From NCBI RefSeq assembly GCF_002939705.1, contig NZ_MDCB01000013.1, forward strand, positions 1 through 64,000: a stretch of 64,000 bases of DNA, read 5' to 3'. Below are positions 1 through 64,000 of the stretch, one piece after another. The position numbers and the translations under genes are program-made. Origin of the DNA: Xanthomonas albilineans (GTDB lineage Bacteria; Pseudomonadota; Gammaproteobacteria; Xanthomonadales; Xanthomonadaceae). Position 1 is the stretch's first letter. Every line of letters begins with the position of its first letter. The notes under the pieces are model-generated. The model was not told the origin of the DNA. It made no database searches and was given only the letters and a program-made list of their open reading frames with translations.

Positions 1-3000
1 CCATCAGGTGCCGGTAACGCCTTACGATCCAGCTTGCCATTCGGGGTCAGTGGCAGGCGATCCAACCGCACATAAGCGGCTGGGACCATGTAATCCGGCA
101 ACACATCCGTTAGCCAGCTGCGTAAAGTTTCTGCGCCCAGATGCTCGGAGGTCACGCCCTCGACACCGACCCAATACGCGACCAGCCGCTTGTCGGCTAC
201 TACCGCATCATCGAGCGCCACCACCACGCACTCGCGCACATCCGCATGCGCGCTCAGCCGTGCCTCGATCTCGCCCAATTCGATGCGGAATCCACTGATC
301 TTGACCTGGTGATCGTTGCGTCCGACAAACTCGATCGTGCCGTCGGCACGCCAGCACCCCAGATCGCCAGTGCGGTACATCCGTGCCGTCGGATCGTCGC
401 TGAACGGATCGGTGAGGAAGCGCTCGGCGGTCAAGTCATCGCGATTGAGATACCCACGCCCCACGCCATCGCCACCGATATACAGCTCGCCCACCACCCC
501 GATCGGAACCGGCGCACTGTTTATATCCAGGATATAAATACGCGTATTGGCGAGAGGCTGTCCGATAGTGACAGCCGAATCGCATTCGGCATCTTGCGTC
601 AGATGTTCTGCAGTACAAGAAACCGTGGTCTCTGTCGGTCCATAGGTATTAACAACTTCTATGTTGTGAGGCCTTAATGCATGCCATTCCCTTAGCTTCT
701 GCGGAGATATGGCATCTCCAGTGACATTCAGAAGTCGCACGCCTTGCAGTTGTACACGTGCCAGTTCCGGCGATTGCTTCCATGTGCCGACAAGGCTATG
801 CCAATGCGCCATCGTCAAATGCACCACCGTCACCCGTGGGGACGAAGATATCTCTCCGCATCCATGATCCACAGCGCCGAATATCGTTGGTGCAAGAACA
901 AGTGCAGCCCCGCCAAGCAAGGCAGGGAAGATTTCTTCCACCGAAAGATCGAAGCTGATCGAATTTTGTTGCAAGACGAGATCGGATTGCGTCACCCCGA
1001 ACAACGTCACCGCATCCAACGCGTAGTTGCACAGATTCCTGTGCTCGATCATGACACCCTTCGGCGCGCCGGTCGATCCGGATGTATAGATCACATACGC
1101 CAAATGGCGTGCGGTCAGGCCATTGGCATGACGGTCGGGATTACTGTCAGGCAGATGCTCCCAGCGCGTGCCGTCTACTTGCAGATCGACGATCACAGTA
1201 GAATTACCACTGCCCTCGACAAGGTGCCGGCTGGCGGTATCCGTCAGCACCGTCAACGCGCCGCAATCGGCACGCATGTAGGCCAGCCGCTCCGGCGGAT
1301 AAGCAGGATCCAGCGGCACATACGCACCACCGGCTTTCAGCACGGCAAGTAACGCCACCACCATCTCCACGCTGCGCTGCACGCAGATCGCCACCCGCTC
1401 GTCCGGGCGCACACCCAACTCGCGCAGGTAATGCGCCAGGCGATTGGCACGTGCGTTCAACTCGCCATACGTCAGCGACGCCTCGCCCTGCACCACCGCG
1501 ATCGCCGTGGGATCGCGCGCCACCTGCGCCTCGAACAACTCGTGCACACACGCATCGCGCGGATAATCCGCCGCTGTCGCATTCCATTGAATCAATACCT
1601 GATGGCGCTCGGCCTCACCCAGGATTGGTAGACGGTCCACCGCCCGATCGTCAGCGTCTTCGGCCACCATCGCCGCCAACAAATGCTGCCAATGACCTAT
1701 CCATCGCTCCAGCGTCGCATGCTCGAACAACGCGGTGGCATAGGTCAGACTGCCGACGATCCCATCCTTGCTTTCTTCCAAGGACAGCGATAGATCGAAC
1801 TGCACGCTCGTCTGCGCCGCACCCAGACCACTGGCATCGAGTTCGCCAAGATTCAACACACCCTGCGGTGTGTTCTGCCAGGCGAACATCACCTGGAACA
1901 ACGGTGCATGCGCCAGGCTGCGCGGCGGCTGCACTAATTCCACCACCTGCTCGAACGGGATGTCCTGATGCGTCTGTGCTTGCAGCGCACGCTCCTTCAC
2001 CGACGCCAGTAACTGCGCCAACGTCGGCGAGCCGGACAACTCCACCCGCAACGCCAGTGTATTGACAAAGAAGCCGATCAGCCCCTCGGTCTCCGAGCGA
2101 CCACGATTGGCCACCGGACTGCCGATCACCACATCGTCCTGTCCAGACAAGCGCGATAGCAGCATCGCGCAACTGGCGAGTAAGGTCATATACATCGTCA
2201 GCCCGTGCCGCTGGCTGAGTTCCTTCAGCGCCTGCGCCTGCTGCGGACCGACGACCACTTCCAGCGCTGCGCCGGCATGGTCTTGCCGGGCAGGTCGCGG
2301 ACGATCCGTTGGCAACTCCAGCAACACCGGCGCACCGGACAGCGTTTCGCGCCAGTAAGTCGCCTGTTGCTGCAATACTTCGCCCACCAACCATTGCCGC
2401 TGCCAACTCGCATAATCGGCATATTGGATCGGCAACGGCGGTAAAGGATCGGCTTCACCACGTGCAAACGCTCGATACAGCGCGCTCAACTCGTTGGTCA
2501 AAATCCCCATCGACCACCCGTCCGAGACGATGTGGTGCATGGTCACGAAGAGGACGTGTTCGTCGTGGGCGAGCTGTACCAACACGCCACGGATCAGCGG
2601 GCCGCGATCCAGCGCGAAGGGTGTCTGCGCTTCCTCGGCCAACAGCCGCTCCAGCACCGCCTCATGCTCGGGCACCTCCCGCAGATCGTGAGCGATCAAA
2701 TGGAAGCCACTATCCTCAGCAGCGACCTGCTGCAATGCTTGCCCATCGATCAAGGCGAAGGTCGTACGCAGCGATGCATGCCGCGCCACGATGCGATCCA
2801 GCGCACGTTGCAGCGCATGCCTCTCCAGTGGCCCGCGCAAACGCAGGCCACCGCTGATGTGATATGCCTGACTGACACCCTCGAACTGCGACAGGAACCA
2901 GAGCCGTTGCTGTGCAAACGACAGCACGCGCGGTGCATCTGGTGCCAGCGGCATGATCGGCGACAAGATCGCGCCGGAGGAAGACGCCACACAAGCGGCA

Positions 3001-6000
3001 AGCTGCTGGAGCGTGGCATGGGCGAACAACTCGGCCACGCCGATCTCGGCACCCAAGTCCTGACGCAAGCGCGACGCGACCCGCACCACCAGCAACGAAT
3101 GCCCGCCGAGAGCGAAGAAGTTGTCGTGCCGCCCGATCGTCTCCAGACCCAACAGGTCGCGCCAGATCACCGCAATGGCTTGTTCGATTTCACCCTGCGG
3201 TGCTTCATACGCATGCGCCGCATAAGCCACACCATCCGGTGCCGGCAATGCCTTGCGATCCAGCTTGCCGTTGGCGGTCAACGGCAGCTTGTCCAGTTGC
3301 ACATAGGCCGCCGGCACCATGTAGTCCGGTAGCACATCCGATAGCCAACTGCGCAATCTCTGTGCATCTACATCCTCGGCACCAACCCAGTACGCTACCA
3401 ACCGCTTGTCGCTGCCTGCCGCCGCATCCAGCGGCACCACCACGCACTCGCGCACATCTGCATGCGCACTCAGACGCGCTTCGATCTCGCCTAACTCGAT
3501 GCGGAAACCGCGGATCTTGACCTGGTGATCGTTGCGGCCCACAAACTCGATCGTGCCATCGGCACGCCAGCGACCCAGATCGCCACTACGGTACATCCGC
3601 GCCGTCGGATCGGTACTGAATGGATCGATGAGGAAGCGTTCTGTGGTCAAGTCGTCGCGATTGAGATACCCACGCCCCACGCCATCACCGCCGATATACA
3701 ACTCGCCCACCACTCCAATCGAAACTGGTGCACCGTGTGCATCGAGGATATAGATGCGCACATTAGCAATCGGACGACCGATCGGTGGTGCTCCCGTCGC
3801 ATTCGCATCACATTCATGCACACTGACACAGACCGTCGTCTCCGTGGGCCCATATGCATTGATCAAACGTCTTCCTTCACCCCAACGTTTCACCATCGCA
3901 GCAGGCAGTGCCTCACCTGCAACGACAACCGTTTGCAAAGAGACCAGCTCTTCAACATTTGACACCGTAGGCAACACTATTGGTGGCAACGTCGCGTTGG
4001 TGATTTCCTTCTTCTTGATTATTTCAAAAAAATCATCTCCCGCCAGAATTTCATTATTGAATGGGATAAATAATGCCCCCCCCCAGCAGATCGCCATCAT
4101 AATTTCGAACGTACAGGCATCGAAACTGAAAGAGGCAAACTGCAAGATACGGCTATTGGAATTTAAGAATAATATTTTCTTCTGAGCGCAAGCCATGTTG
4201 ACCAAGCCGCGATGCTCGTTCATAGCACCCTTGGGCGCACCGGTCGATCCGGACGTGTAGATCACATACGCCAAATGGCGTGCGGTCAGGCCATTGGCAT
4301 GACGGTCGGGATTGCTGTCCGGTAGGTGCTCCCAGGGCTCGCCGTCGGCTTGCAGGTCCACGATCACTGCCGTAGCGGCACTGTCCTCGACTAGGTGGCG
4401 GCTGGCGGCATCCGTCAGCACCGCCACCGCGCCGCAATCGGATTGCATATAGGCCAGCCGCTCCCGCGGATAGGCCGGGTCCAGCGGAACATAAGCACCA
4501 CCGGCCTTGAGCACCGCCAGCACCGCCACCACCATCTCCACACTACGCTGCACGCAGATCGCCACGCGATCGTCCGGGCACACGCCCAATTCGCGCAGGT
4601 AATGCGCCAGACGGTTGGCCCTCGCATTCAACTCGCCGTATGTCAGCGACACCTCGCCCTGCACCACCGCGATGGCCGATGGATCACGCGCCACCTGCCT
4701 CTCGAACAACTCATGTATACACGCATCGCGCGGGTAATCCTCTGCGGTTGCATTCCACTGCGTCAGCACCTGATAGCGCTCGACCTCGTCCAGCAATGGC
4801 AAACGATCCACCGCCTGATCTTCGGCGCCCTCGGCCAACATCGCCGCCAACAGATGGCGCCAATGTCCCATCCACCGCTCTAGAGTCGAATGCTCGAATA
4901 GCGCTGTGGCATAGGTCAGACTGCCGACAATCCCCTCTTCGCTCTCCGCCAAAGACAACGACAAGTCGAACTGCGCGCTCGTCTGTGCGACGCCAACTTC
5001 ACTGGTCTCTATCTCGCCAAGATCCAACTCACCATGTGGTGTGTTTTGCCACGCCAACATCACTTGGAACAACGGTGCATGCGCCAGGCTGCGCGGCGGT
5101 TGTAATAGCTCCACCACCTGCTCGAACGGGATGTCCTGATGCGCCTGCGCCTGCAGCGCACGCGCCTTCACCGATGCCAGCAGTTGCGCCAGCGTCGGCG
5201 AGCCAGACAACTCCACGCGCAATGCCAGCGTGTTGACGAAGAAGCCGATCAGCCCTTCGGTCTCGGAGCGACCACGATTGGCCACTGGACTGCCGATGAC
5301 CACATCCTCCTGCCCGGAAAGCCGCGATAGCAGCAACGCCCAACTCGCGATTAACGTCATGTACAACGTCAGCCCATGCCGCTGGCTCAGCGCCTTTAGC
5401 GCCTGTGCCTGCTGCGGACCGACGACCACCTCCAGCGTCGCGCCGGCATGGTCCTGACGGGCTGGACGCGGACGATCCGTCGGCAGTTCCAGCAGCACCG
5501 GCGCACCGGACAGCGTCTCGCGCCAGTAACTGGCCTGCTGATCCAACACCTCGCCCGCCAGCCATTGCCGCTGCCAGCTCGCATAATCGGCATATTGGAT
5601 CGGCAATGGCGTTAGCGGATCGGCCTCGCCACGTGCAAATGCCCGATACAGCACGCTCAGTTCGTCGATCAAAATCCCCAAGGACCACCCGTCCGAGACG
5701 ATGTGGTGCATTGTCACGAACAGCACGGACTCGTCATCGGCAAGCTGCACCAGCCGGCCACGGATCAGCGGGCCGCGCTCCAGAGCAAATGGTGCTTTCG
5801 CCTCATCGGCCAATAAACGCTCCAGCGCGTCCTCGCGCTCAACCAACTCGCCTAGATCGTGAACGATCAACTGGAAGCCGCTGTCCTCGGCGGCGATTTG
5901 CTGCAGCGCCTGCCCATCGACCAGCCCAAAGGTCGTGCGCAGCGATGCGTGCCGCGCCACGATGCGATCCAGTGCACGTTGCAACGCCTGGGTGTCCAGC

Positions 6001-9000
6001 GCCCCACGCAAACGCAGGCCGCCGCTGATGTGATACGCCTGGCTGACGCCTTCGAATTGCGACAGAAACCAGAGCCGCTGCTGCGCAAACGACAGCACGC
6101 GCGACGCATCCTGCTCCAGTGGTACGATCGGTGGCAAGACCGCGCTAGAGGAAGACGCCACACGCGCGGCAAGCTGCTGGAGCGTCGCATGCGCAAATAG
6201 GTCGGCCACGCCGATCTCGATATCCAACTGCTGACGCAAGCGCGAAGCGACCCGTACCGTCAGCAACGAGTGACCGCCGAGAGCGAAGAAATTATCGTGC
6301 CGCCCGATGTTCTCTAGACCAAGCAGATCGCTCCAAATCGTGGCAATCGTTTGTTCGATGTTGCCCTGCGGCGCTTCATACGCATGCGCTGCATAAGCCG
6401 ACCCATCCGGTGCTGGCAATGCCTTGCGATCCAGCTTACCGTTCGGGGTCAGTGGCAGGCGATCCAACCGCACATAGGCGGCTGGGACCATGTAATCCGG
6501 TAGCACATCCGATAGCCAGCTGCGCAAAGTTTCTGCGCCCAGATGTTCGGACGTCACCTCCTCGGCACCGACCCAGTACGCCACCAGCCGTTTGCCCGTG
6601 CCTGTCGCATCCTCCAGCGCCACCACCACACACTCGCGCACATCCGCATGCGCGCTCAGCCGTGCCTCGATCTCGCCCAACTCGATGCGGAATCCACGGA
6701 TCTTGACCTGGTGATCGTTGCGTCCGACAAACTCGATCGTACCGTCGGCACGCCAGCGCCCCAGATCACCAGTGCGGTACATCCGCGCAGCCGGATCGGC
6801 ACTGAATGGATCGGTGAGGAAGCGCTCGGCGGTCAAGTCGTCACGATTGAGATACCCACGCCCCACTCCATCGCCGCCGATATACAACTCGCCCACTACC
6901 CCGACCGGAACTGGCGCATCGTGTGCATCCAGGATGTAGATGCGCGTATTGGCGATAGGACGACCGATTGGCATCGTCTCCGATGCAAAGAGATCTTTGA
7001 TAACACCATCGACAGCAACGTCCGTGATTTCAGCGGGCCCATAACTATTTACAAATACATACTTTTCATTACCTGAAATCCATGCCGAAAGGCGATCTCC
7101 TTTTATCGACTCTCCACCAAGTACAATATAGCGCAACTGATCAAGCAGAATTTCCTTATTTCCAGACCCGCATTCATCAAAAACTCCATACAACTGACTT
7201 GGCGCACAATTGATCAACGCGGCGCCACTCGACTCAAGAAGACTCAAAATACTTGACCCCACCATTACAACTGCCGGCGCCAATACGACAGTAGAACCAA
7301 CAAATAATGGAGAAAAAATATTCTTAAGCGTCAGGTCAAAAGAAAAAGAAGAAACAACCAATACCTTCTCGCCCTGCCTTAAATAGCCAAGAGCGTAGTG
7401 ATGGTATAAATTGACACAACCCCGGTGCTCGATCATCACGCCTTTGGGCGCACCGGTCGATCCGGACGTATAGATCACATACGCCAGATGGCGCGTAGCC
7501 AAACCAATGGCATTGCGATCCGGATTGCTGTCCGGCAGTTGTGCCCAGCGCTCGGCGTCGACGTGCAGATCGACGATCACGGCCGAAGCAGCACTCTCCT
7601 CGATCAGGCTGCGGCTGGCGGTCTGCGTCAGCACCGCCACCGCACCACAATCGGCGAGCATGTAGGCCAGTCGCTCCGGCGGATAGGCCGGATCCAGCGG
7701 CACATACGCGCCACCGGCCTTCAACACCGCCAGCAACGCCACCACCATCTCCACACTACGCTGCACGCAGATCGCCACGCGATCGTCCGGGCACACGCCC
7801 AATTCGCGCAGGTAATGCGCCAGACGGTTGGCCCTCGCATTCAACTCGCCGTATGTCAGCGACACCTCGCCCTGCACCACCGCGATGGCCGATGGATCAC
7901 GCGCCACCTGCCTCTCGAACAACTCATGTACACACGCATCGCGCGGATAATCTTCCGCAGTTGCATTCCACTGCGTCAACACTTGATGGAGCTCGGCCTC
8001 AGACAGTAATGGCAGACGATCCACCACCTGATCTTCAGCGCCCTCGGCCACCATGGCTTCCAACAGATGACGCCAATGTCCCATCCACTGCTCCAGCGTC
8101 GAACGCTCGAAAAGCAATGGATCAAAATCCAGAATGAAACCTATCTTTCCTCCCCATTTGACCGCCTCTAATACAAGGTCAAGTGCTGCAGCACCAGCAA
8201 TCGGAGGATGGCAGAAGTGAACGAGATGCAAACCACCCCAATGCACAGGCGCAATTTCATCATCGCCGACCAAAATATTCAACGCATCGCCAAAGCCACG
8301 CGGATTCTGAAATACGAACATGGTCTGAAAAAATGGCGAACGACTTTCCTCTCGATGAGGATTAAGTCGTTCGACCAACTCGAAAAATGGAAAATCCTGA
8401 TTTTCCATCGCACGCCTAACGCGACTACGCACTCTGCGCAGCAACTCCCCGACGGTAAGATCAGGATCGAAATTAGCTTGCAAGACGACCTGATTAAAGA
8501 ATGCCCCGGTGACATCGGACCACTTCTTCCCTCTCCGAGCCGGCATCGGCGATCCGACATTGAAATCATCCTGACCCGTAATCCGACGCAACAAAATGAA
8601 ATAAGCCGCCAGCAAGACCACGTAGATCGAGGAATTACAGCGATCTGAAAAATTATTCAACTTCATGGACAACTCCATGTCCAAACCAAAGTAGATGGCA
8701 TCTCGGTGCTTCGCTGGAAACGCCGCCCGTGGCGTGCGTACCGGCAAATTCAAGGATGGAACCTCATCAGCAAGCAATTCCTTCCAATAAGAAAATTGCT
8801 TACTTCCGCCATCACCGTTAATCCAATCACGTTGCCAGCACACATAATCGAAGTAGCTCGGCTTCGATTCACTGCCACAGGAGACCACCGGGCGTAATGG
8901 CGCAGCGCCACCAATTCCCTCCAGAATAACGCCCAATTCTTCGATCAAACGCCAAAGCGACCAACCATCCACCACAAGATGATTGAATGTCAAAACAATA

Positions 9001-9446
9001 ACGCTTTCTTGCGCATTGACCCGATAAATCCCGACTCTAAATAACGGAGCAACTGTGAGATCGAAAGGCCGAACGCTATCTTCCTTGACCATACTATCAA
9101 GATCCGCGGATTTTACCCCATATACATCAACCACTTGAAGTTGCAACCGCGCAAAACGCTCGCTTCTTTGTTCCGGCTCTTTGCCCACATCACGAAAGCG
9201 AGTGCGCAACATCGCATGACGCTTCATTAGCTCTGCAATCGCCTTATCCAATAAGTCAAGATCAACTGCACCAAGAAGACGTGCGAAAAAGCTAATGTTG
9301 TAATTCCCCTGCAACTCCGGCTGCAATTTGTACAAAAACCATAAATTGCGCTGATTTGCGGACAATGGGAACCAGGCATCATCATTCACACTAGCGAAAG
9401 CGTTTTGACCATCAACTTTCGGAACCATTACTTCAAAATTTTCCAC
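1..9446 (-). CDS. Non-ribosomal peptide synthetase, first three modules (C-A-PCP-C-A-PCP-C-A...), 3' end outside window
   Basis: One minus-strand frame stays in register from 9446 to the left edge (at least 3,148 residues). Domains in order: C1 (about residues 10-440), A1 (460-1000), PCP1 with LGGHSLL (carrier Ser near 1060), C2 (1110-1540), A2 (1560-2060), PCP2 (Ser near 2117), C3 (2165-2590), A3 (2610-end; NGKLDRKA sits at the window edge, so PCP3 lies outside). A3-core motifs read YTSGSTGAPKG. By the GrsA alignment I read specificity codes as D-L-K-N-I-L-S-D-V for A1 (not recognised), D-A-F-T-V-A-A-V-C for A2 (aromatic, Phe/Tyr/Trp-like) and D-L-E-H-N-T-T-V-S for A3 (recalled as the 2,4-diaminobutyrate code of Pseudomonas lipopeptides). 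No epimerase or thioesterase is visible. C1 has NHLVVDG instead of HHxxxDG; the catalytic second His is kept. The GTG at 9446 follows GAGGG; an in-frame ATG at 9428 is the alternative. The product is unknown. Confidence 0.93.
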   Translation of the reverse strand, partial: MENFEVMVPKVDGQNAFASVNDDAWFPLSANQRNLWFLYKLQPELQGNYNISFFARLLGAVDLDLLDKAIAELMKRHAMLRTRFRDVGKEPEQRSERFARLQLQVVDVYGVKSADLDSMVKEDSVRPFDLTVAPLFRVGIYRVNAQESVIVLTFNHLVVDGWSLWRLIEELGVILEGIGGAAPLRPVVSCGSESKPSYFDYVCWQRDWINGDGGSKQFSYWKELLADEVPSLNLPVRTPRAAFPAKHRDAIYFGLDMELSMKLNNFSDRCNSSIYVVLLAAYFILLRRITGQDDFNVGSPMPARRGKKWSDVTGAFFNQVVLQANFDPDLTVGELLRRVRSRVRRAMENQDFPFFELVERLNPHREESRSPFFQTMFVFQNPRGFGDALNILVGDDEIAPVHWGGLHLVHFCHPPIAGAAALDLVLEAVKWGGKIGFILDFDPLLFERSTLEQWMGHWRHLLEAMVAEGAEDQVVDRLPLLSEAELHQVLTQWNATAEDYPRDACVHELFERQVARDPSAIAVVQGEVSLTYGELNARANRLAHYLRELGVCPDDRVAICVQRSVEMVVALLAVLKAGGAYVPLDPAYPPERLAYMLADCGAVAVLTQTASRSLIEESAASAVIVDLHVDAERWAQLPDSNPDRNAIGLATRHLAYVIYTSGSTGAPKGVMIEHRGCVNLYHHYALGYLRQGEKVLVVSSFSFDLTLKNIFSPLFVGSTVVLAPAVVMVGSSILSLLESSGAALINCAPSQLYGVFDECGSGNKEILLDQLRYIVLGGESIKGDRLSAWISGNEKYVFVNSYGPAEITDVAVDGVIKDLFASETMPIGRPIANTRIYILDAHDAPVPVGVVGELYIGGDGVGRGYLNRDDLTAERFLTDPFSADPAARMYRTGDLGRWRADGTIEFVGRNDHQVKIRGFRIELGEIEARLSAHADVRECVVVALEDATGTGKRLVAYWVGAEEVTSEHLGAETLRSWLSDVLPDYMVPAAYVRLDRLPLTPNGKLDRKALPAPDGSAYAAHAYEAPQGNIEQTIATIWSDLLGLENIGRHDNFFALGGHSLLTVRVASRLRQQLDIEIGVADLFAHATLQQLAARVASSSSAVLPPIVPLEQDASRVLSFAQQRLWFLSQFEGVSQAYHISGGLRLRGALDTQALQRALDRIVARHASLRTTFGLVDGQALQQIAAEDSGFQLIVHDLGELVEREDALERLLADEAKAPFALERGPLIRGRLVQLADDESVLFVTMHHIVSDGWSLGILIDELSVLYRAFARGEADPLTPLPIQYADYASWQRQWLAGEVLDQQASYWRETLSGAPVLLELPTDRPRPARQDHAGATLEVVVGPQQAQALKALSQRHGLTLYMTLIASWALLLSRLSGQEDVVIGSPVANRGRSETEGLIGFFVNTLALRVELSGSPTLAQLLASVKARALQAQAHQDIPFEQVVELLQPPRSLAHAPLFQVMLAWQNTPHGELDLGEIETSEVGVAQTSAQFDLSLSLAESEEGIVGSLTYATALFEHSTLERWMGHWRHLLAAMLAEGAEDQAVDRLPLLDEVERYQVLTQWNATAEDYPRDACIHELFERQVARDPSAIAVVQGEVSLTYGELNARANRLAHYLRELGVCPDDRVAICVQRSVEMVVAVLAVLKAGGAYVPLDPAYPRERLAYMQSDCGAVAVLTDAASRHLVEDSAATAVIVDLQADGEPWEHLPDSNPDRHANGLTARHLAYVIYTSGSTGAPKGAMNEHRGLVNMACAQKKILFLNSNSRILQFASFSFDACTFEIMMAICWGGALFIPFNNEILAGDDFFEIIKKKEITNATLPPIVLPTVSNVEELVSLQTVVVAGEALPAAMVKRWGEGRRLINAYGPTETTVCVSVHECDANATGAPPIGRPIANVRIYILDAHGAPVSIGVVGELYIGGDGVGRGYLNRDDLTTERFLIDPFSTDPTARMYRSGDLGRWRADGTIEFVGRNDHQVKIRGFRIELGEIEARLSAHADVRECVVVPLDAAAGSDKRLVAYWVGAEDVDAQRLRSWLSDVLPDYMVPAAYVQLDKLPLTANGKLDRKALPAPDGVAYAAHAYEAPQGEIEQAIAVIWRDLLGLETIGRHDNFFALGGHSLLVVRVASRLRQDLGAEIGVAELFAHATLQQLAACVASSSGAILSPIMPLAPDAPRVLSFAQQRLWFLSQFEGVSQAYHISGGLRLRGPLERHALQRALDRIVARHASLRTTFALIDGQALQQVAAEDSGFHLIAHDLREVPEHEAVLERLLAEEAQTPFALDRGPLIRGVLVQLAHDEHVLFVTMHHIVSDGWSMGILTNELSALYRAFARGEADPLPPLPIQYADYASWQRQWLVGEVLQQQATYWRETLSGAPVLLELPTDRPRPARQDHAGAALEVVVGPQQAQALKELSQRHGLTMYMTLLASCAMLLSRLSGQDDVVIGSPVANRGRSETEGLIGFFVNTLALRVELSGSPTLAQLLASVKERALQAQTHQDIPFEQVVELVQPPRSLAHAPLFQVMFAWQNTPQGVLNLGELDASGLGAAQTSVQFDLSLSLEESKDGIVGSLTYATALFEHATLERWIGHWQHLLAAMVAEDADDRAVDRLPILGEAERHQVLIQWNATAADYPRDACVHELFEAQVARDPTAIAVVQGEASLTYGELNARANRLAHYLRELGVRPDERVAICVQRSVEMVVALLAVLKAGGAYVPLDPAYPPERLAYMRADCGALTVLTDTASRHLVEGSGNSTVIVDLQVDGTRWEHLPDSNPDRHANGLTARHLAYVIYTSGSTGAPKGVMIEHRNLCNYALDAVTLFGVTQSDLVLQQNSISFDLSVEEIFPALLGGAALVLAPTIFGAVDHGCGEISSSPRVTVVHLTMAHWHSLVGTWKQSPELARVQLQGVRLLNVTGDAISPQKLREWHALRPHNIEVVNTYGPTETTVSCTAEHLTQDAECDSAVTIGQPLANTRIYILDINSAPVPIGVVGELYIGGDGVGRGYLNRDDLTAERFLTDPFSDDPTARMYRTGDLGCWRADGTIEFVGRNDHQVKISGFRIELGEIEARLSAHADVRECVVVALDDAVVADKRLVAYWVGVEGVTSEHLGAETLRSWLTDVLPDYMVPAAYVRLDRLPLTPNGKLDRKALPAPD
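4524..4717. repeat. Perfect 194-bp direct repeat, copy in NRPS module 2
   Basis: This segment, near the start of the A2 domain, is base-for-base identical to 7737-7930 in module 1. The match ends with a single mismatch at 4718. Surrounding DNA of the two modules is similar but not identical, so the block looks like a recent duplication or gene conversion between modules. Confidence 0.93.
7737..7930. repeat. Perfect 194-bp direct repeat, copy in NRPS module 1
   Basis: This is the partner of 4524-4717 and lies at the equivalent place in the A1 domain, just upstream of the specificity core. Identity with no mismatch over 194 bp is far above the divergence seen elsewhere between these modules. 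Confidence 0.93.
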
Positions 9447-10433
9447 GCCACCCTCACAAAGTTTAATTCCTTAGAGAACGTGAACCACTATCGATGAGCT
9501 GAACTATTTTTTAATATTTTTTTCATAATTGATTCTTATGTACGAAAAAAATACGGAATCGCAACAGCGCCCGTAGACGCCAGAACCATGGCACGGATAC
9601 AGGTAAATAAAGCAAATATCAGCAAATATTGTGGCCGGCGGTCGCGCCGATGGCGTTCAACACATCAGCTTGAGTGCCATTGAACCAGCAGCGGCCGAAT
9701 CGATGCTACCCGCCACAGATTCTCGATCTTCAGCTCCACCACTTGTCGGAGCGTACTCCAGTTACATTGCCACCTGGAAAGCAAGCTGGTCAACTTCAAA
9801 CCACCGTCACCACCGCTAACAGGGATGGCAGCCTCAACATGGCGGCGGCACGACTGGTCGCAACGACCATCGCGATGCAACGCATTCGACGCCGACCAAC
9901 GCTGGTCACTGAACTTACAGGTGGCCGGAGCGCTAACGTCTTTGCAACGCCAACTCGTTGCCATGGGCTAACGGTTACACCACAGCACGACGACACAGCG
10001 CATACCCACACAGGTGCCGGTGTTGCCAGCAAGGTTGGATACACCCGGATGGAATCGCTGCTGATGCTTTGCCCGGCAAGCGCGCAGACGAACTCCACCT
10101 TCAGCCGGGCGACGTACCGCTATGGATCGGCAGCGCACAAAGCCTGCGCTACTAACACCATTTCAATTTGATCCGGATGTAGCGACCGCTGTCTCTGGCG
10201 GCACCGAACGCGCTGACCGAAGCACTGCACGCCCTGCCCACACGTAACAAGTCCAAGGTCGGTACTGCTGTTGCACAGCGACGGCGAAATACAGGCACCG
10301 CTGGACTGAACCTCGGCTCCCACCGCCGCACCGATCGAGCCCGCGGCGCAGTAAAGCGGCGCAGTAAATAAGACTGCGATCACACACCAAGCACGGCGAC
10401 CGCGGCGACGACCCTGACCTGCGTGGAACCCGA
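9447..10433. other. Gap without a supportable gene, possibly decayed DNA
   Basis: About 990 bases lie between the NRPS start and the next gene. The first 150 bases are AT-rich and probably hold the NRPS promoter. The rest is GC-rich with only short ORFs on both strands, none with a recognisable domain or consistent codon usage. A few plus-strand phrases, for example LHLQPGDVPLWIG near 10100 and LLLHSDGEIQAPL near 10260, look like pieces of proteins in different frames, which would fit an old pseudogene, but I cannot name a family. Confidence 0.4.
9537..9564 (-). promoter_or_regulatory. Candidate promoter of the NRPS gene
   Basis: On the minus strand TTGCGA (9564-9559) and TACATA (9542-9537) are separated by 16 bases in a strikingly AT-rich stretch about 90 bases upstream of the NRPS start. 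Placement and spacing suit a sigma-70 promoter. This is pattern matching only. Confidence 0.35.
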
Positions 10434-10895
10434 CTACTTCACCTCAAGCCTGACAGATCGCGAATCCGAAGCCTGCTCTTCCCTGGGCCGCGCGTAGATC
10501 AGGTCGACGACACCATTGCCACGATTCATCGCCTTGAAGGTGAAGATGACACTCCCACCGCACCCCACTTCTCCCTTGCCACAGGAGCTACTCGGGCGGC
10601 GAGAGACATCGAGCAGCGACAGCGACCGCGGCAGAGTGCGCAACGCCCATGACATGCCGGTCGAATTATTTTCGGGAAGCTCGATCGCGACCAACTGACC
10701 ACGCTTCAGCGGAAACCCCTTTATGGCATCGGCCAGACAGGTCTTGGCTACCGGCTGGTCGGCGTTGCCGGTCACCTGGACGATGGAGCCGTCCGAACAC
10801 ACGCCAGCGCCAGGGGCGACAGCGCCTGCGGCCATAGCCGGAAGACTCAGGCAACCGCTGGCAGAGAGCAGTAAAAGCAGGAAAGAACGCGTCAT
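10434..10895 (-). CDS. Secreted chagasin-like (I42 family) protease-inhibitor protein
   Basis: The 153-residue product starts with a hydrophobic signal peptide (about residues 1-22, with a possible weak lipobox ASGC). The mature part carries the three loop signatures of chagasin-type cysteine peptidase inhibitors in the right order: ENNSTGMSW (NPTTGY-like loop), GEVGCGGS (G-rich loop) and YARPRE (RPW-like loop), within about 110 residues of predicted beta-rich sequence. The known family role is blocking papain-like proteases in the periplasm or outside the cell. It is transcribed in the same direction as the genes behind it but is separated from the LON-domain gene by about 280 bases, so it is probably its own unit. 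Assignment rests on loop motifs. Confidence 0.7.
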   Translation of the reverse strand: MTRSFLLLLLSASGCLSLPAMAAGAVAPGAGVCSDGSIVQVTGNADQPVAKTCLADAIKGFPLKRGQLVAIELPENNSTGMSWALRTLPRSLSLLDVSRRPSSSCGKGEVGCGGSVIFTFKAMNRGNGVVDLIYARPREEQASDSRSVRLEVK

Positions 10896-11178
10896 CTGAA
10901 GTTTCCTCGATCATGGGTGGAAACGATGTACGGGTATCCGCCCGCCCGGTGCGCTGGGCCATTGCCGGTGGCAGCTGCGATGCGGGAGGATCGCGACCAA
11001 TCATCATCCACACAGATCAGCCCGAGGCTGAACGCAGGAGCGCGGCGCTGTCGAGGATACCGTCGCCCGCCGATCTTCGCGCTCATGGGACGCAGCGCGT
11101 GGCTGGCTTATGTGCCACGCCAAGCAACGCCGGCACCGAATCGGGCGCGAAAATCGGCACGACGTCATGAATCGCCGC

Positions 11179-11760
11179 TCACGGAATCCAGGCCAGCAAT
11201 TGCTCCAGCCGCACGTGCGGATCGTCTTGCTGCAACAGTGACAGGCGTTGCCGTTCGTCAAGCGGCAGCAGTTCGGCCAGACGCCAGCCGACCCAGGCGG
11301 CCTGATCCAGCAGGCGTGGCCCGACCACCGGATACACCGCAGCCGCCTGGTCCAACAGGCTCTCCAGCAGCGTCGCCAGCAGCGCATGCTGCGGACGCAG
11401 TTCGTCGTCGTGATCCGGTTCGCACCACGCCACATCGCCAACCACCAGGCCATTGTCGCGAGTCCAGTGACGCGCCACATGAAAGCGCCGCGCGCCGCGC
11501 AGACTCAACAGCAGCACGCCATCGGTGCCGACATCGAAATCGACGATGCGCGCCTCGATGCCGAACTCCGCCGGTAACGCTGCGGCACCGGCCTCACTGC
11601 CATGCAGGATCAAGCAAACACCGAAACCGCTGTCGTGACGGCCGCACTCGCGAACCATATCCAGATAACGCGGCTCAAACACGCGCAGCTTCATCGATGC
11701 GCCTGGCAGCAGCACTTTATGCAGCATGAATAGCGGCAGCGTCGTTCGCTCCACGCTCAC
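11179..11760 (-). CDS. LON substrate-binding domain protein
   Basis: The 193-residue protein matches the N-terminal domain of Lon protease as a stand-alone unit: it begins LPLFMLHKVLLPGASMKLRV, followed by FEPRYLDMV and a G-F-G-V-C-L core, with no ATPase or protease part. Its biochemical role in bacteria is not established. The GTG at 11760 follows GGAG at good spacing and lies 28 bases after the mpl stop, so it is likely co-transcribed with mpl. A GTG at 11754 would also work. Longer in-frame versions would overlap mpl and lack family support. Confidence 0.82.
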   Translation of the reverse strand: MSVERTTLPLFMLHKVLLPGASMKLRVFEPRYLDMVRECGRHDSGFGVCLILHGSEAGAAALPAEFGIEARIVDFDVGTDGVLLLSLRGARRFHVARHWTRDNGLVVGDVAWCEPDHDDELRPQHALLATLLESLLDQAAAVYPVVGPRLLDQAAWVGWRLAELLPLDERQRLSLLQQDDPHVRLEQLLAWIP

Positions 11761-11788
11761 TCGCACACTCCGCTGCGTCCGATCAGAA

Positions 11789-13165
11789 TCATTGAAGCGC
11801 CGCCAGGAAACGCCGCGGCGCGCCGTCGAAACCGCCGTTGGACATGAACACCACATGGTCGCCCGCGCGTGCCTGCGTCTGCAACGCCGCCAGTAGCGCG
11901 TCCACGTCGGTGGCGGCGTAAGCCTGGCCGCGCACTGCGGCGATCACTTTGCCGGCGTCCCATGCGAGTTCCGGACGCTGCAGGAACACCACCGCATCGG
12001 CCACCTCAAGCGACGGCGCCAGCGCATCGGCATGCGCGCCTAAGCGCATCGAATTGCTGCGCGGCTCCATCGCCACCACGATGCGCGCCGTACCGACCTT
12101 GGCACGCAACCCTTCCAGGGTGGTGCGGATCGCGGTGGGATGATGGGCGAAATCGTCGTACACGGTGATGCCCTGCGCCTGACCAAGCACTTCCAGCCGC
12201 CGCTTGACGCTGCGAAAACGCGCCAGCGCCGGGATCACCTGCGCAGGCGCCACGCCAACCGCATGCGCCGCCGCCAAAGCCGCCAGCGCGTTCATCACGT
12301 TGTGGCGACCGAGCAACGACCATTCGACCACACCCAATTGCTGGCCTGCATGCAGCACCGCAAAACGGCTGCCATCGGCGGCAAGCAGACGCGCGCTCCA
12401 ATCGAACCCCGGATCGAAGCCGAAGCGCTCCACCGGCGTCCAGCAGCCCATCGCCAGCACCTCGCGCAGATGCGCGTCCTCGCCATTGACGATCAGGCGG
12501 CCCCGGTGCGGCACCGTGCGCACCAGGTGGTGGAACTGACGTTGGATCGCGGCGACATCGGGAAAAATATCGGCGTGATCGTATTCGAGGTTGTTGAGGA
12601 CCGCCACCAGCGGCCGGTAGTGCACGAACTTGCTGCGCTTGTCGAAGAACGCGGTGTCGTATTCGTCGGCCTCGACCACGAACAACGGCCGCTGCGGGGT
12701 CGCGACCGGACCGCCCAGGCGCGCCGACACGCCGAAATCCTCGGCTACTCCGCCGATCAGGAACCCCGGCTCGCGACCCGCCGATTGCAACAGCCAGGTC
12801 AGGATGCTGGTGGTGGTGGTTTTGCCATGGGTGCCCGCCACTGCCAGCGTCTCGCGCCCGGGCAACACCTGCTCGCTGAGCCACTGCGCCCCGGAAATGT
12901 AGGCGCGTCCGGCATCGAGCACCGCCTCCACGGCGAGGTTGCCGCGCGAGAGCGCATTGCCGACGATCACCTGCGCGCAGTCGGCCTCGATGTGCTCCGG
13001 CAGGTACCCCTGCTTCAACGCGATGCCCAATTGCTCCAACTGCGTGGACATCGGCGGATAGATCGCATGGTCGCTACCCTCGACCACATAGCCGAGTTCA
13101 CGCGCCAACGCGGCGACACCCCCCATGAACGTACCGGCGATGCCGAGAATATGGATTTTGCTCAT
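11789..13165 (-). CDS. mpl: UDP-N-acetylmuramate:L-Ala-gamma-D-Glu-meso-DAP ligase (murein tripeptide recycling)
   Basis: The 458-residue protein has the Mur-ligase order: an N-terminal Rossmann-like region starting MSKIHILGIAGTFMGG, the ATP-binding loop AGTHGKTTTT near residue 110, the central FVVEADEYDTAFFDKRSKF segment typical of Mpl, and the C-terminal YDDFAHHPTAI and MEPRSNSMRLG motifs. It attaches recycled tripeptide to UDP-MurNAc in the cytoplasm, sparing de novo synthesis of peptidoglycan precursor. The ATG at 13165 is chosen because family homology begins there; an upstream extension of 70 residues is Arg/Cys-rich and looks non-coding. The LON-domain gene follows closely. Confidence 0.95.
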   Translation of the reverse strand: MSKIHILGIAGTFMGGVAALARELGYVVEGSDHAIYPPMSTQLEQLGIALKQGYLPEHIEADCAQVIVGNALSRGNLAVEAVLDAGRAYISGAQWLSEQVLPGRETLAVAGTHGKTTTTSILTWLLQSAGREPGFLIGGVAEDFGVSARLGGPVATPQRPLFVVEADEYDTAFFDKRSKFVHYRPLVAVLNNLEYDHADIFPDVAAIQRQFHHLVRTVPHRGRLIVNGEDAHLREVLAMGCWTPVERFGFDPGFDWSARLLAADGSRFAVLHAGQQLGVVEWSLLGRHNVMNALAALAAAHAVGVAPAQVIPALARFRSVKRRLEVLGQAQGITVYDDFAHHPTAIRTTLEGLRAKVGTARIVVAMEPRSNSMRLGAHADALAPSLEVADAVVFLQRPELAWDAGKVIAAVRGQAYAATDVDALLAALQTQARAGDHVVFMSNGGFDGAPRRFLAALQ

Positions 13166-13383
13166 GAGCCGATTGTCGCCGATCCCCCGACCCAGGCAAA
13201 CCGGCAAATGGCTTGATACCACGGCGACTGCACGGTGGCAGTATTCGGATGCGCCATGCACGAGCAAACAGGCTCGGCAGACGCTCACATTGCACAGCCG
13301 CGCTGACCCAACACGACGCCCTAACGCGGCGGTAAGCAGCGCGCAACGTGACCGGCGGACGCGCGCCAAGCGCATCCGCGGAA

Positions 13384-13405
13384 GGTCGCTGTCGCCTCAG
13401 CGACC
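13384..13405 (-). terminator. Hairpin overlapping the adk stop codon
   Basis: An 8-bp perfect stem (GGTCGCTG at 13384-13391 and CAGCGACC at 13398-13405) with a 6-base loop covers the end of adk. No clear U-run follows, so its strength as a terminator is uncertain. Confidence 0.45.
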
Positions 13406-13960
13406 GATCGCGGCCAGAATGCGGGCGAGCACCTCGTCCAGCGAGCCGACTCCATCCACGCGCGCGAGCGTGCCGCGCTTATCGTAGAAGCCGATCACCG
13501 GCGCCGTCGAATCGTTGTACACCTGCAAACGCTTGCGCACCGACGCGGGATTGTCGTCTTCGCGCCCCTCGGCCTTGGCACGGCCGGCGATGCGCTCCAC
13601 CAGCAGATCGGTGGCCACGTCCAGTTGCACCACCGCGTCCAGCGGTTGGCCGAGTTTGGCCAGCAATTCGTCCAGCGCCCCAGCCTGGGCAAGATTGCGC
13701 GGATAGCCATCGAGGATGAAGCCGTTGCGTACATCCTCACGACTGAGGCGCGATGCCAGCATACCCAGCAGAATATCGTCGGAAACCAGATCGCCACGCG
13801 CCATCACTTCCTTGGCCTGGACCCCGAGCGGCGTACCGGCGGCGACTTCCGCGCGCAGCAGATCGCCGGTGGAGATGTGCGGAATCTGTAGCGTGTCCTT
13901 CAGACGGGCCGCCTGCGTGCCCTTGCCCGATCCGGGCGGTCCCAATAGAACCAATCGCAT
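13397..13960 (-). CDS. adk: Adenylate kinase
   Basis: The 187-residue product starts MRLVLLGPPGSGKGTQAARL with a P-loop at residues 7-15 (Lys13). It continues with ISTGDLLRAEV, FILDGYPRN and DVVQLDVATD-like segments, the standard short adenylate kinase layout used in Xanthomonas without a zinc lid. It interconverts AMP, ADP and ATP. The ATG at 13960 has GAGGAG 8 bases upstream and is preferred over a TTG one codon earlier. It is followed by mpl in the same direction after about 230 bases. Confidence 0.97.
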   Translation of the reverse strand: MRLVLLGPPGSGKGTQAARLKDTLQIPHISTGDLLRAEVAAGTPLGVQAKEVMARGDLVSDDILLGMLASRLSREDVRNGFILDGYPRNLAQAGALDELLAKLGQPLDAVVQLDVATDLLVERIAGRAKAEGREDDNPASVRKRLQVYNDSTAPVIGFYDKRGTLARVDGVGSLDEVLARILAAIGR

Positions 13961-14100
13961 CAACCTGACTCCTCAAGGAAATTACCGTGCATGACCTGCC
14001 GCGTTAGACTCATAGGTCCACGCTGCGCCGCAAGCCTCTCAGTTTACCGCATCCGGGCAATGCCCCGGCAATGTCCCCACCCCAGGAGCGACCCTCGACC

Positions 14101-15357
14101 ATGGCCCAAGGCACCCTGCTCTACGCCCAATCCGGCGGCGTCACCGCCGTCATCAACGCCAGCGCCGCCGCCGTGATCGGCGAAGCACGAGCGCGCAAGG
14201 TCAAGGTGCTGGCCGCGCGTAACGGCATTCTCGGCGCACTGCGCGAAGACCTGATCGACACCTCCAAGGAATCGGCGGCGGCGATCCGCGCGCTGGCACA
14301 CACCCCGGGCGGCGCCTTCGGCTCTTGCCGCTACAAGCTCAAATCGCTGGAAGCCGATCGCCCCAGGTACGAGCGCCTGCTACAAGTGTTGCAAGCGCAT
14401 CAGGTACGCTACTTCCTCTACAACGGCGGCAACGATTCGGCCGATACCGCCTGGAAGGTCGCACAACTGGCACAGGCATTCGACTATCCCCTGCATTGCA
14501 TCGGCGTGCCCAAGACCATCGACAACGACCTGACGGTGACCGACACCTGCCCCGGTTTCGGCTCGGCAGCCAAATACACTGCGGTGGCGGTGCGGGAAGC
14601 GGCGCTGGACGTGGCCGCCATGGCGGAAACCTCGACCAAGGTCTTTGTCTACGAGGCCATGGGCCGGCATGCCGGCTGGCTCGCTGCCGCCGCCGGGCTG
14701 GCCGCGCAGTCGCCGGACGATGCACCGCAGATCATCCTGTTCCCCGAGCGCGCCTACGACGAGGCGGCCTTCCTGGCACAGGTGCGCAAGGTGGTGGATC
14801 AGGTCGGTTGGTGCGTGGTGGTGGCCAGCGAAGGCATTCGAACCGCGGACGGGCGCTTCGTCGCCGATGTAGGCGGCGGCACCGACGCGTTCGGGCACAG
14901 CCAGCTCGGCGGCGTGGCGGCGTACCTCGCCGGCAAGGTCAAGTCAGAACTCGGCTACAAGGTGCACTGGACCCTGCCCGACTACCTGCAACGCTCGGCA
15001 CGCCATATCGCCTCGCGCACCGACTGGGAACAGGCACAGGCGGTTGGCAAGGCGGCGGTGCAATTCGCCCTCAACGGCATGAACGCGGTGATGCCGGCGA
15101 TCGTGCGCAGCAGCGATGCGCCCTACCGTTGGAAGATCGAGGCCGCGCCGCTGAGCAAGGTCGCCAACCATGAGAAAAAAATGCCGCCGTCGTTCCTGCG
15201 CAAGGACGGCTTCGGCATCACCGAGAAAGCCCGCCGCTACCTGCAACCGTTGATCCGCGGCGAAGCGCCGCTGGCTTATGGCAACGACGGCCTGCCCAAA
15301 TACGTGACACTGAAAAACGTGGCGGTGAAGAAAAAACTACCGGCCTGGGAAGGATGA
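14101..15357 (+). CDS. pfp: Pyrophosphate--fructose 6-phosphate 1-phosphotransferase
   Basis: The 418-residue protein is a group II phosphofructokinase. Residues diagnostic for pyrophosphate use are present: Asp112 in GGNDS (where ATP enzymes have Gly) and Lys138 in PKTIDND (where ATP enzymes have Gly). The catalytic TIDND and MGRHAGWLA motifs are intact. It reversibly phosphorylates fructose 6-phosphate with PPi, so it can serve glycolysis and gluconeogenesis; in X. campestris this is the only phosphofructokinase type known. The ATG at 14101 follows AGGAG at about 11 bases; an in-frame ATG at 14071 lacks a site. Two other pyrophosphate genes, hppA and ppa, lie within 5 kb. Confidence 0.95.
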   Translation: MAQGTLLYAQSGGVTAVINASAAAVIGEARARKVKVLAARNGILGALREDLIDTSKESAAAIRALAHTPGGAFGSCRYKLKSLEADRPRYERLLQVLQAHQVRYFLYNGGNDSADTAWKVAQLAQAFDYPLHCIGVPKTIDNDLTVTDTCPGFGSAAKYTAVAVREAALDVAAMAETSTKVFVYEAMGRHAGWLAAAAGLAAQSPDDAPQIILFPERAYDEAAFLAQVRKVVDQVGWCVVVASEGIRTADGRFVADVGGGTDAFGHSQLGGVAAYLAGKVKSELGYKVHWTLPDYLQRSARHIASRTDWEQAQAVGKAAVQFALNGMNAVMPAIVRSSDAPYRWKIEAAPLSKVANHEKKMPPSFLRKDGFGITEKARRYLQPLIRGEAPLAYGNDGLPKYVTLKNVAVKKKLPAWEG

Positions 15358-15428
15358 CGCCAAGCCACGTGCGATGGGGCACGCACAGAAAGACCACCTA
15401 CGGCCCGGGACGCAGGCTGAGCCAGCCT

Positions 15429-15461
15429 GGCAGATGCCACCCAGCGCAAGCGGCATCTGCC
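15429..15461. terminator. Inverted repeat between convergent genes
   Basis: A 10-bp perfect stem (GGCAGATGCC at 15429-15438 and GGCATCTGCC at 15452-15461) sits between pfp and the convergent gene at 15508. There is no U-run; it may be a factor-assisted or bidirectional stop. Confidence 0.4.
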
Positions 15462-15507
15462 GGACAAGGCATCGGCGGGAGCGCCTTTGGCATCACCCCC
15501 ATGCCAC

Positions 15508-16041
15508 TCAGCGGCAGGCAGTGCCTTCCAGGGTCATTTGCACGGTGAACTCCGGAACCGGGGCAATTTTGCCAGCGTCCGCCTGCTGCTTGGCCTCTTC
15601 CAGGTAGATCCGCGACTGGCCCTGACCATCGCGCTCGGTGTTGAGCGCGACTGGCTTGCGCCAGACCCGCACCACCGCCTGCTGGCTGGGGCAAGCCGCG
15701 CTGGGTACGCGGATCAGATCGTTGAACTTCCAGCCGGTCGCTTCGCTGGGCTTGGCCTGGTCGAACTCCACCAGCTTGGCGCGCGGCTGACAGGTGGGGC
15801 TGCTGCGCACGGCGGAGAAGCGATACGGCTGTGCGGCGTCGCCGGTGTATTGGCCCTCGAAACGCACGCAGGCCTCAGGAATCTGCCGGATCGTATGCAC
15901 CACGCCCACGGCTTGCGGCGCGCCGATGGAGCGCTGCAATTCCGGAGTGGGGTCGGCGGCGAGCGCACTCAGGGGTACCAATACGCACAGGCTCAAGGCC
16001 AGCGCCGATACGCGCATGCGGGGGGGAAGCGTCGGTTGCAT
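15508..16041 (-). CDS. Conserved secreted protein of unknown function
   Basis: The 177-residue product has a signal peptide (basic start, hydrophobic stretch, cleavage near ALAADP around residue 31). The mature protein has four or five Cys residues, including [10 protein letters not shown] and [11 protein letters not shown], which may form disulfides in the periplasm. I recognise no enzymatic motif; proteins of this look occur as hypothetical secreted proteins in Xanthomonadaceae. The ATG at 16041 has GAGGAA 7 bases upstream. It is divergent from hppA and convergent with pfp. Confidence 0.75.
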
Positions 16042-16295
16042 CGAATTGTTCCTCGGAAGCGATGGGTCACGCTGCCATGTGCCAACTGAACCGAATGCCA
16101 AAGTGCCACATCCCGACCGCGTCGCTGGCGGCCTGCCGGGGCCGGGCGCATACTCGCGGCGCTCAGGCCAGGTCGAGATTGCTAGACGCACCAGCGGCGC
16201 ATTACGACTGGGAGTCGTTGTCTGTTGACGCTCCCACGGCGCGATCCCGCAGCATGTCCAGCGCCTGGGCGTCATCCACATCCTTGGGAGGGGTC

Positions 16296-18323
<2,028 letters not shown>

Positions 18324-18362
18324 AAGGTAGCGCTCTGACCGGCAGCCGCCAACATCAACCGA

Positions 18363-18863
18363 TCATGGCGTCAGGCAGTCCATCAAACCATCGTTGATAC
18401 TGTGCCGGTGATGCGGTAACGGCGCGCGCAACGGTCGCTCACCTGCCAGCGCCTTGTACAACGCTGCCAGACGGGTCTGCGGCAGCAAGGGCGTGATGCA
18501 TTGCCACAGCCGCGCATCGACCAGCACCCGGCCGGTGTCCGGGTCGATGCTGGCCTCGCTGGCACCGAAAGTCCACACGCACTGGCCGATCACACCATCG
18601 CGCTGACGCACCGAGCAGCGGTAGCGCAACGGCCGGTAGGCGCTGTAATCGCCTGCGCAAAAAGTGTCGCCGCACAGCCGCTCGAAATCGTGGACCAGTC
18701 GCTGCTCCAAATCAGCGAATGTCTCCCCGCCCTCGCCAGGAGCATCGTCCATCGCGTCCACGTAAGCCTGTTGCGTCTGCTCCGCATGGCAGACCCGCGC
18801 ACCAGCGCAGACCAGCACCGACACAGTCAGCAACAGCCCTAACAAATACCGAACTGCGTTCAT
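18363..18863 (-). CDS. Small secreted Cys-containing hypothetical protein
   Basis: The 166-residue protein begins with a signal peptide (about residues 1-27, ending CHAEQ). The mature region contains Cys pairs in [21 protein letters not shown] and GQCVWTF, suggesting a disulfide-bonded periplasmic protein. No known domain is recognised. The start codon has AAGGAG at 7 bases. It is transcribed towards hppA, leaving 40 bases between their stops. Confidence 0.72.
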
Positions 18864-19061
18864 CGCCTTGCTCCTTCAAGGACAGGACAGACAGCGTTCC
18901 ACCCACCCGGCACTGGGGCTATCGGACTATCCCGCATCGGCTCGGGGCCGGAATCCGAACAGGGTGTAGGAGTCGCCACAGGCGCAGGGACGCTGTACTG
19001 CAACAGTCAAGCGACTAGAATGCTGGTCCCTTTCAAGAAGCCACTCTACTGGAGCTCACGC

Positions 19062-19595
19062 ATGGGTCTGGAACTGGTCACCTCCGGCAAGAACCTGCCG
19101 GAAGAAATCAACGTCGTCATCGAAATCCCCAAGGATTCGGAGCCGGTCAAGTATGAAGTGGACAAGGCCAGCGGCGCCATTTTCGTCGACCGCATCCTGT
19201 CTACCCCGATGCGCTATCCGTGCAACTACGGCTACGTACCCAATACCCTGTGCGGCGACGGCGACCCGGCCGACGTGTTGGTAGTACTGCCGTTACCGCT
19301 GGTACCCGGCTGCGTGGTGCGCTGCCGCCCGGTCGGCGTACTGAAAATGAGCGACGAGGCCGGCAACGACGAGAAACTCCTGGCGGTGCCGGTGGCCAAG
19401 GTGTTCCAGGGCTATGCCCATATCGAGGACATCTCTCAGGTGTCGGGCCACTGGATGGAACGCATCGGCCACTTCTTCGAGCACTACAAGGACCTGGAAA
19501 AGGGCAAGTGGGTCAAGCTGGACGGCTGGGGCAACGCTGCGGAAGCCAAGGAAATCCTGCGCGCTGCCGTCGCTCGCTTCGACGCCAACGCCTAA
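19062..19595 (+). CDS. ppa: Inorganic pyrophosphatase, soluble family I
   Basis: The 177-residue protein has the family I signature [10 protein letters not shown] with the metal-binding Asp residues, preceded by [11 protein letters not shown] and followed by the [13 protein letters not shown] segment. It hydrolyses PPi to phosphate in the cytoplasm, driving biosynthesis. The ATG at 19062 is preferred because GGAG lies 8 bases upstream and homology begins at MGLELVTSG; an upstream ATG at 19020 adds 14 unsupported residues. It may compete with Pfp and HppA for the same substrate. Confidence 0.96.
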
Positions 19596-19753
19596 GCACG
19601 GGCCGCGGCTGGACCGTCAGGTTCCGCCGCGACCGATGCCATTTCACGTTTTGCCATCGCCGACAAAGAAGTGCCGGAGGGTTTGGAGTAGATTGAGCCG
19701 CGACATGATCGAACCGGTCGCGGACGATCCGGGTTTTCTTGGGGTAAATTCAC

Positions 19754-20869
19754 TTGCGTATCCTATTCGTCGGCGACGAAGCGAGCCTTCCGGCTGAAAT
19801 CACGGAATACCTCCGCGATCTTGACGGGGATTGGCAAGTCCAAAGCGCGGCGGACGGCAATACCGCCATCGCGATGGCCGCCACCGTCCAATTGGACGCG
19901 GTGATCGCCGCGCCGACGCTACCGGACCTGACCACCGCCACCCTGCTCGGCCAGATCCGCACGCTTAGCCCGGAAACCATTCGCATCGCGCTGATTGAAG
20001 CCGAGCAAATCAGTCGTGCGCCACCGGCGCGGATCATCGGCGTGGCGCACCGCTTCCTGCCACTGCCGCTATCGCCGGAGATGTTGCTGGAAGCCATCAC
20101 CAACCTCGAAGAGCTGCGAGACCTGCTCGGCAATCCGCGACTGCGCACTAGCATCGGCCGTATCGAGAAGCTGCCGGCGCCGCCGCATCTGTACCTCAGC
20201 CTGATGAACGCGCTGGAACAAGACGAAGGCAGCGATGCAGCCGATCTGTGCAAGTTGGTCTCGGGCGATCCCGCCATCGCGGCCAAGATCCTGCAATTGT
20301 GCAATTCGGCATTCTTCTCCAACGGCCGCACCATCTCCGATCTGCGCACTGCCGTCACCCGGCTGGGTACCGCCACCCTGCGCGATTTGGTACTGGCCAG
20401 CGAGGTGTTCACGGTACAAACGCTCTCCAACGCCGAACGCAACGCGCTGCAACGGCGCTCGCTGGTCGCATCCAAATTGGCGTCGAAGATGTTGCCCGCA
20501 TCCAGCGCCGAACTCGGCTCGACCGCGGCGTTGCTGGCCGACATCGGCATGCTGCTGCCGGGCATTCGCGACGAATACAAACCACTCGTGGATGCGGACG
20601 ACATACGCCCAGGCCATACAGAGGCTGGCGCCTACCTGCTAGGCCTGTGGGGCCTTCCGATGCCGATCATCGAAGCGGTGGCGTTGCACCGTCAGCCACA
20701 GCGCTCCAGCACTCGCAGCTTCTGGATCACCGGCGCAGTCCATGTGGCGATGGCGCTGGCCAGCGGTACTGAGGTGAACGAAGACTACCTGACCAAGACC
20801 GGCGTACTCAATAAGCTACCGAGCTGGCGCGAGTCTGCGGAAAATTTGATGGGAATGGACTCGGCATAA
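19754..20869 (+). CDS. HDOD-domain signalling protein with a degenerate receiver domain
   Basis: The 371-residue product starts with a TTG at 19754. Residues 1-120 fold like a response-regulator receiver (MRILFVGDEAS keeps an acidic pocket residue), but the position of the phosphoacceptor Asp is Ala53 (DAVIAAPTLP), so it should not be phosphorylated in the usual way. Residues about 140-340 are an HDOD domain (LPAPPHLYLSLM, ILQLCNSAFF, GLWGLPMPIIEAV), a family of HD-like domains that lacks the catalytic residues and often mediates protein-protein signalling. It stands alone after ppa. Targets are unknown. Confidence 0.85.
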   Translation: MRILFVGDEASLPAEITEYLRDLDGDWQVQSAADGNTAIAMAATVQLDAVIAAPTLPDLTTATLLGQIRTLSPETIRIALIEAEQISRAPPARIIGVAHRFLPLPLSPEMLLEAITNLEELRDLLGNPRLRTSIGRIEKLPAPPHLYLSLMNALEQDEGSDAADLCKLVSGDPAIAAKILQLCNSAFFSNGRTISDLRTAVTRLGTATLRDLVLASEVFTVQTLSNAERNALQRRSLVASKLASKMLPASSAELGSTAALLADIGMLLPGIRDEYKPLVDADDIRPGHTEAGAYLLGLWGLPMPIIEAVALHRQPQRSSTRSFWITGAVHVAMALASGTEVNEDYLTKTGVLNKLPSWRESAENLMGMDSA

Positions 20870-21151
20870 CCCCAGGCAGTCGTGGATCGCAGCACACGCG
20901 CCAACGCACAGAACCGATCATCCTTCTTACCGATCCATAGCGCTCACCATTGGCGGCAGGCCGGAAGGTATACCCTGCGTGTCGCCCATTCGGCGTACTT
21001 GCCATCGACGGCAACATTGCCGGACACCGCGTCGTGTACGCGATCAAGAACACTGGGATTCGAAAGCAGGCCCGCCTGAGAGCGGACGGACGATGCGCAA
21101 TCGGCGCAGGCGTTAGTAGTGACCGGCAACACATCCCAAGCGCTACTGGAC

Positions 21152-21224
21152 GGACGCGTGGATTGAAACTCGGTGATCGGTACCGGCTTGCTCTCGTCGC
21201 ACTGTCGCGCCCTCACGGGCGCGT
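21152..21224 (+). CRISPR. Degenerate type I-C-like CRISPR remnant: partial repeat, 34-bp spacer, partial repeat
   Basis: At 21152-21169 GGACGCGTGGATTGAAAC matches the 3' 18 bases of the Xanthomonas type I-C repeat I recall, with one difference. After exactly 34 bases (21170-21203), 21204-21224 matches the first 21 bases of the same repeat with one difference and then diverges. Order, orientation and spacer length all fit an eroded array. No cas genes are in the window. The outer half of each repeat is lost, and the right one runs into a MITE-like sequence. The repeat consensus comes from memory. Confidence 0.68.
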
Positions 21225-21317
21225 ACAGCACGCAGGCACTGGCATGTAATCGGGGTTACTGAGGATTCCAAGCGCTGCACTCATCCCGCCGCGATGCAGC
21301 AGTTTCGTTAGCCGCTC
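21217..21317 (+). mobile_element. Truncated MITE-like element, right half only
   Basis: This stretch aligns with the right two thirds of the complete element at 50501-50641: both contain GGGCGCGTACAGC, then AGGATTCC, and end in a similar terminal repeat (here GTTAGCCGCTC at 21307-21317). The left terminal repeat is missing. The junction with the CRISPR-like repeat falls in the shared bases GGGCGCGT, as expected for a microhomology join. Confidence 0.6.
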
Positions 21318-21373
21318 GTAATCGACACCGGCCTGGCCGACACGCCGACCAGACCGTCGCTGCCCGCCGCGCG

Positions 21374-23463
<2,090 letters not shown>

Positions 23464-23632
23464 GGCGCTATTAGACCCGTTTCCGGCGCGAGCGCCAACC
23501 GGTCTCATGTCCAGAGCCTGCACACAGGCCGTACTTTGTGTCAGCACTGCCACACGCGGCGGCAGCGGCGACAAACTCCAACCATGTGGCCGACCTAGCC
23601 TAGACATACGAGTGCAAGAAGTCTCTCTCATT

Positions 23633-23661
23633 GCCGCCGTTAACACCGGCGGCATTTTTTT
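23633..23661 (+). terminator. Plus-strand intrinsic terminator without an obvious plus-strand gene
   Basis: A 7-bp stem GCCGCCG/CGGCGGC (23633-23639, 23647-23653) with a 7-base loop is followed on the plus strand by A and seven T residues. The flanking genes are both on the minus strand, so it would end an antisense or small transcript. On the minus strand no U-run follows the stem. Confidence 0.65.
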
Positions 23662-23682
23662 CGCCGCTAGCCTGCACCCCGC

Positions 23683-25533
23683 TCACTCCAGCACGTAGGC
23701 CACGCGCAGCCCGCCCCAATGGCGTCCACGCGCATAAACCGGCACCGACAGATCGAACAGGATCTGCCCGGTGTCGCGCCGATACACCTGCAACAGATAA
23801 GGCTCGGTATGACGACCGACGGTGCGACCGACGCGGTCGGTGAAGATGCGCTTGGTCCGGTTACCGACCAAATCACGGGCGCGGTCGCCGCTGAGCGTCT
23901 GGCTGAAACACAGGTTGTGCGTCGGCACGTAGCCATCGACGTTTGCACAGATCGCGAACACGATCCACGGATGCGCGGACAGCAAAGGCTCCTGCAACGG
24001 CGGCAGCAACTCGTCGCATAGCGCGTCGAAGGCGGTACGGTACTTGGGTGGGTCGACACCCTGGATCGGGGTGTAATCGGTGGAAAACAGCGCATCCTCG
24101 GCGATGCGACCGCGCGCGAGTGCGGCCTCAAACGCCTGGCCGACCTGCGCGGCCGCCGCCGTGGCCAAGTCGCGCACGCGCGCATGGCGCGGCTGCCGCA
24201 TCGGATCGTCCGGCAAGCGGAACAGGTTCACGCAATCGTGCAGAGTGGCGCTACTGGTCCCCAGCGCCTCACTGCGCTGAACCACGCTTGCAGCATGCTC
24301 CAAGTTGCTGCGGCTGAGTCCGACTAGGTGCTCGACCGCACGATCGATGCCGCCGATCTCGCCGCTTTGCGCGGCGACGCGGCTTGCCACCGCATCCATC
24401 GCAGCGCTGGCGCGGCCGAGCAACTCGCCGATGCCGCCAAGCACTTGCTCAGTGCGTTGCGCCGAAACAGCACTGTCCTGCAAAGCGGTGCCGGTCTCGC
24501 CGATGATAATGCGGACATCGCGCGCAGCGTTGGCGGCGCGCTCGGCGAGCTGCCGGATCTCGGTGGCAACCACGGCAAAACCACGCCCGGCCGGGCCGGC
24601 ATGCACCGCCTCGATGCTGGCGTTGATCGATAGAATATTGGTCTGGAACGCGACCGAATCGATCACCTGGATGACCTCGTTGGCACGCGCCGAGCGCCGC
24701 GCCACCTCCTGCATCGCCTGGCCCAAGGTCCGCGCCGCCTCCACGCCCTGCCGCGCGCTGTCGTCTGCACTGGCCGCCACGGCGATCACCGCGCGCAGCT
24801 CTTGGTCCATCTCGTGCAATCCCTGCAACAGCCGACGGGTCGTGGATACCACCGTCTGTAGTGCATCCAGCTGGGTCTGCGACTGCCGCGCCAGTTCGTC
24901 ATTCTCGGCGACCACATGCGGCACATCGGCCGCAATCTGCAGCGACAACCCCACCGCCTGACGGATCGCCTCCGCCAAGTTACCGAAGCCGGCAGCCAAG
25001 CGCCGCCCCGGCACCACCTCGGCGTCCTGCACCGACAGTGGCGTGCTCAGGCCCAGATCCAGATCGCAGCCGGTCAGACACTCGCCGACGCGCTCAAGCA
25101 GCGCCTGTGCCGCGGCTCCCTCCAAGACACGCTGTGCAAGCGCCTGCAACGCCGGACTGATCGCACCTTGCACCTGCCCACCGCCGAGCAGGGCGACATC
25201 GCGCAGCAACGCGGCGGTCTCCGGATGCGGCAGCGACAACAGCCACCCCTGTCCATCCCGATCACACTGGTAGCGCACGCGCCGCGACGGATCGGTACCT
25301 GGCGCCAACCAACAGCCTTCAGAACCAACCAACGCCGCCAGCGGCAAGCCCCAGACCGCCTCGCTGGACGCACCGAGCAGCGTGTCAGCCTGGACCCCCA
25401 GCAGATCCAGCGCAACGCGATTAGCGGCACTGACGCATCCGTCCGGATCCAGCCGCAGCAAGGCGATCGGGGCATCTGGCAAGCCGGCGGCCGGTGCGGC
25501 GTCGGTATCCGGGTTGCGTGAGAACAAGGCCAT
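23683..25533 (-). CDS. Soluble methyl-accepting chemotaxis-like protein with N-terminal PAS and C-terminal sensor region
   Basis: The 616-residue protein has no signal peptide or membrane segment. An N-terminal PAS-like domain (about 10-120, APIALLRLDPDGCVSAANRV) is followed by helical coiled-coil sequence and the MCP signalling tip VAFQTNILSINASIEAVHAG, then RGFAVVATEIRQLAERA. After the tip come about 150 residues resembling a Cache-type sensor (TDYTPIQGVDPPKYRTAFD, HPWIVFAICANVDGYVPTHN). A sensor behind the signalling hairpin is unusual. It probably relays a cytoplasmic signal to CheA/CheW. The ATG at 25533 has GAGGGA upstream. No chemotaxis genes are adjacent. Confidence 0.88.
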   Translation of the reverse strand: MALFSRNPDTDAAPAAGLPDAPIALLRLDPDGCVSAANRVALDLLGVQADTLLGASSEAVWGLPLAALVGSEGCWLAPGTDPSRRVRYQCDRDGQGWLLSLPHPETAALLRDVALLGGGQVQGAISPALQALAQRVLEGAAAQALLERVGECLTGCDLDLGLSTPLSVQDAEVVPGRRLAAGFGNLAEAIRQAVGLSLQIAADVPHVVAENDELARQSQTQLDALQTVVSTTRRLLQGLHEMDQELRAVIAVAASADDSARQGVEAARTLGQAMQEVARRSARANEVIQVIDSVAFQTNILSINASIEAVHAGPAGRGFAVVATEIRQLAERAANAARDVRIIIGETGTALQDSAVSAQRTEQVLGGIGELLGRASAAMDAVASRVAAQSGEIGGIDRAVEHLVGLSRSNLEHAASVVQRSEALGTSSATLHDCVNLFRLPDDPMRQPRHARVRDLATAAAAQVGQAFEAALARGRIAEDALFSTDYTPIQGVDPPKYRTAFDALCDELLPPLQEPLLSAHPWIVFAICANVDGYVPTHNLCFSQTLSGDRARDLVGNRTKRIFTDRVGRTVGRHTEPYLLQVYRRDTGQILFDLSVPVYARGRHWGGLRVAYVLE

Positions 25534-25940
25534 CGTCGTTTCCCTCGGTTCTGCCCCATGGTAGCGGCTCCAACACTGCCGCCGCAGCGGCGGTCGCTGC
25601 AATCGGGATTGACGTCATAGGCGACGCCAATATGCTGCTAGCGTGACGCCACGACCGCTGGATTGTTCTTTCAGGATCCTCCCTCAACCAACTGCTGGCG
25701 ATACGATACGCCTGCGCATGTCGCCGTTGCCAGCCGGCTCCATCAGCCTGAGCGCGGCCTGGGCAACGCCAGCCGAGTACGGCCGCAAGCACCGCGCACG
25801 GCTGCCGACAGCGGCAACGTGAGCCTCCCGTTTTCGCGCAATCGGCGCGATCCGCATCGCGCGCGCATTCCGTTTCATGCGCAACCATACAGCACTGGCG
25901 CGGTTTTCGGCACATCCACTCGTAGATGCGCGCAGCCCGG

Positions 25941-25968
25941 TTGACAGGCGTGCGAAGCACATGGTTAT
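25941..25968 (+). promoter_or_regulatory. Candidate promoter of the ilv-leu operon
   Basis: A perfect -35 box TTGACA (25941-25946) is followed after 16 bases by GGTTAT (25963-25968), a 3/6 match to a -10 box. Transcription would begin near 25975, almost at the leader ORF's ATG (25977), which has no Shine-Dalgarno site. Confidence 0.5.
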
Positions 25969-25976
25969 CTCGCTAA

Positions 25977-26105
25977 ATGCTGCGATACCGCGCCACCCCG
26001 AAGCCGTCCCACCTGCACGCTGCGCTTGGCGCGGACGTCGCGGCATCGCTCCTTGTACTCGTGCTTATTAGCTCGCCCACATCTGCGGGACGAACTGGCA
26101 CGTAA
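25977..26105 (+). CDS. ilv operon leader peptide
   Basis: This 42-codon ORF contains seven consecutive branched-chain codons, CTC CTT GTA CTC GTG CTT ATT (LLVLVLI, 26049-26069), and stops at 26105, just 27 bases before the terminator ahead of ilvC. That is the classic layout of an attenuation leader sensing charged Leu/Val/Ile tRNAs. The ATG at 25977 is the only in-frame ATG; it lacks a ribosome binding site and may be leaderless if the promoter call is right. A shorter start cannot be excluded. Confidence 0.78.
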   Translation: MLRYRATPKPSHLHAALGADVAASLLVLVLISSPTSAGRTGT

Positions 26106-26132
26106 GCGACAAGCCGCCAGGATTCGATCAGA

Positions 26133-26161
26133 CCCCGCACTGGCAACGGCGCGGGGTTTTT
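26133..26161 (+). terminator. Attenuator terminator upstream of ilvC
   Basis: A stem CCCCGC (26133-26138) / GCGGGG (26151-26156) is followed by five T residues. The left arm can instead pair with TGCGGG at 26084-26089, inside the end of the leader ORF (CCCGCA at 26134-26139), giving a mutually exclusive antiterminator. It sits about 65 bases before ilvC. Confidence 0.85.
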
Positions 26162-26225
26162 CATTTCAGTGACCACAAACGCAAAGACCCTTTCCACTCC
26201 ACCCCACTTTGAGGATATCCGCATC

Positions 26226-27233
<1,008 letters not shown>

Positions 27234-27275
27234 ACCGCGGCTCCCCCACCCGCTTCCACCGAAAGGTCGCCACGT

Positions 27276-29000
27276 ATGAACTCCTCCGCTAAAGGCACGC
27301 CCCCCCGCAACGGCGCCCGCTGGCTGACCCAGGCACTGGAAGCCGAAGGCGTGGACACGCTGTTCGGCTATCCGGGCGGCACCATCATGCCGTTCTACGA
27401 CGCATTGGTAGACAGCCAGCTCAAACACATCCTGGTCCGCCACGAACAGGGCGCCGCGCTCGCCGCCAACGGCTATGCCCGCGCCAGTGGCCGGGTCGGG
27501 GTGTGCGTGGCCACATCCGGTCCAGGCGCGTCCAATCTGGTCACCGGCATCGCCGATGCGATGCTCGACTCGGTGCCGATGATCTGCCTGACCGGACAAG
27601 TCGCCACGCCGCTCCTGGGCACCGACGCGTTCCAGGAACTGGACGTGTTCGGGCTGACCCTGCCGATCGTCAAGCACAGCTTCCTGGTGCGGCGCGTGGA
27701 CGACCTGCCGCAGGTGATGCGCGATGCGTTCCGCATCGCCCGCGAAGGGCGCCCGGGACCGGTGCTGGTCGACCTGCCCAAGGACGTGCAACTGGCCGAT
27801 GCATCGCACCTAACGGACCACGTGCCCGCCAAGGTCCCGACGCTGCCGCCGCCGTGCGACAGCGTCCTGGCCGACGCGCTGGCCGCGATCGCCAGCGCCG
27901 AAAAACCGGTGATCTACGGTGGCGGCGGCATCGCCCTGGCCGATGCGGTAGACACATTCCGCCAGTTCGTGGACATCACCCGCATCCCCACCGTGCTGAC
28001 CCTGCGCGGGCTGGGCGCGTTGCCGCACGGACATCCGCACTACCTGGGCATGCTCGGCATGCACGGCACCCGCGCCGCCAACATGGCGGTGCAGCAATCG
28101 GACCTGCTGATCGTGGTCGGTGCCCGTTTCGACGACCGCGCCACGGGCAAACTGGCCGAATTTGCGCCGTTTGCGCGGATCATCCATCTGGACGCCGATG
28201 CCTGCGAGATCTCCAAACTGCGCCAGGCCGACATCGCCATCCCCGGCGATGTGGCCCAGGCGCTACGCGCGCTGAGCGCGGCGACCAGTACCTGCGAAGC
28301 CTGGCACACGCACTGCATCGGCCACCGCGAGAAGTTCGGCGTGCGCTACGACGCGCCGGGCGATGACATCTACGCGCCAGGCCTGCTGAAACGGCTGAGC
28401 GAACTCGCCCCGGCCGACACCGTCATCGCCTGCGACGTCGGCCAGCACCAGATGTGGGTGGCCCAGCACTGCCGCTTCAATCATCCACGCAACCATCTGA
28501 CCAGCGGTGCGTTGGGTACCATGGGTTTCGGCCTGCCAGCGGCGATGGGCGCACAGTTCGCCTGTCCGGACCGGACCGTGGTACTGGTCAGCGGCGACGG
28601 GAGCTTCATGATGAACGTGCAGGAGCTGGTCACCATCGCCCGCTGCAAACTGCCGGTGAAGATCGTGCTGCTGGACAACAGTTCGCTGGGCATGGTGCGA
28701 CAGTGGCAGGAACTGTTCTTCGCCGAGCGTTACAGCGAGATCGATTTGTCCGACAACCCGGACTTCGCCGCGCTGACGCAGGTCTTCGGCATTCCGGCCA
28801 AACGCATCACCGCGCGCAACCAGGTCGAGGACGGACTGGCCGAACTACTGGCGCAACCAGGCCCGGCGCTACTACACGTGGTCATCGACGCACGCGCCAA
28901 CGTATGGCCATTGGTACCGCCGAATTCCGCCAACAGCACCATGCTGGACAGCAACCCAGCAACCCAGCGCCAGGAGGCACCGCATGCGATACCGGCTTGA
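27276..29000 (+). CDS. ilvG: Acetolactate synthase large subunit
   Basis: The 574-residue protein is a complete ThDP enzyme. It has the catalytic Glu57 in VRHEQGAALAANGYARASG, the FAD/central domain with FDDRATGKL, and the ThDP-binding stretch GDGSFMMNVQEL to NNSSLGMV-like sequence (LLDNSSLGMVRQWQELFF). It condenses pyruvate with pyruvate or 2-oxobutyrate, the first common step of Val/Leu/Ile synthesis. It begins 42 bases after ilvC and overlaps ilvM by 17 bases, as expected for large and small subunits. Confidence 0.96.
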   Translation: MNSSAKGTPPRNGARWLTQALEAEGVDTLFGYPGGTIMPFYDALVDSQLKHILVRHEQGAALAANGYARASGRVGVCVATSGPGASNLVTGIADAMLDSVPMICLTGQVATPLLGTDAFQELDVFGLTLPIVKHSFLVRRVDDLPQVMRDAFRIAREGRPGPVLVDLPKDVQLADASHLTDHVPAKVPTLPPPCDSVLADALAAIASAEKPVIYGGGGIALADAVDTFRQFVDITRIPTVLTLRGLGALPHGHPHYLGMLGMHGTRAANMAVQQSDLLIVVGARFDDRATGKLAEFAPFARIIHLDADACEISKLRQADIAIPGDVAQALRALSAATSTCEAWHTHCIGHREKFGVRYDAPGDDIYAPGLLKRLSELAPADTVIACDVGQHQMWVAQHCRFNHPRNHLTSGALGTMGFGLPAAMGAQFACPDRTVVLVSGDGSFMMNVQELVTIARCKLPVKIVLLDNSSLGMVRQWQELFFAERYSEIDLSDNPDFAALTQVFGIPAKRITARNQVEDGLAELLAQPGPALLHVVIDARANVWPLVPPNSANSTMLDSNPATQRQEAPHAIPA

Positions 29001-29232
29001 CCTGGTGCTCAAGCCCATCGATGGTGCGCTCCTGCGCGCCATCGGCATGGCCGAACGGCGCGGCTTCGCCCCAGTGTCGATCAATGGCGCACCGATGGCC
29101 GAAGACGCAGGCCGCTGGCATCTGCAAATCGTGGTGGATGGCAATCGTCCCGGCGAGACGCTGCGCATGCAGATGGAAAAGGTCTACGACTGCGAATCGG
29201 TACGGGTGACCGCGCTGGATGGGGCGACATGA
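28984..29232 (+). CDS. ilvM: Acetolactate synthase small subunit, ACT-domain type
   Basis: This 82-residue protein is a single ACT-like domain (MRYRLDLVLKPIDGALLRAI, then a beta-alpha-beta pattern ending VYDCESVRV). Length and position match IlvM, the short regulatory subunit of the IlvG isozyme. It overlaps the end of ilvG, suggesting coupled translation. Whether this version mediates valine feedback cannot be read from sequence. Confidence 0.9.
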   Translation: MRYRLDLVLKPIDGALLRAIGMAERRGFAPVSINGAPMAEDAGRWHLQIVVDGNRPGETLRMQMEKVYDCESVRVTALDGAT

Positions 29233-29435
29233 GCGTATCGGGATCCATGCGTCGGGACATGGGGCGCAGCGCCAGCCCTGGCAACGTGCTGGCCTCGGCC
29301 TCTGGCTGCATGCATACCGTCAGGCAGCGGCGCACGGCGGCGCGCAGGGGCTTTTCGACATGGAGGTGTCTTCTTCGCACCTGCGCCTTGTCCATCGCAT
29401 CCTGCGTCCTGCGCGACCCCATCCACCATGTCTGA
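29229..29435 (+). CDS. Doubtful 68-codon ORF between ilvM and ilvA
   Basis: This ORF overlaps the ilvM stop by ATGA and the ilvA start, a layout often seen in real operon genes. Its product is rich in Arg, Cys and Trp (for example RRGFSTWRCLLRTC) with no domain or signal peptide, so it is more likely a non-coding spacer of 195 bases. It is listed because the spacer otherwise holds nothing I can name. Confidence 0.2.
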   Translation: MSVSGSMRRDMGRSASPGNVLASASGCMHTVRQRRTAARRGFSTWRCLLRTCALSIASCVLRDPIHHV

Positions 29436-30534
29436 TGCCGGCCGCCCCGCCCCGCAGGAGTCGGATGCCGACCACGTCGCGGTGAGTGTGGCCGACGTGC
29501 TGGCCGCGCAAGCGCGGTTGCGTCGCTACCTGACCCCGACGCCGGTGCATTACGCCGAGCGTTTCGGGGTATGGCTGAAGCTGGAGAATCTGCAACGCAC
29601 CGGCTCCTACAAGGTACGCGGTGCGCTCAATGCACTCTTGGCCGGACTGGAGCGCGGCGACGAGCGTGCGGTGATCTGCGCCTCGGCCGGCAACCATGCG
29701 CAGGGAGTTGCCTGGGCTGCGCACCGCCTGGGTGTACAGGCGATCACGGTGATGCCGCACGGCGCACCGCAGACCAAGATCGCCGGCGTCGCACACTGGG
29801 GCGCCACCGTGCGCCAACACGGCAATAGCTACGACGAGGCTTACGGCTTTGCCCGCGAACTCGCCGAACAAAACGGCTACCGCTTTTTGTCCGCGTTCGA
29901 CGATCCGGACGTGATCGCCGGCCAGGGGACCGTCGGGATCGAACTGGCCGCGCATGCCCCTGACGTCGTGATCGTGCCGATCGGCGGCGGCGGCCTGGCC
30001 TCCGGCGTAGCCCTGGCGCTGCGCTCGCAAGGCGTCCGCGTCGTCGGCGCCCAGGTCGAGGGCGTGGATGCGATGGCGCGCGCGATCCGCGGCGACATCC
30101 GCGCGCTGGAGCCGGTCCCCACCCTGGCCGACGGTGTCAGGGTTAAAATCCCCGGGCTCATCACCCGCCGGCTGTGCGCCAGCCAGCTCGACGACGTGGT
30201 GATCGTGCGCGAGGCGGAACTGCGCGAAACACTGGTTCGCCTGGCGCTGGAAGAACACGTCATCGCCGAAGGCGCTGGCGCGCTGGCGCTGGCAGCCGGG
30301 CGCCGCGTCAGCGGCAAGCGCAAGTGCGCCGTGGTGTCCGGTGGCAACATCGACGCTGGCGTGCTGGCGACGCTGCTGTCGGAGGTGCGTCCGCGTCCAC
30401 CGCGCAAGCCGCGTCTGCGCAATATCGAGCGACTTCGCAACCAACGTCCGGCCCCACGCGTACCTACCCAGCTCGCCTCGCCACCGCTCCACCATCCGCT
30501 AGCCACCGCCTCCGTAGAGGAACCCATCTGGTGA
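29428..30534 (+). CDS. ilvA: Threonine dehydratase without the C-terminal regulatory domain
   Basis: The 368-residue PLP enzyme has the cofactor Lys62 in TGSYKVRGA, the [13 protein letters not shown] loop, a GGGGLASG phosphate cup and [10 protein letters not shown] near the C-terminus. It converts threonine to 2-oxobutyrate for isoleucine. E. coli IlvA is about 514 residues with ACT-like regulatory domains; here there is only a short Arg/Pro-rich tail (about 325-368), as in catabolic TdcB. Operon position argues for a biosynthetic role. The start at 29428 has only a weak ribosome site. Its TGA overlaps the leuA GTG. Confidence 0.92.
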
Positions 30535-32090
30535 ACACTTCAGCCTCTTCTCAGCCCCCCCGCATCCGTATCTTCGACACCACCCTGCGCGACGGCGAGC
30601 AATCCCCCGGCTGCAGCATGACCCCCCAACAAAAGCTGGTGATGGCACGCGCCCTGGCCGAGTTGGGTGTGGACATCATCGAGACAGGCTTCCCAGCCAG
30701 CTCGCATTCGGACCGCGAAGCGATGGCGTTGATCGGCCGCGAAGTGCGCAGTTCGACGCTGGCGGTGCTGTCGCGCTGCCTGACCGCGGACATCGAGACA
30801 TCGGCACGCGCGCTGGAAGCGGCGGCACATCCACGCCTGCACGTGTTCCTGTCGACCAGCCCACTGCACCGCGAGCACAAGCTGCGGATGAACCGCGAGC
30901 AAGTGTTGGAATCGGTGCGCAAGCACGTGGCACTGGCACGCAAATACGTGGACGACGTGGAGTTCTCGGCCGAGGACGCCACCCGCACCGAGGAAGACTT
31001 CCTGGCCGAGGTCGCCAGCGTGGCGATCGCCGCCGGTGCCACCACCATCAATCTACCGGACACGGTCGGCTTCACCACACCGGAAGAGATCCGCCGCATG
31101 TTCGAGCGGATCATCGCGCACGTGCCCGGCGCCGAGCGCGTGGTGTTCAGCACGCACTGCCATAACGACCTGGGCCTGGCCGTGGCCAACTCGCTGGCCG
31201 CGGTGGAAGGCGGCGCGCGCCAGGTGGAATGCGCCATCAACGGCATCGGCGAGCGTGCCGGCAACTGCGCGCTGGAAGAAATCGCGATGGCGCTGAAGGT
31301 GCGCAACGCGTTCTACGAACTGGACACCAGCATCAATACCCAACGCATCGTCGCCACCTCGCAATTGCTGCAGCGTCTGGTCGGCATGCCCGTGCAGCGC
31401 AACAAGGCAATCGTCGGAGGCAATGCCTTCGCGCACGAATCGGGCATTCACCAACACGGCATGCTGCGCCACCGCGGCACCTACGAGATCATGCGTCCGG
31501 AAGACGTGGGCTGGGAATGCTCGCAAATGGTGTTGGGCCGTCACAGCGGTCGCGCCGCGGTCGAACAGCGTCTTCGCGCGTTGGGCTATGTGCTGGAAGA
31601 GGCCGAACTGGGCATCGCCTTCGATGCATTCAAGACGCTGTGCGAACAACAGCGCGTGGTCAACGACACCGACCTGCAGGCAATGATGCAGGAAGCGCCG
31701 GAAAGTCAGGGCTATCGGCTGTGGTCGATGACCATCAGCGACCGCGGCCAGCGCGCCAGCGCGCAGGTCGAGCTATCCGATCAAAACGGCCAGCGGGTCA
31801 GCGAGCAAGCCGAGGGCGATGGCCCGGTCGATGCGCTGTTCTCCGCATTGTCTGCCGCCACCGGCGTGCAGTTGGCGCTGAACAGCTATCAGGTACACAG
31901 CGTCGGCATCGGCGCCGATTCACGCGGCGAAGCCAACCTCAGCGTGCGTCACGGCGAGATCGAGTATGTCGGCACCGGCACCAGCCGCGACATCATCGAA
32001 GCCAGCGCACTGGCATGGCTGGACGTCGCCAACCGCATCCTGCAACAACGCGAGAGCTTGCAGATCGACGTCGCCCGCGCGATAGCCTGA
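30531..32090 (+). CDS. leuA: 2-isopropylmalate synthase
   Basis: The 519-residue protein begins at a GTG (30531) overlapping the ilvA stop, with AGAGGA 9 bases upstream, so translation is probably coupled. The catalytic barrel shows [29 protein letters not shown] and the IHQHG metal region; a full LeuA allosteric domain (about 390-515, ending in [19 protein letters not shown]) is present. It condenses acetyl-CoA with 2-ketoisovalerate and is usually inhibited by leucine. Confidence 0.96.
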
Positions 32091-32165
32091 ACCGCGCCAG
32101 CGCGATCATCAACCTTGTGTACCCTCACCTTCCCCGACCAAGCGTCTTTGCCAGGTAGTTCCGCA

Positions 32166-33589
<1,424 letters not shown>

Positions 33590-33593
<4 letters not shown>

Positions 33594-33769
33594 CCCTGCA
33601 CATCGCGACCTTCGCGGCCACCTTGACCTTCGTCGCGGCCAGCACGCGCGCCTTCGCCCATCGCGACAAGCCACTGCTGCCCCCACATGTGTCCACCCCG
33701 GCGCTGCCGCCGGCACTACAAAGCCCCCCGGCGGGACCCGCTTCCGCCGTATCCCAGGAGACCCCGTGA
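33590..33769 (+). CDS. Small predicted secreted peptide between leuC and leuD
   Basis: This 59-residue ORF overlaps the leuC stop by ATGA and its own TGA overlaps the leuD start (TGATG), filling the gap between the two subunit genes exactly. It starts [20 protein letters not shown] and ends the hydrophobic stretch with AFAHRD, a plausible signal peptidase site, followed by a Pro-rich tail ([17 protein letters not shown]). No family is recognised. It could instead be a translational-coupling spacer; conservation in other genomes would decide. Confidence 0.6.
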
Positions 33770-34347
33770 TGGCAGGCTTCGCCACCCTCACCTCGCGCAG
33801 CGTGGTGCTGCGCCAAACCAACATCGATACCGACCAAATCATTCCGGCGCGGTTCCTGTCCACCACCGAACGCGCCGGCCTCGGGCGTAACGCCTTCAAC
33901 GATTGGCGTTGGCAGGCTGACGGCACGCCGAACCCGGAATTCGCCTTCAACCAGCCGCATAACGCGGGCCGCCAGATCTTGCTGGCCGGGCGCAACTTCG
34001 GCTGCGGCTCCTCGCGCGAGCACGCTCCATGGGCGCTCACCGACCTTGGCCTGCGCGCCATTGTCAGCAGCGAGATCGCCGACATCTTCCGCAACAACAG
34101 CCTCAAGAACGGTCTGCTGCCAATCGTGCTGGCCGAGGACGACGTGCAGACGCTGATGCAGCGTCCGGACGACGAACTGACCGTGGACGTGGCCGCACGC
34201 GAGCTACGCACGCCCGATGGTCGTGTCTATACCTTCCCGCTCGATACCTTCTCGCAGACCTGCCTGCTCGAAGGCGTGGACGAAATGGGCTACCTGCTGT
34301 TGCGCCAACCGGACATCGAACGCTACGAGGCCACCCATGCACGCTGA
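33769..34347 (+). CDS. leuD: 3-isopropylmalate dehydratase small subunit
   Basis: The 192-residue swivel-domain partner of LeuC has [13 protein letters not shown], the [17 protein letters not shown] signature and [12 protein letters not shown]. The ATG at 33769 has CCCAGGAG 8 bases upstream. It overlaps leuB by 11 bases. Confidence 0.96.
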
Positions 34348-35416
34348 CATCGTCGTCCTGCCTGGCGACGGCATCGGCCCCGAGATCACCGCTGCGGCGG
34401 TCTCGGTGCTGCACGCCATCGCTCATCGCTACCAGCACACCTTCCAATTCCACGAACACGACATCGGCGGGATCGCCATCGACCGCCACGGCGAGCCATT
34501 GCCGGCGACGACGCTGGAAGCCTGCCAGCGGGCCGACGCCGTGCTGCTGGGCGCAGTCGGCGGGCCGAAATGGTCCGATCCCAATGCCAAGGTGCGCCCC
34601 GAACAAGGCTTGCTGGCGATCCGCCGCGGCCTGGGCCTGTTCGCCAACCTGCGTCCGGTCAAGCCGCATCCGGCGGCGCTGGAGGCTTCCCCGATCAAAG
34701 CGCATCTACTGACCGACGTGGACATCGTGGTGGTGCGCGAACTGACCGGCGGCATCTATTTCGGCGACAAGACCCGCAGCACGACCGACGCCAGCGACCT
34801 ATGCCGCTACAGCGTCGACGAGATCGAACGGGTGCTGCGCAGCGCCTTCCGTCTTGCGCAACAACGCCGCAACCACGTCACCTCGGTGGACAAGGCCAAT
34901 GTGCTGGAAACCTCGCGGCTGTGGCGCGACGTGGCCGCGCGCATCGGCCGCGACGAATTCCCCGAGGTGCGCCTGGAACACCAACTGGTCGATTCGATGG
35001 CCATGCATCTGCTGGCCAAGCCGCGCGAGTACGACGTGATCGTCACCGAAAACATGTTCGGCGACATCCTCACCGACGAGGCCTCGATGCTGGCCGGTTC
35101 GTTGGGCCTGCTGCCGTCGGCCTCGCTAGGCGACGGTCGCATCGGCCTGTACGAACCGATCCACGGTTCGGCCCCGGACATCGCCGGCAAGGGCATCGCC
35201 AACCCCTACGCGACCATCCTCAGCACGGCGATGCTACTGCGCCACTCGCTCGGCTTGAATGCCGAAGCGGAAGCAATCGAGCAGGCGGTGGGCGCCGCGC
35301 TCGACGCGAAGGTGTTCACTGCCGACCTGGCCGCGCCCGGCCACGGCGTTTCCACCGAGGCTGCTGCACGCGCGGTCCTGGAGCAGCTCAGCGTCGCGAA
35401 CGCGACGGCACGCTGA
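34337..35416 (+). CDS. leuB: 3-isopropylmalate dehydrogenase
   Basis: The 359-residue NAD-dependent beta-decarboxylating dehydrogenase shows [10 protein letters not shown] at the N-terminus, [10 protein letters not shown], the metal site in [12 protein letters not shown] and the NAD-binding [18 protein letters not shown]. It makes 2-ketoisocaproate, the leucine precursor. It overlaps leuD and is the last gene before a strong terminator. Confidence 0.97.
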
Positions 35417-35429
35417 GCACGCCGCCAAC

Positions 35430-35462
35430 GCGGCGCCCGCACGCGCGGGCGCCGCGACTTTT
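35430..35462 (+). terminator. Terminator of the ilv-leu operon
   Basis: An 11-bp perfect GC stem (GCGGCGCCCGC at 35430-35440, GCGGGCGCCGC at 35445-35455) with loop ACGC is followed by GAC and TTTT, 13 bases after leuB. Confidence 0.85.
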
Positions 35463-35496
35463 GCAACGGATCGCGACAACGCGAACGCACAGAGTT

Positions 35497-38400
35497 CTAG
35501 CCAATCACCCGATCGCGGCCTTCGTGCTTGGCTTGGTACAGATGCTTATCGGCCTGTAACAACAGGTCGCGGCGTGTACGCAAGGTCGGCGAGAGACAGG
35601 CGAAACCGATGCTGGCGGTGAATTGCACGACGCATCCATCCTCGTCCTGCAGGGTGAGGGCGGCGAAACGCCCCCTGAGGGTATCCAAACATGCCAATGC
35701 CTGTTCGCGATCCAGCCCAGGCAGCACCAACAGAAACTCCTCGCCGCCATGACGGGCCGCGAAGGCATTATCGCCCAGGGCAACGCGTAGCAAATCGCCG
35801 ACCCGGCGCAACACCTCGTCGCCGATCTCGTGGCCGTAAGCGTCGTTGATCTTCTTGAAGTAATCGATGTCAAGCAACGCTACACACAGTGTTGTAGACG
35901 CGGCCATGGCCTGCTCCAACGCTGCGGTGAGATAGGGTTCGGCGGTATGCCGATTCGGCAAGCCGGTCAACGCATCGTGGCCAGCCTGATAAGCAAGCTT
36001 GCGCACCAATTCGTCACGTTCGCGATTGGCCGCCGTCAGCGCCATATTATTCGCCCGCAACTCGTGAGTGCGATCCGCAATGATCGCATTGAGGCGGCGT
36101 TGACGGCGCCGATGACGATAAGTACGGCCGTGATACCACCACAGCAACAAACCGGTGACACTCATTGATGCGAACAGCACGAACGGCCAACGCTGCCAGA
36201 ACGGCGGCACGAGTTGCAGGGGGAACGAGACGCTGCCGATCCGTTCGCTGCGCGACCAATCCAGCGGACTGATGATCGCCTGCACCTCCATGCGATAATC
36301 GCCCGGCGGCAGGTTGGTATAAACCGCTTCTTCGTTGCTACCAGCATCGATCCATTGGCGATCGAAACCATACAGGCGATAGCGGTAACGGACCTTGTCG
36401 GGAGAGCGGAAACTCAGCCCGGCGTAGCGAATCGCCAACCGCGCGACACTCCCATGCAAGATGTAATTCCTGTGCAAGGCCAGTGGTTTGCCGTTGACCT
36501 GCAGGCTCTCGATCATCAACGGCGGCGGGCGCACGCTGCGCAGTCCAGGCAGCGTCGGATCGATCAATCCCAGGCCAGCGGAGGTCGGGATCAACAGCGT
36601 CCCGTCGCGGCTGCGCCAGCCCGCCGGCGCACTACTACCGTTGACCTGACTGCCCGGCATGCCATCGCTGCGGTCGAGTACGTCCACCACTAGCTTCGTG
36701 CGCTGGCCAGCATCCAATTGCCCCAGATCGGCACGCGGAATACGCAACACACCCAAGTTACTGGTCGCCCATATATTGCCGCGTTTGTCATCGATAAGCC
36801 GGAACAACTTATCGCGCGGCAGACCAACCCGATGATCGTAGAGATGGAACAGCCCGCCGCTTCGCCGCAGCAAGCCATGATCGCTGGCGATCCAGAGGGT
36901 GCCATCGGGATCTTCGAGAAAATCGAACGCATTCTGCGCCTGAAATCCACTGCCGCTCGGGATGCCCTTCAGCACACCATCGGCCGACATTGTCGCGATG
37001 CCCTGGTTGGTCCCGATCCACAGCACACCGACGTGATCACGGTACAGGGTTTGCACATGCGATCCAGGCAATCCATCGGCGGTGCCGTAGGCGCGCATAT
37101 AGGCCCCCTTGCGATACAGCAGGCCGTCATTGCTACCGATCCACAGGCCACCGTCGGCATCGGGCAGCACTGCCCGCACCATCGTCTTAGGAACCCCAGC
37201 CTCGACACCAAGGCGTTGCCTGATCGATCCATCGGCCGATAACAACACCACGCCTTGGCTATCGGTGCCGACCCACATGCCGCCATCCTTGGTCGGTGCC
37301 AGCGCCAACGCCGCTGGATCTCGACCAGGCCGATCGCCGATGCGCAACGCGCGGATGCGGCCGTGCTGCCAAAGGTCGAGTCCGGCCGCGTGGCCGATCC
37401 AGATAGCGCCATCGGGGCTTTGCCGGACCACGCGCACATAATCGCTCCCCAATCCATCGTGTCGGGTCAGACCACCGGCATCGCCCTTGGCGACGCGGTA
37501 CAGACCATCGCTGCTGCCTGCCCAAATCAGACCTTCGCGATCCTCGATCAAGGTCGCGCCGAAGACACCGGAGATCGACAGAACCTGCGCATTGCCCCCA
37601 CCCGGCAAACCCCGCAGCAGTTGCCCGTTGGACAGGGTCATCCAGAGTTGGTTCTCTTGGTCCTGCAACGCGGCCACGACACGTTCGCCCCGCTGTAGCC
37701 ATTGCACGTCACCACCGGCACTGCGCCAGAACAGACCCACATCGGTGGAGATCAGCAGCCCGCCCTTGCGGTCGCGCGCCAAGTTGCGGATCGACGCTGT
37801 CTGCATCGCCGTGCTACCCCAGCGGTATGCCGAGGCAGTCGCCGAGGACAGCCGGAATAGACCCTGCGATGTGCCCACCAACAACCCATCACCGTCCTGC
37901 AACAAACACACAACCTTGATATTGCGCAGACCAGCACGAGTGCCGACATCGATCAAACGGCCATCGCGCTCGATCCGGAACAGGCCATCCTCGTTGCCGA
38001 CCCACACTGCGCCATCGGCATCGCGCAATATGAATTCCGCGCGCAGCTGCTGCGCGCGCGCGTCGCCCAGATGTTGCCACCGCCCCGCGACGTAGCGGAA
38101 CACTCCGTTATAGGCGGTGCCGACCAGCACGCTGCCATCGGACTCGGCCACGACCGAGAACACGCTCGACAGCTCCATACCTGGCGTATTTTGCCGGTCG
38201 AACGAGGTAAAGGTGCGGCCATCGAAACGTGCCACGCCTTCCCAGGTGGCGACCCAAATCATGCCATCACGGTCCTGCACCAGACCGTGCACCAGGTTGT
38301 GCGGCAGCCCCTCCTCCATGGTCCAGCGTGCGATCACCGGACGATTGAGTACCTCGCGCTCAGTCAGCAACGGCACCGACTGCGCAGGTATGGTTGCGAT

Positions 38401-38523
38401 TGCGGGTGCGCACAGGGTGCACAGCAGCAACAACAAAAGGCGCGAACCCAGCGTCACACAACGGCGGGTCGCGCACGCACGGATGCGTGCGCGATTTTGA
38501 TGAAGCCGTTGCCCCTGTTCCAT
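35497..38523 (-). CDS. Sensor diguanylate cyclase with two-component-regulator propeller (Reg_prop / Y_Y_Y / GGDEF)
   Basis: The 1,008-residue protein begins with a short cytoplasmic part and a signal/anchor segment (LLLLLLCTLCAPAIA). About 700 periplasmic residues form repeats such as GLIWAGSSDGLYR, GGLWIGSNDGLLYR and GVLWIGTNQGIATM (Reg_prop beta-propellers), then a Y_Y_Y domain (YRYRLYGFDRQWIDAG), a membrane helix (FVLFASMSVTGLLLWW) and a C-terminal GGDEF domain with an intact RHGGEEF site. No RxxD inhibitory site precedes it. It should make cyclic di-GMP in response to an unknown periplasmic cue. The ATG at 38523 is chosen over an upstream one without support. Confidence 0.9.
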   Translation of the reverse strand: MEQGQRLHQNRARIRACATRRCVTLGSRLLLLLLCTLCAPAIATIPAQSVPLLTEREVLNRPVIARWTMEEGLPHNLVHGLVQDRDGMIWVATWEGVARFDGRTFTSFDRQNTPGMELSSVFSVVAESDGSVLVGTAYNGVFRYVAGRWQHLGDARAQQLRAEFILRDADGAVWVGNEDGLFRIERDGRLIDVGTRAGLRNIKVVCLLQDGDGLLVGTSQGLFRLSSATASAYRWGSTAMQTASIRNLARDRKGGLLISTDVGLFWRSAGGDVQWLQRGERVVAALQDQENQLWMTLSNGQLLRGLPGGGNAQVLSISGVFGATLIEDREGLIWAGSSDGLYRVAKGDAGGLTRHDGLGSDYVRVVRQSPDGAIWIGHAAGLDLWQHGRIRALRIGDRPGRDPAALALAPTKDGGMWVGTDSQGVVLLSADGSIRQRLGVEAGVPKTMVRAVLPDADGGLWIGSNDGLLYRKGAYMRAYGTADGLPGSHVQTLYRDHVGVLWIGTNQGIATMSADGVLKGIPSGSGFQAQNAFDFLEDPDGTLWIASDHGLLRRSGGLFHLYDHRVGLPRDKLFRLIDDKRGNIWATSNLGVLRIPRADLGQLDAGQRTKLVVDVLDRSDGMPGSQVNGSSAPAGWRSRDGTLLIPTSAGLGLIDPTLPGLRSVRPPPLMIESLQVNGKPLALHRNYILHGSVARLAIRYAGLSFRSPDKVRYRYRLYGFDRQWIDAGSNEEAVYTNLPPGDYRMEVQAIISPLDWSRSERIGSVSFPLQLVPPFWQRWPFVLFASMSVTGLLLWWYHGRTYRHRRRQRRLNAIIADRTHELRANNMALTAANRERDELVRKLAYQAGHDALTGLPNRHTAEPYLTAALEQAMAASTTLCVALLDIDYFKKINDAYGHEIGDEVLRRVGDLLRVALGDNAFAARHGGEEFLLVLPGLDREQALACLDTLRGRFAALTLQDEDGCVVQFTASIGFACLSPTLRTRRDLLLQADKHLYQAKHEGRDRVIG

Positions 38524-38802
38524 TACATTCCGAATCGCACCAGCAACGGCGCTCGGCACCCCATATGGCAAGCCGACTAATCTATCACCGAGCACTCAAC
38601 GCCAATGTCAGGATATTCCTGACTTGGGCAGTAGACCGTACGACATTTATTCAGCACGGGGATCGAAGTGCGCCATAGGCGACACATCGCGCCGCCCTGG
38701 CGATTCCAACAAGTTAAGCAGGACAGATGAACCGTAGCCATCCATGTCCCATTATCAAAATAATGAACCCGACGGCATAGCATATATATCGAACCGACTG
38801 GT

Positions 38803-38818
38803 ATAGTATTATCACTAT
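38803..38818 (+). promoter_or_regulatory. Candidate operator at the tetR start
   Basis: ATAGT (38803-38807) and ACTAT (38814-38818) form a 16-bp inverted repeat with a 6-base spacer in an AT-rich stretch overlapping the start codon of the TetR gene. Such placement suits autorepression, but no experimental motif is known to me. Confidence 0.4.
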
Positions 38819-39482
38819 GGTCCGCCAATCGTCCGCTGCACACTCACCCAAGCCTTCCTCACGTCCTGCCGGGCCAGGACGTCCCAAGGACATGGGCAAG
38901 CGTGCCGCGATCCTGGAAGCAGCCATGCACATGTTCACCGAACTGGGCTTCGGCCGGGTCAGCATGGACGGCATCGCTGCCCGTGCCGGCGTCTCCAAGC
39001 TAACCGTCTACAGTCACTACGGCGACAAGGAGACCCTGTTCGCCGAGGCGGTGCGTGCGCAATGCCAGACGCTGCTGCCCGACGACCTGTTCGGTCATCC
39101 GCTGAAAGGTCCGCTGCGCACGCAATTGATGGAGATCGGCCTAGCCTACTTCGCGATGATCAGCAGCGAGGATGCGATGGCCACCCATCGCATGATGCTG
39201 AGCCCGGGCACCGGCGACGAGCACGTCCGCGAGATGTTCTGGAACGCCGGCCCCAAACGCACCCGACAGGATCTGGCGCAATTACTCCAAGCGCACGCGG
39301 CGGCCGGCGAACTGGAGATCGCCGATCTGGGCTTGGCCGCCTCGCAGTTCTTCTGCCTGGTCAGGGGCGAACTGCTCACGCTGATGATGTGCGGCCTGTG
39401 CCGCGACCCCAGCCCGGCGCAGATCCAGGCCCACGTCCAGGCCAGCGTCGACTTTTTCCTGCGCGCCTATGCAGTGCGCTGA
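38817..39482 (+). CDS. TetR/AcrR-family transcriptional regulator
   Basis: The 221-residue protein has a typical N-terminal DNA-binding domain at about 25-75 (GKRAAILEAAMHMFTELGF, VSMDGIAARAGVSKLTVYSHYGDKETLF). The C-terminal ligand domain resembles the AefR-like group (SSEDAMATHRMMLSP, QFFCLVRGELLTLMM). A Pro/Ser-rich N-terminal tail precedes the domain. It is divergent from the diguanylate cyclase gene, but TolC lies 0.8 kb downstream on the same strand, so regulation of export or envelope genes is possible. Confidence 0.9.
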   Translation: MVRQSSAAHSPKPSSRPAGPGRPKDMGKRAAILEAAMHMFTELGFGRVSMDGIAARAGVSKLTVYSHYGDKETLFAEAVRAQCQTLLPDDLFGHPLKGPLRTQLMEIGLAYFAMISSEDAMATHRMMLSPGTGDEHVREMFWNAGPKRTRQDLAQLLQAHAAAGELEIADLGLAASQFFCLVRGELLTLMMCGLCRDPSPAQIQAHVQASVDFFLRAYAVR

Positions 39483-39617
39483 GTCCACGCTACGGGCGTG
39501 GCCCGGTACCGATGACTTCCGGCACTGCGCGCCGCGCTGTCCCGACGGCGATGCTGCGGCATACGCCCAGCCTCCCCGCCAGCTAAAATGCGCGCCCCTC
39601 TGCGTTGGATGCCCGAA

Positions 39618-40280
39618 ATGACGATCGACTACTCCCAAGCCCGCGAAAAAATGGTTGAACAGCAGATCCGTCCTTGGGACGTGCTCGACCTGCGCGTGCT
39701 CGACGTGTTGTCGCGGCTGCCGCGCGAGACTTTCGTGCCGCACAGCCACCGCGCCGTCGCTTATGCCGACCTGGAGATTCCGTTGGGCCACGGCCAGTAC
39801 ATGATGAAGCCGGTCATCGAGGGCCGCATGCTGCAAGCGCTGGACCTGCAGGCGGGCGAGGACGTACTGGAAATCGGCACTGGCAGCGGCTTCGTCAGCG
39901 CGTGCCTAGGCGAACTGGGCCGCGAGGTGGTGAGCCTGGAGATCGAAGCCGCCCTGGCCGCGACCGCACGCGCCAACCTCGATGCCGCCGGACTGGGGAG
40001 CAATATTCGCATCGAGACCGCCGACGCATTGACCTGGACCCCAGGCGAGCGACGCTTCGACGCGATCTGCGTGACCGCCGCGGTCACCGAGATTCCGGCA
40101 CAGTTTCTCTCCTGGCTGCGCCCGGGCGGACGCCTGTTCGCCATCTGCGGTCGCGCCCCGGTCATGGAAGCGGTAAGGATCCACGCCAACGCCGGCACGC
40201 CACGCACGGAATCGCTGTTCGAAACCGACTTGGCGTATTACCTGCGCGGCGCCGCGCCAGTTCCTCAGTTCACATTCTGA
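39618..40280 (+). CDS. Protein-L-isoaspartate O-methyltransferase family protein
   Basis: The 220-residue protein has the SAM-binding motif DVLEIGTGSGFVSACL at about residue 77 and the PCMT-type N-terminus (MVEQQIRPWDVLDLRVLDVL, RETFVPHSHRAVAYADLEIP). PCMTs repair isoaspartyl residues, but members next to tolC are a divergent subgroup whose substrate is uncertain. It ends 18 bases before tolC and is probably co-transcribed. The start at 39618 matches where homology begins. Confidence 0.85.
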   Translation: MTIDYSQAREKMVEQQIRPWDVLDLRVLDVLSRLPRETFVPHSHRAVAYADLEIPLGHGQYMMKPVIEGRMLQALDLQAGEDVLEIGTGSGFVSACLGELGREVVSLEIEAALAATARANLDAAGLGSNIRIETADALTWTPGERRFDAICVTAAVTEIPAQFLSWLRPGGRLFAICGRAPVMEAVRIHANAGTPRTESLFETDLAYYLRGAAPVPQFTF

Positions 40281-40298
40281 TCCATCAAGGAAGCCGCA

Positions 40299-41663
40299 AT
40301 GATCCGCCGATCCCTCGTTCTGGCACTGGCTGTCGCGTTGTCTCCGTTGGCCGCCAACGCCACGGACCTATTGCAAGTCTACGAAATGGCCCGCAACAGC
40401 GACCCACAGCTGGCCTCGGCGGAATCGACCCGTCTGTACGACAAGGAAGGCGCTGTGCAGGCGCGCGCGGCACTGCTGCCACAGATCAACGGTGGTGCCT
40501 CACTGCAGCGCAGCCATAGCGAGATCGAGCGTGGCACCGGCGAACTGGCGGGCACCAGCAAGAGCCGTAGCTACAACCTCCAGGGTCAGCAGACCCTGGT
40601 CAATTTCGCGCAGTTCTCCAACCTGCGCGCGCAAAAAGCGCGTAGCCTGGCAGCGGACTACACGCTGGAATCGGCCAAGGACGAGCTGATCGTGCGCACC
40701 TCGGCGGCCTACTTCAACGTGCTCGTTGCGATCGAGTCGCTGGTCGCGGCACAGACCAACGAAGCCGCCGCCAAAAAACAATTCGACTACGCCAACAAGC
40801 GCCTGGAAGTCGGCCTGGCACCGATCACCGACGTGCACGAAGCCCGTGCCCAGTACGACCAGGCCCGCGCCGACACGATCAGCTCGCGCAACTCGCTACA
40901 GGACCTGTACCAGGCGCTGACCGAGATCACCGGACAGCCGGTGCACGACCTGCGCGCACTACCGGAGGACTTCCGTCCGCAACTGCCGCCCAGCAACGGC
41001 GACATCGACAGCATGATCGCCTCTGCGCTGGACAAGAATCCGTCGCTGCGCTCCTACAAGTACCAGGTACAGGCAGCCGAGTACAGCGTATCCACAGCAC
41101 GTGCCGGGCACCTGCCGACGCTCAACCTGTCGGCCAGCGCCGGCCGCGACGCGAACTGGGGTAACGGCATCTCCGGCAACAACACGCCACGCAATGACAG
41201 CAACGTCATCGGCCTCACCCTGAACATCCCAATCTTCGCTGGCGGCGCCACTCAATCGTTGGTGCGCCAGGCCCTGGCGCAGCGCGACATTGCGCAAGAC
41301 AACTACGAGTTGCAGAAGCGAGCACTCGACCGCAACACCCGCAATGCGTATCAGACAGTCCTCGCCGGGATCAGCGAAATCGAGGCGCGGCGTCTGGCGG
41401 TGGTCTCGGCGCAAGCCGCCTTCGACGCCTCGCAAGTCGGCCTGGAGGTGGGCACCCGCACCGTGCTGGACGTGGTGCAGAACCAGCGCACCCTGTATCA
41501 GGCACAACTGGCCTACGCGCAGGCGCGCTACAACTTCCTGCAGAACCGCCTCCTGCTGAACCAAGCGCTGGGAACGCTGAACGTGGCCGACGTGCAATCG
41601 ATCAATGCGTTGCTGACGCAAAAAGCCGAATCCAAACTCGACCCCAGCAACAGTCCCCAGTAA
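40299..41663 (+). CDS. tolC: TolC-family outer-membrane efflux protein
   Basis: The 454-residue protein has a signal peptide ending ANATDLLQ and the two-repeat OEP layout: ARNSDPQLASAES, the central turn TGQPVHDLRALP, the second repeat (NPSLRSYKYQVQAAEYSVS) and the C-terminal GTRTVLDVVQNQRTLYQAQ and FLQNRLLLNQALGTL. It forms the outer-membrane duct for tripartite efflux and type I secretion; in X. albilineans TolC is linked to toxin export. Start at 40299 has AAGGAAG upstream. Confidence 0.95.
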   Translation: MIRRSLVLALAVALSPLAANATDLLQVYEMARNSDPQLASAESTRLYDKEGAVQARAALLPQINGGASLQRSHSEIERGTGELAGTSKSRSYNLQGQQTLVNFAQFSNLRAQKARSLAADYTLESAKDELIVRTSAAYFNVLVAIESLVAAQTNEAAAKKQFDYANKRLEVGLAPITDVHEARAQYDQARADTISSRNSLQDLYQALTEITGQPVHDLRALPEDFRPQLPPSNGDIDSMIASALDKNPSLRSYKYQVQAAEYSVSTARAGHLPTLNLSASAGRDANWGNGISGNNTPRNDSNVIGLTLNIPIFAGGATQSLVRQALAQRDIAQDNYELQKRALDRNTRNAYQTVLAGISEIEARRLAVVSAQAAFDASQVGLEVGTRTVLDVVQNQRTLYQAQLAYAQARYNFLQNRLLLNQALGTLNVADVQSINALLTQKAESKLDPSNSPQ

Positions 41664-41780
41664 ACCCGACTGGCCGCAGGCACGCCAATCGTCCTACACG
41701 GTGGCCATTCGTTCGCGCGAGCATGTTGTGCCGATGCGACATGATGCGCTCGCCCTGCCATTCGCTACAGCGGACTGACC

Positions 41781-43118
41781 TCAGCCGCATGCCGCGAACG
41801 GGCCTGCTTCCGGTTCCACTGCGGCCACCGGCGGCAGATGCGGCGCAATCAACTGCAAGGTACGCTGCAGCGCGCCGCGACCATTCGCGACCAGCGCGTA
41901 CCCGGCGTCGGCCATGTGCACGCGTGCGTCAGCATCGGCCAGTAGCCGCTGCAACGCGACGCACACTGCCGCCGCATCCTCGCAAATGACCAGCGCACCG
42001 GCTTCGCGCATACGCCGCGAAATCTCGGCGAAATTGTGCAGGTGCGGGCCGCTCACCGACGGCGTGCCGACAGCTGCCGGTTCCAGCAGGTTGTGCCCGC
42101 CGACAGGCTGCAGGCTGCCACCGACGAAGGCGACCTGGGCGCAGGCATAGAACGCCATCAACTCGCCCAGCGTATCGATCACGAACACATCGTCCTCGGT
42201 CCCCGGCCATTGCTGCTGACGGCGCGTGGACACCCGCCAGCCCTGGTCGCGCGCCAGCATCTCGACCTTGGCGAAGCGCTCAGGATGACGAGGCGCCCAC
42301 AGCAACAGCAACCCCGGCCATTGCCTGCGTAACTGCCGGTGCATTTCGATCACCGCCGCCTCTTCGCCATCGTGGGTGCTGGCGGCAATCCATAGCGGAC
42401 ATATCGCAGGCACTCGCTCGCGAAACGCCGCGACAAACGCCGACAAGTCCGCAGGTGCGGCGATATCGAACTTCAGATTACCCAGCGCACATACCTGCTC
42501 CGCACCCGCCCCCAACTCGACGAAGCGCGCGGCATCCTCCTGCGACTGCGCCGCCACGCAGGTCACCGTGCGCAGCGCACGCCCGATCAGCGGTCGCAGC
42601 ACCCGGTAGCCACGCAGCGAACGCGCCGATAGCCGCGCGTTGAGCACGTACACCGGAATACCGCGGTCGCGGCAACCGAACAGCATGTTCGGCCACAACT
42701 CGGTCTCCAGGATCAGCGCCAGACTGGGACGGAAGTGGCGCAGAAACCGACCGACACTGCCTGGCACGTCATACGGAAGATAGACATGCTCCAACGCGTC
42801 CCCCCATAGCGCGCGCACCCGCTCGGACCCAGTCGGGGTGATGGTGGTGATGACCCAGCGGATATCCGGACGCTGCGCGCGCAACGCATTGACCACCGGC
42901 GCGGCGACGTTGACCTCGCCCACCGACACCGCGTGCAACCACACCCGCGGACGGCCAAGGCTCTGCGGATACGCGGCATAACGCTCGTCCCAACGCTGGA
43001 AGTACTGACGCACACGAAAACCGCGCCAGATCAAGTGATAGACCGTGACCGGCAGCAGCAGATAGAGCACGGCCGAATACAGGCCACGCAGCAGCCGTTC
43101 GATGAAATCATTGCGCAT
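41781..43118 (-). CDS. waaA: 3-deoxy-D-manno-octulosonic acid (Kdo) transferase
   Basis: The 445-residue GT30 protein has the N-terminal membrane anchor (LYSAVLYLLLPVTVYHLIWRG), WLHAVSVGEVNVAAPVV with the catalytic Glu, TTITPTGSERV, LETELWPNM and the C-terminal FVGGSLQPVGGHNLLEPA. It transfers Kdo to lipid A at the inner face of the membrane. The ATG at 43118 (MRNDFIERLL) is chosen because the 18-residue upstream extension is not family-like. It is divergent from the acyltransferase gene. Confidence 0.96.
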   Translation of the reverse strand: MRNDFIERLLRGLYSAVLYLLLPVTVYHLIWRGFRVRQYFQRWDERYAAYPQSLGRPRVWLHAVSVGEVNVAAPVVNALRAQRPDIRWVITTITPTGSERVRALWGDALEHVYLPYDVPGSVGRFLRHFRPSLALILETELWPNMLFGCRDRGIPVYVLNARLSARSLRGYRVLRPLIGRALRTVTCVAAQSQEDAARFVELGAGAEQVCALGNLKFDIAAPADLSAFVAAFRERVPAICPLWIAASTHDGEEAAVIEMHRQLRRQWPGLLLLWAPRHPERFAKVEMLARDQGWRVSTRRQQQWPGTEDDVFVIDTLGELMAFYACAQVAFVGGSLQPVGGHNLLEPAAVGTPSVSGPHLHNFAEISRRMREAGALVICEDAAAVCVALQRLLADADARVHMADAGYALVANGRGALQRTLQLIAPHLPPVAAVEPEAGPFAACG

Positions 43119-43198
43119 CCGGACAGCATAGCCGGTTGCGCGCGGCTGGCGGCAGACGATGGCCGACGCCATCTTGCACGCCCGGCTACACTGACGCC

Positions 43199-44143
43199 AT
43201 GTCCGATGTCGCCTCTGCTCCGTCCTCCTCCGCCACCCACGTCACCCCACCACCACGCACGCCGCGCCACTGGTCAACTTGGTTGCTACTGGGCCTGGCG
43301 CTGCTCGCCGCGCGCCTGCCCTGGTGCTTGCAGCGCGCACTGGGTCGCGGCATCGGTTGGCTCGCGCTGCGCCTGGCCGGCACCCGCCGCCACGCCGCCG
43401 CAACGAATCTGGCGCTGTGCTTTCCGGAGCAGAGCGACGCCTGGCGCGCGCACCTGCTGCGCGAGAGCTTCGATGCATTGGGCGTGGGGGTATTCGAGTT
43501 CGCCCGGGCCTGGTGGGGCAGCATCGCCCCGATGCGTTGCCACGCACGCATCGAGGGTTTGGAACACCTGCAACGGCTGCAAGCGCAGGGGCGCGGTGTC
43601 CTGCTGGTTTCCGGCCACTTCATGACCCTGGAGATCTGTGGCCGCCTGCTGTGCCAACACGTACCGCTGGCCGGCATGTACCGGCGCCACCGCAATCCGG
43701 TGTTCGAGTGGGCGGTCAAACGCGGTCGCCTGCGCTACGCCAGCGCCATGTTCGCCAACGAGGACCTGCGCGGCAGCATGCGCCACCTCAAGCGCGGCGG
43801 CATGCTGTGGTACGCGCCGGATCAGGACATGCGCGGCAAGGACACCGTCTTCGTGCCGTTCTTCGGCGTGCCTGCGGCCACCATCACCGCCACCCACCAG
43901 TTGGCGCGGCTCACCGGCTGCGCAGTCGTGCCGTTCTTCCACCATCGCGAGAGCGGCGATTACGTGCTGCGCATCGCGCCACCACTGGACAACTTCCCGT
44001 CCACCGACATCGTCGCCGACACCGCTCGGATCAATGCCGCGATCGAAGCGATGGTGCGCGCAGCGCCGGCGCAGTATCTGTGGATCCATCGCCGCTTCAA
44101 GCGCCAGCCCAATGGACGTAGTAGCGTCTACACACGCGATTGA
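43199..44143 (+). CDS. Lipid A biosynthesis lauroyl acyltransferase (LpxL/HtrB family)
   Basis: The 314-residue protein has one N-terminal membrane segment (WLLLGLALLAARLPWCLQRA) and the HX4E catalytic motif in SGHFMTLEICG near residue 140. Further family segments are LWYAPDQDMRGKDTVFVPFFG and a C-terminal YLWIHRRFKRQP. It acylates Kdo-lipid A; LpxL versus LpxP/LpxM specificity cannot be told apart here. The ATG at 43199 begins MSDVASAPSS. It is adjacent to waaA, the preceding step in the pathway. Confidence 0.92.
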   Translation: MSDVASAPSSSATHVTPPPRTPRHWSTWLLLGLALLAARLPWCLQRALGRGIGWLALRLAGTRRHAAATNLALCFPEQSDAWRAHLLRESFDALGVGVFEFARAWWGSIAPMRCHARIEGLEHLQRLQAQGRGVLLVSGHFMTLEICGRLLCQHVPLAGMYRRHRNPVFEWAVKRGRLRYASAMFANEDLRGSMRHLKRGGMLWYAPDQDMRGKDTVFVPFFGVPAATITATHQLARLTGCAVVPFFHHRESGDYVLRIAPPLDNFPSTDIVADTARINAAIEAMVRAAPAQYLWIHRRFKRQPNGRSSVYTRD

Positions 44144-44150
44144 GTCCCGC

Positions 44151-45509
44151 CTAGACCGACGCCACCGCATCCTCGGGATCCCCCGCATCGGGCTCCTTCG
44201 CCAAGAGCGCGCCGACGTACAAGCCGACCAGCAGCAACGCCAACGAACCCCAGAACGACGAATAGAACGCCAAGTGGGTGTTGAACGGAAACACCGTGAT
44301 CAGCAACGCCTGCATCGCCGGCCGCGTGCGTTCGCGCGCTGCAACAGACGCATAACGCCAGGCCCGCCAGGCCTGGGCCGCACCGGCCAGCCAGAGCAGT
44401 AAGCCGATTACGCCGGTTTCGCTGAGCACCTCGAGCACGATCTGGTGGGCATGAAAGGCCGGTTCGCTGCCCCACTCACCGGGCTGGGTCGGAGTCGGAT
44501 TGCAGGCGGCATAGGCCTCGCGGAAACCGCGTACGCCGACTCCGTCCAATGGATGCTGACGGATCATGCACCAGGAGGCAGCCCAGATCTGCGCACGGCC
44601 AGTCAATGCCGCATTGAGATCGGCCGGTTGCCCGCTGAACGCACGCGCGCTGCGCTCGAAGCGGTCATGCACCTGCGGCGACACAAGACCGAGCACGCCG
44701 GCCACCAACGCCGCAGCCACCCCGAGCACCAACAACTTGCGCGCGCCAAGCAAACCCCAGCCCGACAGCACCAGCAGCAGCGCATAGGTAATCCACGACG
44801 CACGTGATCCAGCCAACACCAGCACCACCCCCACCACCGTGGCAGCCAGCAACCACCCCCAGGCACCACCGCGACGCGCAGCCCCCCACAACAGAAATGG
44901 CGACACGCTCGCCAGGACCTGGCCGAATTTGAGGTTGCACGGGCCAAACACACCACTGAGACGATCGGCCGCCATGGCCTGTTGCAGCGTACACAGACCG
45001 TGGTGGCTGATCGCCCACTTCAACTGATCCATCGACCAGAACAGCGGACTGGTACCGCACAATGCCTGCACCAAGGCGTCCAGCGTCCAGATCGCGGCGA
45101 TCACCCCCAGACCGTTGAACGTGAGGCGACGCCCGCGCGGCGTCGCCACCGCCATCGCGACCAACCACAAAAACGGCAAAAAGCGCAGATCCACCGCAGA
45201 CTCGCGCAGCGCCAACGGCACGTCCACCGCGCCCAGCGCCGACAGCGGCTGCGGCAGCCAATAGGCCAGAAACAATAGCGTGGTCAGCGCCCAGGCCGGC
45301 CCGCTCAACAAGCCCGCACCACCACCACGGAAGCGGCTGTGCAGCAAACGCGCCAAGGTGACCAGCGCGCCCAGCGCCAGCACACTCGCGGCCAGACCCG
45401 GCGCCGGCCAAAGCGCGACGAAGATCAGCACCCAGACCGGTGCCCAATGCTCCCCGGATTCCGTTACAGGAGATGTGGACAAGGACCTCTCAGTGCCGGA
45501 GTTCGTCAT
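44151..45509 (-). CDS. O-antigen ligase-like (WaaL/RfaL family) membrane protein
   Basis: The 452-residue polytopic protein has about ten hydrophobic segments and a large loop with TGRAQIWAASWCMIRQHPLDGVGVRGF and HAHQIVLEVLSETGVIG, typical of the Wzy_C superfamily. Such proteins attach O-antigen to lipid A-core or polymerise surface glycans at the periplasmic face. It overlaps the glycosyltransferase gene by 20 bases, suggesting an operon, and is convergent with the acyltransferase with only 7 bases between. Ligase and polymerase cannot be separated by sequence alone. Confidence 0.87.
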   Translation of the reverse strand: MTNSGTERSLSTSPVTESGEHWAPVWVLIFVALWPAPGLAASVLALGALVTLARLLHSRFRGGGAGLLSGPAWALTTLLFLAYWLPQPLSALGAVDVPLALRESAVDLRFLPFLWLVAMAVATPRGRRLTFNGLGVIAAIWTLDALVQALCGTSPLFWSMDQLKWAISHHGLCTLQQAMAADRLSGVFGPCNLKFGQVLASVSPFLLWGAARRGGAWGWLLAATVVGVVLVLAGSRASWITYALLLVLSGWGLLGARKLLVLGVAAALVAGVLGLVSPQVHDRFERSARAFSGQPADLNAALTGRAQIWAASWCMIRQHPLDGVGVRGFREAYAACNPTPTQPGEWGSEPAFHAHQIVLEVLSETGVIGLLLWLAGAAQAWRAWRYASVAARERTRPAMQALLITVFPFNTHLAFYSSFWGSLALLLVGLYVGALLAKEPDAGDPEDAVASV

Positions 45510-46605
45510 AGATCGCCAGAGTACTGCGCTGCATCGCCTGCAGCGTATAGGGAATCACGGCCGGCAACGCCGGTGGCAACATCAGCAATTGGCGCGCGAC
45601 CGCATGCAGCGCGACGGTATCGAAGGCGACCACTGCACCGCGAGGCTGCAATTGCGCCAGCAGTTCGCCGACCCCACCGTGCGCCCAACCCAGTACTGGC
45701 CGACCCACCGCCAGCGCCTCGACCACGGTGCGACCGAATGCCTCTGGCTTGCGCGACAATTGCAGCACCAGATCGCTGGCGGCATAGGCTTCGGCGATGC
45801 GCGCGGTCGGCGCGGTAAACGCGACCGCATCGGCGACGCCCAGCGCGGTCGCCTCGGCCTCCAATTCGCGCACATAGGCCTCGCGCCCCGGTTCGCGCGA
45901 CCCGGGCAACCACAATCGCACATCGTCGCCCTCGCCACGCAGCGCCGCCAGCAGCCGCAACGCATCGGCATGGCCCTTCAGCCTTGTCCCCCGACCCGGG
46001 AGCAACAGTAGCGGACCGGGATGACCCGCGAGTGCGGGTGCCTGCGTCGCGGCCCAGGCGCGCGCATCCGGGTCCGGCGCGGGCCGACGCGGAAACTGCG
46101 CCGGGTCGATGCCGCGCGGAATCACCCGTAGCCGCGCCGGATCGGTCTGTGCATAGTGGTGCAGCACGTAGCCGCGTACCGTGTCGGATACGCAGATCAC
46201 GCGCTCGCCACGGGTCATCACCGCGCTGTAGCGGCTGGGCGAATTGAGTCCATGTACCGTAGTGACGAAGCGTGGACGCTGCACCGTCGGCATTCCGCGC
46301 AGCGCATGCCAGCCGAGCCAGGCCGGCAATCTTGAACGGGCATGCACGATGTCGACACGCTCCCGCGCGAACAGGCGCCGCAGCGTCGACACGTGGCGCA
46401 GCGTCAGCAGCGACTTGCGCCCGATGTCCAAAGCCAGATGTTCGGCACCGGCAGCGGCCAACGCCGGCAACAGCCGCCCCCCCGCAGACACCACCAGCGC
46501 ACGATGCCCGGCAGCCACCAGGGCTTGGGCGATTTCCAGCGTGGAGCGCTCCACGCCACCGGACTCCAGCGCCGGCAGCAGTTGCACCACGGTCAGACGG
46601 TGCAT
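45490..46605 (-). CDS. Family 4 glycosyltransferase
   Basis: The 371-residue GT-B protein starts MHRLTVVQLLPALESGGVER and shows VDIVHARSRLPAWLGW, VTTVHGLNSPSRYS, VIPRGIDPAQF, GRGTRLKGHADALR and the EX7E-type SRKPEAFGRTVVEALAVGRP. Such enzymes move sugars from nucleotide donors to lipopolysaccharide or exopolysaccharide. Its place beside an O-antigen ligase suggests LPS core or O-chain work. The ATG at 46605 is 12 bases after the upstream zinc-ribbon gene. Confidence 0.9.
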   Translation of the reverse strand: MHRLTVVQLLPALESGGVERSTLEIAQALVAAGHRALVVSAGGRLLPALAAAGAEHLALDIGRKSLLTLRHVSTLRRLFARERVDIVHARSRLPAWLGWHALRGMPTVQRPRFVTTVHGLNSPSRYSAVMTRGERVICVSDTVRGYVLHHYAQTDPARLRVIPRGIDPAQFPRRPAPDPDARAWAATQAPALAGHPGPLLLLPGRGTRLKGHADALRLLAALRGEGDDVRLWLPGSREPGREAYVRELEAEATALGVADAVAFTAPTARIAEAYAASDLVLQLSRKPEAFGRTVVEALAVGRPVLGWAHGGVGELLAQLQPRGAVVAFDTVALHAVARQLLMLPPALPAVIPYTLQAMQRSTLAIYDELRH

Positions 46606-46616
46606 CGCACCATCGA

Positions 46617-46814
46617 TCAATCGACCAGCACGAAGACCGAACCGCAATACGGACATTTGGCCTGGCGGTCGGCCGCGTCCTGAATCGGCAGGTAGACGCG
46701 CGGATGCGAGTTCCACAGCGCCATTTCCGGGGTCGGACAGCACAGCGGCAGGTCGGCGCGGCGCACCTCGTAGCGCGTCTGGGCATTGGCGGGCACGGTG
46801 GCGGTCTGGCTCAT
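46617..46814 (-). CDS. Small zinc-finger (CHCC type) protein
   Basis: The 65-residue protein starts MSQTATVPANAQTRYEV, has LCCPTPEMALWNSHPRVYLP and ends AKCPYCGSVFVLVD, the CHCC zinc ribbon. The same family includes the small NDUFS6-like accessory proteins; the bacterial role is not settled. It is the first gene of the glycosyltransferase-ligase run. The ATG at 46814 is favoured over a longer, Arg-rich version. Confidence 0.9.
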   Translation of the reverse strand: MSQTATVPANAQTRYEVRRADLPLCCPTPEMALWNSHPRVYLPIQDAADRQAKCPYCGSVFVLVD

Positions 46815-46926
46815 GGCAATGGGGACACATCGATAGATGAAGCGCAATTCTAGCAGCCCCCCCAGGGGGCGGGCGGGTTGCTGCAGCCGGCAGCCCCCCC
46901 CCCTCGCCCCCCTCCTCTCGACCAAC

Positions 46927-47262
46927 ATGCTTGATGCGGAACGAAGGCAACACTATGCTGACGCGACGCGGCGCCGATATGCCGCTTCGAGGTGTTCTGT
47001 GGATATAGGTGTGCGATTGATGCAGGCGCGGCGAAATGCAGGCTTCACTCTGCGCGAGCTTGCCGCCTTGTTGGGCGTGGCGCATAGCACCCTTGGTCAC
47101 TGGGAGAACAACCGTTCTGTCCCCAATGCCAGGCATTTGTTGAAGATCGCCGAACTTACCGGCGTTGACGCTTATGTGTTGCTAACTGGCAAGCCCTCCA
47201 AGCTGAACCAAAACGACAGCGACAATCTGCCGTTGCCTGCTGGCAGCAAGCGTCTGGCCTGA
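46927..47262 (+). CDS. Small XRE-family helix-turn-helix regulator
   Basis: The product (111 residues from the ATG at 46927) carries one HTH domain: MQARRNAGFTLRELAALLG, VAHSTLGHWENNRSVPNARHLLKIAELTGVD (given here in two parts), a good XRE fit. The N-terminus before it is Arg-rich, and no ribosome site precedes the ATG; a GTG at about 46998 may be the real start. It follows a run of ten C residues and is divergent from the zinc-ribbon gene. A terminator lies 20 bases downstream. Target genes are unknown. Confidence 0.75.
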   Translation: MLDAERRQHYADATRRRYAASRCSVDIGVRLMQARRNAGFTLRELAALLGVAHSTLGHWENNRSVPNARHLLKIAELTGVDAYVLLTGKPSKLNQNDSDNLPLPAGSKRLA

Positions 47263-47283
47263 AATGACTGGGCGCCGTGACAA

Positions 47284-47318
47284 CGCCGCCACGCTTCGGC
47301 GTGGCGGCGCAGTCTTTT
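47284..47318 (+). terminator. Terminator after the XRE regulator gene
   Basis: An 11-bp perfect stem (CGCCGCCACGC, 47284-47294; GCGTGGCGGCG, 47299-47309) closed by the stable TTCG tetraloop is followed by CAGTC and TTTT. Confidence 0.88.
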
Positions 47319-47447
47319 GACGGGCGTCACAAAAACGCTCAGCCCAGTTGCCCCACATCGGCGCTTGTCTGATAGCCGACGCTTGGGAAGTGCATTCCTG
47401 CGGCGCTTGCAGCCTCGGCCTGCTTAGCTTGAGCGCACTGTCAGAAG

Positions 47448-47910
47448 TCAAACCCACGCCTGCAGGTAATGTGACACCTGTGGCTGCATCTCATACACGA
47501 TACGCCCCTGCTCCATTGTCAGCACGCGGTCAGCGCTGGCGATGGTCTATGGGCGACGACCACCTTAGATCAACAACTGCAACTGCCTCACGGCCTACTT
47601 GCCCAGGCACTCGCACTTGGCATGTCAATGGCGAGTTACCTTATGCAGAAACAATAATTCCGGCTGTCGGGACAGTGCACGAGCGAGGATCACTCGCTGC
47701 TTTTGCCGACACCAAAGTGCCCCCCCCCATATCGCCGATCAAACCGTGATATCCCATTGGCATCGCCGCTATGTCGTCGTGCACTGCCGCCAAGTGCATC
47801 ACTGCCTGCATGCACCCAAAGTCGAAGGTAGGATCGAAGAAACTGATAGTGTCGGCAATGCTGTCGGCGAACAGCTTAAACTCAACTTCCATGCGCAACA
47901 CCTCGCAATC
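47448..47910 (-). pseudogene. Decayed peptidase-type ABC exporter ATPase (CvaB/RaxB-like), C-terminal remnant
   Basis: Pieces of an ABC ATPase appear in order on the minus strand but in different frames. LFADSIADTISFFDP, HLAAVHDDIAAMPMGYH and GLIGDMG come first. After a run of nine G (47728-47720) a shifted frame gives RQKQRVILARALSRQPELLF, the signature-loop and Walker-B region. Then VAHRP (H-loop), and after another shift TIASADRVLTMEQGRIVYEM to a stop at 47448. The phrases match exporters of double-glycine-leader peptides such as CvaB or RaxB. The N-terminal peptidase and membrane domains are missing, replaced by maeB sequence. No substrate gene is visible. Confidence 0.8.
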
Positions 47911-48074
47911 ACATGGAGCATTGCACTTGGAGTTTGAGCCTAAGAACTGTCAATCCGTGGAGAGCGATCCAGTCCAATATCGACGACCAACACTATTCGC
48001 CTCCCCGCATTCGCTAGCTTGTAGACAAGGAAAAAACCATGCGACCTACCGGCGAATCTGCCTTTGAAGAGAAA

Positions 48075-50366
48075 TCAACCAATCTTCTCCGCCTCAATCT
48101 GTTTGCGGATCTGCGCATCGACAGCCGCGATCGCGGTCATATTCATCACCCGGCGCGCGGTGGCGCTGGTGGTGAGGATATGCACCGGCTTGGAAATGCC
48201 CATCAAAATCGGCCCAATCGCCACGCCCTCGGTGAAAACGCGCACCAGATTGTAGGCAATATTGGCCGCTTCCAGATTCGGCAGCACGAACAGATTAGCG
48301 CGCCCCTTGAGCGTGCTATTGGGCATGATTTGATTGCGTAATGCCTCGTCCCAGGCAGTGTCGCCCTGCATCTCGCCATCGATGTTGAGATCGGGCTTAC
48401 GCTTGAGCAGTGCCTCCCGCACCTGACGCATCTTCAGCGCATCGCGCGAGTCGTGGCTGCCGAAGTTGGAATGCGACAGCAGCGCGATGTTCGGCTCGAT
48501 GCCGAACAACTTCAGACGATAAGCGGCCTGCAGGGTGGCTTCGACGATCTGCTCCACGCTTGGGTCTTCCTGCACGTGGGTGTCCACGAAAAAGAATACA
48601 CCCTGCTGGTTGATCATGCCGGTCATCGCCGAGGTGGAGCTGACCCGCGGCTCCAGCGGAATCACGCTACGCGCATAACCGAGTTTTTTATGGAAACGGC
48701 CGACCACGCCGGACAGCAACGCATCGGCTTCGCCGCGCGCGACCATCACCGCGGCGATCAGCGTCGGCCGCGAACGCATCAGCTCTTTTGCTGCGCTGAC
48801 AGTCACCCCGCGCCGCTCGGTGAGCGCATGGTAGTACTGCCAGTAGTCGTTGAAACGCGGATCGTCATGGATGTTGGTGATCTCGAAATCCACGCCGGCG
48901 GTGATGCGCAGCCCCATGCGCTGGATGCGCGCCTCGATCACATCCGGTCGGCCGATCAGAATCGGGAACGCCAGACCTTCGTCGATCACGCTCTGCACCG
49001 CGCGCAGCACGACTTCCTCTTCGCCTTCGGCGTAGACCACGCGCTGTTTGTCGGCACGCGCGCGGTCATACAGCGGTTTCATCATCAGGCTGGTGCGGTA
49101 AACGAACTGGCTGAGCTTGTCGCGATAGGCCTGCATATCGGCAATCGGGCGCGTCGCCACACCCGAGTCCATCGCCGCCTGCGCCACCGCCGAGGACAGT
49201 TCGACCAGCAAACGTGGGTCCAGCGGCCTGGGAATCAGATAATCCGGGCCGAAACTCGGGGTCTCGCCCCCATAGGCCGCGCCGAGATCGGAGGCTTCGC
49301 GCCGCGCCATCCCCGCGATCGCCTTGACGCAGGCGATCTTCATTTCCTCGTTGATGCTCGTTGCGCCGGCGTCGAGCGCACCGCGAAACAGATAAGGGAA
49401 GCACAGCACATTATTGATTTGGTTCGGATAGTCCGAACGGCCGGTACCGATGATGGCGTCCGGGCGCACCGCCTTGGCCGCTTCCGGGGTGATTTCCGGA
49501 TTGGGATTGGCAAGGGCGAAGATCACCGGTTGCGGTGCCATCGTCGCCACCATCTCCGGCGTGAGGATACCTGCCGCCGACAAGCCGAGAAAAATATCTG
49601 CGCCTTCGACGATTTCGGCCAGCGTACGCTTGTCGGTGTCGCGTGCGTAGCGCGCCTTGTCCGGATCCAGGTCGGTGCGGCCAGTGTGGATCACCCCATC
49701 GCGATCCAGCGCCAGGATATTTTCCGGCTTCAGGCCCAGCGACACCAGCATATCGACGCATGAGATGCCTGCCGCACCCATGCCGGTGGTGGCAAGTTTG
49801 ACGTCCTCGATTTTCTTGCCGGTCACCACAAGTGCATTGAGCACCGCCGCGGCCACGGGGATCGCGGTGCCGTGCTGATCATCGTGACACACCGGGATCT
49901 TCATACGTTTGCGCAACTTGCGCTCGACGATGAAACATTCCGGCGCTTTGATGTCTTCCAGATTGATGCCGCCGAAAGTCGGTTCGAGGCTGGCGATAAT
50001 ATCGACCAGCTTGTCCGGGTCGTTCTCGTTGATCTCGATGTCGAACACGTCGATGCCGGCGAACTTCTGGAACAACACGCCTTTACCTTCCATCACTGGC
50101 TTGGAGGCCAGCGGCCCGATATTGCCCAGGCCCAACACCGCAGTGCCATTGCTGATGACCGCGACCAGATTGGCGCGCGCGGTCAGTTCGCTGGCCTGCT
50201 GCGGATCGGCGACGATGGCCTGGCAGGCGAACGCCACGCCCGGCGAGTAGGCCAAGGACAGGTCGCGCTGGGTCACCATGGGCTTGGTCGCGGCGACCTT
50301 GATCTTGCCCCGTGGCTCCTGGCGGTGATAGTCGAGTGCGGCCTGTTTGAAATCGTCGTTTGACAT
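48075..50366 (-). CDS. maeB: NADP-dependent malic enzyme with C-terminal phosphotransacetylase-like domain
   Basis: The 763-residue protein joins a malic enzyme (about 1-420; [11 protein letters not shown]-like [53 protein letters not shown]) to a phosphotransacetylase-like region (about 430-763; [26 protein letters not shown]). This is the standard MaeB layout. It converts malate to pyruvate, CO2 and NADPH; the C-terminal part is regulatory rather than catalytic in known cases. The ATG at 50366 begins [11 protein letters not shown]. dctA, the dicarboxylate importer, lies immediately upstream, so the pair can feed imported malate to pyruvate. Confidence 0.96.
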
Positions 50367-50500
50367 GGAGAGCTTCTTTTGTCGAAAGGCGCGAAGGAGC
50401 GGAATTCTACTCTGTGGACCTGCGCCGGAAAAAATGCGCAATGCCGATCATGCCCGCACATCGTGCACTGGCATCAATCAGCACAACGCGCCAAGCTTTA

Positions 50501-50641
50501 GAGTGGCTAACAAAACGTCGCGAGTCGCTGTCGGGTGGGCGCGTACAGCGCGCAGGAACCGCAGTGTACAGGTGGTACATCAGGATTCCGAGCACTGCCC
50601 GCGCCCTTCCGGCGGCGACGCAGTCGTCTTGTTAGCTACTC
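50501..50641. mobile_element. Complete 141-bp MITE with TTA target-site duplication at the dctA stop codon
   Basis: The element has terminal inverted repeats GAGTGGCTAACAA (50501-50513) and TTGTTAGCTACTC (50629-50641), matching in 12 of 13 positions, with similarity continuing a few bases further. It contains no ORF of note. It is flanked on both sides by TTA (50498-50500 and 50642-50644), which fits a 3-base TNA duplication as made by some IS5-family transposases. The right TTA is exactly the reverse complement of the dctA stop codon TAA. A truncated relative lies at 21217-21317. Confidence 0.82.
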
Positions 50642-51988
50642 TTAGGCCACCGTCACCGGCAGGACGACGTCACCCGCGTCCAACGCAAGGCGCAGACGAT
50701 CGCGATCCAACGCATTCTCCCAACGCGAGACCACCACGGTGGCCACCGCGTTGCCGATGAAGTTGGTCAACGAACGACACTCGCTCATGAAACGGTCCAC
50801 GCCAAGAATCAGTGCCAAGCCGGCCATGGGCACTTCCGGCACCACCGCCAGGGTCGCCGCCAAAGTGATGAAACCCGCACCGGTCACGCCAGCTGCACCC
50901 TTGGAGCTAATCATCGCCACCAGCAACAAGGTGATCTGGTGACCAAGGGTCAACTCGGTGTTGGTCGCCTGCGCGATGAACAGCGCGGCCAGGGTCATGT
51001 AGATATTGGTGCCGTCGAGATTGAACGAATAGCCGGTGGGCACCACCAGGCCGACGACCGACTTCTCGCAGCCGGCATGCTCCATCTTTTCCATCAGCGA
51101 CGGCAGTGCCGATTCGGACGAAGAAGTACCAAGCACCAGCAGCAGCTCCGACTTCAGATAGCGGATCAATTTGAAGATCGAAAACCCGCACAGGTGGGCC
51201 ACTGCACCGAGAATCACCAACACGAATAGCAGTGCGGTGATGTAGAACGATCCGACCAACCAGGCAAGATTCACCAGCGACTGCACACCATGCTCGCCGA
51301 TGGTGTAAGCGATCGCGCCGAACGCACCGATCGGCGCGGCCTTCATCAACAGATGCACCAGTTTGAACACCGGCGCGACCAAGGCATCGAGCAGCTTCAA
51401 CACAGGCTTGCCGCGCTCGCCCACCAACGCCAGCGACACGCCGAACAACACCGCAACGAATAGCACTTGCAGGATGTTGGGACCGGCCAACTTGCCGTTG
51501 ATCACTTGGTCGCCAGTAAAGGCCCCGATCAGCGAGTTGGGAATGATGTCCATCAAGAAGCCTGTCATGGTCAGTTGGTGCGACTGCTGCACGTAACTAT
51601 CGACCTTGCTCTGGTCCAACGTCGCCAGATTGGCATTCATGCCCGCGCCGGGCTGCACCACATGCGCGACGATCATGCCCACCACCAGCGCCAGCGTGGA
51701 GAAAAATAGGAAATACACCATTGCCTTGACGAAGACCCGGCCCACCGTCTTCAACTGAGTCATCCCAGCGATACCGGTCACGATGGTCAGGAAGATCACC
51801 GGGGCGATGATCATCTTCACCAATTTGATGAATGCGTCAGCCAGCGGCTTGAGCTGTACGGCCCAGGCGGGATCAAGATGGCCGAGTACGGCACCGACGA
51901 CAATGGCGAACAATACCTGAACGTATGTGTGCCGGTAGAACGGCACGGGCTGCGGCCCGCGACCTAGCGTGGGAAAGGGACTGTGCAT
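50642..51988 (-). CDS. dctA: C4-dicarboxylate transporter of the DAACS family
   Basis: The 448-residue transporter has eight hydrophobic segments plus two re-entrant loops. Diagnostic motifs are [16 protein letters not shown], the serine-rich [36 protein letters not shown] and [13 protein letters not shown]. It imports succinate, fumarate or malate with protons or sodium. The ATG at 51988 has GGAG 9 bases upstream; a longer version would add 77 residues with no family support. The MITE directly follows its stop. The hybrid kinase and LuxR regulator at 53731-57185 may control it. Confidence 0.95.
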
Positions 51989-52427
51989 CTGAACGCGCTC
52001 CGGAACGGTACGGCAACCCAACGCGGGTCGCGGAATGCAGCCTTTGTACGCGTCAACGCTGCGAAAGCAGATAACCCATTGGTCGTAGTCTTCGTTGCGG
52101 GCGCCGGCGGCGCAGGGGCGGTGTCCCCAAACGCTCACGGAAGCGGGACCACCCAGAAACCAGCATCGGCGTTCAGATATGTGCGCAGCCCCCTTTCGCC
52201 TGCACTTTCGCCACGACACGCCCCTTAAGTTAAATCATTCACACATGAATTGTGATCTTATCGTTAAAGAATGGCCGCCCACGACCGCTATTGCCTAGAT
52301 GCAAGCCGTTATCGGGGACTACATCTCCCTCGATGGCAGCCTTTCATGCGTGGCCGCTCCCGTGTCGCATTGCGTCCTGACCGGGAACTGTGGCGCCTCT
52401 TTGACCTTAATCGAGACAACCTCCATC
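51989..52427. other. Divergent promoter region between dctA and the porin gene
   Basis: About 440 bases lie between two divergent genes. The segment 52220-52280 is AT-rich (for example GAATTGTGATCTTATCG) and probably carries promoters for one or both. I see no ORF or clear operator. Confidence 0.4.
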
Positions 52428-53603
52428 ATGCGACACAGCCTCCTCTTCGCCGCACTGGGCCTGACCGCCGCCGCTCCCGCCATCGCCGCCAACGGCTTCG
52501 ATGACTGGCCGACCAAGGTGACCTTCAGCGATGGCACCACGCTGGCTGCGGTCGGCACCTACCAGTACGACTGGAACACATTCTCCAACGACAACAGTCG
52601 CCTCCTGAAGAACAACCACACGTTCCGGCGCAAGGAATTCGGCGTCCATTTGAATAAGGACGGCGTATACGACGCGATGGTGGGCTTCGACTTCCAGTCC
52701 AAGCAGTGGCTGGACGTGTTCTTCGGCGTGGAGACCAAGGCGCTGTTCGGCAACAACTACGGCCACGTGCGCGTGGGCTACATCAAGGTGCTGGGTGGCC
52801 TGGAAGCGTTGACCAGCGGTGCTGCGGGCAGCTTCATGGAAGCCGCGCTCCCGGTACAGGCGATCTATCAGGGCCGCCGTACTGGCGCGGAATGGACCTT
52901 CGAGCAGCCGCAGTACCTGCTGCAGGCTGCCGTTTACGGCGGCAAAGACCTGCAGGGTCACAATCCCGGCACCACGCAGGCCGTCCATGCCGCGTGGACC
53001 CCGTTCAAGGCCGAAGGCGATGTCCTGCACCTGGGCCTGGTGTATTCGCAGGAAAATCCGCGCGGCTACCACAACGGCCTGAACGTGAGTTTCAGCCCGA
53101 GCGTGCGCCTGAATACACCGCCGGAAGTCGCGCTGACCCCTGTGAGCTTGGTTGATTCAGGCATCCTGACCGACGTCGACCAGATCCGCCGCACCGGGCT
53201 GGAAGCGCTGTGGATCAAGGGACCGTTCTCGCTGCAAGGCGAAGCGTTGCGTGCCGACGTAACCCGCACCAACAGCCTGCCCAACTACAGCGCAGACGGC
53301 CAGTACGTGTTCGCCAGCTATGTATTGACCGGCGAATCGCGCCCGTACAGCGCCGGCAACGTCGACATGGTCAAGCCGGCCAACGCCTACGGCGCGGTGG
53401 AAGTGCTGGCGCGCTACAGCCGTCTGGACCTGGACGACGGCAACGTGTTCGGCGGCCGCCAACACGATTGGACCTTCGGCGCCAACTGGTACCTGACCAA
53501 CCACTTCAAATTCCAACTGAACTACGTGCGGGCCAATGCCGAACGCGCCGGCGTGCAATTCAAGCCGAACTCGGTGGACGTGCGCGCCCAAGTCCAGTTC
53601 TGA
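52428..53603 (+). CDS. OprO/OprP-type phosphate-selective porin
   Basis: The 391-residue protein has a signal peptide (MRHSLLFAALGLTAAAPAIA then ANGF) and the porin pattern of OprP: TLAAVGTYQYDWNTF, a long run of alternating beta strands with YGKDL-like loops (YGGKDLQGHNPGTTQAVH) and a terminal Phe (RAQVQF). OprP family members pass phosphate or polyphosphate across the outer membrane. The ATG at 52428 is the obvious signal-peptide start. A hairpin follows the stop. Confidence 0.9.
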   Translation: MRHSLLFAALGLTAAAPAIAANGFDDWPTKVTFSDGTTLAAVGTYQYDWNTFSNDNSRLLKNNHTFRRKEFGVHLNKDGVYDAMVGFDFQSKQWLDVFFGVETKALFGNNYGHVRVGYIKVLGGLEALTSGAAGSFMEAALPVQAIYQGRRTGAEWTFEQPQYLLQAAVYGGKDLQGHNPGTTQAVHAAWTPFKAEGDVLHLGLVYSQENPRGYHNGLNVSFSPSVRLNTPPEVALTPVSLVDSGILTDVDQIRRTGLEALWIKGPFSLQGEALRADVTRTNSLPNYSADGQYVFASYVLTGESRPYSAGNVDMVKPANAYGAVEVLARYSRLDLDDGNVFGGRQHDWTFGANWYLTNHFKFQLNYVRANAERAGVQFKPNSVDVRAQVQF

Positions 53604-53621
53604 TCCACCCCTCGCGAATAC

Positions 53622-53648
53622 GGCGGTCCGGGCACGTACCGGACCGCC
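53622..53648 (+). terminator. Hairpin after the porin gene
   Basis: A perfect 10-bp stem GGCGGTCCGG / CCGGACCGCC with a 7-base loop starts 19 bases after the porin stop. There is no U-run, so termination is possible but unproven. Confidence 0.5.
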
Positions 53649-53730
53649 ACGCGATCGCGCCTGCGACACGGCGGACACCGCGTCGCACGCCAGCTAAGCT
53701 GATGCGGAACTGGTCATCGCCTTTCTCCGC

Positions 53731-56388
53731 ATGTCGTTCTTCTTGCAACACCGCCACCGCATCCTGCTACTGAGCTTCATCGTCGGCGCAATGGCGCTGG
53801 TCATGCTGTCGGCGCAGCACTTGGCCGAACAGCGTGCAAGACGTAGCGAAAGCCTGCAACTGCACCAGCAGTTGGAGTTGTATGCGCAATCACTGCAACA
53901 ACGCATCGAGCGCTATCGGACCATAGCGCAGGTACTGGCACTGGACCCGGAGTTGCGCAACGCGCTGAAGCAGCCGCTGAGTCCGGCCACGCAGCGACAG
54001 TTGAATCTGAAGCTGGAACGCGCCAACACCGTCACCCGCTCATCGACGCTGACCCTGATCGATACCGCTGGCCTCGCCCTGGCCGCCAGCAACTGGCGCT
54101 CTGCCAACAGCAACGTGGGTGCCGACTACGGCTTCCGGCCCTACGTGAAACAGGCGCTGACCCAAGGTAAAGGAGGCTTCTACGGCATCGGCATGACCAC
54201 CAGCGTCCCAGGGTATTTCCTCTCGCAGGCGATCAAAGACGACGACGGACGAGTACTCGGCGTGATCGTCATCAAAATCGAGTTGGCCGCAATGGAGCGC
54301 GAATGGCGACGTTTGTCCGACGTGGTCCTGGTCAGCGACCGTCACGACATCGTCTTCCTGTCCAACCGCGATGTCTGGCGCTACCGTCAGTTACAGCCGC
54401 TCGGTGCACGCGAGCGCGACGAACTACTGGCCACCCGCCAGTACGCCCAGCAGCCCCTATTGTCGACGCAACGGTACGTACTGGATACGCTGGAGGACGG
54501 TAGCCAGGTGATACGCGTCGCCGTCCCCGCGCAACCGGCGCCACTGCTGTGGCAACGTATCGCGCTACCAGAGAACGGATGGCGGCTGCATTTACTGCAC
54601 GACATCAGTGGTCCCCGTGCCGCCGGCCATGCTGCGGCACTGGCCGCAGGCGGCATCTGGCTAGCATTGGCATTGCTGGGACTGCTGTTCCAACAACACC
54701 AGCGTCTGGCGTGGTTGCGTCAGCGCAGCCGACAGGAACTGGAATCGCTGCTGCAACAGCATGCACACGAGCTCCACACCGCACAGGACGGCATCGTGCA
54801 AGCAGCACAACAGGCCGACACAGGACTCAGCCGCAGCCTGGAACACCTCCCACAAGGCGTGGTGATCATCGACACGCAACTGCGTCTTGTGGCATGGAAT
54901 TCGCGCTACCTGGAAATCTTCCGCTTCCCGCCAGAGCTGATCTGCGTCGGCCGTCCGATCGAGGACGTCTTCCGCTACAACGCACGCCGTGGCTTGCTCG
55001 GCGCTGGCCCGGTGGAAGCGGCAATCCAACGCCGCCTGGACCACTTGCGCAGCGGTCGTCCGCACATGCGCGAGAGCGAGAAAGAAGACGGCACCGTATT
55101 GGAAATTCGTGGCAATCCGCTACCCGACGGTGGCTTCGTGACCAGCTATGCCGACATCACCAGCTACAAAAATGCCGCACGTGAACTACGCTCGTTAGCG
55201 AATGCACTCGAAAACCGCGTCGCCGAACGTACCCGCGACCTCGCCGCGGCCAAACGCGAGGCCGAGAACGCCAACCGCTACAAAACCCGCTTCGTCGCCG
55301 CGGCCGTCCACGACCTGTTGCAGCCGCTCAACGCCGCGCGCATGTTTGTCTCGGCGCTACGCGGCAAGCTGCACGACACCGGCGCGCGGCAAATCGTCGA
55401 CCATGTCGACAACGCACTGGTGGCGCAAGACGCGATCCTCAATAGCCTTCTGGACATCTCGCGACTGGAATCGGGCACGCTGAAGACTCAGGTGCAGGAC
55501 ATCGCACTGGACCCGCTACTGCAAGCGCTGACACACGAATTCGGCATTCTGGCCGAGGACCGCGGCCTGCGCCTGAACTACGTGTCAAGCCGGGCCACGG
55601 TACGCAGCGACGCGACCCTACTGCGACGCATCCTGCAAAATTTCCTGTCCAATGCGCTGCGCTACACCCCAAGCGGATCCGTTCTGCTTGGCTGCCGACG
55701 CGATGGTGCCAACCTGCGCATCGAAGTCCACGATCAGGGCCCAGGCATCCCCGATGCGTTGCATCAAGAGATCTTCGAAGAGTTCCGACGGCTCGGCGAC
55801 GGCGTCGCCCAGGATCGCGGCGCCGGGCTGGGCCTGGCGATCGTGGAACGCATCGGACGCCTGCTCGGGCACCCCATCAGCCTACGCTCGCAGCTGGGCC
55901 GTGGCAGCGTGTTCGCCGTCACCGTGCCGCTGGGCGATGCCGCGGCCATGACGCAACCGCAGGCACCGGCCGCAGTGGCCAGCGACAACGGCGACGATCC
56001 TATCCTGCACGGCTGCAGGGTCTGGTGCATCGACGATGATCCGCGTGTGTGCGAAGCCAACAGTGCCATGCTAACGCGCTGGGCGTGCCGAGTAGATCTG
56101 GCCGCCAGCCCGAAGCAAGCGCTGGCCGCGGCGCAACCGGTACACGTGCCAGAGCTGGTGCTGCTAGACATCCACATGGACGAACACGACGGACCGCCCC
56201 TGTTCGCGCAACTTTGCGCCCGCTGGCAGGCTGAACCACGCTTGATACTGGTCACTGGCGAAATGGACACGGCGTTGCGCGCACTCGCCCAGCAGAACGG
56301 CTGGGGCTTGCTGATCAAACCGGTACGCGCGCCAGCCTTACGCGCCCTGATGACGCAAATGCTGTTGCGACGCGGCCAGAGCATCTGA
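53731..56388 (+). CDS. DctB-like hybrid sensor histidine kinase (Cache-PAS-HisKA-HATPase-REC)
   Basis: The 885-residue protein has membrane helices at about 11-28 and 302-321 enclosing a Cache-type periplasmic sensor (SRSSTLTLIDTAGLALA-like, GADYGFRPYVKQAL, GKGGFYGIGMTT), as in the DctB dicarboxylate sensors. A PAS domain follows (about 375-480), then HisKA with His527 in VHDLLQPLNAARMF, HATPase (N641, DQGPGIP, GAGLGL) and a C-terminal receiver with Asp813 and Lys863. Being next to dctA and maeB, it likely senses C4-dicarboxylates and signals to the LuxR-type regulator encoded convergently at 56547. Confidence 0.92.
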   Translation: MSFFLQHRHRILLLSFIVGAMALVMLSAQHLAEQRARRSESLQLHQQLELYAQSLQQRIERYRTIAQVLALDPELRNALKQPLSPATQRQLNLKLERANTVTRSSTLTLIDTAGLALAASNWRSANSNVGADYGFRPYVKQALTQGKGGFYGIGMTTSVPGYFLSQAIKDDDGRVLGVIVIKIELAAMEREWRRLSDVVLVSDRHDIVFLSNRDVWRYRQLQPLGARERDELLATRQYAQQPLLSTQRYVLDTLEDGSQVIRVAVPAQPAPLLWQRIALPENGWRLHLLHDISGPRAAGHAAALAAGGIWLALALLGLLFQQHQRLAWLRQRSRQELESLLQQHAHELHTAQDGIVQAAQQADTGLSRSLEHLPQGVVIIDTQLRLVAWNSRYLEIFRFPPELICVGRPIEDVFRYNARRGLLGAGPVEAAIQRRLDHLRSGRPHMRESEKEDGTVLEIRGNPLPDGGFVTSYADITSYKNAARELRSLANALENRVAERTRDLAAAKREAENANRYKTRFVAAAVHDLLQPLNAARMFVSALRGKLHDTGARQIVDHVDNALVAQDAILNSLLDISRLESGTLKTQVQDIALDPLLQALTHEFGILAEDRGLRLNYVSSRATVRSDATLLRRILQNFLSNALRYTPSGSVLLGCRRDGANLRIEVHDQGPGIPDALHQEIFEEFRRLGDGVAQDRGAGLGLAIVERIGRLLGHPISLRSQLGRGSVFAVTVPLGDAAAMTQPQAPAAVASDNGDDPILHGCRVWCIDDDPRVCEANSAMLTRWACRVDLAASPKQALAAAQPVHVPELVLLDIHMDEHDGPPLFAQLCARWQAEPRLILVTGEMDTALRALAQQNGWGLLIKPVRAPALRALMTQMLLRRGQSI

Positions 56389-56546
56389 TGAGATTTGGAT
56401 TGGAATACGAGGACAATCGAAGACGATGCCATGCGGGCCGATCCCAACCCCCGACCGCGCACGTGAAGCAATCGACGCGTCGACATCGGCCAAGCAGGCA
56501 GTAGGCCTTGTCGATATACAGAGAATCCCTAGGCCGCAGCCACGGC

Positions 56547-57185
56547 TCAAACTTCACCTTCCGGCTCCAGCGCCTTGACCAGCAGCGCAGCCTGAGTACG
56601 ACTGTGACATTCGAGCTTCTTCAAAATGCCCGTCACGTGGACCTTGACCGTGTTCTCAGCCAAACCCAGTGCGTAAGCGATCTGCTTGTTGAGCAGCCCA
56701 TCGGCCAGGCACAGCAGTACCCGGAACTGTTGCGGCGTCAGTTGGGCCAGGCGGGCCGCCAACTGCGCATCGGCCTCCGAACGCGCGACTGTCAGCGGCG
56801 GGAACCAGGTGCCACCGTCGAACACCGCCGCCACCGCCACCCCGATGGTTTCGGCAGGAGACGACTTTGGAATGAATCCAGCGGCACCGAACTGCTGCGA
56901 GCGGCGGATCACGCGCGGATGGTCGTTAGAGGAAATGACCACCACCGGCACATCCGGACGCTCGCCACGCACGTGCAATAGCGCCGAGAAGCCACGCGCA
57001 CCGGGCATCGCCAGATCCAGCAAGACGAGATCGACATCGGCATGCGCGGCCAGTGCAGCATCCAAGTTGGCGGCGCTGGCCGCCTCAACGACCTGGGCGC
57101 GCGGCAACGCCTGCCGCAATACATGCAACACCGCAGCACGAAACAAAGGGTGGTCGTCGGCGACCAGGATTGTGGGCCCATCCAT
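56547..57185 (-). CDS. LuxR/NarL-type response regulator
   Basis: The 212-residue protein has a receiver domain (MDGPTILVADDHPLFRAAVL, phosphoacceptor Asp57 in LLDLAMPG) and a LuxR-type HTH at about 145-205 (LTPQQFRVLLCLADGL, LNKQIAYALGLAENTVKVHV). It is the likely partner of the hybrid kinase encoded convergently upstream and may activate dctA or the porin gene. The ATG at 57185 has no clear ribosome site; homology begins there. Confidence 0.92.
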   Translation of the reverse strand: MDGPTILVADDHPLFRAAVLHVLRQALPRAQVVEAASAANLDAALAAHADVDLVLLDLAMPGARGFSALLHVRGERPDVPVVVISSNDHPRVIRRSQQFGAAGFIPKSSPAETIGVAVAAVFDGGTWFPPLTVARSEADAQLAARLAQLTPQQFRVLLCLADGLLNKQIAYALGLAENTVKVHVTGILKKLECHSRTQAALLVKALEPEGEV

Positions 57186-57266
57186 GGGGGATAGTCTGAC
57201 ATGCGCATGGGCGGCAAGGCAGTAACGCACACTCAAGCCCGAGGTCATGCCGGCCGATAATGCGGC

Positions 57267-60200
57267 GTGAACGTATTTCTCTCCACACTGATCCGCTGTT
57301 TGTACGGCTGCCTGCCAGGACTGCTCTTGGCACCGGTTCCAGCCCTGGCTGGCAACGCGGCGACGCACAGCAGCCTGGAACACTTCGGTCTGGACGAGGG
57401 CCTGTCGCAACTGACGATCAATAGTTTGCAAAGCGACGACCAGGGATTCCTGTGGGTCGCCACCCAGGAAGGCTTGAACCGCTTCGACGGGCATCAGTTC
57501 CACACCTACCGACACGAGCTCAACGCCAACGAAAAGCAAAGCCTAGTCAGCAGCAGCATCGACAGCCTGGCCTTCGAATCGCGCGGCAAACGCCTATGGC
57601 TAGGCAGCAACGATGCCGGGCTGGAGGTAATCGACCTGACCACCTGGCACCGCCATCGGCTCAATACAACCGATGGACTGTCGCACAACCGCATCACCCG
57701 CATCCTGCTCGATGCCCAGGGCGGCGCATGGCTCGGCACCGAACGCGGCATCAATCACGTGGATGCCAGCGTCCGCCAGGTACGGCGACTGGGCAGCGAT
57801 ACATCTGTGGTGGGGCTGAACTGGATGCCGGATGGCAAACATGCCGTCGCGCTGGACCGAAGTTGCCGGCTGTGGCAACTGGGTCGCGACACCCTTCATG
57901 AACTGCCCGCGCCACGCGGCATCGACGAGTGCGTGGCGTTAAAGACCGGCCCGGAAGGGCTGTGGATCGCCTCGTCCAGAGGCGGGCTGTTCAAGCTCGA
58001 CACACACGGTGCGGTGTTGGGACACTGGACCGTCGCGCAACTGCTGACCGAGGGCGGCGATCTCACCGCGCTGCTTCGACTCAATGACGGACGCATACTG
58101 GTCGGCACCAGCAATGCGATCGTCACGCAATTGCGTGCAGATGGCGGCGGGCCACAACGGCTGATCTTCGACAACCCTGTCCACAGCACCATCACTCGCT
58201 TCTATCAGTCCCCCGACGACACATTGTGGATCGGCACCTATACGGAGGGTTTGTATCGAGTGCGGCCATTGTCGGCGATGATCCGTAACGACGAGGAACA
58301 TCTGAACGACACCAGCAACTGGCCCAGCACCAGCGTGCGCAGCATCTGGCGCGACGATGCGCGCATGCTCATCGGCACCGACCAAGGCTTGCTGATACGC
58401 GACAGCAAGGATGCCGCCTGGCGCATTCCGCCAGAACTGGCGAGCGCGGCGATCCGCGCGATCGTGGCCGATCGTGACGGATGGTGGCTGGGCACGCGCC
58501 ACGGGCTCTGGCACCTGGATCACGGAGGTGAGTTGCGGCAGTTGAACGGACTGGCCGACGACCACATCAACGATCTGCTGCTCGAAGGTAATACCTTGTG
58601 GGTCGCCTCCCGCCGCGGGCTGAATCGCGTAGTCGCCGGCCGCGTGCAGGACGACCAACGCTGGGCCCCACTGGCAGGCCATCCCCTGACCCGGATTTAT
58701 CGCGATGACGACAATACGCTGTGGATCGGCTGCAACGACTGTGGCCTATGGCGGATGCGCGGCGACCTCCCCGCCACGGCCTATCGTCCGCAGGGTGCAG
58801 GCATCTACCCCTCGGTCTGGTCACTGTACGCACGCAACAGGACGCTATGGGTAGGCACATTCTCCGGCGGTCTATACCAGATAGACCTGAAACGCGACAC
58901 CGCGATCCGCTACAGCGACCGCGAAGGACTGAGCAGCAATGTCGTTTACACCATCCTGCCGGACCTGAAGGGACGACTGTGGCTGAGTACCAATAGCGGC
59001 TTGAGTGTGCTCGATCCCGCCACCGGAATCATTCAGAATCTGGGCGGACGCGACGGGCTGCCGAATCAGGAACACAACAGCGGCCGTGGCTACTGCGATC
59101 CGCAGGGCATGCTGTACTTCGGCGGCACCCAGGGTGTGGACGTGATCGATCCCAGCCTGCTGCCACTGCGCAGCCCACAGGCACGCGCGGCGCTGACCGA
59201 TCTGCGCATACTCGATGCCAGCGAAGGCCATCATAACGGCGCGAATCAAACCGAGATCAACGTGGTCTATGCGCAGCACATCGCACTGGATTACCGCGAC
59301 AACGTGTTCACCGTGGGGATGACCGCGATCGACTTCTCCGCGCCAGGCAACGCGCGCCTGCGCTATCGTGTGGATGGCCTGCAAAAGGGATGGGTGTATC
59401 CGCAGGGCGCGTACAGCGAATTCTCAGTCAGTCACCTACCGCCGGATCGTTACACGCTGGTGGTGCAGGCCGCCGGTCGCGACGGCCAGTTCGGCGCATC
59501 ACGCGCACTGCAGATCGAAGTGCTACCGCCTCCATGGCGTCACCCGTTAGCCTATGCCGCATACGTGCTGCTGGGGCTAATCTTGATCGGCCTCGGGCTG
59601 CAACGGTTCCGCCGTACCGTCAACCGCGAACGCGACATGGTGGAACGCCTCAACCTCACTGTGGCCGAGCGCACGCGTCAGCTCGAACGCGCCAACCAGC
59701 AGTTACTGCAAAGCAATTCCCAACTGGAGGCCGTCACCCGCCTGGACCCGTTAACACGCGTGTCCAACCGCCGCGAACTGCAGGACTGGCTGGCACGCCA
59801 ATGCCCCGCCCTACTGACCGCACTGGAAGACGGCAACAGCGGCGACGCCTTGTATTTCTTCATGATCGACATGGATAACTTCAAGCGCATCAACGACGAC
59901 TACGGCCACCAGGTCGGCGATGCCGCACTCGTGCATTGCGCCGACAGCCTACGCACGCGCTGTGGCCAGCACGATCTGCTGGTGCGTTGGGGCGGCGAGG
60001 AGTTCATGCTCGTCACCCGTCTACCCCGCAACGGCGCTGCCGAAACGCTGGCCGAACAACTGCGTGAGGCGGTGGCAACGCACCGCCTCACACTACCCGA
60101 ACGCGAACTGGCGATGACCTGCTCGATCGGCTACGCGCCTTGGCCATTCGTCGCCGCCTGGCCGACACTGGGCGACTGGGAACAAAGCGTGGGCCTGGCC

Positions 60201-60380
60201 GATCGCTGCCTCTACGCGGCCAAGGGCGCGGGCAAAAACGGATGGGTCGGTCTGGCCCCTGGACCAGCACCGGAGCGACCGCGCGTGCATGCGCTGTTGG
60301 CCGGCGGCGCTCCGGAAGAAATCGGCGACAACGTGCGTATCCTGCATTCCCCCGGGCGACTGCCGCGCTTCGCGCGCTGA
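57267..60380 (+). CDS. Second sensor diguanylate cyclase with Reg_prop / Y_Y_Y / GGDEF layout
   Basis: The 1,037-residue product starts at a GTG (57267) followed by a signal peptide (MNVFLSTLIRCLYGCLPGLL, ending ALAG). Propeller repeats such as GFLWVATQEGLNRFDG, GGAWLGTERGINHVD and TLWIGCNDCGLWRM fill about 60-700, then a Y_Y_Y domain (LRYRVDGLQKGWVYPQG), a membrane helix (YVLLGLILIGLGLQ), a short coiled coil and a GGDEF domain with an intact RWGGEEF. It should synthesise cyclic di-GMP on an unknown periplasmic signal. It is divergent from the LuxR regulator. Its start has no good ribosome site. Confidence 0.9.
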   Translation: MNVFLSTLIRCLYGCLPGLLLAPVPALAGNAATHSSLEHFGLDEGLSQLTINSLQSDDQGFLWVATQEGLNRFDGHQFHTYRHELNANEKQSLVSSSIDSLAFESRGKRLWLGSNDAGLEVIDLTTWHRHRLNTTDGLSHNRITRILLDAQGGAWLGTERGINHVDASVRQVRRLGSDTSVVGLNWMPDGKHAVALDRSCRLWQLGRDTLHELPAPRGIDECVALKTGPEGLWIASSRGGLFKLDTHGAVLGHWTVAQLLTEGGDLTALLRLNDGRILVGTSNAIVTQLRADGGGPQRLIFDNPVHSTITRFYQSPDDTLWIGTYTEGLYRVRPLSAMIRNDEEHLNDTSNWPSTSVRSIWRDDARMLIGTDQGLLIRDSKDAAWRIPPELASAAIRAIVADRDGWWLGTRHGLWHLDHGGELRQLNGLADDHINDLLLEGNTLWVASRRGLNRVVAGRVQDDQRWAPLAGHPLTRIYRDDDNTLWIGCNDCGLWRMRGDLPATAYRPQGAGIYPSVWSLYARNRTLWVGTFSGGLYQIDLKRDTAIRYSDREGLSSNVVYTILPDLKGRLWLSTNSGLSVLDPATGIIQNLGGRDGLPNQEHNSGRGYCDPQGMLYFGGTQGVDVIDPSLLPLRSPQARAALTDLRILDASEGHHNGANQTEINVVYAQHIALDYRDNVFTVGMTAIDFSAPGNARLRYRVDGLQKGWVYPQGAYSEFSVSHLPPDRYTLVVQAAGRDGQFGASRALQIEVLPPPWRHPLAYAAYVLLGLILIGLGLQRFRRTVNRERDMVERLNLTVAERTRQLERANQQLLQSNSQLEAVTRLDPLTRVSNRRELQDWLARQCPALLTALEDGNSGDALYFFMIDMDNFKRINDDYGHQVGDAALVHCADSLRTRCGQHDLLVRWGGEEFMLVTRLPRNGAAETLAEQLREAVATHRLTLPERELAMTCSIGYAPWPFVAAWPTLGDWEQSVGLADRCLYAAKGAGKNGWVGLAPGPAPERPRVHALLAGGAPEEIGDNVRILHSPGRLPRFAR

Positions 60381-60568
60381 GCGACCATACATGGTCGGAT
60401 TCAGCACGGGCGACATGCGCGGCATGCGACCACGACGAGTCCGCAGAAACCGGACACGCTTGCGACGCGTCCAGATTGAATCGTCCCGGGTGACGGTCAT
60501 GACAGCGCTGCACGACCCGGCTGGCATACACTGCAACTTCCGCCTCGCCTCTCGCTTCGATCAATCGC

Positions 60569-61600
60569 ATGCCCGACAAACCCGAACCCGGTACGCCCGG
60601 CTCGCGCCTGCAGATGGCCGACATCGCGCGCATGGCCGGCGTCTCCGAGTCGACCGTCTCGCGTGCGCTGGCCGACAACCCGGTCGTCGCCGAGCGAACC
60701 CGTGCCTACATCAAGCAACTGGCCAACGAAGCGGGCTACCGTGTCGATCCGATCGCGCGCAGTTTGCGTGCGCGACGCTCGAACATCGTCTGCGTGGCCG
60801 TGCCGCTGATGCACGCGCACGAGCAACCGCTGTCCGATCCCTTCATGATGACCATGCTGGCACTGCTCGCCGATGCATTGACCGCGCGCGGCTACAGCAT
60901 GCTGCTGTCAAAACTGCATCAGCACCAGGACCATTGGGTCGAAGATCTGGCGCGCAACAGCCGCGCCGACGGCATCATCATGCTCGGCCAAAGCCACGAA
61001 CATGCCGCACTCGACGCCGCCGCGCGCGGTGGCCTGCCGATGATCGTGTGGGGCAGCCGCATCGACGGCCAGTCCTATGTCAGCGTCGGCAGCGACAACC
61101 TGCGTGGCGGCGAACTGGCCACCACGCACCTGATCGAACACGGCCGCCGCCGCATCGCCTTCCTCGGCGACGAGGAACTGCCGGAGGTGGCGCCGCGTTT
61201 CGCCGGCTACCGGCGCATGCTCGACACTCACGGCCTGACCTTCGACCCGCGCCTGCACGCACGCAGCTATTTTCTCAGCGAGGACGCCTACCGGCTGACC
61301 CGCGCAATGCTCAAAAAAACCGCGCCACCGGATGCAGTGTTCGCCGCGTCGGACATCATCGCCCTGGGCGCGATCCATGCCCTGATCGAAGCAGGACATC
61401 GCGTCCCGCAGGACATCGCGCTGATCGGTTTCGACGACATTCCCCTGGCCACCTACAGCCAACCACCGCTGACCACCGTGCGCCAGGATCTCGCTCGCGC
61501 CGCCACCGTGCTGGTGGACGGCGTGCTGAGCCTGATCGCCGGCCAAGCAGTGGCATCGGTGGAATTGCCGGTGAGCCTGATAGTGCGCGACTCGGCATGA
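60569..61600 (+). CDS. LacI/GalR-family repressor (SuxR-like)
   Basis: The 343-residue protein has the LacI HTH at about 15-40 (MADIARMAGVSESTVSRALA), the hinge helix and a periplasmic-binding-protein-like core with GRRRIAFLG and DAVFAASDIIALGAIHAL, IGFDDIPLATY. It should bind the two palindromes at 63061 and 63160 and respond to a sugar. Gene content with a GPH-type symporter and a TonB receptor resembles the Xanthomonas sux locus for sucrose. It is convergent with the symporter gene. Confidence 0.9.
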   Translation: MPDKPEPGTPGSRLQMADIARMAGVSESTVSRALADNPVVAERTRAYIKQLANEAGYRVDPIARSLRARRSNIVCVAVPLMHAHEQPLSDPFMMTMLALLADALTARGYSMLLSKLHQHQDHWVEDLARNSRADGIIMLGQSHEHAALDAAARGGLPMIVWGSRIDGQSYVSVGSDNLRGGELATTHLIEHGRRRIAFLGDEELPEVAPRFAGYRRMLDTHGLTFDPRLHARSYFLSEDAYRLTRAMLKKTAPPDAVFAASDIIALGAIHALIEAGHRVPQDIALIGFDDIPLATYSQPPLTTVRQDLARAATVLVDGVLSLIAGQAVASVELPVSLIVRDSA

Positions 61601-61628
61601 GCGGCGGGAACACCTGACGATTCGCACG

Positions 61629-61647
61629 CGTGCCGCGTCGCGGCACG
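61629..61647. terminator. Inverted repeat between the convergent lacI-type and symporter genes
   Basis: CGTGCCGCG and CGCGGCACG flank a single T, and a second weaker hairpin (GACGTCAGT/ACTGATGTC) follows. They lie between two stop codons and may act as a bidirectional terminator; there is no U-run. Confidence 0.45.
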
Positions 61648-61688
61648 AGACGTCAGTCACTGATGTCGTTCGCGTCGCGCATTCGCCA

Positions 61689-62993
61689 TCACGCCCGCTG
61701 GCTCTTCACCAACGACATCGCCACCGCCGCCGCCAGCATCAGACCACCCGCCAGACGGATCACATTACGTGGATCGCTCTGCAGCAGGGCGTCGTAATAC
61801 AGCGGCAGGGTCACGATCTGAATCAACATCGGCAGCACGATGAACAGGTTGAACAGACCCATGTAGACGCCCGTGCGCTCAGGCGGAATGCTGTTGGCCA
61901 GCATCAAATAGGGATTGCCCATCATGCTGGCCCACGCCAGGCCGATACCGACCATCGGCAGCAACAACAGCCATCGATCGTGGATGGACGGCAGCAACCA
62001 CATGCCGACGCCCGCGGCAACCAGGCACGCGGCATGCGTGATCTTGGGGCCGAAGCGGCGCGCCACCGGCACCATGGCGAACGCGGCCAGGAACGCAACG
62101 AAGTTGTAGAAGCCGCCGATCTGGCCATTGACTAGGCCCGCCTCGCGGAAACCATGCGAATCGGCCGCCGTAGTACCGAACAGCGTGGTCGACAAGGACA
62201 AGACAATGTACTGCCAGTAGCAAAACATCGCATACCATTGAAACAGCATCACCAACGCCATCTGCCGCATCGTCGGCGGCATCTGCCGGACCGCATCGAC
62301 GATCTCGCGCACTGTGGCCAGTGGACCGACCCCCTTGTGGCGCAAGCATTCCAATTCTTGCGGCGACAACGCCGGCTCGCGCACGCTACGCGCGGTGAGC
62401 AGGATCGAAACGGCGGAAAAACCCGCGCCGATGGCGAACGCGGCGATGGTGACATAGGGAATGTGATGCGCATTGGCCGCATCCTGGTTCATGCCCAACC
62501 ACACCAACAGCGGTGGCGTGACATAGGCCAAGGTCTGGCCAAGGCCGGTGAATGCACTCTGGGTCAGATAGCCCAACGGACGCTGAGGCGGGGTCAGCAC
62601 GTCGCTGACCAAGGCACGGTAAGGCTCCATCGCCACGTTGTTGGCCCCATCCAGCAACCACAACAAGAGCACCGCCATCCACAACGCAACACTGAAAGGC
62701 ATGGTCAGCAGGCATACGCTGCAAACCAGTGCCCCCACCACCATATACGGCATGCGCCGGCCCCAACGGGTCATGGTGCGGTCGCTGAGCACACCGACGA
62801 CCGGCTGCAATACCAGCCCGGTAATGGGGCCGGCCAACCACAGGTACGGCAAATTGGCCGGATCGGCACCCAGGTAGTTGTAGATCGGACTCATGTTGCT
62901 CTGCTGCAATCCGAAGCTGTACTGCACGCCGAAGAAACCAGCGTTGAGCGCCAGCACACGCGAGAGCGGAAGCAAGGAGCGATGGGAACGCAT
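61689..62993 (-). CDS. Sugar:cation symporter of the GPH type, SuxC-like
   Basis: The 434-residue membrane protein has twelve hydrophobic segments. It starts LNAGFFGVQYSFGLQQSNMSP (given within 20 residues as NAGFFGVQYSFGLQQSNMSP), continues YNYLGADPANLPYLWLAGP, and has SDRTMTRWGRRMPYMVVG and LDGANNVAMEPYRALVSD, signatures shared by sucrose and maltose symporters. Substrate is inferred from context as a disaccharide, probably sucrose. The ATG at 62993 has AGG at 8 bases; an ATG two codons earlier is possible. Confidence 0.9.
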   Translation of the reverse strand: MRSHRSLLPLSRVLALNAGFFGVQYSFGLQQSNMSPIYNYLGADPANLPYLWLAGPITGLVLQPVVGVLSDRTMTRWGRRMPYMVVGALVCSVCLLTMPFSVALWMAVLLLWLLDGANNVAMEPYRALVSDVLTPPQRPLGYLTQSAFTGLGQTLAYVTPPLLVWLGMNQDAANAHHIPYVTIAAFAIGAGFSAVSILLTARSVREPALSPQELECLRHKGVGPLATVREIVDAVRQMPPTMRQMALVMLFQWYAMFCYWQYIVLSLSTTLFGTTAADSHGFREAGLVNGQIGGFYNFVAFLAAFAMVPVARRFGPKITHAACLVAAGVGMWLLPSIHDRWLLLLPMVGIGLAWASMMGNPYLMLANSIPPERTGVYMGLFNLFIVLPMLIQIVTLPLYYDALLQSDPRNVIRLAGGLMLAAAVAMSLVKSQRA

Positions 62994-63060
62994 GAGCATC
63001 AGCCTGGAAGAGCCAAGTGCACGGGAAGCGCACCGCAGCGGCGAGCGGATGGTGATTTTC

Positions 63061-63076
63061 TTGCAATCGTTTGTAA
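63061..63076. promoter_or_regulatory. LacI-type operator, imperfect copy
   Basis: TTGCAATCGTTTGTAA matches the perfect palindrome at 63160 in 14 of 16 positions and has the central CG typical of LacI/GalR sites. It lies 68 bases upstream of the symporter start, so it likely controls that gene. Confidence 0.7.
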
Positions 63077-63159
63077 CGCTGCACCGCAACATCTGCATCA
63101 TTCAAAAATCAAACAGAGAACATGCTTAGGTAAAATGGCGGAATTTGCTGCAATGCAAG

Positions 63160-63175
63160 TTGCAATCGATTGCAA
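63160..63175. promoter_or_regulatory. LacI-type operator, perfect palindrome
   Basis: TTGCAATCGATTGCAA is a perfect 16-bp palindrome centred on CG, about 108 bases upstream of the TonB receptor start. With the copy 99 bases away, it suggests joint control of both divergent genes by the LacI-type protein encoded at 60569. Confidence 0.78.
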
Positions 63176-63282
63176 GTCCGCGTATCTGTCAGCGGCCGCA
63201 CCTTTCGCACGGGGCGTGCACGCCAACGCTGTCGCGAGCACGCCCCGTCCCATCGTCATCACTTGCTTCGGGAGAGAACGCG

Positions 63283-64000
63283 ATGCATCCCTCTTCAATC
63301 CGCCTGCAAAGCCTGGCCCTGGCCGTCGCCGCAGCGCTGTCCGCACCAACTGCCGCCCTGGCGCAACAGGCCACACCTGCCACGACCGACACGACCCAGG
63401 CAAAAGGCGATGTGATCAGCCTCGACTCGGTATTCGTCACCGGGATCGCCACCGCCAAGAGCAAACTCAAATCCAGCGTCTCGGTCAGCACCGTCGGCGC
63501 CGAGGCGATCGAACAGTCCGCGCCGCGCAGCACCGCCGAGATCTTCCGCAACATCCCCGGCATCCGTTCCGAATCCAGCGGCGGCGAAGGCAACGCCAAC
63601 ATCGCCGTGCGCGGCCTGCCGGTCGCATCCGGCGGCGCCAAGTTCCTGCAACTGCAGGAGGACGGGCTACCGGTACTGGAATTCGGCGACATCACCTTCG
63701 GCAACGCCGATATCTTCCTGCGCTCGGACTACAGCCTGGAACGCATCGAAGCGATCCGTGGTGGTTCCGCCTCGACCTTCGCCAGTAACTCGCCCGGCGG
63801 CATCATCAATTTCATCAGCAAGACCGGCGACACCGCCGGCGGCAGCGTCGGCCTCACCCGCGGCCTCGGCGGCTACGACAACACACGCCTGGACTTCGAC
63901 TACGGCGCGCCGTTCGCCGAACACTGGCAATTCAACATCGGCGGCTTCTACCGCCGCGGCGACGGCGTGCGTGATGCCGGCTACACCACCGACAAGGGCG
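63283..64000 (+). CDS. TonB-dependent outer-membrane receptor, SuxA-like, N-terminal part
   Basis: The 239 visible residues include a signal peptide (MHPSSIRLQSLALAVAAALS, cleavage after ALAQQ) and a plug domain: KSKLKSSVSVSTVGAEAIEQ, TAEIFRNIPGIRSESSGG, NIAVRGLPVASGG, LERIEAIRGGSASTFASNSP and GGIINFISKTG. It continues past the right edge. The ATG at 63283 has GGAG 8 bases upstream. Its place opposite the symporter and LacI genes suggests outer-membrane uptake of the same sugar. I do not see a clear TonB box. Confidence 0.93.
   Translation, partial: MHPSSIRLQSLALAVAAALSAPTAALAQQATPATTDTTQAKGDVISLDSVFVTGIATAKSKLKSSVSVSTVGAEAIEQSAPRSTAEIFRNIPGIRSESSGGEGNANIAVRGLPVASGGAKFLQLQEDGLPVLEFGDITFGNADIFLRSDYSLERIEAIRGGSASTFASNSPGGIINFISKTGDTAGGSVGLTRGLGGYDNTRLDFDYGAPFAEHWQFNIGGFYRRGDGVRDAGYTTDKG

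What the first reader, a model, noticed from the sequence alone, without database searches (positions are those of the whole stretch)
540..7430. Adenylation domains of the NRPS look like mosaics with swapped specificity cores
In all three modules the flanks of the A domains are very similar between modules, but the stretch between motifs A3 and A5 changes abruptly: about 540-1060 in A3, 3760-4195 in A2 and 6990-7425 in A1. In A1 and A2 this core is also visibly richer in A and T than its surroundings. These blocks contain the specificity residues, so natural subdomain exchange is the simplest explanation. The first C domain (about 8110-9446) is likewise AT-richer than C2 and C3.
Basis: partly seen in the sequence, partly recalled or inferred. 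Interest (0 to 1): 0.72.

Follow-up and report, generated by a model that had tools for sequence, protein, structure and literature searches.

The report
Swapped specificity cores in peptide synthetase
A large peptide-building enzyme of a Xanthomonas bacterium is a mosaic in which the stretch that chooses each amino acid has been exchanged while the surrounding parts stayed nearly the same; this is a clear new example of a known way in which such enzymes change.

Summary
Confirmed. The partial NRPS gene (3-9446, minus strand, cut by the contig end) has three A domains. Between modules their flanks are 82-89% identical in DNA, their cores only 40-42%; fourfold sites show the same contrast. All three cores are AT-rich, A1 and A2 most. 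Each core has a close relative (70-88% amino-acid identity) in another NRPS gene of this genome or of Xanthomonas sp. GPE 39, while the flanks follow different trees; AU tests reject each for the other. Cores are not simply fast-evolving: at positional orthologues in other Xanthomonas they are about as conserved as the flanks. Best reading: natural A-core exchange by homologous recombination between modules, with gene conversion keeping flanks alike (a 194-bp exact repeat joins modules 1 and 2). This process is known (Calcott 2020, Baunach 2021, Booth 2022). The AT-rich first C domain belongs to a starter-C family that is AT-rich in its relatives too, a separate matter. No outside donor was found in the samples searched.

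The parts
3..9446 (-). Partial NRPS gene, GTG start (frame open to 9470), C-A-T-C-A-T-C-A, running off the contig end
8112..9446 (-). C1, starter-type condensation domain, GC 0.48; relatives in own contig C15 and GPE 39 are AT-rich too (0.456, 0.467)
7440..7930 (-). A1 N flank (A1-A3 motifs), common chassis
6969..7439 (-). A1 specificity core, GC 0.44, GC3 0.41; core type shared with GPE 39 (74% aa); code read by eye DLKNVGSDVK (homoserine type)
6405..6968 (-). A1 C flank (A6-A10 motifs), common chassis
4776..6098 (-). C2 condensation domain, 85% aa identical to C3
4227..4717 (-). A2 N flank
3783..4226 (-). A2 specificity core, GC 0.47; core type shared with own contig C39 (86% aa) and two GPE 39 modules (70-73% aa); code read by eye DAFTVAAVCK (aromatic type, recalled)
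3234..3782 (-). A2 C flank
1605..2927 (-). C3 condensation domain (approximate limits, set by analogy with C2)
1056..1540 (-). A3 N flank
567..1055 (-). A3 specificity core, GC 0.52; core type shared with module 1 of own contig C15 (88% aa); code read by eye DLEHNTTVSK (2,4-diaminobutyrate type, recalled)
3..566 (-). A3 C flank, reaching the contig end
7737..7930 (-). 194-bp exact repeat, copy 1 (N flank of A1), read as a recent gene conversion tract
4524..4717 (-). 194-bp exact repeat, copy 2 (N flank of A2)

Best explanation
The three A domains are natural recombinants. A conserved module chassis (C2/C3, linkers, N-terminal part of A up to motif A3, and A from motif A6 onwards) carries interchangeable cores of about 440-490 bp that hold the amino-acid pocket. 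Cores have been exchanged between modules and genes by homologous recombination whose crossovers lie in or near the conserved motifs at A3 (just after PKG, near EHRG) and A5-A6 (PIGRP). Gene conversion between modules also keeps flanks alike, which in turn keeps cores exchangeable. The consequence is a change of the amino acid at one position of the peptide without disturbing the C-A and A-T contacts. Shown: the mosaic, its borders, the discordant trees, the core relatives elsewhere, the exact flank repeat. Inferred: homologous recombination as the mechanism, the direction of single events, and the effect on the product.
For: Sharp borders. Core and flank trees reject each other: core data on the N, C or joint flank tree p-AU 2.6e-18, 9.8e-36 and 4.0e-7; N and C data on the core tree 2.1e-8 and 3.2e-56; 24 of 28 domains used. 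Core relatives lie in other genes or species: A1 core 74% aa in GPE 39, the next listed hits 29-34%; A2 core 86% in own contig C39 and 70-73% in GPE 39; A3 core 88% in own contig C15. Three-sequence tests on nine hand-picked triplets (six with a window module as child): eight reached by 0 of 2000 permutations, one by 17 of 2000. In 31 domains of 12 core types, 0.95 of the GC3 variance of cores lies between types (permutation p 0.0002), not significant for flanks (p 0.50 and 0.14). One GPE 39 core sits in two chassis families: core DNA 86-88% alike, N flanks 56-58%, C flanks 70%. Syntenic first module of own contig C15 and GPE 39: same starter C (78% DNA), flanks 82-83%, core 43%. Fit to chassis consensus: start just after A3 in 18 of 25 domains, end at A6 in 18 of 25, both in 15 of 25.
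Against: The N and C flanks also disagree with each other (N data on the C tree p-AU 2.0e-7, C data on the N tree 9.3e-69), so the chassis is itself recombined and single events cannot be ordered. In the three-sequence tests the recovered tract was often wider than the core, reaching up to A2 or down to A7-A10 in several triplets, and one triplet was weak (17 of 2000). No donor outside Xanthomonas was found in the samples searched. In the trio G002/G009/G017 the exchanged position 10 has flanks also closest to the presumed donor module, so a longer tract probably moved there. PMC7486941 reports that partial A-domain substitutions of this kind in PvdD gave no visible product (passage), so function of such mosaics cannot be assumed. 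The genome is a 148-contig draft broken at NRPS repeats and no reads were seen; GPE 39, whose fetched NRPS loci lie on one 3.5-Mb contig (with some masked runs), shows the same pattern.
Confidence: 0.9

Rival explanations
1. Cores never moved: modules arose by duplication and diverged, and only the flanks were later made alike by gene conversion (concerted evolution), leaving old, divergent cores in place.
For: In this genome both flanks have a median identity of 83% between modules, against 72% (N) and 79% (C) between the two genomes; exact repeats join this gene's modules (194 bp) and join it to contigs C39 (161 bp) and C15 (88 bp); the three window modules form one group on the joint flank tree (support values not read). 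Concerted evolution of NRPS and PKS domains is described in PMC4256081 (passages).
Against: Within GPE 39 flanks are no more alike (median 73% and 77%, foreign-chassis domains included) than between genomes, and the window modules do not all group on the separate N and C trees. Cores of one type lie in different genes and in a different order in the two species; one core type sits in two chassis families; first modules at a syntenic locus carry unrelated cores. Flank conversion contributes but does not explain all.
Confidence: 0.2
2. No recombination: the specificity core simply evolves faster, by diversifying or relaxed selection, between strongly conserved flanks.
For: The core holds the pocket residues, and protein conservation of the flanks is high.
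Against: Fourfold sites show the same step (few core sites); GC3 steps too; borders are sharp; core and flank trees conflict. At positional orthologues with the same core, core DNA is at least as conserved as the N flank at 12 of 13 positions (G002-G009) and 10 of 11 (G002-G017), and as the C flank at 5 of 13 and 6 of 11, mostly within a few points (ties counted).
Confidence: 0.02
3. Assembly chimeras: collapsed repeats in a draft genome joined the wrong cores to the flanks.
For: 148 contigs, and several contigs including this one end inside NRPS repeats.
Against: The same mosaics with the same core types occur in GPE 39, whose fetched NRPS loci lie on a single 3.5-Mb contig, and core changes at one position occur in the trio G002/G009/G017, each held as one contig.
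Confidence: 0.03

Closest known systems
Natural A-core subdomain exchange in bacterial NRPSs (Baunach 2021, PMC8097286, passages read; Calcott 2020, PMC7486941, passages read)
   Same: Recombination aimed at the A core with the C-A and A-T contacts kept; hotspots between A2 and A4 and from close to A5.
   Different: [quoted passage not shown] here 15 of 25 fits lie between the end of A3 and A6. Another clade; a GC step marks the cores.
Wollamide/desotamide A-domain recombination (Booth 2022, PMC9205934, passages read)
   Same: Intragenomic exchange with a core relative elsewhere in the same genome, borders at A2 and A5-A6, discordant inner and outer trees.
   Different: There the specificities were tested in vitro; here nothing was tested.
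Concerted evolution of NRPS/PKS domains (Medema 2014, PMC4256081, passages read)
   Same: Homogenised repeated domains within a cluster by internal recombination.
   Different: Here it acts on flanks while cores keep distinct types shared with a related species.
META-A and META-C NRPS loci of X. albilineans (Royer 2013, PMC3849588, section 6 whole and other passages read)
   Same: NRPS-only genes with an unusual pair of starter C domains, said to be 81% similar; here C13 and C15 starter C are 67% identical in protein. Diaminobutyrate signatures are reported in both loci; the A3 core type here occurs in both genes.
   Different: A-core exchange is not discussed in what I read of it. The match to META-C (or META-A) is my inference; locus tags were not compared.

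Membership tests
Natural A-core subdomain exchange | Abrupt identity drop limited to the A core, with conserved flanks | tested here: met
   three pairs, gains 157-190 against shuffle maximum 14
Natural A-core subdomain exchange | Core and flanks have incompatible phylogenies | tested here: met
   AU tests on 24 of 28 domains
Natural A-core subdomain exchange | Borders in the conserved motifs around A2-A4 and A5-A6 | tested here: met
   (18 of 25 starts, 18 of 25 ends, both in 15 of 25); tracts were often wider
Natural A-core subdomain exchange | A putative core parent elsewhere in the same or a related genome | tested here: met
   A2 86% and A3 88% aa in own genome; A1 74% aa in GPE 39
Natural A-core subdomain exchange | Strain pairs with the same flanks and a different core at one position | tested here: inconclusive
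   a syntenic first module differs in core, but its flanks are no closer than the between-species level; no strain series was examined
Natural A-core subdomain exchange | Changed amino-acid specificity shown by experiment | not testable with these tools
   none
NRPS A domain (TIGR01733) | Score above the curated cut-off | tested here: met
   448-478 bits against 317, all three domains
META-C or META-A of X. albilineans | Same gene at the same chromosomal place | not tested
   no annotated X. albilineans record was searched; the link rests on the starter C pair and the paper's description

The most novel reading that the evidence does not exclude
The AT-rich cores, and separately the AT-rich starter C domain, came from a low-GC lineage outside Xanthomonas and now circulate in this clade as standard cassettes with nearly fixed borders (just after A3 to A6), while ongoing gene conversion keeps the chassis uniform so that any core can be dropped into any module.
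Probability: 0.25. Interest if true: 0.6.

Novelty: new member of a known kind. Interest (0 to 1): 0.35.

Why it matters
It gives a compact set of natural recombinant A domains whose borders are sharp enough to read, in a clade for which the paper searches made here listed no report of A-core exchange. The borders lie close to positions that earlier engineering work used, each in a different study (K205 upstream, I352 downstream in GrsA numbering, cited in PMC7486941; my placement of the motifs on GrsA is recalled). It also shows flank homogenisation and core exchange side by side, which helps explain how NRPS genes stay recombinable.

Tried and rejected
Donor search for the cores. Class sample of 274 genomes each, limit 1e-22: best outside hits 39% (core 1), 46% (core 2), 41% (core 3). 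Phylum sample of 378 genomes, limit 1e-25: core 1 only its own genome, core 2 at most 48%; core 3 was not searched there. Plasmid collection, best six rows seen of 37, 505 and 196 records: at most 39%, 50% and 40%, and no record reached 60%. One scan of named genomes with the core 1 alignment, which relied on two exact 8-residue patterns and so finds close relatives only, gave two loci, both GPE 39. Inside the genus, cores were compared only with the loci I had fetched. So no donor; the low-GC origin stays open.

In-situ exchange in the trio G002/G009/G017: positions 10 and 13 of 13 carry another core in G017. I do not count position 13, since module order downstream differs, and position 10 seems to have moved with longer flanks. 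I left one extra G017 module (core cluster 26) out of that positional table.

Dropped before counts: three GPE 39 domains with a different chassis and one GPE 39 domain with a masked run (only; its fit failed and it counts as a miss). My motif-based extraction missed domains: seven A3 motifs had no usable A7 (some came back by another motif), and a second core-1 relative in GPE 39 found is not in the sets.

The specificity codes were read by eye on the alignment with recalled GrsA spacing. The homoserine assignment of DLKNVGSDVK is from PMC12283262 (one passage); the other two assignments are recalled.

The window locus has no NRPS counterpart found in GPE 39: homology stops at window 9772 and tblastn of the NRPS against 19 kb there found none.

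Print search: the listings (20 of 36 papers shown; 15 of 3,393; 15 of 19; 15 of 37) showed no paper on A-core exchange in Xanthomonas NRPSs. The one mention of recombination in PMC3849588 concerns gene content of META-B.
Full report
What is there. The window starts at the end of a contig (G000:C13) of a Xanthomonas draft genome of 3.68 Mb in 148 contigs; the genus is supported by the Xanthomonas sRNA sX9. The closest NRPS relatives in the genus lie in G012, which is Xanthomonas sp. GPE 39, described as a species close to X. albilineans (PMC4584326, passages). One 8.4-kb syntenic stretch is 89% identical. X. albilineans is my inference for the window's own species. The gene at 3-9446 (minus) encodes at least 3148 residues with three C, three A and two T domains and runs off the contig.

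Check of the observation. The three A domains were codon-aligned with 25 others, 28 in all: 11 of this genome and 17 of GPE 39. Between the window modules the N flank is 84-89%, the core 40-42% and the C flank 82-89% identical in DNA. Fourfold sites, which do not depend on amino-acid choice, fall from 61-83% in flanks to 17-38% in cores, though few core sites qualify (16-18). A two-breakpoint model finds tracts at about 6968-7421, 3767-4211 and 551-1040; no shuffle (40 per pair) came near. Core GC is 0.44, 0.47 and 0.52 against 0.60-0.65 in the flanks.

What it is. Each core belongs to a type that recurs elsewhere. In 105 A domains extracted from fetched loci of eleven Xanthomonas genomes, 37 core clusters form at 65% identity. 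The A1 core is shared with GPE 39 (74% aa). The A2 core is shared with contig C39 of this genome (86%) and with two GPE 39 modules (70-73%). The A3 core is shared with the first module of contig C15 (88%), with more distant relatives in G002, G009 and G017 (56-57%). Trees of core and flanks on 24 of the 28 domains are mutually rejected by AU tests. In three-sequence tests on nine triplets that I chose, eight were reached by none of 2000 permutations and one by 17; the tracts found were often wider than the core. GC3 goes with the core type: in 31 domains of 12 types, 95% of its variance in cores lies between types (permutation p 0.0002), while flanks show no such effect (p 0.50 and 0.14). Members of a type share ancestry and four types have one member, so this says that composition travels with the core, not that domains are independent draws.

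Which part moved. Both did. The 194-bp exact repeat between A1 (7737-7930) and A2 (4524-4717), in flanks that are otherwise 84-89% identical, reads as a recent conversion tract; exact matches of 161 bp to contig C39 and 88 bp to contig C15 point the same way between genes. N and C flank trees also conflict with each other. Flanks are more alike within this genome (median 83%) than between genomes (72% N, 79% C), but not within GPE 39 (73% and 77%, foreign-chassis domains included). For moving cores: a core type of GPE 39 sits in two chassis families, with cores 86-88%, N flanks 56-58% and C flanks 70% identical; and at the syntenic locus of contig C15 and GPE 39 the first modules share the starter C (78%) and flanks (82-83%, the usual between-species level) but not the core (43%). 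In the trio G002, G009 and G017, 11 of 13 positions keep the same core cluster and two differ in G017; one of the two I regard as uncertain, and in the other the flanks seem to have moved too. Where the core type is unchanged, core DNA is at least as conserved as the N flank at 12 of 13 (G002-G009) and 10 of 11 positions (G002-G017), and as the C flank at 5 of 13 and 6 of 11, mostly within a few points. Cores are therefore about as conserved as flanks, which speaks against fast evolution of cores.

Borders. Against the chassis consensus of each genome, 18 of 25 domains leave the chassis just after A3 and 18 of 25 return at A6; 15 of 25 do both. One of the 25 fits failed and counts as a miss; three foreign-chassis domains were left out beforehand. 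The 15 stand for seven core types, since domains of one type share ancestry. Conserved motifs at both places blur the exact crossover.

C1. The first C domain is unlike C2 and C3 (32-34% aa). Its relatives that begin contig C15's NRPS and a GPE 39 gene are AT-rich as well (GC 0.456 and 0.467). Royer 2013 describes an unusual pair of starter C domains in META-A and META-C of X. albilineans, which this pair probably matches. Its composition is thus probably older than the present gene and separate from the core exchange.

Predicted products. By eye, with recalled GrsA spacing, the codes are DLKNVGSDVK (A1), DAFTVAAVCK (A2) and DLEHNTTVSK (A3). The first is listed for homoserine-activating domains (PMC12283262, one passage). 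The second resembles aromatic and the third diaminobutyrate codes; these two assignments are recalled. Royer 2013 reports diaminobutyrate signatures in META-A and META-C.

Origin of the cores. No close relative outside Xanthomonas was found in samples of the class (274 genomes per core), the phylum (378 genomes, cores 1 and 2 only), the plasmid collection, or one scan of named genomes with core 1. Their low GC remains unexplained.

Known or new. Natural A-core exchange with such borders is established: hotspots between A2 and A4 and from close to A5 (PMC7486941), wide occurrence (PMC8097286), a worked case with biochemistry (PMC9205934), and concerted evolution of NRPS domains (PMC4256081). 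Against easy conclusions on function, PMC7486941 found no visible product from partial A-domain substitutions in PvdD. This is a clear further case in a clade for which the listings seen showed no earlier report.

Noticed in passing
window 23367-23467 (-): TPP riboswitch above the gathering score.
   Followed up: no
window 50505-50580 (-): Xanthomonas sRNA sX9.
   Followed up: no
window 10434-10895 (-): Chagasin-family peptidase inhibitor I42 near the NRPS gene.
   Followed up: no
window 9772: Homology to GPE 39 (80% over 9772-12060) stops here; no NRPS in the 19 kb searched at that locus.
   Followed up: partly
L018 3480-5012 (own contig C15, module 2): A GC-rich core (GC3 0.84) that runs from A3 to about A7; best relative in the set only 48% in DNA.
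   Followed up: partly
L046 (GPE 39, 1598500-1617500): The NRPS gene syntenic to that of contig C15 is split into several open frames in GPE 39.
   Followed up: no
G000 contigs C43 and C44: Two short contigs give almost the same match to the NRPS query (2-2791 and 4-2793), perhaps near-identical repeats; not compared directly.
   Followed up: no
L078 (G017, 2720358): An extra module with a core of its own (cluster 26) lies between two modules that are neighbours in G002 and G009.
   Followed up: no
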